From: Chlorobiaceae bacterium
Lineage (GTDB): Bacteria; Bacteroidota; Chlorobiia; Chlorobiales; Chlorobiaceae
Assembly: GCA_016927285.1 (NCBI GenBank)
Contig: JAFGMZ010000005.1
Span: forward strand, 1-36,060
DNA: 36,060 bases
Direction: 5' to 3'
This document shows positions 1-36,060 of the stretch, piece by piece. Position 1 is the stretch's first letter. Every line of letters begins with the position of its first letter. The notes beneath the pieces are model-generated. The model worked only from the letters and a program-made list of their open reading frames with translations, was not told the DNA's origin and did no database searches. Made by a program: the position numbers and the translations under genes.

Positions 1-60
1 AAAAAAGACTGATGCGATCAAAAGATTTACAGTGGTGGGATATAAGCATCAGACCTAAAA

Positions 61-612
61 CGGTATTTTTATAATGACTGCGTCCCTGAGCAGTTCGATA
101 ACATTATCGATGTCAACATTCGCGGGGTTGTTAACGGAATGCTTGCCGCTTATACCCTGATGGTGCGTCGGAAGAACGGACATATCGTCAACACGGCATT
201 GCTGGCAGGTCTTGCTCCTGCTCCGCTGCTTTCGTCTTATGCCATGACCAAGCATGCCGTGGTCGGGTTCAGTACCAGTCTCCGGTACGAAGCCGAGCGG
301 TATGGCGTGCGTATCAGCGCTATTTGTCCGACTGGCGTCGAGACGCCCCTGCTCGACGAGGGAGCTTCCTGTTATGGCCCGAAGCGGTGGCGGCCGGATG
401 TCCGCAACTACCTTGTCCTTGCTGCCGGATCGCTCTGCACGGTTGATATGGTTGCTCGCGATGCCTTCCGTGGAGTGGAATGCAACCGTTCGCTGATCAT
501 CATTCCCGCCCGTGCCAGCCTGACGGCGCAGGCTTACCGTTTCGTTCCGGGACTTGTCGGCGCATTCGGCAGACGGGTCATTGCGAAGGTGATCGGAAAT
601 GGGAGGGGGTAA
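61..612 (+). pseudogene. C-terminal part of a short-chain dehydrogenase/reductase (SDR); N-terminal Rossmann region absent
   Basis: Frame +1 reads ...PEQFDNIIDVNIRGVVNGMLAAYTLMVRRKNGHIVNTALLAGLAPAPLLSSYAMTKHAVVGFSTSLRYEA..., with the SDR NIRG motif and YxxxK active site. There are in-frame stops at 10-12 and 43-45 and no TGxxxGIG segment in any forward frame upstream. Confidence 0.6.
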
Positions 613-803
613 ACGTCGTTGTTTCGGAGCTGCTTACTTGCAAGAATCAGGTACATGTACTATGGTGCGTACCATTATTGAATTATATCTGCAATTTTAT
701 GGTGAGAATTTGCTTGGTTGAACTGAAATAACATTGTAATTAGTTGTTATGTGTTTATCAAGAAAAATTGCTCTTCTGTGTTCAAACTCCATTTTTCATT
801 GCC

Positions 804-1616
804 ATGATCAGATTTGTTCTTGTTGTCGTATATGCAATACTTGCGATTTTTCAGGCGGGAGTTGCTGCTACCGGTCAACAGACGGTTAATCAGCTACTTG
901 AGTCCAATTCATCAACTGCGATACAATCTGATGAGCCGAATAAGTCCAAAGAGGGGTCCCGTAAAGATTCTGAAATGCCGATTAATTTATTGCCCATGTA
1001 CGGTGCTCCATATGCAGTCAAAAATGCTTATGAGAAAGAAGCGGATGAGGAGTTTATTGCGACGATGACGAAAAACGGCGTTTCGCGCGATTCTGCGGCT
1101 GTTATCTCATGGGCTTTGGGTATGCAGGCTCTTGATAAAAAGGATGGCGAAACCGCGATGAAACGTTTTAATCAATCGTGGCTTCTTGATCAGGATGGTT
1201 TTTTATCTCATTGGGGATTTGGTCAAGTATTGTTCTATTTCAGGGATCCGAAAGAATCCCTGGGGTATTTTGAAAAAAGCCTTTCCCTTTTTGGGTCGAA
1301 GTCGCGCCAAGGTATGAAAAGTATGAAACCGTATCTTTTTTCTGATGCGGCCAGAGCCTATTCGACTGTAGCCATTCTTGATTCGTTACAGGCCCCTGTT
1401 TTGAAGAAAAGAGCTGATGAGCTTTTTGATCAATTATTGCGTGAAAATCCGAAATTCAGGGAAGGGTACACTGCATGGTTGGTTTTTTCCTTCGTGAATC
1501 GGGAATTTCGAAAAGCATGGGATATCGTCCATGCTGCCCGCCGGGCGGGAATTCAGGATCTGCCGAAAGAAATTCTGAAAGCTCTGTCAGATAACATGTC
1601 TGAACCGAACGAATGA
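804..1616 (+). CDS. Secreted hypothetical protein with helical/TPR-like repeats
   Basis: ORF 744..1616. The start at 804 (MIRFVLVVVYAILAIFQAGVAA) gives a plausible signal peptide. The body resembles tetratricopeptide helices (GMQALDKKDGETAMKRFNQSWLLD). Confidence 0.6.
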   Translation: MIRFVLVVVYAILAIFQAGVAATGQQTVNQLLESNSSTAIQSDEPNKSKEGSRKDSEMPINLLPMYGAPYAVKNAYEKEADEEFIATMTKNGVSRDSAAVISWALGMQALDKKDGETAMKRFNQSWLLDQDGFLSHWGFGQVLFYFRDPKESLGYFEKSLSLFGSKSRQGMKSMKPYLFSDAARAYSTVAILDSLQAPVLKKRADELFDQLLRENPKFREGYTAWLVFSFVNREFRKAWDIVHAARRAGIQDLPKEILKALSDNMSEPNE

Positions 1617-1839
1617 ATTGCCTGAATCCGGAGTATTCGCAGTGTTCAGACCTGCAAATTCGTTTGAGTTGATCGGTCAAGTTCAATGGTGTGCTGTTGT
1701 ATCCGGATTTCAGGTATGAGAGTATGATATCTGTATGTCGATGGCAGAGAATATTTTTCAGATCAGGGAACGGGGAAGCAGCATATGTTCGTCTATGCGG
1801 TCTGTCAGGGAGGCTGGCCGGCATTCATGACAGCGTATC

Positions 1840-2336
1840 ATGAATGGAGAGTTTTCGACAGGCTTGTTTCTGCAGCTTGCTCTTGGTCCGGTGTTTTTTC
1901 TTGTTATGCAGATTACGTTGCAGCGTACCCCGCTGGATGGATTCTGTTCGTTCGCTGCGGTTGTCCTGATTTTCGGAATGATGATGATTATATCGGCTTT
2001 GGGAATGACATCCGGCTCTGTTTTTCTGCAGGACAATCCTGATTGACGGTCGAGTTTTTTCTCCGCTTTTTTTCTTTCCGTTACCAGCCCGATGACCATA
2101 GTGTTTTGGACAAGCCTGTTTGCTGCGAAAGCCGTCGAACAGGGTTACACGAAACGGTCGCTCACGATTTTTGCGTTTTCTGCCGGTCTTGCGACTCTGG
2201 TTTTTCTCGGTTGCGCTGTTCTGATATTCTCGACCCTCAAGGTTTCAATACCGTTTATGGCAGTAAAACCCTGAATGTGTTTGTCGGAGCAGTGGTCCTG
2301 CTTTATGGCCTCAGGAGAGTGATTGTTTTTTTTTAG
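1840..2336 (+). pseudogene. Degenerate LysE/RhtB-family transporter
   Basis: Frame +1 reads MNGEFSTGLFLQLALGPVFFLVMQITLQRTPLDGF..., then an in-frame TGA at 2044, then ...SVTSPMTIVFWTSLFAA... in the same frame, a stop at 2272, and the last helix (TLNVFVGAVVLLYGLRRVIVFF) in another frame. Confidence 0.6.
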
Positions 2337-2438
2337 TCTCCTGAATCAGGCAAGCAGGTCGGTCTATCTAAAGGGTGCAGGACATAGAACGGCAGGAGTC
2401 TTGAGTTCTTTGATGGTGCTGTTTGTAATCGAAGCCCT

Positions 2439-3623
2439 TTACAGCGCTGATCGCAAAATATCCACGATATCAGATTTGCTTATGGGTGGACGACCGGGAA
2501 GACGACCTTCGGAATCATGGGCGACAAGCACGGTATCACTTGCATATCGCTCAAGTAACCGGTCTCCTATGCCTGTTTCGGACAGGCGGGTGGGGCAGCC
2601 TGTCGAGCGCAGGAAAGCCTCGAACCGGTCGATTCCCTCAGCGGCAGCATCCGGGTCTTCAGGGGTTTTCAGCGTAATGCCGAAAATGCGATGCGCGAAT
2701 TGTGCGAAGCGTGAGGGGCGAGTTCCGGCGGCGAAGCGCATCCATGCAGGATTGACAATCGCCAGACCTGCGCCGTGCGCAATGTCGTGGTGAGCGGAGA
2801 GGGTGTGCTCGATCATATGCACCGGATAGGGCGAGAGTGTTCCGGCTTGTACCCATCCGTTGAGGGCGACTACCGATGCCCATTGTACCTGCGTCCGGGC
2901 TTCGATATCGCTTCCGTCTGCTATGGCTTTTGGGCCCCATTCCATGGCGGTCAGCATGACTCCTTCGGCAAAGCGGTCCTGGAGCGGAGTGCCGTCCACG
3001 CCGTTGAAGTACGACTCGGTGACGTGGGTGATGAGGTCACAGATGCCAAAGGCTGTCTGATCGGGCGGTACGCTTGCCGTCAGCTCGGGATCGATGATGG
3101 CATCTTTCGGGTAGAGGCATGGTGCGGAGACGAAGGACTTTACGGTTGTTTTTTTATTGGTGATGACCGCTCCGCCGTTCATTTCGGAACCGGTAGCCGC
3201 AAGCGTGGGGACGGTGACGACGGGGAGCGCCTTCGTCGGGAGTATCCGGTTTTCCTGGCCGGCCATCATCTGCCAGAGGTCGCCCTCATAGAACACTGCC
3301 GCAGCCATGACTTTGGCTGCGTCCATGGTGCTGCCGCCGCCAAGGGCGACGATGACGTCGCAGCCTTCGCTTCGAGCAATTGCTGCGCCTCGCTCGACCG
3401 TTGACAGCCGTGGATTGGGTTCAACCCCGGAGCATTCTGCGGTCGCGACGCCTGCGGTATGCAGGCTTGAGAGCGCCCTGTCCAGGGTGCCGTTTCGCCT
3501 GACGCTGCCGCTGCCGGTTACGAGCAGGGCTTTTTTTCCATGCGCGCTTGCAACTTCGCCAAGTTTCGAGAGTGTTCCTGCTCCGAATACAAGATGCGTC
3601 GGGTTCCGGAATTCGAATTTCAT
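2439..3623 (-). CDS. Iron-containing alcohol dehydrogenase
   Basis: MKFEFRNPTHLVFGAGTLSKLGE..., with the NAD-binding GGGSTMDAAK and metal-ligand regions typical of Fe-ADH/YqhD-like proteins. The start at 3623 is preferred over ORF start 3692. Confidence 0.88.
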   Translation of the reverse strand: MKFEFRNPTHLVFGAGTLSKLGEVASAHGKKALLVTGSGSVRRNGTLDRALSSLHTAGVATAECSGVEPNPRLSTVERGAAIARSEGCDVIVALGGGSTMDAAKVMAAAVFYEGDLWQMMAGQENRILPTKALPVVTVPTLAATGSEMNGGAVITNKKTTVKSFVSAPCLYPKDAIIDPELTASVPPDQTAFGICDLITHVTESYFNGVDGTPLQDRFAEGVMLTAMEWGPKAIADGSDIEARTQVQWASVVALNGWVQAGTLSPYPVHMIEHTLSAHHDIAHGAGLAIVNPAWMRFAAGTRPSRFAQFAHRIFGITLKTPEDPDAAAEGIDRFEAFLRSTGCPTRLSETGIGDRLLERYASDTVLVAHDSEGRLPGRPPISKSDIVDILRSAL

Positions 3624-3681
3624 GTTTTTCCGAGCGTTGTTCGTTGTTTCAATACGTGACGTTGTGCAGGATGAGTCTTTT

Positions 3682-4440
3682 TCAGCTTGCAATTTTTACG
3701 ATATCATGCCAGGTAATGACGATCGACAAGCCGAAAATAAGTATGATCCCGGCAACGTTGATAACCTGATATGCTTTTGCACTGAGCGGACGGTTACGGA
3801 CTGCCTCGATAAGTACCATCATGAGCTGTCCGCCGTCAAGTCCGGGAAAAGGCACCAGGTTCATGATTCCGAGGCTGATACTGAGTACGCCGGTAAAGAA
3901 CAGCAGATCTGCAACTCCTCCGTTCGCCGCCTGTCCGGCCATCATGGCTATCCCGAGAGGACCGGAGAGGCTTTCCGCACTGCCCTGACCGGCGAAAAGA
4001 TGGCCGAGCATGGAGAGCGTTCCTGAAACGACCATAAAGAGAGCGTTGGCGCTCGATTGTGCTGCCTGCAACAAAAAAACGCCGTCTTTTACCATAAAAG
4101 CGGGGATGAAAACCAGAAAGGCGAAAACGACGTTGAACAATGGACCGCCGGCCATAATCGAAGCTCTTGAAAGACGCGAAGTTCCCAACAGCTTGCAGGC
4201 ATCTTCGTCGCCGTCAGCTGAAAAACTCACAAAACCGCCGAGCGGCAGCAGACGCAACGTAAATGCTGTTTCCTTGTGACGACAGAAGGTCGCTATACGC
4301 GGACTGAAGGGAAATCCGATGGAAAATTCATACACCGGTACTCCGGCTTTGCGGGCTGCGAGAAAATGACCGAATTCATGGACAAGCACCACGAGCGATA
4401 CGACGAAGATAAAAGCAAATAGTGAAACAAGCATGTTCAT
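3682..4440 (-). CDS. Compact M50 (site-2 protease / RseP-like) membrane metalloprotease without a PDZ domain
   Basis: HEFGH zinc motif in the first TM segment, C-terminal NLVPFPGLDGGQ motif, only 252 aa. Confidence 0.85.
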   Translation of the reverse strand: MNMLVSLFAFIFVVSLVVLVHEFGHFLAARKAGVPVYEFSIGFPFSPRIATFCRHKETAFTLRLLPLGGFVSFSADGDEDACKLLGTSRLSRASIMAGGPLFNVVFAFLVFIPAFMVKDGVFLLQAAQSSANALFMVVSGTLSMLGHLFAGQGSAESLSGPLGIAMMAGQAANGGVADLLFFTGVLSISLGIMNLVPFPGLDGGQLMMVLIEAVRNRPLSAKAYQVINVAGIILIFGLSIVITWHDIVKIAS

Positions 4441-4668
4441 AGAATCTGAAATGGTATTGAGAGCATAACCTCTTGTATGACAATATATCCAATTACCGGT
4501 TCAGGTCGCAGTGGGCGGGTTTGTTTTATTACGGCAGGGTTGTTGATGCACTTATTTCCGGACCTCTGGATCATTGCTGGCGAGTTGTCGCATGAGCCCG
4601 GGTTGGCTCTCGCGTTTCATGATCGGGAAGGGTTTTTTATAGCGGTGCCCTGTAATACCCGTCAGGCA

Positions 4669-5424
4669 TCAGAGCCTGACGGCAATGCCCCGTTCGCGCA
4701 GGTACTTTTTTGCTTCGCGGATGGTGTATTGCCGGAAGTGGAAGATTGATGCGGCAAGCGCGGCGTCGGCTTTTCCTTTGGTGAATCCGTCGTAGAGGTG
4801 TTCGAGGTTGCCGGCTCCGCCGGAGGCTATAACGGGTATGTGTACCGATGTGGAGACTCTCGAGAGGATGTCGTTGTCGTATCCTTCCTGCGTACCGTCC
4901 CGATCCATGCTGGTCAGCAGAATTTCTCCTGCGCCGAGCTCCTGTACACGCAGAGCCCATTCCACAGCTTCATAAGTGGTCGGATTTTTTCCCGAGTGGG
5001 TATGGACGATGTGCTGCCCGTTTTTATTTTTTACATCTATGGCAACTACGACGGCTTGCGATCCGTATTTTTCGGCGATGCGCGAGATGAGTTCCGGTTT
5101 CTGAATTGCCGCGGTGTTGACCGATACCTTGTCGGCGCCGTGCATGAATACTTCTCGAGCCCTTTCGATGGAGTTGATGCCGCCTCCTACCGTCAACGGG
5201 ATGAATACTTCGCCTGATACCTTGAGTACCTCTTTAAGGGTTGTCTTTCTGGATTCGACCGATGCCGAGATGTCGAGAAAGACAAGTTCGTCGGCAAGTT
5301 CGCTGTTGTAGAACCGCGCTTGCTCGAGAATTGAACCGGCGTCTCTGAGCCCTTCGAAGTTTATTCCTTTTACGACTCTTCCGCCTGTGACGTCAAGGCA
5401 GGGAATGATTCTTTTTGCTAACAT
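4669..5424 (-). CDS. hisF: Imidazole glycerol phosphate synthase subunit HisF
   Basis: [32 protein letters not shown]...VGGGI...[10 protein letters not shown]...ASGGAGN. The start is taken at 5424. Confidence 0.96.
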
Positions 5425-5602
5425 GAGGTGGTCCTGAATTTCGCGGTTCGACTGAGAAATGAATAAACATAAAATCTTAAACAAAATTTCAAAGGTATTA
5501 TATTATGAGCGCTTTTGACAGCCGGGATCAGATGTTCTTGTGTTTTTCCGGCTGCTGTTTTCTGCAGGGTTTTCATTCAGCTGAAAAAATGAGGGAGGAG
5601 CC

Positions 5603-5938
5603 ATGAAGTTTCCCGTTTGTGATTATACCGAGTCCGTTGAGGGCTTTTATTCGCAGTGTGCTGGATGTCCGATCGAGAGCCGGGCGCCAGGTTGCGCTCT
5701 CGATGAACAGGAGGATGGTACCTACCTGTTCGATGGTCCGACTCCGCATGGCGGCGTCAGGGCGGTGTTTTATTTCAAGGATAATGCCGGCAACCAGGTG
5801 TCCAAGTATGATGCCGTTCATGTCGAAATTCATGAGCTCGACGAGTCGGGCATGCTGGTTACCATCCTTTACGGCATGGTAGATCCTGAAGGAATGATCT
5901 ATCTGAAAAAGTCCTTGCGCAGTGATGATGCTGAATAA
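5603..5938 (+). CDS. Conserved hypothetical protein, cysteine-rich N-terminus
   Basis: 111-aa ORF preceded by GGGAGGAG. Cysteine pattern C-x11-C-x2-C-x8-C (VCDYTESVEGFYSQCAGCPIESRAPGC). Next gene on the same strand is the ferredoxin-NADP reductase. Confidence 0.7.
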   Translation: MKFPVCDYTESVEGFYSQCAGCPIESRAPGCALDEQEDGTYLFDGPTPHGGVRAVFYFKDNAGNQVSKYDAVHVEIHELDESGMLVTILYGMVDPEGMIYLKKSLRSDDAE

Positions 5939-5962
5939 GAGAGTCCTGCTTCATGTTCATAA

Positions 5963-7904
<1,942 letters not shown>

Positions 7905-7919
7905 TCTTTTTTTCGATCG

Positions 7920-8795
7920 ATGAGTACCGAAACTGTTTCGATAGCGCTCGTGCAGACATCCTGCACGGCAGATACCCGGGGTAATCTCGACAAAGCCTGT
8001 GTGAAGATACGGGAAGCTGCTGCTGCCGGAGCGCGTATCGTCTGTCTGCAGGAGCTGTTTACCACGCTCTATTTCTGCCAGACCGAGGATTACGCGCCTT
8101 TTGATTATGCCGAGGCCATACCGGGTCCTTCGACGGATCGGTTGCAGGATCTTGCCCGCGAACTGGAGGTGGTGATCGTGGCTTCGCTGTTCGAGAAGAG
8201 GGCGAGAGGTCTGTACCATAATACTGCTGCGGTTATCGATGCCGACGGACGGTATCTCGGCAAGTACCGCAAGATGCATATTCCTGACGATCCGGGTTTT
8301 TATGAAAAGTTCTATTTCACGCCGGGAGACCTGGGTTACAAGGTATTCGATACCCGTTATGCGCGAATCGGCGTGCTTATTTGCTGGGATCAGTGGTACC
8401 CGGAGGCCGCCAGGCTTACCGCGTTGTGCGGAGCGGAAATTCTTTTCTATCCCACGGCTATAGGATGGGCATCGTCTGAACATTCCCGGGAAGTTCGTAT
8501 GGCCCAGCATCAGGCATGGAAAACCATGCAGCTTTCCCATGCAGTGGCTAACGGAGTATTCGTTGCCGCTGCGAACAGGGTCGGCGTCGAGGGCGAGCTT
8601 GAGTTCTGGGGACAGAGTTTCGTCAGCGATCCGTTCGGCCAGGTGATAGCGGAAGCCGCTCATCAGGACGAAACCATCCTGATGGCATCCTGCGACCGCA
8701 GCCGGATCGGATTTTATCGGGCGCACTGGCCTTTTCTTCGAGATCGCAGGATAGAGACCTATGGCGAGCTGCAGAGGCGGTATATCGAGGACTAA
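7920..8795 (+). CDS. aguB: Carbon-nitrogen hydrolase, N-carbamoylputrescine amidase type
   Basis: Nitrilase-fold Glu-Lys-Cys residues (LQELF, KYRKMHIPDDPGFYEKFYF, GVLICWDQWYPEAAR). Located near agmatine deiminase. Confidence 0.9.
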   Translation: MSTETVSIALVQTSCTADTRGNLDKACVKIREAAAAGARIVCLQELFTTLYFCQTEDYAPFDYAEAIPGPSTDRLQDLARELEVVIVASLFEKRARGLYHNTAAVIDADGRYLGKYRKMHIPDDPGFYEKFYFTPGDLGYKVFDTRYARIGVLICWDQWYPEAARLTALCGAEILFYPTAIGWASSEHSREVRMAQHQAWKTMQLSHAVANGVFVAAANRVGVEGELEFWGQSFVSDPFGQVIAEAAHQDETILMASCDRSRIGFYRAHWPFLRDRRIETYGELQRRYIED

Positions 8796-8814
8796 GAGAG
8801 CGTGGACCAGAAGA

Positions 8815-8895
8815 GGGAGTATCGGGCACTGCGTGCCCGGGAGTATCGCTCGCTTCGCTTTGCGGGAGTATCGGACGGGTTTCCGTCCGGGAGTA
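8815..8895. repeat. Short tandem array: GGGAGTATCG (x3) plus GGGAGTA, 24-25 bp period, separated by different small inverted repeats
   Basis: GGGAGTATCG at 8815, 8839 and 8864, GGGAGTA at 8889. Spacers form GGGCAC-TGC-GTGCCC (8824-8838) and GGACGG-GTTT-CCGTCC (8873-8888). Confidence 0.8.
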
Positions 8896-8995
8896 AGGAG
8901 TTGAAGAGAGAAAAAATCTTTTCCCGCGCAGGGAGCGATACTTCCGGATGCTTCGCATGGCGCAGCTTTTTGACGAATGGTATTGCTGAATATGT

Positions 8996-10249
8996 ATGGT
9001 TATGAATGGTTTCGGTGTTGTGGTGCTTGTTACGCTGCTTTTGACGTTTTTGCTGAAAGTTGCGGCTGATCTGCTTAATCTCAGGGATTCAAGCGGTGAT
9101 CTTCCAGTGGAGTTCGAGGGGGTGTATGATCCGGAGGATTATCGGAAGTCGCAGGAGTATCTGCGGGTTACTACCAGGTTTTCTCTTGCTGCGGCCGCTT
9201 TTGGCCTTCTTTTGCTTCTCGCGTTCTGGTTTGTCGGGGGTTTCGAATTTCTTGACCGCTTTTTACGGGGATTAGGTTTCGGAGTTATCCTGACCGGTGT
9301 GCTTTATATCGTTGCGCTTGTGATTCTGCAGTACCTTGCCGCGCTTCCGTTTACCATCTATCGTACCTTCGTGATCGAAGAACGATTCGGTTTCAACAAG
9401 ACAACTTCGGCCGTTTTTGTCGGCGATATGCTGAAGTCGTTGCTGCTTGCGGCGCTTATCGGCGTTCCGGCTCTTGTGTTTCTGCTTGCTTTTTTCACTT
9501 TTGTCGGCGCGTCGGCCTGGCTCTGGGCATGGGTGGCTTTCGTGCTGTTTTCGCTTGTGCTGCAGTATGTCGCTCCTACCCTGATTATGCCGATGTTCAA
9601 TCGTTTTGAGCCTCTCGGGGATGGCCCCCTCAGGACGGCTATTCTCACGTATGCCGCGAAAACGGGATTTCCTCTTTCGGGTATTTTCGTTATTGATGGT
9701 TCGAAGCGCTCTTCAAAGGCAAATGCCTTTTTTACCGGATTCGGCAGCAGGAAAAGGATTGCGCTTTTCGATACCCTGATAGCCAGTCATACGGTTGACG
9801 AACTTGTAGCTGTGCTCGCTCATGAGATCGGGCATTTCAAGAAGGGTCATGTTGTGATCAATATGGTGCTTGGTATGCTCAATCTTGGCTTCATTTTTTA
9901 TTTGTTGTCGGTTTTCATGAATAACCGCCTGCTTTTCGATGCGTTTTTTATGACTGATCTTTCGGTCTATGGAAGCCTTGTGTTTTTTATGCTGCTTTTT
10001 ACGCCGGCGGAGTTTCTGCTTTCTGTTCTGCTGCAGATGTTATCGCGCAGGCATGAGTATGAAGCCGATGCATATGCCGTAGCTACCGCTGATCGCAAAG
10101 ATGCGCTTGCTGAAGCATTGAAGAAGCTGTCGCGCAGCAGTCTTTCGAATCTTACGCCTCATCCTTTCTATGTGTTTCTCAACTACTCCCATCCGCCGGT
10201 GCTCGACCGTGTCCGTAGAATACAGAGGCTTTCGGCAGTGGAATCGTAA
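8996..10249 (+). CDS. M48 family (Ste24/CAAX prenyl protease-like) zinc metallopeptidase
   Basis: VAVLAHEIGHFKKGHV motif, multiple TM helices, C-terminal RRHEYEADAYA. Confidence 0.92.
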   Translation: MVMNGFGVVVLVTLLLTFLLKVAADLLNLRDSSGDLPVEFEGVYDPEDYRKSQEYLRVTTRFSLAAAAFGLLLLLAFWFVGGFEFLDRFLRGLGFGVILTGVLYIVALVILQYLAALPFTIYRTFVIEERFGFNKTTSAVFVGDMLKSLLLAALIGVPALVFLLAFFTFVGASAWLWAWVAFVLFSLVLQYVAPTLIMPMFNRFEPLGDGPLRTAILTYAAKTGFPLSGIFVIDGSKRSSKANAFFTGFGSRKRIALFDTLIASHTVDELVAVLAHEIGHFKKGHVVINMVLGMLNLGFIFYLLSVFMNNRLLFDAFFMTDLSVYGSLVFFMLLFTPAEFLLSVLLQMLSRRHEYEADAYAVATADRKDALAEALKKLSRSSLSNLTPHPFYVFLNYSHPPVLDRVRRIQRLSAVES

Positions 10250-10270
10250 TCAGAAAAGTAATCGACTACT

Positions 10271-11320
10271 ATGAGTGACTATCGATACATTATGCCACCC
10301 GAATGGGCGCCACACAAGGCGACCTGGCTTTCCTGGCCGCACAAGCTTGAATCGTGGCCCGGCAAGTTCGAGCCGGTTCCGGCAGTTTTTGCCGAGATCG
10401 CTGCATGGCTGAGCACTTCCGAAGAGCTGCATATCAATGTGCTTGACGACTCGATGCAGGAAGAGGCTCGCAGGCTCATCCAGGCCGACAGGCATGTCGA
10501 AGCGGTGATGGACCGGGTGTTTTTCCATCATATTCCCACAAACGATGCGTGGTGCCGAGATCATGGGCCGAACTATGTTTTCAGACATCAGGGCGATCGG
10601 TCAGAAAAGGTGATCGTCAATTGGGAATACAATGCCTGGGGAGGGAAATACGAGCCTTTTGATGACGACAATGCAGTGCCGGAGAGAGTTGGTGCAATCC
10701 AGAAGCTGCCGGTCGTTTCGACAGGCATGGTGCTTGAAGGCGGTGCGATAGATGTGAACGGCAGCGGGTTGCTGCTGACGACCGAAGCCTGTCTTCTCAA
10801 TCCCAACAGGAATCCTTCGATGAACCGCGAAGAGATCGAAAACCAGCTTCGGTACTATCTCGGAGCCGAGAAGGTCATATGGCTTGGCGACGGCATTGTC
10901 GGAGACGATACAGACGGTCATGTTGATGATATGTCGCGTTTTGTGAGTGAATCCACCATCGTGACTGCTGTGGAAGATGATCCTGATGATGAGAACCATG
11001 GGCCTCTTCTTGATAATTATGAGCGTCTGCGGGCATCGACGGGTCTTGATGGCCGTCCTCTCAATATAGTGAGGCTGCCCATGCCTGATCCTGTTTACCA
11101 TGATGGCGAGCGTCTGCCGGCAAGCTATGCCAATTTCTATATCGCGACGTCGATCGTTCTTGTGCCAACCTACCGTTCTCTGCGTGATCGTGTTGCCCTT
11201 CAGGTGCTTCAGGATTGTTTTCCGGATAGAAAGGTCGTGGGTGTCGATTGTTCAGATCTTGTCTGGGGACTTGGGGCTATTCATTGCATTACCCATGAAG
11301 AGCCGGCATTGCGCCTCTAG
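10271..11320 (+). CDS. aguA: Agmatine deiminase (peptidylarginine deiminase-like family)
   Basis: MPPEWAPHKATWLSWPHKLESWPGKFE, NDAWCRDHGP, DTDGHVDDMSRFV, GLGAIHCITHEEPA. Confidence 0.95.
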   Translation: MSDYRYIMPPEWAPHKATWLSWPHKLESWPGKFEPVPAVFAEIAAWLSTSEELHINVLDDSMQEEARRLIQADRHVEAVMDRVFFHHIPTNDAWCRDHGPNYVFRHQGDRSEKVIVNWEYNAWGGKYEPFDDDNAVPERVGAIQKLPVVSTGMVLEGGAIDVNGSGLLLTTEACLLNPNRNPSMNREEIENQLRYYLGAEKVIWLGDGIVGDDTDGHVDDMSRFVSESTIVTAVEDDPDDENHGPLLDNYERLRASTGLDGRPLNIVRLPMPDPVYHDGERLPASYANFYIATSIVLVPTYRSLRDRVALQVLQDCFPDRKVVGVDCSDLVWGLGAIHCITHEEPALRL

Positions 11321-11364
11321 TGAACACCGTTTTTTACTATATTTTGTATCAAAATGCAACGCAT

Positions 11365-11403
11365 TGTCTCATAATAAGATGAAATGCGTTTTAAACTGAG
11401 ACA
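11365..11403. promoter_or_regulatory. Candidate upstream activator site for sRNA copy 1: TGTCTCA-N25-TGAGACA
   Basis: 7-bp inverted repeat arms at 11365-11371 and 11397-11403, centred about 108 bp upstream of the -24 GG. A second inverted repeat AACGCATT/AATGCGTT (11358-11365, 11383-11390) overlaps it. Confidence 0.4.
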
Positions 11404-11490
11404 TAATCTTTTGGGCGTTTTATGGAGAAAACGTGAATATGTATTATTACCTCTTTTTTTAAAATAGCTTATATGCTTTTGTTCTTTTTT

Positions 11491-11506
11491 TGGCATGGGG
11501 TTTGCA
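11491..11506 (+). promoter_or_regulatory. Sigma-54 (RpoN) -24/-12 promoter of sRNA copy 1
   Basis: TGGCATGGGGTTTGCA: GG-N10-GC, near-perfect match to TGGCAC-N5-TTGCA. Confidence 0.85.
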
Positions 11507-11515
11507 TTAAGTACT

Positions 11516-11614
11516 ATGAATATAAGAAGAGACTCCTCACGCCCGTGGGGATGATCAGGTGTAATGGGGGACATCTGATCAAGAAAAAAGCGGTTGCAAG
11601 ACCGCTTTTTTTTT
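11516..11614 (+). ncRNA. Structured sRNA copy 1 (Chlorobi-1-like): two hairpins plus intrinsic terminator
   Basis: Hairpin 1 CCTCAC-GCCC-GTGGGG (11535-11550). Hairpin 2 GATCAGGTGT-AATGGGGG-ACATCTGATC (11553-11580). Terminator AGCGGT-TGCAAG-ACCGCT + T8 (11589-11614). Start inferred about 11-12 nt after the -12 GC. Confidence 0.85.
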
Positions 11615-11710
11615 ATGCATTCCGATGGTTTCTGGCTGTGCTGATTGCATTTTGTGATTATAGGACATTATCGGAAAATGTGTGTCATGTTGAGATAATA
11701 ATAACCGGAT

Positions 11711-11732
11711 GAGACAGCGTGTCTCTTTTTTT
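11711..11732 (+). promoter_or_regulatory. GAGACA-GCG-TGTCTC + T7: candidate activator site for sRNA copy 2 and/or an intrinsic terminator
   Basis: Perfect 6-bp inverted repeat followed by a T-tract, centred about 116 bp upstream of the copy 2 -24 GG. Preceded by TGTCA-N3-TGAGA at 11683-11695. Confidence 0.5.
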
Positions 11733-11832
11733 ATGGGATTTTTTTACGAGGTTTGGTTATGATGCCGTAGTATGCATGTATATAGCTTTCTTTGTTGTGT
11801 TATTATCGTTTCGAGCGTGATGTGATGATTTC

Positions 11833-11848
11833 TGGCATGAAGTTTGCG
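11833..11848 (+). promoter_or_regulatory. Sigma-54 -24/-12 promoter of sRNA copy 2
   Basis: TGGCATGAAGTTTGCG, GG-N10-GC. Confidence 0.85.
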
Positions 11849-11857
11849 GATATAGTT

Positions 11858-11955
11858 ATGAATATAAGAAGAGACTCCTCACGCCCGTGGGGATGATCAG
11901 GTGTAATGGGGGACACCTGATCGAGAAGAAAGCGGCCGAAAGGCCGCTTTTTTTT
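11858..11955 (+). ncRNA. Structured sRNA copy 2 (Chlorobi-1-like)
   Basis: Hairpin 1 CCTCAC-GCCC-GTGGGG (11877-11892). Hairpin 2 GATCAGGTGT-AATGGGGG-ACACCTGATC (11895-11922). Terminator AAAGCGGCC-GAAA-GGCCGCTTT + T-tract (11929-11955). Confidence 0.87.
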
Positions 11956-12184
11956 CTGTTTGTCGATATAATGGGATGAAGTGCTCATTCAGGGGTAAAA
12001 CTGATGAAGCTGAGCAAGGAATCGGAATGAATGTCGCAACCTGAGGGCGCTCGCAATACTTGAGGATTTCAATCCGGGTTATTCGAAATAACGCTTTGGT
12101 CGGCAAGGGCAATAACTTTATTGCTCGTGAACTTCGGGCATTTCCGGAAATAGCGTGTCAGATTGAGACGGTGGGTGCTCGGAT

Positions 12185-12206
12185 GAGACAAAGTGTCTCT
12201 TTTTTT
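12185..12206 (+). promoter_or_regulatory. GAGACA-AAG-TGTCTC + T-tract: candidate activator site for sRNA copy 3 and/or an intrinsic terminator
   Basis: Same element as 11711-11732, centred about 118 bp upstream of the copy 3 -24 GG. Preceded by TGTCA-N3-TGAGA at 12156-12168. Confidence 0.5.
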
Positions 12207-12308
12207 GTGTGAGGGTTTTTAGCGTTGTTTATTCGAAACACAGTGAAATATATGTATATAGCTTTCTTTGTTGTGTTATTATCGTTTCGAGCGTGATGTG
12301 ATGATTTC

Positions 12309-12324
12309 TGGCATGAAGTTTGCG
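12309..12324 (+). promoter_or_regulatory. Sigma-54 -24/-12 promoter of sRNA copy 3
   Basis: TGGCATGAAGTTTGCG, identical to copy 2. Confidence 0.85.
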
Positions 12325-12333
12325 GATATAGTT

Positions 12334-12435
12334 ATAAATATATGAAGAGACTCCTCACGCCCGTGGGGATGATCAGGTGTAATGGGGGACACCTGATCAA
12401 GAAGAAAGCGGCCGCAAGGCCGCTTTCTTCTTGTT
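12334..12435 (+). ncRNA. Structured sRNA copy 3 (Chlorobi-1-like)
   Basis: Hairpin 1 (12353-12368) and hairpin 2 (12371-12398) identical to copy 2. Terminator stem extended to 15 bp, AAGAAGAAAGCGGCC-GCAA-GGCCGCTTTCTTCTT (12399-12432). Confidence 0.85.
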
Positions 12436-12670
12436 CGTTTGCTTTGACAGGGCGGATCCGCTTTCGGATTTACCTTTATAAGTACATGAATTAGATGAAT
12501 TTATGTCTTCCCTTTAAAAGTCAGGCACTTGCCGGCTGTCATGTATGCAGTCGGAAAAGTCCATACGGGATGAATCGGATGGGGAGAGACGATTTTGTGG
12601 TGATTGGTATATGACATGTCTGGCGGACAATCGAAGAATGGGCAGAAGAAAAGGTGTTTTTGCCCATGGG

Positions 12671-12716
12671 AACGGAAGGACTGGCGGGCTGGATCGCATT
12701 TGCCGGTCCTTCCGTT
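12671..12716. terminator. Inverted repeat downstream of mdh, possible terminator or mRNA 3'-end hairpin
   Basis: AACGGAAGGAC (12671-12681) pairs with GTCCTTCCGTT (12706-12716). No strong T-tract on the minus strand. Confidence 0.4.
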
Positions 12717-12738
12717 TGTGTTTCTTTTATGACGAGTT

Positions 12739-13677
<939 letters not shown>

Positions 13678-13752
13678 CTATGTTTTAAGTGTACAGGATG
13701 TTTGTGTGGCAGCGGCCAGGGATGCTGCCATTAAAGCCGGGTTCGATGTAGC

Positions 13753-13791
13753 ATAAAAAAAGCCGCCCTGAGGTTTTAGACGGCTTTTGGA
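13753..13791 (-). terminator. Intrinsic terminator of the rplU-rpmA unit
   Basis: On the minus strand AAAAGCCGTC-TAAAACCTCAG-GGCGGCTTTTTTT, downstream of rpmA. Confidence 0.7.
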
Positions 13792-13820
13792 AATATAAGC
13801 TTATTTTGGTTTAACCCAAA

Positions 13821-14075
13821 TCAGGCAGGGAGGATGTCCACGTGTTTTTTGTCGTTCCGTCCGTTGCGGAATGTTACAATCCCGTCAACAAGCGAGAAAA
13901 TGGTATGGTCACGTCCGATTCCGGCATTGCTGCCTGGTTTGATGACCGTGCCTCGCTGTCTTACGATAATGGTGCCTGCCGCTACCGTTGATCCGCCAGC
14001 TGCTTTTACGCCAAGATATTTCGGGTTGCTGTCGCGTCCGTTTTTCGTCGATCCGCCACCTTTTTTATGTGCCAT
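13821..14075 (-). CDS. rpmA: 50S ribosomal protein L27
   Basis: [43 protein letters not shown]. Confidence 0.97.
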
Positions 14076-14114
14076 AGTAAGATATGATTATACGTTAGCA
14101 ATCCTTTTCGTTGT

Positions 14115-14405
14115 TCAGATCGATACCACTTCAACACGGGTCATCTGCTGGCGGTGCCCGTTGCGTGACTGGTAGCGTTTTCTGCGTTTTTTCTTGAATA
14201 CGATGACTTTCTCATCTTTTACGTGGCCGAGAACCTTGAACTGTACGGTTCCGGAAGATTGTAGTGAGGTGTTTTCCCCATCTATTGCCGCCATGGATGT
14301 TACTTCCAGAGTTGCACCGATTTCTGCGTTCTGTTTCGGTACGAAAAGCGTGTCACCCTGTTTAACCAGATATTGTTTATCGGAAATCTTGATCAGCGCC
14401 TGCAT
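14115..14405 (-). CDS. rplU: 50S ribosomal protein L21
   Basis: [25 protein letters not shown]...[28 protein letters not shown]. Confidence 0.97.
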
Positions 14406-14492
14406 CTTGCTCGTGTGGTTTAGTGATAAAGGTCTTGAATATAGTCAATCATTCACTCAGGATCAAATTATTATTTAGCCGATAGTTCAGGT

Positions 14493-14930
14493 TCAGAGAA
14501 GAAAAAATGTCACTCCGAGCACCAGCGCGAACATGGTGAGCGAAATGGCGAACAGCTTGTACCAGTTGCGGAATGATTCGGGGGAACAAGGGTAGCTCAG
14601 CGGCTGGATGGCCCGGATGATGTATCCCATGGTCAGGGCGACCTGCAGCACGATAAGAAGGGATTTGAGGATAACCCAGAAGGTCCATCCGTGAAACAGG
14701 GAGGCAAGCAGAATTCCCGAGAGCACGACGCCGATGAATGCTGCGTCAGCAACCTTCGTTTCGCGTTTGATGAATTCCCTGAGCAGGAGTGCGTATTCGG
14801 CGGCGCGTTCTGCAGTTCCGGTCAGTCTCGATTCGAGCGTTTTGAGGAGGAAGAGCGATGCGAGTACCGTTCCGAACCATGCGGCAAAACAGGTGATGTG
14901 CACGAAAAGCAGTATGGTTTTAACGTCCAT
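14493..14930 (-). CDS. Small multi-pass membrane protein (CopD/DUF2269-like topology)
   Basis: 145 aa, four predicted TM segments, starts MDVKTILLFVHITCFAAWFGTVLASLFLLK. Confidence 0.65.
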   Translation of the reverse strand: MDVKTILLFVHITCFAAWFGTVLASLFLLKTLESRLTGTAERAAEYALLLREFIKRETKVADAAFIGVVLSGILLASLFHGWTFWVILKSLLIVLQVALTMGYIIRAIQPLSYPCSPESFRNWYKLFAISLTMFALVLGVTFFLL

Positions 14931-15042
14931 GGCTCGGATCCTTGTTCTTTGGTTCGGGTATGTTATTCTTTAAGGTATTGTTCTCATCTACTCTTGTCAA
15001 GCGGTCTCTTGTATATTTGAGGAGTCTGCAGTAGCTTGACAC

Positions 15043-15131
15043 CACGACTGAAAATCTCTTGCGTAACCATTACGGTAATCCTGCCGTTTAATGAGGCGTT
15101 TCAGTCGTGCCTGGAATTGATACGTCAATTC
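15043..15131. promoter_or_regulatory. Cluster of inverted repeats in the mutS upstream/leader region
   Basis: CACGACTGAAA (15043-15053) / TTTCAGTCGTG (15099-15109). ATTAC-G-GTAAT (15069-15079) lies inside that loop. GAATTGA-TACG-TCAATTC at 15114-15131. Confidence 0.5.
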
Positions 15132-15170
15132 GGATTCCGCAGTTTCAGTTCATGAAGAAGACTTGAGCGT

Positions 15171-17801
15171 ATGAGTACCAAACGTGTTGCCGGAAAAGAG
15201 CATTCTCCCATGATGCGTCAGTATCTGGATGTCAAGGAGCGATATCCGGATTATCTGCTGCTTTTCAGGGTCGGTGATTTTTACGAGACGTTTTTCGATG
15301 ATGCCTGTCAGGTATCCGCTGCGTTGAATATCGTGCTGACCAGGCGTTCGAATGGCTCATCGGCAGAGATTCCCATGGCTGGATTTCCTCATCATGCCAG
15401 CGAAGGGTACATTGCCAGGCTTGTTAAGAAAGGGTACAAGGTCGCTGTTTGCGATCAGGTCGAGGATCCTGCAATGGCCAAGGGTATCGTTCGCAGGGAG
15501 ATTACCGATATCATTACGCCGGGGGTTACCTACAGTGACAGTATTCTTGATGATCGACACAACAATTACCTTTGCGCAATAGCTTTTTTTGGTTCGGGCC
15601 GCAAGATGCGTTGCGGCGTTGCGTTCATAGATGTAACGACGGCGGAGTTCAGTCTGACCGAATTGCATCCCGACGGGGCAGCGGATTTTCTGCGGTCCTT
15701 GCATCCGGCCGAACTGCTGGTATCTGCGGCCGATCGTGAGCATACAGAGCAGCTACGCGCTTTTCTTTCGCCGGAAACCTCTTTCACCGTTCTCGATGAA
15801 TGGTTGTTCCGTGAGGATCATGCGACTGAATTGCTTGCCCGGCAGTTCAGGACGCATTCGCTGAAGGGATTCGGAATCAACGGAAATCCTGCCGGGCGGA
15901 TAGCAGCCGGTGCGATTCTGCATTATCTCGAAGAGACCCGTCAGAACAGCCTGCATTATATCTCCCGTATAAGACCGTTGCAGAGTGACGATTATATGAC
16001 GCTCGACCTGCAGACCAAGAAGAACCTTGAAATTATTTCTTCAATGCAGGACGGTTCTCTAAGCGGAAGTCTGTTGCAGGTGATCGATCGGACAAAAAAT
16101 CCCATGGGGGCGAGACTCATAAGGCAATGGCTTCAGCGGCCTTTGCTGCGTTCTTCAGATATTTCGTTGCGTCAGGATGCTGTCGAGGAGTTAAAGACCA
16201 TGAAATTCCTGCGCGACGGGGTGTCGGAACTTCTTCCGGAAATCAGCGATCTGGAGCGGGTACTTTCCCGCATCGCCACTCTTCGTACCATTCCCCGCGA
16301 GGTTCGTCAACTCGGAGGGGCACTCGCCGTCATTCCTCGTCTGCAAGAGTTGCTTCAGGGCGCATCTTCCGAGCGTCTTGTCGTGATTGCCGGTCTGCTC
16401 AAGCCTATGCCGGAACTTGCAGAGCTTATCGAATGCGCCATCTATCCTGATGCTGGAGCTTCGATGCGGGATGGCGGGTATATTCGGCCAGGTTACCATG
16501 AGGAGCTCGACCTTCTTCGCCAGACAGCTTCGACCGCAAAGGCGCGACTGCTTGAAATACAGCAGCAGGAGCGTGAACGAACCTCGATTTCGTCTCTTAA
16601 GGTGCAGTTCAACAGGGTTTTTGGGTACTATATTGAAATCAGCAGGGCCAATCTGGACAAGGTGCCGTCATATTACGAAAAGAAACAGACGCTGGTCAAT
16701 GCCGAGCGGTTTACCATTCCTGAGTTGAAAGAGTATGAGGAGCGGATTCTGAATGCCGAGGAGCGCAGCCTGTCTCTCGAACAGCAACTTTTCGGGGATC
16801 TCTGTCGACAGATCGCCGTTCATGCTGCGATGATACAGGATAATGCGGCTCTGGTTGCCGAGATCGACTGTCTGTGCTCGTTTGCTCTTTGTGCCGATGA
16901 TTACGGCTATTGCAAGCCCGTCGTAGAGGGGCATACAGGGCTTTCTATCGTAAACGGAAGGCATCCTGTGCTTGAGCGGATCATGCCTGCAGACGAGCCG
17001 TATGTAGCCAATGATTGTTTTTTTGACGGCGATCAACGTATGCTGATGATTACAGGTCCGAACATGGCAGGAAAGAGTTCCTATCTGCGCCAGGCAGGCC
17101 TGATCGTTCTGCTTGCCCAGGCAGGGAGTTTTGTGCCAGCCGAAAAAGCTGAAATCGGTATCGTTGACCGGATTTTTACCAGAGTCGGCGCATCAGACAA
17201 CCTTGCATCCGGCGAAAGTACTTTTCTGGTCGAGATGAATGAGGCTTCGGCTATACTTAATAATGCGACGGAGCGGAGCCTTTTGTTGCTCGATGAGATC
17301 GGGAGGGGAACCAGTACTTCGGATGGCCTGTCCATTGCCTGGTCGATCTGCGAATTCATTCAGGCTCAGATTGGCGCACGTACGCTTTTTGCTACTCATT
17401 ATCATGAGCTTGCGGAGCTGGAAAGCCGCATTACCGGTGTTGTGAATTATAATGCGACGGTTATTGAAACCGCTGATCGGGTTGTGTTTCTCAGAAAGAT
17501 AGTCAGAGGTGCATCGGATAACAGTTATGGCATTGAGGTTGCCCGGATGGCCGGTATGCCTTCTGCCGTGATTGCGCGGGCTAAAGAAATTTTGGCTGGC
17601 ATGGAAAAAAGGGATGTCGTTGTACCGGAAATGCGGGATAAGATGCTGCCGGGGGTGCAGATCAGTCTTTTTGATGAGATAGAGGACCGTCTGCAGAAAG
17701 CTGTTGGGGGGCTCGATATCGATCGGATGACTCCTCTCGAGGCTCTGATCGAGCTGACGCGGTTGCAGGTGCTTGCGAAAACCGGAAAAGAACCCTGTTA
17801 A
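15171..17801 (+). CDS. mutS: DNA mismatch repair protein MutS
   Basis: [34 protein letters not shown], Walker [41 protein letters not shown]. Confidence 0.98.
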
Positions 17802-17810
17802 CTATCAGGT

Positions 17811-19262
17811 ATGAATGGCGAGAAGTCTGTTTTATTGATTTTTATCCAGGCTCAGAGCGGCGTGGATGGTGCTTCGCTTCTCGATGCGCAGTCCGGAGAG
17901 CGGAGCTTGTTCGGGGCGTTCAGGGATGCGACTATGAATGAGCTGATCAAAAGGGCCCAGTTTGCCATTCCTCCGCTTTCTCTGATGATCCTAAGTTCGA
18001 TAACTGTGTCTGGCGTGCACCAGGAGATCTGCGATCTGCGCTTTGATGCTCTTCCGCTTGAGGGGCGCTGGGATCTTGCTGGTATCAGTGTTCAGACCGG
18101 TGCGGTGAAGCCTGCTTTCGAGCTGGCAGCCAGGCTTCGGCAACAGGGTATCCGTGTTGTGCTGGGCGGCCCTTACGTTACGATTTTTCCTGAACGGTGC
18201 AGGGCGCATGCAGATGTGCTGGTTATAGGAGAGGCTGACGATGTCTGGCGCGATGTGCTTGGCGATCTCGTATCGGGAAGCCTTAAACGAGAGTACCGGG
18301 CGGACACTTTTCCCGATCTTTCTGTCGAACGGTTGGTTCATAAGGATGCGCTTCGATTGAAAAGCTATTTTACGACAAACGTCGTTCAGACTACGCGGGG
18401 GTGTCCGTACAGCTGCGATTTCTGCAATGTACATGTTTTGAACGGCCACCGGCTTCGCCATCGTCGCATCGACGATGTTGTGCGTGATGTTGAGCGATAC
18501 CTGAAGGAGGATAAGCGAATTTTCTTTTTTCTCGATGATACCGTCAATGCTGATGAGGCGTATGCTCTTGAGCTGTTCAGGGAGCTGATTCCGTTCAGGA
18601 TCCGCTGGGTAGGCCAGGCGACGACGCAGCTTGGCGAGCATCCGAGGCTGCTTGAGATGTTTGCCCGTTCGGGATGCGGGGCACTGCTTGTCGGTATCGA
18701 GAGCTTGTCGGACGGCAGCAATTTTGCTCATCGCAAATACCATAATCCTGCGATTCGCCAGGCGGAATGTATCCGTGCCATAAGAAGTGCAGGTATCTGT
18801 GTCTACGGGAGTTTCATTTTCGGTCTTGACGGCGATACTCTTGCGATGCCGGAAGCTATCGAGGCGTTTATCGCCGATACCGGTATCGATGTGCCCGGCA
18901 TCAATTTGCTTCGTCCGATACCCGGAACCGGCGTATTCAATCGGTTGGCCGATGAAGGACGGCTTTTGCACGACAGACTGAATCACGATGCGTTCAGGTT
19001 CTCCTGGGGACAGGAGATGCTTTATCGCCCCATGGGAATTTCTCTTGAAGAGTTCATTCCGGCATATACCGATTTGACCCGCAGGGTATTCACCATAGGC
19101 AATGCATTGAAAAGAGCCAGGCAGGCTCCTGTACTCAGGAGTGCGGTACTGATGTTCAATCTGCTGTATGTTCATATGTATGCGTTGTCGAGAAAGGATC
19201 TGACCCGCCAGCATGATGAACTTTCATGTTCTGCGGCCTCCGTTCCGGATGCGCTCAACTGA
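17811..19262 (+). CDS. B12-binding-domain radical SAM protein
   Basis: TTRGCPYSCDFCNV (CxxxCxxC cluster), N-terminal cobalamin-binding-like segment GIRVVLGGPYVTIFPERC..VIGEAD. Confidence 0.88.
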   Translation: MNGEKSVLLIFIQAQSGVDGASLLDAQSGERSLFGAFRDATMNELIKRAQFAIPPLSLMILSSITVSGVHQEICDLRFDALPLEGRWDLAGISVQTGAVKPAFELAARLRQQGIRVVLGGPYVTIFPERCRAHADVLVIGEADDVWRDVLGDLVSGSLKREYRADTFPDLSVERLVHKDALRLKSYFTTNVVQTTRGCPYSCDFCNVHVLNGHRLRHRRIDDVVRDVERYLKEDKRIFFFLDDTVNADEAYALELFRELIPFRIRWVGQATTQLGEHPRLLEMFARSGCGALLVGIESLSDGSNFAHRKYHNPAIRQAECIRAIRSAGICVYGSFIFGLDGDTLAMPEAIEAFIADTGIDVPGINLLRPIPGTGVFNRLADEGRLLHDRLNHDAFRFSWGQEMLYRPMGISLEEFIPAYTDLTRRVFTIGNALKRARQAPVLRSAVLMFNLLYVHMYALSRKDLTRQHDELSCSAASVPDALN

Positions 19263-21018
19263 GGGCAAGGATTTCTTCTTCGAGCAACTGCATGGTGTAG
19301 AGTTCGGCGTATAGCCCGTTTTTTTGCAGCAGCTCTTCATGCGTGCCGCTTTCGGCTATCGATCCTTCGCTGAGTACAAAGATGCGGTCACAGTTTTTTA
19401 CCGTCGATATCCGGTGTCCTATCAGAATGATGGTTGTGTCTGCAAGATCGTGAAGCAGCGCTTCGAAGATGTTGGCTTCGGTTGCCGTGTCAACAGCCGA
19501 GAGCGCATCGTCAAGAATCAGTATGGCAGGGTTGCGGGCAATGGCGCGGGCTATGCATGCCCGCTGTTTCTGGCCGCCTGACAGGTTGATGCCTTTTTCT
19601 CCGAGCATGGTTTTATACTGTTCGGGAAACTCCTCGATATCGCTATCGAGCATCGCGATAGTTGCAGCCTTCTTGATGGTTCCGGATTCGGCGTGTTCGT
19701 TGATGCCATATCCGATGTTATGTCCGATAGTGTCGGAAAAGAGGAAGTTGTTCTGGGGTACAAATCCGATCAGCTGTCTGAGTCGGCTGATCGGAAGGGT
19801 ACGGATATTCTGACCGTCGAGCTCGATGGTACCTTTCGTAGGGTCGTAGAGACGCGGGATAAGACTGACAAGGCTGGTTTTACCCGAACCGGTTGCTCCC
19901 ACGAACGCTGTTTTTGATCCCGGTTCAATTTTCAGGGTTATATTGTTCAAAACAGTGGTTCCGGGTTGTGACGGGTAATGAAACGAGATATTCCTGAATG
20001 ATAATTCGCCTTTTGCTTTTAAGCTGTCCGCCATTTCGGAGGCGAGCGGTTCGGGAGAGGGGATGTCGGGCTTCGTAGCCAAAATCTCGTTCAGACGGGC
20101 CTGGGCCGATGCCGCTTTCTGGATAATGCCGGTAACCCAGCCTATGGAGATGATTGGCCAGCCAAGCATGGATACATATACGATAAACTGGGTTATGTCT
20201 CCGATGGTCATTTCCCCCCTGATGGAGCTCGTGCCGCCAATCCAGATTACCGGTATGAGCGAAAATGCTGTCATAGCGGTCAGAATGGCGAAAAAGAGGG
20301 CTTGCAGTTTTCCGAGCGCAAGGTTTTTGCCGTAGTAGTCTTTGTTGAGTGTTCTGAACCGTTCGATTTCGGTCGCTTCTCTCGTATAGCTTTTCACGAT
20401 CCTGATCCCATTGAGATTTTCCTGAACCAGGTTGGTGATTTCCGCATAGCTTTCCTGAATGCTTTTCGATCGGATCTGCATGGAGCGTCCGATCCGGTAA
20501 ACCAGATAGCTGAGCAGTGGTGCGGGTAGCAGGGCAAAAAACGTAAGGGTCGGAGAGAGTGCCAACATGGCAATAACGGCAAAGACGAGCCTGAAAAAGG
20601 TGTTGATGGAGTACATGATACCTGGGCCAAGAAAGTCTCTTACCGCGTTGAGGTCGTTGGTGCCTCTTGAAATAAGATCTCCGGTGCTGGTCTTGTCGTA
20701 AAAAGTTCTGGAAAGTTGCTGCAGGTGGCTGTAATAGTCGTTTTTAAGATCGTACTCTATGTGTCGCGAAGTGACGATGACTTTCTGTCGTACGAGAAAA
20801 AGAAAGATTCCGCTGAGAAGTGCGAAAAGAACGAAGAGGCTTGCGTCGCCGAGGATGGATTCTATCCTGAACGTCCCCTGCATGGTGTCGATAGCGCTGC
20901 CGATATATTTCGGGCCGGCAACCGCAAAGATATTGGTGAGGATAATGTAGATAAATCCTTCACCGAGCTGACGTTTATACCTGAGCAGGTAAGGTTTCAG
21001 TGCGAGCAGGTTTTTCAT
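19255..21018 (-). CDS. ABC exporter, fused permease and ATP-binding domains (MsbA-like)
   Basis: TM domain followed by GATGSGKTSLVSLIPRLYDPTKG and LSGGQKQRACIARAIARNPAILILDDALSAVD. Start at 21018 preferred. Confidence 0.93.
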   Translation of the reverse strand: MKNLLALKPYLLRYKRQLGEGFIYIILTNIFAVAGPKYIGSAIDTMQGTFRIESILGDASLFVLFALLSGIFLFLVRQKVIVTSRHIEYDLKNDYYSHLQQLSRTFYDKTSTGDLISRGTNDLNAVRDFLGPGIMYSINTFFRLVFAVIAMLALSPTLTFFALLPAPLLSYLVYRIGRSMQIRSKSIQESYAEITNLVQENLNGIRIVKSYTREATEIERFRTLNKDYYGKNLALGKLQALFFAILTAMTAFSLIPVIWIGGTSSIRGEMTIGDITQFIVYVSMLGWPIISIGWVTGIIQKAASAQARLNEILATKPDIPSPEPLASEMADSLKAKGELSFRNISFHYPSQPGTTVLNNITLKIEPGSKTAFVGATGSGKTSLVSLIPRLYDPTKGTIELDGQNIRTLPISRLRQLIGFVPQNNFLFSDTIGHNIGYGINEHAESGTIKKAATIAMLDSDIEEFPEQYKTMLGEKGINLSGGQKQRACIARAIARNPAILILDDALSAVDTATEANIFEALLHDLADTTIILIGHRISTVKNCDRIFVLSEGSIAESGTHEELLQKNGLYAELYTMQLLEEEILALS

Positions 21019-21046
21019 CCGGTTTTTTTTTGTTCTTGCGGTTGTA

Positions 21047-21499
21047 ATGTATAATAAAGCAAATGTAAAACACAATTTTATCGGGACAGGGAGGCATATG
21101 CCGTTTGAGACACGGAAGAGTTATTATTCGATAGGTGAGGTGAGCCGGATTGCAGGGGTGCCGGCGTATCTTCTGCGTTACTGGGAGGGTTTTTTCACTG
21201 AATTGAATCCGGCGAGGGATACTCGGGGTAATCGTCGCTACACCAATCGCGATATTGCGATGGTGCTGAATATCAAGGAGCTGGTTTACGACAAGGGTTA
21301 CAAGCTTGGTCGGGCCAGCGAACTTGTAAAGGAAGAGCCGCAGGAAGCAGATGCCGATCGGAAAACTTCGGAAATTCTTAAGTTGCAGAAACAGATAGAG
21401 CGGGAGCAGAAAAAGAGCTCGGTCGTGGAAGATCGTCGGCGGGTGCTGTTGCAGGAAATCCGTGACGAAGTGGAAGATCTGCTGCAGATGCTGGGATAG
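21047..21499 (+). CDS. MerR family transcriptional regulator
   Basis: YYSIGEVSRIAGVPAYLLRYWEGFFTELNPARDTRGNRRYTNRDIAMVLNIKEL plus coiled-coil C-terminus. A start at 21098 (MPFETRKSYYSIGEV) is likely. Confidence 0.85.
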   Translation: MYNKANVKHNFIGTGRHMPFETRKSYYSIGEVSRIAGVPAYLLRYWEGFFTELNPARDTRGNRRYTNRDIAMVLNIKELVYDKGYKLGRASELVKEEPQEADADRKTSEILKLQKQIEREQKKSSVVEDRRRVLLQEIRDEVEDLLQMLG

Positions 21500-21574
21500 G
21501 GTAGTGGGTCTGGAGTCGGATTGGTCGGATCAGTCCGATAAGGCTGATCTGTTGGAGGAAATCCTGTTGCAAAT

Positions 21575-21602
21575 AAAAAAGCCGGCATTTGCCGGCTTTT
21601 TT
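21575..21602. terminator. Bidirectional intrinsic terminator between the merR-like gene and fmoA
   Basis: AAAAAA-GCCGGCA-TT-TGCCGGC-TTTTTT between convergent genes. Confidence 0.88.
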
Positions 21603-21621
21603 ATTTCAGCTGTGAAAAAGC

Positions 21622-22722
21622 TTACTGAGCGTACAGTATTTCGAACTGGCCGCAGCCGCCTTTGCAGACGTGCTCGACCCAGCGGGCATAGGCGCCACCG
21701 CTCCAGCGGTACTCTTCGAGGTTCTGCGAGCGGAACTGAGGTGCTGCATAGCGAATTTTGTAGCCTTTGGGTAGTACGACCTTCAACTGGGTGTCTACAG
21801 TGAAGTCGTTGAATTTTCCCACCATGCCGTGGTGTACAAGCGGTATGAGCGGGTGGTTCAGAATCCTGCGGAGACCGCCGCCTGCATCTACCGATACGCC
21901 GGGGAATTCGCCGTCAACTTTCACTTCGATACCCTGAGAGTCTGAACGGAAGCCGGCTTCAACGGATGCAGGCCTGTTGAGCTTGTCCGAAGGGAAGAGT
22001 TCCGCCCAGCGGGAGATGGAATCCACAACGCCGGAACCGCCATGGGAGAAACGCCACCTTGTTACCCCTACGGGCCCTTTGTCGCTGCCCTGAGTTCCAA
22101 TGCTGTTGACCTCGATCTTTGAAATCCTCTGGCCGCCTTCGTTCAGTGCGGTGAAGGCTGGGCCGATAAACCAGAAGTCGCGGATCCAGTCGTTGAATGC
22201 GCCGGTGCTTTGTACTGCTCTTACCGTTCCTTCCCAGGTGTCGATTACATCAGGATTGTCGAGCGGCACTTTCATGATGATGTCATGGAACTGTCGGCCC
22301 TGCATGTAAATCGGATTTGGGACGTTACGGCGAACTGCGTCTGAGCGGTAGTAGTACATGTTGACAACGGAACCTTCGAAGGAGAACGAGTGGGAAAAGT
22401 CTCCTACTGAAACGGAGCCTTCGCCGACGCAGATTCTTCTTTCCTTGGTTTCATTGGCAATATCGGCCTCGACGACCAACTTGTTTTTTGTGCTGTCAAC
22501 GATCGATTCGATCACTGCCGAGAAGCGTACGAATCCTTTGGCGGGATCGAGAGGCTTGACATTGATCTTGACGTTGCAGTCGGCAGGCAGGAGAGGGCTG
22601 GCCGGAGGTACGTTGACCTTTGCGCGACCTTTTACCTTTCCCCATGAGCTCGATCCACCCTCGAGGATTATCTCATAATCCGAGTGGGCGGTGGTGGTGT
22701 CTTTTGTGCCGAAAAGAGCCAT
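21622..22722 (-). CDS. fmoA: Fenna-Matthews-Olson bacteriochlorophyll a antenna protein
   Basis: MALFGTKDTTTAHSDYEIILEGGSSSWGKVKGRAKVNVPPASPLLPADCNVKINVKPLDPAKGFVRF...; full-length FMO recognised directly. Confidence 0.99.
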   Translation of the reverse strand: MALFGTKDTTTAHSDYEIILEGGSSSWGKVKGRAKVNVPPASPLLPADCNVKINVKPLDPAKGFVRFSAVIESIVDSTKNKLVVEADIANETKERRICVGEGSVSVGDFSHSFSFEGSVVNMYYYRSDAVRRNVPNPIYMQGRQFHDIIMKVPLDNPDVIDTWEGTVRAVQSTGAFNDWIRDFWFIGPAFTALNEGGQRISKIEVNSIGTQGSDKGPVGVTRWRFSHGGSGVVDSISRWAELFPSDKLNRPASVEAGFRSDSQGIEVKVDGEFPGVSVDAGGGLRRILNHPLIPLVHHGMVGKFNDFTVDTQLKVVLPKGYKIRYAAPQFRSQNLEEYRWSGGAYARWVEHVCKGGCGQFEILYAQ

Positions 22723-22931
22723 AATGATTTCTCCTTTTTCTGGTGGCGTTGAAATTGGATATTTTCAGGAAGTACACGGAGTTTATTCCTGTTAAATAAC
22801 AGCTTGTAATAAATTTAAAGAATAAAAATCAATAAATAAAGGAAAATATATCTCACCCTTTGACTCAAATGCATTGAATAATGTATACTGACTGCAGCTT
22901 TTCGTTTTTCCTGTAACTTGCCAAAAAATTC

Positions 22932-24554
22932 ATGAGCGTTAAATCAGGAAAATTATACGCGACAGCTTTAGTGCCTTTTAGTTTGCCGGTCCTCAGTGGT
23001 CTTTTGCTTGGCGTATCTTTTCCGTCATATCCTTTTATCCGCCTTGAGCTACTGGCCTGGGTAGGGCTCGTGCCTCTCTTGCTTTCGCTGAAACAGGATG
23101 ATTCGTTTGGGTCGGCATATCGCAAGATCTGGCTTTCGATGTTCGTTTTTTCTGTGCTTTCGCTCTGGTGGGTTTCACTTGCCACATTGCCGGGCGGAAT
23201 TCTTACTGTTATTGCCGAGTCTTTTTTTCTGACGGTTCCTTTTCTGCCTTTTTATCTAGCTATGCGCAGTGCCGGATTCCGTTATGCATTGTTGTCTCTG
23301 CCTTTTTTCTGGACCGCATGGGAGTGGGCCTATATGGGACAGGATCTTTCGCTTGGGTGGCTCACTTTTGGCAATTCGCAGGCCAATCTTGCCGGTATGA
23401 TACAGTATGCCGATATCACTGGTGTATGGGGGGTATCGTTCTGGCTGGTTTTGTTCAATGTGCTTGTTGTGATTTACTGGATGGAAAAAGATGTTGCCGC
23501 AGTGCGGCGACGAGTTCTCGCCGCGGCGGTCGTACTGATTGCCCTGCCGTATTTTTATGGCAGGCTTGTTTTCGGAGAGCGGGTCTCTCCAGGCGATTTG
23601 TCGGGGAGCGTGAGGGTGACGCTGGTTCAGCCGAATATTGATCCTTTCAGAAAGTGGGAGTTGCATACAGGTTCCGATATGATGGGGATTTTCTATCGCA
23701 TAACCGGCCGGGCTGTTTTTCGTGAGGTTCCGGATCTGGTTATCTGGCCGGAAACCGCTATTCCTTTTTTTATTCTCGATACAAGGTATAGCGGTTATTT
23801 TCAATCGCTGTATATGGCTGTCAGGGAGTGGCGTGTCGCTTTGCTGAGCGGTTTTTCCGATATCGAGTATTACCATCCGGCTTCTGAACGGGCAAAAAGC
23901 GGAAGGGTCAAGTTCGACAGTACCACCGGTCGGCATTTCGAGACTTTCAATGCATCCCTGATGATGAACGCTGACGGACGAAAGCCGCAGGTGTATCACA
24001 AGAACCGTCTGGTTCCGTTTGCTGAGCGGGTTCCATATGTCGATTATTTTCCATGGCTTGATCGGTTTACTTTTTCACTTGCAGGTATAAGCAGCTGGGG
24101 GCGAGGTACCGATACCCCGGTCATGAAGTTCAATACGAGAAGGAATGGAACGGTGGAAACCGCGAACATCATTTGTTACGAGTCGATTTTCCCCGGTCTT
24201 GTTACCGGCTTTGTCCGCAATGGAGCGGAGTTTCTTACGCTGGTTACCAACGATGGGTGGTATGCTACATCGTATGGTCCTTACCAGCATTTGGCTATAG
24301 CAAAACTGCGCTGCATCGAGAATCGGAGGGCTATGGCGAGATGCGCCAATACCGGCATCACTGCGTTTATCGACAGGTATGGGAGGGTTTACGATGACAT
24401 GCCGTGGTGGAAAGAGGGGACCCTGACGGCAGACGTCCCTCTTTACCGCGATATGACTTTGTATACTCGCTTCCCCGATCTGTTACCTAAAACATCGGTG
24501 GCAGTTTCCGTTCTGCTTCTCGTTGTTGCGTTCTCCGGCATAGTGCGTCGGTAA
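22932..24554 (+). CDS. lnt: Apolipoprotein N-acyltransferase
   Basis: N-terminal TM region plus nitrilase-like domain: VTLVQPNIDPFRKW, LVIWPETAIPF, YHKNRLVPFAERVPY, IICYESIFPGLV, TNDGWYATSYGPYQHL. Confidence 0.94.
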   Translation: MSVKSGKLYATALVPFSLPVLSGLLLGVSFPSYPFIRLELLAWVGLVPLLLSLKQDDSFGSAYRKIWLSMFVFSVLSLWWVSLATLPGGILTVIAESFFLTVPFLPFYLAMRSAGFRYALLSLPFFWTAWEWAYMGQDLSLGWLTFGNSQANLAGMIQYADITGVWGVSFWLVLFNVLVVIYWMEKDVAAVRRRVLAAAVVLIALPYFYGRLVFGERVSPGDLSGSVRVTLVQPNIDPFRKWELHTGSDMMGIFYRITGRAVFREVPDLVIWPETAIPFFILDTRYSGYFQSLYMAVREWRVALLSGFSDIEYYHPASERAKSGRVKFDSTTGRHFETFNASLMMNADGRKPQVYHKNRLVPFAERVPYVDYFPWLDRFTFSLAGISSWGRGTDTPVMKFNTRRNGTVETANIICYESIFPGLVTGFVRNGAEFLTLVTNDGWYATSYGPYQHLAIAKLRCIENRRAMARCANTGITAFIDRYGRVYDDMPWWKEGTLTADVPLYRDMTLYTRFPDLLPKTSVAVSVLLLVVAFSGIVRR

Positions 24555-24579
24555 GAAACGTTGTCTCAACGGAGGTTTT

Positions 24580-25755
24580 TTAATTTCCTATTCCGTATGA
24601 TCTGATTTTGCGGTAGAGGGTTCGTTCGGTGATACCAAGGGTTTTTGCCGTCAGGCGTCTGCTGTTGTTATTGGCCTTGAGTGTGTCAATGATGGTCTGT
24701 TTTTCGATCTCTTCGAGCGATGAAGCGGTTTTGCTCGTTTCCTGATGCGGTTCTTCCGGTTCTGTGGCGGAAGCTGATGGCGTTCCTGCCGTTCCGCTTG
24801 TCTGCGATACAGGTCCCGGAAGCAGAAGCGGTGTCTGACGGGGCTGGTTGTTCAGCAGCATTTGCAGGAGTTGACGAATCTCGCTCATCTCCTGGCGAAG
24901 TTGAATGATACTGCTGTAGATCATGTTCAGTTCCTGTTTTTCGGATCGGGATGGATCATGTATCAGGCTTTTGTTCCGGCTTCGCTGAATGAGATGTTTT
25001 TCGAGGATCTCCGGCGTTATTTTGCGTCCTTTTTCGAGGACAAGCAGCGAATCGATAAGGTTTCGCAGTTCGCGGATGTTGCCGGGCCATGGATAACGAA
25101 GGAGCATGTCGGCGGCTTCTGCGGTGAATCCTTCGAAGGTTATGGCCTGACGTTGTTCTGATTCGCGGACAAAATGTTCGGTCAGTATCAGAATGTCCCG
25201 ACCTCGTTCACGCAATGGCGGAAGCTGGAGTTCGACGCTTCTGAGTCGGTAGTAGAGATCTTCACGGAATTTGTTTTCTGCTACTTCCTGGTAGAGATTT
25301 CTGTTTGTCGCTGCAATAACCCGTGCATCTGAATAGATGGTTTCGGAGGCGCCGACTCTCTGGAATTCTCCGCTTTCCAGAACTCGAAGGAATTTGACCT
25401 GCGTTTCGGGAGGCAATTCGCCGATTTCGTCCAGGAAAATGGTGCCGCGGTCAGCGCTTTCAAAGTATCCTTTCCGTGCCTGTACGGCGCCGGTAAACGA
25501 TCCTTTTTCATGGCCGAACAGTTCTGATTCAAGCAGTCCCGAGGGAATAGCTCCGCAATTGACGGGGATGAAGTTTTTTCCTGACCGTTTGCTGTTTTCG
25601 TGGATGAACCTGGCGAGAACCTCTTTTCCGGAACCGGTTTCGCCGGTTATCAGCACGCTGATATCCGTTTCGGCTACCTGCAGGGCAAGTTCCCGGAGAT
25701 GGATCATAAGGCTGGACTGACCGAGAAGCTGGTTGTGTTCTTTTGCGGGTTTCAT
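24580..25755 (-). CDS. Sigma-54-dependent transcriptional activator (AAA+ domain plus Fis-type HTH, no N-terminal sensory domain)
   Basis: GETGSGKEVLARFIH, ELFGHEKGSFTGAVQ (GAFTGA-loop variant GSFTGA), GTIFLDEIGELP, PWPGNIRELRN, C-terminal SSLEEIEKQTIIDTLKANNNSRRLTAKTLGITERTLYRKI. Confidence 0.95.
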   Translation of the reverse strand: MKPAKEHNQLLGQSSLMIHLRELALQVAETDISVLITGETGSGKEVLARFIHENSKRSGKNFIPVNCGAIPSGLLESELFGHEKGSFTGAVQARKGYFESADRGTIFLDEIGELPPETQVKFLRVLESGEFQRVGASETIYSDARVIAATNRNLYQEVAENKFREDLYYRLRSVELQLPPLRERGRDILILTEHFVRESEQRQAITFEGFTAEAADMLLRYPWPGNIRELRNLIDSLLVLEKGRKITPEILEKHLIQRSRNKSLIHDPSRSEKQELNMIYSSIIQLRQEMSEIRQLLQMLLNNQPRQTPLLLPGPVSQTSGTAGTPSASATEPEEPHQETSKTASSLEEIEKQTIIDTLKANNNSRRLTAKTLGITERTLYRKIRSYGIGN

Positions 25756-25776
25756 GAAAAACAGGTTCCGTAATCG

Positions 25777-26478
25777 TTACTGCAGGAGGGGTACTGCGAT
25801 GGATTCGAATGGTATCGATCGGGCGGCTTCGAGCGCCTGGTTTTCGGATTGCCAGGTCTGCAGCAGCCTGACTTTGTGCATGCTTCCGTCCTGAATTATC
25901 GCTATCTGACCGTAAGAAGAGAGCTGTGCGGCGAGTTTGACGGCATTATCCCGGTTGCCGAAGCTGCCGAACTGGAGGGCGAAGAGTGCATGCGCTGAAT
26001 CGTCTAGCGCAGTTGGTGCCATTGTGGGTTTGACGGTCTTTATTTCGGATCGGTCTGGCTGGATTGCTTCGGGAAGTTTCTCTGATGGCTTCGATACTGC
26101 GGTCGGAGGCGCGGCCATGGGCGGAACAGTCGTCGCAAACGCGAGCGGCTGGTTCAGAGCGAACCGGAACGAAGAGATTCTTGACCTGCTGAGGTTGTCC
26201 AGAGAGGGATCGGGGTATTCTTCAAGTTGTTTCCTGTAAAGGTATGCCGCCTGGGGACCGTCTTCGGTGAGCAGCGCGTCGACAACCAGTTTTTCTGAAG
26301 GTATGGAGAGGTTCTTCCGGATATTTTCTAACAAATAAAGCTTATCTTCCTGCACATATTGCAGTATCTGGGGTGCGTAGGAGGTCTGCGTTGCCTGAAG
26401 CTCATGTCGCGGGCAGATGAATGTATCAGTCAGCGCGAGGGTCAGGATAGTTAAGTATCGAAGAAAAGATGCAGACAT
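25777..26478 (-). CDS. SPOR-domain envelope protein
   Basis: N-terminal signal-like sequence and C-terminal SPOR-like FALQFGSFGNRDNAVKLAAQLSSYGQIAIIQDGSMHKVRLLQ. Ends 21 bp before the sigma-54 activator ORF. Confidence 0.78.
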   Translation of the reverse strand: MSASFLRYLTILTLALTDTFICPRHELQATQTSYAPQILQYVQEDKLYLLENIRKNLSIPSEKLVVDALLTEDGPQAAYLYRKQLEEYPDPSLDNLSRSRISSFRFALNQPLAFATTVPPMAAPPTAVSKPSEKLPEAIQPDRSEIKTVKPTMAPTALDDSAHALFALQFGSFGNRDNAVKLAAQLSSYGQIAIIQDGSMHKVRLLQTWQSENQALEAARSIPFESIAVPLLQ

Positions 26479-26570
26479 CGTTGTGACACGGTAGAGTTGG
26501 TTGAAATGATGCGCTTGCCATCCTGTTTCAATATGCCAAATATTTTTTTTTCTTTAACCATACTATCCGC

Positions 26571-27437
26571 ATGTATCCGCTTTCAGTGAAATCTTTTGCG
26601 AAAATCAATCTCGGGCTTTTGATAACCTCGAAACGCCCAGACGGCTATCATACGCTCGAAACGGTTTTTGCTCCTGTCGACTGGTTCGATACGCTCGAGT
26701 TTCGTGATGCCGATACCTTATCGATGCGTTGTACCGATCCCCGCCTTCCGGTGGATGAAAACAATCTTTGTCTGAAGGCAGCCAGAATTCTTCGGGAAAC
26801 GGCTGGTATAGGAGAGGGTGTTTCCATAATTCTCGATAAAAGAATTCCTTTTGGCGCAGGTCTTGGGGGAGGCAGCAGCGATGCCGCTACGGTACTTCGT
26901 ACACTCAATGATCGCTGGAATACCGGTGCGTCAACTGAGGATCTGCACAGGCTTGCCGTTTCTCTGGGGGCCGATGTTCCCTATTTTCTCGAGATGAAGG
27001 GGCTTGCCTTTGCAAGGGGGATTGGCGATGATCTGGAAGATCTTTCGCTTACCTTACCGTTTTACGTTGTTACGGTTTTTCCGGAAGAGCATATTTCAAC
27101 CGTCTGGGCTTACAGGAATTTTTATCCCCGGTTCGCTCGGATCGTTCCGGATCTGAAGTTGTTGACCCGACGCCTCTGTATCGAGGGCGATCGTTCGGCG
27201 CTCGACTGTTTCGAAAACGATTTTGAACCGGCGGTGTTCGATCACTATCCACTGGTGAAAACGGTGAAGCAGGAGCTGCTCGATGCAGGGAGTTTTTTTG
27301 CTTCGCTTTCAGGAAGCGGTTCCGCTGTTTTCGGGCTTTTCGACAGCCGCGAGACAGCTGAAGAGGCAGCCGCGGCGATGCGGTTGCGGCAATTCAGGTG
27401 CAGCCTTACGGCACCGGGTTTTTCCATGGAGCCTTAA
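26571..27437 (+). CDS. ispE: 4-diphosphocytidyl-2-C-methyl-D-erythritol kinase
   Basis: SFAKINLGLLITSKRPDGYHTLETVF, PFGAGLGGGSSDAATVLRTLN, SLSGSGSAVFGLF. Confidence 0.95.
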   Translation: MYPLSVKSFAKINLGLLITSKRPDGYHTLETVFAPVDWFDTLEFRDADTLSMRCTDPRLPVDENNLCLKAARILRETAGIGEGVSIILDKRIPFGAGLGGGSSDAATVLRTLNDRWNTGASTEDLHRLAVSLGADVPYFLEMKGLAFARGIGDDLEDLSLTLPFYVVTVFPEEHISTVWAYRNFYPRFARIVPDLKLLTRRLCIEGDRSALDCFENDFEPAVFDHYPLVKTVKQELLDAGSFFASLSGSGSAVFGLFDSRETAEEAAAAMRLRQFRCSLTAPGFSMEP

Positions 27438-27452
27438 TTGCTTATCGGTTTT

Positions 27453-28316
27453 TCAGGAGGATGGTCGGGTTGCGTTTATGATGTGGCGGAGTTCGGAAGC
27501 GAAAAGCCTGATGTCTTCATCGAGAAAATGCGATGACCGCAGGCGCGTTCGCTTGACTTCGCAGAAGTCTGCAGTGACATCGAGCATTTGTTCTCTGAAA
27601 AGCGGTGCGGCGGCGATCAACCTGCCGTCCGGTCCGGTGAGGGAGGAGTTGCCCCAGTAGGTGAAGCTGTCTTCATTACCTGTTCTGTTCACGCAGGCTA
27701 CATAAGCGCTGAACAGGAATGCGTAGGTGCCGGCGATGGTTTGCCATTGCGTGACGATTTCCGGTGTGCCGCTGCCGGGCGTCATACGCAACGGGCTTGA
27801 CATGAGCGCAAAGAGCATTTTAGCTCCCTGATGGGCGAGCAGGTATGGTACCGAGACATGCCAGAAATCTTCGCAGATTGCTACGCCGATACGTCCCAGT
27901 CGCCTTGAATTTACGGCGCGGACTTGCTGTCCGGCCGAGAAATACCGAAGTTCTTCGAACATCCCGTAGGTCGGCAGATAGAGTTTCCTGTGGATGCTTT
28001 TTCCTTTTCCGTCTTCGAACATGAATGCCGAGTTGTAGACTCCGTAATCGTCGCTCAGCTCGATGCCGCCGCAGATAATGCAGATTTTTTCGCTCAGGGC
28101 GCGAAGCGGATCGAGTTTTTTGTCTTCAATGTGCATGGCAATATCCTGTGCTGCGTCCTGGACATTGTAACCGGAGAGCGACAGCTCGGGAAATGCTACC
28201 GCATCTGCTCCTGCGCGTATCGCGTCTTCTGTGATGGTGCAGTGGTGATCGATATTGTCGTCGAAATTGGCAAGAACGCTTCCTGTCTGCGCTATTCTGA
28301 TTGTTTTCTGCGGCAT
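27453..28316 (-). CDS. Carbon-nitrogen hydrolase (similar to the glutaminase domain of NAD synthetase)
   Basis: IRIAQTGSVLANFDDNIDHHCTITEDAIRAGADAVAFPELSLSGYN..., RKLYLPTYGMFEELRYF, IGVAICEDFWHVSVPYLLA. Confidence 0.85.
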   Translation of the reverse strand: MPQKTIRIAQTGSVLANFDDNIDHHCTITEDAIRAGADAVAFPELSLSGYNVQDAAQDIAMHIEDKKLDPLRALSEKICIICGGIELSDDYGVYNSAFMFEDGKGKSIHRKLYLPTYGMFEELRYFSAGQQVRAVNSRRLGRIGVAICEDFWHVSVPYLLAHQGAKMLFALMSSPLRMTPGSGTPEIVTQWQTIAGTYAFLFSAYVACVNRTGNEDSFTYWGNSSLTGPDGRLIAAAPLFREQMLDVTADFCEVKRTRLRSSHFLDEDIRLFASELRHIINATRPSS

Positions 28317-28329
28317 GATGTCTCCGTTT

Positions 28330-29631
28330 TCAGTGGTAGGGATAGAACAGATAGAAGGTCAGCGAGAGCAGGGCGAGAATCCACATACCCGGATGTATTT
28401 CCCGAATTCTGCCTGTAAGTGCGCCCAGCAGGGTGTAGCCAATGAAACCTGCGGTGATGCCTACTCCTATATTGTAGGTGAAAATGATCAGGATTATTGT
28501 AAGGAATGCCGGGAATAGTTCGCCGTAGTTGTTGAAGTCGATTTTTTTGACTGATTCCATCATGAACATGCCGACCACTACCAGGGCGGGACCGTAGGCA
28601 TGGGGCGGGACAATGGTCAGGAGCGGCGAGAAAAAGAGGGCAAGTATGAAGAGCCCTGCAACCACAAGGGCCGTGAACCCTGTTTTTCCCCCCTGCTCTA
28701 TTCCTGCCGCGGATTCGATGTATATGCCGGCGGTCGTTGTCCCGAAAATGGATGCAGCGATTGTCGAGAGTGAGTCAACAAGCATGGGTTTTTCGATTTC
28801 GGGCAGGTTGCCTTCGGCATCGAGTAGTCCGGCACGCGATGAGAGACCGAAGAGTGTACCCATCGTATCGACGAAATCCATGACAAGCGTTGTAACGATT
28901 ACTCCGGCGAATCCCCATGTCAGCGCTCCGGCCAGGTCGATGTTCATGAAAATCGGAGCTATAGACGGCGGAGCGCTCATTATCGATTCCGGCAGTGGAG
29001 TTTTTCCGAAACCAAGAAGCATGAGCGTGGTGAGTACAATGCCGATCAGAATAGCTCCGGCTACCCGCCGTGCGAGCAGAATGGTCATGCAGAGCAATCC
29101 TGCCAGACTGATGAGTACTGCTGGCTGGGCAATGTTGCCGAGCCTTACCGGGGCGCCCTGAACGCCGAGCGAGATAACCCCCATGTCGTTCAAACCGATA
29201 AAAGCAAGGAAGAGTCCGATGCCGACCGAAAAGCTGTGCTTCAGAGAGGACGGGATGGCTCCAGCAAGCCATTGACGAAGTCCTGCAAGCGTCATGAGGG
29301 TGAAAAGTACGCCGCTGATAAAGATTGCAGCCATTGCGGTTTGCCATGAATAGCCCATTGTATTGACGACGGTATAGGCGATAAATGCGTTTTCGCCCAT
29401 ATATGGAGCGACGGCAAACGGCTTTTTTGCGTAGAGGGCCATAAGCAGGGTTCCGAACGCTGCAGTGAGGATGGTTGCCGTCATGGATGCTTCTTTGGGT
29501 ATGCCCGCAGCAGCAAGAATGGCAGGGTTGACGATGATGATATAGGAGAGGGTGACGAATGTCGTCATTCCGGCCACTATTTCCTGCCGATATCCCGTAC
29601 GATGGGCCTGAAATTCGAAAAACTTTTGCAT
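28330..29631 (-). CDS. NCS2 family (AzgA-like) nucleobase permease
   Basis: TGYRQEIVAGMTTFVTLSYIIIVNPAILAAAGIPK, PYMGENAFIAYTVV, SAAGIEQGGKTGFTALV. Start at 29631 preferred. Confidence 0.9.
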   Translation of the reverse strand: MQKFFEFQAHRTGYRQEIVAGMTTFVTLSYIIIVNPAILAAAGIPKEASMTATILTAAFGTLLMALYAKKPFAVAPYMGENAFIAYTVVNTMGYSWQTAMAAIFISGVLFTLMTLAGLRQWLAGAIPSSLKHSFSVGIGLFLAFIGLNDMGVISLGVQGAPVRLGNIAQPAVLISLAGLLCMTILLARRVAGAILIGIVLTTLMLLGFGKTPLPESIMSAPPSIAPIFMNIDLAGALTWGFAGVIVTTLVMDFVDTMGTLFGLSSRAGLLDAEGNLPEIEKPMLVDSLSTIAASIFGTTTAGIYIESAAGIEQGGKTGFTALVVAGLFILALFFSPLLTIVPPHAYGPALVVVGMFMMESVKKIDFNNYGELFPAFLTIILIIFTYNIGVGITAGFIGYTLLGALTGRIREIHPGMWILALLSLTFYLFYPYH

Positions 29632-29835
29632 GTGTTTGTGCTGCTGAGGTAACGGGCTGTCTCGAAACAAGATACGAATAACAAATAACAGGATGTATCG
29701 AAGTGTTTTTTTATTTTTTCGAAAATGTTATATTGGATAAAAATAGTCCTCTATTCCTGTTTTTTTGTTTTTCGGGAATTCGTCAGGTGTGAGGTAATCG
29801 GTATTGTACTATAACCTAAAAGAAAGGAGATCGTT

Positions 29836-30426
29836 ATGAGCGTTTTGGTAGGCCGGAAAGCTCCGGAATTCGATGTGGAGGCGGTAACCGGGGGATCGAG
29901 GTTTGTAGATTCCTGTAAGCTTGCGGATTACAAGGGCAAGTATGTCGTATTGTTTTTTTATCCGCTTGATTTTACCTTCGTCTGCCCGACGGAGCTCCAT
30001 GCGTTTCAGGAGAAGATCGATGAGTTTGCAAAACGAAATGTCGAGGTGATAGGCTGTTCGGTTGATTCGAAGTTCTCGCATCATGCCTGGCTGCGTACTC
30101 CGAAAAATCTTGGAGGTATCGAAGGGGTGACTTATACGCTTCTTTCGGATATCAATAAGAGCGTATCAAGGGATTATGACGTGCTTGCCGAAGATGCCGG
30201 CGTCTCGCTCAGAGGTCTTTTTCTTATCGACAGGGAGGGAATTGTGCGCCATCAGGTTGTTAACGATCTTGGTCTTGGCAGGAATGTCGATGAGGTGCTC
30301 AGGATGGTTGATGCCCTGCAGTTTACAGAAGAGTTCGGAGAGGTATGTCCTGCAAACTGGAATAAGGGGGATAAATCCATGAAACCCGATGATTCGGGTC
30401 TTAAAGAGTTTTTCAAGGATGCATAA
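29836..30426 (+). CDS. 2-Cys peroxiredoxin (AhpC/TSA family)
   Basis: DFTFVCPTELHAFQEK (peroxidatic Cys), GEVCPANWNKG (resolving Cys), RBS AAAGGAG upstream. Confidence 0.95.
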   Translation: MSVLVGRKAPEFDVEAVTGGSRFVDSCKLADYKGKYVVLFFYPLDFTFVCPTELHAFQEKIDEFAKRNVEVIGCSVDSKFSHHAWLRTPKNLGGIEGVTYTLLSDINKSVSRDYDVLAEDAGVSLRGLFLIDREGIVRHQVVNDLGLGRNVDEVLRMVDALQFTEEFGEVCPANWNKGDKSMKPDDSGLKEFFKDA

Positions 30427-30784
30427 GCGTCGATGATGCGGATTTTTTTGCTGTTTTTCTGCGTTGTTCGCTTATACTGAATTATTTGCCTGATTCCTTA
30501 AAGATGGATTTTCTGTCATAATACGAGACGAAAATCGTTGGTTTGTATCAGCGCTGTAGAGGGGTTCGGGGCATAACTCTGAGGGGTTGGTTTATGTGTC
30601 AGGGCGAGGTGGCCGGATGACTGAGGATCGTGGAGTGGGTTAATGGTTAAGTGTTATAAGGGAAGCTGTTTGTTGACGGAAGATCTTGCCCGTTGTCTTC
30701 TGATCTTACCATCTTTGCCGGCATGACACGGAGCTATGACGAAATTTAAGTTGATGAGTAATTCCGGATATGGGGGGAATTGAT

Positions 30785-30825
30785 CTGTTCCGGCAAGATT
30801 TTGCACGCGGACTTTGCCGGAACAG
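30785..30825 (-). terminator. Long-loop inverted repeat just downstream of proS
   Basis: CTGTTCCGGCAA (30785-30796) / TTGCCGGAACAG (30814-30825), perfect 12-bp arms. No strong T-tract. Confidence 0.5.
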
Positions 30826-30846
30826 GTTATTTTTCAGGATGTCGAT

Positions 30847-32292
30847 TCAGTAGGCTTTTGCGAAGATGACTTTCTGTGCCGACGGTTTTCCTGAGTAGAT
30901 GCAGATTCCCGGTTCGTTCATGTTGTAGCGGCTGATGTAATCGTCTTCAGATGGAAGTACGCGGATCGTCGCTTTCGTTTCTTCCTTGATTTTTGTTTCG
31001 GTTTCTGCCGTGCCGTCCCAGTGAGCAATTACAAAGCCTTTTTCTACGGCTGTTTTGAATGCTTCAAAGGTTGTTGCTTCTCTGGTGTTTTCGGTGCGGA
31101 ACCGGAGCGCTTTGTCGAAGAGGCTCTGCTGTATCTGTCTGAGGATTTCGCTTACCTGGAGCGGAAGGGTATTGTCAAGTGCCAGATCTGTTTTTTCCAG
31201 CGTATCCCTTCTTGCGGCGATGCATTTTTTTTCAGCGATGTCTCTCGGTCCGAGCTCAATTCTTATCGGAATTCCCTGGAGTTCGTATTCTGCGAATTTC
31301 CAGCCTGGCGAGTTCTGCTCGCTTGCATCGACAAATGCCGGAATGCCGTATTTGTTCAGTGCAAGGGCAATGGAGTCGGCTTCGGCGATCACTGCGGTTT
31401 TGTCACCCCGGAGGATCGGGATGATCACTACCTGTCGCGTCGCGAGTTTCGGGGGGAGTACAAGACCTCGGTCGTCGGAGTGTGCCATGATGAGTGCGCC
31501 GATGAGTCTGGTTGATACGCCCCAGCTTGTTGCCCATACGTAGTCGAGCTTTCCTTCACTGGTCTGGAACTGGCAGTCGAAGGCTTTGGCGAAATTCTGC
31601 CCGAGATGGTGCGAGGTGCCGGCTTGCAGGGCTTTGCCGTCCTGCATCATGGCTTCGATACAGTATGTTTCGTCGGCTCCGGCGAATTTTTCGCTGTCTG
31701 TTTTTTTTCCCATGATGACCGGCATTGCCATATACTCTTCGGCGAACTGCTTGTATATGCCGATCATGCGAAGTACCTCTTCGGATGCCTCTTGCCTGGT
31801 TGCGTGGGCGGTATGTCCTTCCTGCCAGAGAAATTCTGCCGTGCGCAGGAAGAGTCTCGTTCTCATTTCCCAGCGAACGACATTGGCCCACTGGTTTATG
31901 AGGATAGGCAGGTCACGATAGGATTGTATCCATTTTTTGTAGGATGCCCAGATAATGGTTTCGGAGGTCGGGCGCACATAGAGTTTTTCGGCGAGTTCCT
32001 CGCCTCCGCCATGTGTTACGACCGCGCATTCCGGGGCGAACCCTTCGATATGTTCGGCTTCCCTGGCTATGTAGCTTTCGGGGATGAAAAGCGGGAAATA
32101 TGCGTTGACATGGCCGGTTTCCTTGAACATCCGGTCGAGCGCTGCCTGCATTTTTTCCCATATTGCATAACCGTTCGGTCTTATGACCATACAGCCTCGG
32201 ACATCCGAGTAGTCTGCGAGTTTTGCCGACCGGACAAGGTCGATATACCACTGGGAATAATCCTGACTTCTTGAGGTGATTTTATCTGCCAC
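30847..32292 (-). CDS. proS: Prolyl-tRNA synthetase, archaeal/eukaryotic (short) type
   Basis: [49 protein letters not shown]..., [10 protein letters not shown], 481 aa without the bacterial editing insertion. Confidence 0.94.
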
Positions 32293-32337
32293 GGGACTGT
32301 TTTGTGATTGGTTTGTGATTGGTCTGAAATATACAGC

Positions 32338-33081
32338 CTACTCTTCGAATTTTTTCATTTTTTCCATGAGGTTTCGCAGGTGTTCCTTCTGTTTGGCGCT
32401 GATCGGTTTTGTTGCGGCTTGTGTTTTCGTGTATCCTGCTGGTACGGTGAATACAGTTGCGGCAAGTTCTTTTGGTTTGACCGCTATCAGTTCCATAGTA
32501 TAGAGGCCGTTTTCGTTTTTCTGGACGATTTTTGCCGGAAACCCTTCAACGCCGGCGTCTTTGAGCGTACGCGATAGCGAGGTGTTCGAAAGTCTTGGAT
32601 TCTGGGATTGCAGAATTCTGAAGGTTGAAAAATCACCAAGGCCTGAAGTGACCCAGAGTTCAAGCTTTTCCGTGGAGCTCGTCAGGCTGATGTGTTCGCA
32701 CTGGTAGCCTTTGATTGAAGCTTTGCCGAGACGTTTGAGCTTGTAGTTGCTGTCAAAGTCCAGCAACGTCGCGTTTTCGGCGGCTGTTCTCAGGTTTACG
32801 ATACTGTAGTTTCTGGTTTCATGGTTGATGAAAAGGGCTTCGTCAGGGCTGCCGGCTTTGGTTATGACCGTGGTTTTCAGTGGTTCGGGTATGCGGTTCA
32901 TGCGCATAACCATGTCCATGCGTTGCGATCCGGTCCCGAAGTAATAGGTGATGTCGGCATTCCCTCCGGGTGTGTTCAGTTTCATATCCATAAGGCCGGT
33001 GAACTTGCCGGAGGCAATAGCGTTGAGTGAAAACAGCATGCCGCAGCAGAGGAACGTCATAAGAAGCAGGGTTTTTTTCAT
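32338..33081 (-). CDS. Secreted hypothetical protein (DUF4412-like)
   Basis: Signal peptide MKKTLLLMTFLCCGMLFSLNAIASG. KGYQCEHISLTSSTEKLELWVTSGLGDF resembles DUF4412-type proteins. Confidence 0.65.
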   Translation of the reverse strand: MKKTLLLMTFLCCGMLFSLNAIASGKFTGLMDMKLNTPGGNADITYYFGTGSQRMDMVMRMNRIPEPLKTTVITKAGSPDEALFINHETRNYSIVNLRTAAENATLLDFDSNYKLKRLGKASIKGYQCEHISLTSSTEKLELWVTSGLGDFSTFRILQSQNPRLSNTSLSRTLKDAGVEGFPAKIVQKNENGLYTMELIAVKPKELAATVFTVPAGYTKTQAATKPISAKQKEHLRNLMEKMKKFEE

Positions 33082-33270
33082 CGTAAAAACAGCTAATGAT
33101 TGATTTATTGGTATCTTTACCGGCGGCAGCCGGTTGAGTTGTCATAAACCCTGAAGCTAATGAATAAATTGTAAAGCTGTCTGCCGGAACTTTTTTTTCT
33201 CTGGTATCGCGGCTGCAGAACTTTCGGCTGCAGCCAGCGATTTAACCTATAGCCTCTTATAGTATTTCAT

Positions 33271-34170
33271 ATGAATCCGGAACAGGAAAAGCAGTGGAGT
33301 ATCGTTGATCTCCTGAAGAAAACGACCGGATTTTTTATCGAGAAGCAGGTGGACGAGCCTCGCTTGAGCGCGGAGATGCTGCTGTCGCATCTTCTGGGTC
33401 AAAATCGGTTGTGGCTTTATCTTAATCACAGTCGTATGCTTTCCGCAGGCGAGCTTGCCGCTTTTCGGGCGCTTTGCCGTCAGCGGCTCGAGGGCCGACC
33501 CGTGCAGTATATTACCGGAGAGCAATATTTTTACGGTAAACCGTTTTTTGTCGATGAGCGGGTTCTGATTCCCAGACCCGAAACAGAACTGCTTGTCGAG
33601 CATGCTTCGGCTCTTCTTGATGCAAGGAAGGGTCTTCATGGCGATGATGCTTGCAGGGTGCTTGATATAGGTACGGGAAGCGGCTGTATTGCCGTTACCC
33701 TGGCGGCGTTGAACGGATTTTCGCTTTTTACGGCGATGGACCGTTCGGCCCCTGCGCTTGAGGTTGCTCGTGCAAATGCAGAAACGTTCGATGTCTTGCC
33801 GAGAATAACTTTTCTCGAAGCAGATATGTTCGATGTCGAACTTGCATCGCGATTCGATTTTCCTTTTGATATGATCGTTTCCAATCCTCCTTATATTCCC
33901 GAGGAAGAGTGGCCGGGACTGCAGAAAGAGGTGAAAGGTTTCGAGCCCAGAGAGGCGCTTGTCACGCCGGGGGGGACGGCATCGTATCTTGCGATCTGCC
34001 GGATAGCTATTGTGGCGCTGAAGCCGTGCGGCGTGCTTTGCATGGAAATACATGCCGAAGGAGCTGTGAAGGTGAGAGCGATCATGGAATCGGCCGGATT
34101 TACCGGGATTATGGTGATAAAGGACTATTCGGGAAACGACAGGATCATATCCGGCAGGGTTGCGATCTGA
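33271..34170 (+). CDS. prmC: Peptide chain release factor N5-glutamine methyltransferase
   Basis: GEQYFYGKPFFVDERVLIPRPETELLVE, LDIGTGSGCIAVTLA, DMIVSNPPYIP. Confidence 0.95.
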   Translation: MNPEQEKQWSIVDLLKKTTGFFIEKQVDEPRLSAEMLLSHLLGQNRLWLYLNHSRMLSAGELAAFRALCRQRLEGRPVQYITGEQYFYGKPFFVDERVLIPRPETELLVEHASALLDARKGLHGDDACRVLDIGTGSGCIAVTLAALNGFSLFTAMDRSAPALEVARANAETFDVLPRITFLEADMFDVELASRFDFPFDMIVSNPPYIPEEEWPGLQKEVKGFEPREALVTPGGTASYLAICRIAIVALKPCGVLCMEIHAEGAVKVRAIMESAGFTGIMVIKDYSGNDRIISGRVAI

Positions 34171-34376
34171 AATTTATTGCCGTAGGGAAACGTTAGGATT
34201 CAATGTTGTTACTATGAATCTGTCGCTCAGCAGAAAATGATGTTTGGAAGCAGATCTCTGTTGATGGTTTTCTGCTTCGTTTGTATACTATAAATTGCAT
34301 GTTTTGCGCATGCTGTTTTTTTTATTGTAAATTCATTTTTCATGACAGCAGGAGAGAACAATATTGGTGGATTGTA

Positions 34377-35438
34377 ATGGGTGTTCGTGAACTTACCATG
34401 CGGGAACGGCAGGTGCTGGGTATCATAATCCAGTCCTATATCGTTTTTGCCACTCCGGTAGGCTCAAGATATATTGCGAGGAATTATAACCTCGGTTTGT
34501 CGGATGCATCCATACGCAATGTTATGGCGGATCTTGAGGAGGAGGGGTTTATCAGCCAGCCGCACACTTCTGCCGGAAGAGTGCCGACAGACAAGGGGTA
34601 TCGCTACTATGTCGATCTGATCATGGATGTACAGCGCATCAATGATGATGAAAAACGACGTATCGATGCCGATTTCGGTGATCGGAGGGGAACATCTTCG
34701 GAAGTGCTGCTTTCAGCGGCAAGGGTGCTGGGCAGTATATCCAGACAGCTGAGCGTAGTGCTCTCTCCCGCGTTTTCGAATGCGGTTTTCGAGAAGCTCG
34801 ATATGGTGCTTCTCAGTGCATCGAGGATGATGGTTATTCTGTCGATCCGTTCGCTTTTTCTGAAAACCATCGTCATGGAACTCGATATCGAGGTTTCGCG
34901 TCATGAAGTCGATCAGGTTACGGTTTTGCTCAATGAGCGGCTTGCCGGTCTCACTCTTGCCGAAATCAGACGCAGCATTGCCGCAAGACTCAGCGACAGT
35001 TCTTGCGATACGGCACTCCTGGAACGGGTGATACGTTCCTCGGGCGAGTTATTCGATGAAACGCCGATTATCGAACGGTTGTATATTTCCGGCGCCGAGT
35101 ACATTATCGATCAGCCTGAATTCAAGCAACCCGAAAAGGTTCGCGACCTTATTTCCATGATCGAGGATAAAACCAGGGTTGCGCAACTTGTCGGCATGAC
35201 TTCTGCAGGCGCCAATGCCTTAAGGCCGGAGGGGATGGAGGTGTCGATCAGTATCGGAAAGGAGAATACCGAAGGGAATGCCGGGGAACTGACTATCGTT
35301 TCGACCCCCTATTTTGTCGGTGAAATGGTCGGGAAGCTTGGGATACTTGGTCCGACGAGAATGGATTATCAGCATGTCGTTCGGATTCTGAACTATATGG
35401 CGGATCGTCTTTCCGCAACATTGTCGGATGTTACATGA
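34377..35438 (+). CDS. hrcA: Heat-inducible transcriptional repressor HrcA
   Basis: [75 protein letters not shown]. Start at 34377 preferred. Confidence 0.96.
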
Positions 35439-35464
35439 ATTTTTTTTAACAGTTTTTGATGTTT

Positions 35465-36060
35465 ATGAGAAAAAAAGTATCAGCGGATAAGGAGCTTCAT
35501 TCTGAAGAACAGTCTGTATCGGATGTTCAGCAATCCGGCACAACGGATGCTGCTTTGTCAGCAGATGCGTTGGATAATGCCGAGCAGTTGGCAGGAATTA
35601 CGGGGCTTGAGGCCGAAATCGCCGAACAGCAGAAGCAGATAGAACGGTTCAGGGATGAGTTGCTTCGAAAAGCTGCGGAGTTCGAGAATTTCAGGAAAAT
35701 AAAAGAGCGCGAGTCTGTCGCAGCGGGAGCAAGGGTGCTTGAATCCACGATCAGGGAATTGTTGCCGCTGGTTGACGATATTAAACGCGTGCTTCAGAAT
35801 GCCCCTCGTATTCTTGAAATTTCGGCTGAAACGAAGCCTTATGTTGATGGAGTGGAGCTACTCAAGCGTAATTTCGATAACTGGCTTGCCGGTAAGGGTG
35901 TCAAGGAGATAGAGGCGGTAGGCAGGGTGCTCGATGTGAATTTTCATGAAGCTATATCGATGATCGAAGTTCCTGATGTCGATCCTGAGACCATTGTCGA
36001 GGAGTATCAGACTGGCTATCTTCTTGGCGATAAGGTTATCCGGCATGCAAGGGTTATCGT
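35465..36060 (+). CDS. grpE: Nucleotide exchange factor GrpE (runs off the window end)
   Basis: Frame reads [16 protein letters not shown]...[29 protein letters not shown]...[12 protein letters not shown]...[41 protein letters not shown]. Typical hrcA-grpE order. Confidence 0.93.

What the first reader, a model, noticed from the sequence alone, without database searches (positions are those of the whole stretch)
11491..12324. Each sRNA copy has its own canonical sigma-54 promoter
TGGCATGGGGTTTGCA (11491), TGGCATGAAGTTTGCG (11833) and TGGCATGAAGTTTGCG (12309) all have exact GG-N10-GC spacing. All lie at the same distance (~12 nt from GC) from the conserved ATGAATATAAG or its equivalent. The promoter is conserved even where copy 1's flanks differ completely from copies 2 and 3. 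Multi-copy sigma-54-dependent sRNAs are known (Vibrio Qrr1-5 under LuxO; GlmY/GlmZ under GlrR). I know of no reported assignment of this control to a Chlorobiota sRNA family.
Basis: partly seen in the sequence, partly recalled or inferred. Interest (0 to 1): 0.9.

Follow-up and report, generated by a model that had tools for sequence, protein, structure and literature searches.

The report
Sigma-54-controlled RNA array in green sulfur bacteria
Three copies of a small RNA of unknown function in green sulfur bacteria each carry the kind of on-switch that needs a dedicated activator protein, and the genomes point to one activator and, in many species, a quorum-sensing input, a layout much like the cholera bacterium's cell-to-cell communication circuit but probably evolved separately.

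Summary
The RNAs are three copies of Rfam RF01696 (Chlorobi-1), an orphan RNA described in 2010. Each has an exact TGGCAT-N5-TTGC -24/-12 element; the window has 4 such sites against 0.21 expected. The element is conserved before 50 of 56 good copies in the genus, against about 1% background. The same motif precedes nifH in this genome. Order-level homologues and a few copies lying just after a gene lack it, so the control is lineage-specific.

New here: about 70-200 bp upstream lies a recurring half-site, TGTCTCA/TGAGACA. One response-regulator-type sigma-54 activator ("EBP-c", encoded elsewhere in the genome) is present almost exactly where the sigma-54-driven RNA is (30 genomes with both, 26 with neither, 3 discordant). 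The two disappear together on the tree. In five genomes EBP-c sits beside a CqsA autoinducer synthase and a CqsS-like kinase.

Best explanation: EBP-c~P with RpoN transcribes a multicopy trans-acting sRNA, with alpha-hydroxyketone quorum sensing as one input. It works like LuxO-Qrr but is not a member: no Qrr match, no LuxO sites, no Hfq. CqsA/CqsS in Chlorobiaceae were already reported; I found no report of the link to an activator and sRNA. Target unknown; no expression data.

The parts
11491..11506 (+). -24/-12 sigma-54 promoter element, copy 1 (TGGCATGGGGTTTGCA)
11833..11848 (+). -24/-12 sigma-54 promoter element, copy 2 (TGGCATGAAGTTTGCG)
12309..12324 (+). -24/-12 sigma-54 promoter element, copy 3 (TGGCATGAAGTTTGCG)
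11365..11370 (+). UAS half-site TGTCTC, copy 1
11398..11403 (-). UAS half-site GAGACA, copy 1 (33 bp from the other half-site)
11711..11725 (.). paired UAS half-sites GAGACA-N3-TGTCTC, copy 2 (could also be read as a terminator hairpin, a T-run follows)
12185..12199 (.). paired UAS half-sites GAGACA-N3-TGTCTC, copy 3 (same ambiguity)
11516..11614 (+). Chlorobi-1 RNA copy 1: predicted start about 11516, RF01696 core 11529-11595, terminator about 11584-11614
   Evidence: RF01696 77.3 bits; two hairpins plus terminator with covariation; start inferred from -12 spacing
11858..11955 (+). Chlorobi-1 RNA copy 2: predicted start about 11858, core 11871-11937, terminator about 11929-11955
   Evidence: RF01696 75.3 bits
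12334..12432 (+). Chlorobi-1 RNA copy 3: predicted start about 12334, core 12347-12413, terminator about 12400-12432
   Evidence: RF01696 78.7 bits
10271..11320 (+). aguA (agmatine deiminase), conserved upstream boundary of the RNA array
12739..13671 (-). mdh (malate dehydrogenase), conserved downstream boundary of the RNA array

Best explanation
The array is a set of multicopy, independently transcribed, trans-acting small RNAs (Chlorobi-1). Each is made by RpoN (sigma-54) RNA polymerase from its own -24/-12 promoter. Transcription is switched on by one dedicated response-regulator activator, EBP-c (receiver, AAA+ with GSFTGA/GAFTGA loop, Fis-type HTH; G000:C156:49052-50506, outside the window), bound to TGTCTCA/TGAGACA half-sites upstream. 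In many species a CqsA-made alpha-hydroxyketone signal, sensed by a CqsS-like hybrid kinase that carries its own Hpt domain, feeds EBP-c; other kinases must feed it where CqsA is absent. The RNA most likely acts by base-pairing through the near-invariant UGGGGG loop of hairpin 2 with C-rich mRNA sites, without Hfq. Shown here: the RNA family and its structure, promoter and half-site conservation, and co-distribution and co-loss with EBP-c. Inferred: that EBP-c binds the half-sites, the phosphorelay, the quorum input, and the mode of action and targets of the RNA.
For: Promoter: a match of at least 8/10 to TGGCAC-N5-TTGC, placed 8-26 nt before the RNA model, occurs in 50 of 56 genus copies scoring 50 bits or more (52 with two 7/10 matches at the same place); random windows give 0.96%; copies fetched later as a check agree. 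nifH in the same genome has TGGCATGGCTTTTGC 104 nt upstream. rpoN is found in 29 of 31 genomes. Half-site: TGTNTCA/TGANACA lies before 41 of 58 promoters (shuffled mean 7.2, max 14); short spacings cluster at 9-12, 19-22 and 28-33 bp; no LuxO or NtrC sites and no NifA excess. Activator: 30 both, 26 neither, 1 RNA only, 2 EBP-c only among 59 genomes, Fisher p 2.4e-13. The RNA-only genome (G102) keeps just a gene-end copy with no promoter; one EBP-c-only genome (G169) has a frameshifted EBP-c without its HTH. On an aguA tree each trait changes 6 times and the 4 well-supported independent pairs agree (3.8 of 4 on average, none opposed). RNA-negative genomes mostly have a closed aguA-mdh gap of 13-185 bp against 318-1424 bp in positives. 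Quorum link: a CqsS-like kinase at 50% identity or more occurs in 21 of 32 EBP-c genomes and 0 of 27 others (p 3e-8); CqsA in 20 of 32 against 2 of 27 (p 1e-5); CqsA-kinase-EBP-c are adjacent in G010, G210, G232, G040 and G181. CqsA passes the NCBIfam equivalog cut-off (619 vs 428 bits). RNA: 24 of 26 pairs show two-sided changes while the hairpin-2 loop hardly varies.
Against: No transcription, binding or mutant data. The four well-supported independent pairs cannot reach significance on their own (p 0.125). G211 has an intact EBP-c but no RNA between aguA and mdh. About ten EBP-c/RNA genomes have no CqsA and no close CqsS-like kinase, so quorum input is not general. Half-sites are diverged or absent before some promoters (e.g. 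the G075 clade). The draft genome is 86% complete, so an unseen activator is possible. No conserved target was found.
Confidence: 0.82

Rival explanations
1. The promoters are sigma-54 promoters but a different activator drives them: the receiver-less activator in this window (24580-25755), or the GAF-type activator (G000:C29), for instance as part of nitrogen control.
For: The draft genome has three bona fide activators, one of them 12 kb from the array. nifH shares the -24/-12 element.
Against: RNA-negative genomes keep other activators but not EBP-c. No NifA (TGT-N10-ACA) excess and no NtrC sites upstream of the RNAs; no half-site within 250 bp of the nifH promoter. Distribution of the window's receiver-less activator was not tested.
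Confidence: 0.1
2. The -24/-12 elements are chance or mere relics of array duplication, and the RNAs come from a primary-sigma promoter.
For: Copies 2 and 3 share their flank. Order-level homologues lack the element, and some show primary-sigma-like elements by eye, e.g. TTGCAA-N17-TAGAAT in G133.
Against: The element is kept at a fixed place across unrelated flanks in about 30 genomes against 1% background.
Confidence: 0.04
3. The RNA is a CsrA/Rsm-type titrator: its GGGGGA loop captures an RNA-binding protein, as RsmY/Z or CsrB do.
For: A GGA-containing hairpin loop is nearly invariant and the RNA is multicopy.
Against: CsrA is absent from 30 of 31 genomes, including every RNA-positive genome tested; the one hit is in an RNA-negative genome. 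Another RNA-binding protein (e.g. RRM type) is not excluded.
Confidence: 0.1
4. Sigma-54 and EBP-c control is right but the input is not quorum sensing; the CqsA/CqsS-like genes are neighbours in one clade only, and EBP-c reports another condition such as light or envelope state (it often sits beside a csmH-like chlorosome protein gene).
For: Ten or so EBP-c/RNA genomes lack CqsA and the close CqsS-like kinase. In most loci read, EBP-c lies beside csmH and dut rather than cqsA. RNA-CqsA pairs on the tree agree poorly.
Against: The CqsS-like kinase is found only in genomes with EBP-c (21/32 vs 0/27), and the three genes are adjacent in five genomes.
Confidence: 0.45

Closest known systems
Chlorobi-1 RNA (Rfam RF01696; Weinberg et al. 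2010, PMC2864571)
   Same: The RNA itself: two hairpins plus terminator, all three copies well above the gathering score.
   Different: Not different; the 2010 main text gives no promoter, regulator or function. Promoter, half-site and activator are added here.
Vibrio CqsA/CqsS-LuxU-LuxO-Qrr1-5 quorum-sensing circuit
   Same: Multicopy sRNAs, each with its own sigma-54 promoter, a response-regulator activator, and in several genomes an adjacent CqsA and CqsS-like kinase.
   Different: RNA unrelated to Qrr (no Rfam match), no LuxO-type sites, no Hfq, Hpt fused to the kinase, EBP-c scores far below the LuxO cut-off (335-361 vs 800 bits), signal genes missing in many genomes.
GlmY/GlmZ under GlrR/GlrK (Enterobacteria)
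   Same: Sigma-54-driven sRNAs under a response-regulator activator; 4 of 58 upstream regions carry TGTC-N10-GACA, the GlrR-type site as I recall it.
   Different: Different RNAs and no evidence of a glmS target.
CqsA/CqsS genes reported in Chlorobiaceae (PMC5289986; PMC10158934)
   Same: The synthase and kinase pair noted here is of the kind already reported in Chlorobium and Prosthecochloris.
   Different: PMC10158934 never mentions LuxO, Qrr or sRNA; I found no report that links the pair to an activator or an sRNA.

Membership tests
Chlorobi-1 RNA (RF01696) | covariance-model score above gathering (50 bits) | tested here: met
   78.7, 77.3 and 75.3 bits, full length 1-67
sigma-54 promoter | TGGCAC-N5-TTGC(A/T) with GG-N10-GC spacing | tested here: met
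   9/10 consensus positions at all three copies; conserved in relatives
sigma-54 promoter | RpoN and an AAA+ activator encoded in the genome | tested here: met
   rpoN G000:C98; three activators
sigma-54 promoter | transcription lost without RpoN | not testable with these tools
   needs a deletion or in vitro transcription
Qrr sRNA family | homology to Qrr (Rfam) | tested here: not met
   only RF01696 above gathering at these loci; no Qrr match up to E = 1
Qrr sRNA family | LuxO sites TTGCAN3TGCAA upstream | tested here: not met
   0 of 58 promoters
Qrr sRNA family | Hfq dependence | tested here: not met
   no Hfq gene in 31 genomes; the same search finds it in 5 control genomes
Qrr sRNA family | multicopy, one sigma-54 promoter per copy | tested here: met
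   1-5 copies per genome; second members of g2 pairs lack the promoter
LuxO | NCBIfam NF041946 equivalog cut-off (800 bits) | tested here: not met
   335 and 361 bits; the AtoC and NtrC models score higher, also below cut-off
CqsA | NCBIfam NF005526 equivalog cut-off (428 bits) | tested here: met
   619 bits for G010; own-genome homologue C81:56-1270 is 70% identical; V. cholerae CqsA structure matched at 393 bits
CqsS | membrane hybrid kinase beside cqsA | tested here: met
   hydrophobic N-terminus, HisKA/HATPase, two receivers, Hpt, beside cqsA; no curated CqsS model matched, so orthology is open
CsrA-titrating RNAs (CsrB/RsmY/Z) | CsrA encoded in the genome | tested here: not met
   1 of 31 genomes, an RNA-negative one

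The most novel reading that the evidence does not exclude
Green sulfur bacteria run a full quorum-sensing circuit (CqsA signal, CqsS-like kinase with fused Hpt, sigma-54 response regulator, multicopy sRNA) with the logic of the Vibrio CqsA-CqsS-LuxO-Qrr pathway, but with an unrelated sRNA, unrelated DNA sites and no Hfq: a convergent assembly around a shared signal module.
Probability: 0.45. Interest if true: 0.9.

Novelty: new variant of a known kind. Interest (0 to 1): 0.78.

Why it matters
It gives an RNA family with no assigned function since 2010 a promoter, a candidate activator and a candidate signal, all testable in cultivable Chlorobium. If right, the multicopy-sRNA-under-sigma-54 design of Vibrio quorum sensing arose twice, the second time without Hfq, and known but output-less CqsA/CqsS genes of green sulfur bacteria gain an output.

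Tried and rejected
CsrA titration: CsrA absent from the RNA-positive genomes tested. Hfq-dependent pairing: Hfq absent. NifA/NtrC control: no site excess. Small ORF reading: the ATG of ATGAATATAAG is lost in copy 3 and two-base length changes in the loop of relatives break any frame. Target search: C-runs complementary to the loop near cqsA and EBP-c starts are sporadic (6 of 30 cqsA genes), so not counted as evidence. EBP-c autoregulation: no consistent half-site or -24/-12 element before EBP-c, csmH, cqsA or the kinase. Weak RF01696 hits in G000:C82 and C70, G214:C52 and G156 were treated as false; G156 looks like a CRISPR repeat. Whole genomes are not available as files, so no genome-wide regulon or target scan was possible. 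The order-level genomes were not searched for EBP-c.

Full report
What is there. The three transcripts are copies of Chlorobi-1 RNA, Rfam RF01696, in the gap between convergent aguA and mdh genes. The family was described in 2010 without a function; the main text gives no promoter, and RF01696 occurs in no other paper of the library searched. Such a site is expected 0.21 times in the window and is found four times, three of them here; in the 1.93-Mb draft it is found 15 times against 8 for the reversed pattern.

Conservation of the promoter. RF01696 was searched in 198 genomes of the phylum and all 86 held genomes of the family and the upstream DNA was read. A match of at least 8 of 10 positions placed 8-26 nt before the RNA model occurs in 50 of 56 genus copies scoring 50 bits or more, and two more have 7 of 10 at the same place; the background is 0.96%. 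The four exceptions are three copies lying just after a conserved gene with an acidic C-terminus (G028, G189, G102) and G219. In the second genus 10 of 26 copies have the element; many of the rest are the second member of a closely spaced pair or belong to a divergent subfamily. None of the 8 hits outside the family has it (one, G156, is probably a CRISPR repeat), and G133 shows a primary-sigma-like TTGCAA-N17-TAGAAT by eye. Sigma-54 control is therefore a trait of Chlorobiaceae. nifH of this genome carries the same element 104 nt upstream, a positive control. Copies within arrays and closely related species are not independent, so counts of genomes and tree events matter more than counts of copies.

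Upstream sites. GAGACAA/TTGTCTC and TGAGACA/TGTCTCA are the most enriched 7-mers upstream apart from A/T-rich and terminator words: 17-18 of 32 genomes against about 1 expected. In relaxed form (TGTNTCA) the half-site precedes 41 of 58 promoters against a shuffled mean of 7.2 and maximum of 14. Short spacings cluster at 9-12, 19-22 and 28-33 bp, as expected for sites on one face of the helix. No LuxO or NtrC sites are present and NifA-type sites are not in excess.

The activator. The draft genome has three bona fide sigma-54 activators; only one, EBP-c, has a receiver domain. Among 59 genomes of at least 95% completeness (counting the window's own, 86%), 30 have both the RNA and an EBP-c orthologue, 26 neither, 1 the RNA only and 2 EBP-c only (Fisher p 2.4e-13). 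The exceptions are informative: G102 keeps only a promoterless gene-end copy, and G169 has a frameshifted EBP-c that lacks its DNA-binding domain. G211 remains unexplained. On a tree of AguA each trait changes 6 times; of the 4 well-supported independent pairs 3.8 on average agree and none is opposed, although four pairs cannot reach significance alone. RNA-negative genomes mostly have a closed aguA-mdh gap, so most absences are real. EBP-c carries GSFTGA or GAFTGA and an HTH in every intact copy read. RpoN is near-universal, in RNA-negative genomes too, so loss of the RNA tracks EBP-c and not sigma-54.

The signal genes. In G010, G210, G232, G040 and G181 EBP-c sits beside a CqsA-family synthase (619 bits against a cut-off of 428; best solved relative CAI-1 autoinducer synthase) and a membrane hybrid kinase ending in an Hpt domain. 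The kinase at 50% identity or more is found in 21 of 32 EBP-c genomes and in none of 27 others; CqsA in 20 of 32 and 2 of 27. The window's genome has CqsA on another contig (C81:56-1270, 70% identical). About ten genomes with RNA and EBP-c lack both, so quorum sensing is at most one of several inputs. CqsA/CqsS in Chlorobiaceae were already known (PMC5289986, PMC10158934).

How the RNA may act. Two hairpins and a terminator are supported by two-sided changes in 24 of 26 pairs, while the UGGGGG of hairpin 2 hardly varies. That pattern fits a pairing seed or a protein site. Hfq is absent from 31 genomes and CsrA from 30 of 31, which argues against the two usual partners. C-runs near the start of some cqsA and EBP-c genes would pair with the loop, but only sporadically, so the target is open.

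Verdict. By logic the system resembles LuxO-Qrr; by membership it is neither Qrr nor LuxO.

Noticed in passing
window 22766-22825 (+): Lnt RNA (RF01711) in front of an apolipoprotein N-acyltransferase-like gene at 22932-24554; a known Chlorobi cis-regulatory RNA.
   Followed up: no
window 24580-25755 (-): Receiver-less sigma-54 activator downstream of a SPOR-like protein gene; a second activator only 12 kb from the array.
   Followed up: partly
L141 (G000:C12:7416-7430): TGGCACGGCTATTGC 93 nt before a secreted, fimbria-like gene cluster (a later ORF resembles a pilus chaperone): possible further sigma-54 target without the TGTCTCA half-site.
   Followed up: partly
L048, L054, L055: Chlorobi-1 copies about 20 nt after a conserved gene ending in an acidic tail (EDEDEDNG), with no -24/-12 element: probably 3'UTR-derived copies.
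   Followed up: partly
L052, L056, L058, L060, L061 (genus g2): In g2 arrays sigma-54-driven copies are often followed at 70-145 nt by a second copy without the element, as if transcribed together or differently regulated.
   Followed up: no
L063, L064, L065, L066, L069, L134: A second g2 subfamily with loop CCGUGGGGGAAC and no -24/-12 element; in four loci read it lies after a TerC-like transporter gene and a regulator gene.
   Followed up: no
L089, L093, L096, L190: Genomes G075, G189, G028 and G060 carry a second EBP-c paralogue closer to the CqsA-linked form although they lack CqsA; G090 also has two.
   Followed up: no
L087:6319-6924: A csmH-like chlorosome envelope protein gene directly precedes EBP-c in most loci read, a possible hint at a light-related role.
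   Followed up: no
L092, L112, L115, L118, L140, L202: Runs of CCCCC near the cqsA start in 6 of 30 genes, complementary to the RNA loop; weak and not conserved.
   Followed up: partly
L076 (G156:C70:200570-200628): A weak RF01696 hit outside the order is a repeated GTTCCCCACGCCTGTGGGGATGAACCG unit that looks like a CRISPR repeat, so weak hits of this family can mislead.
   Followed up: no
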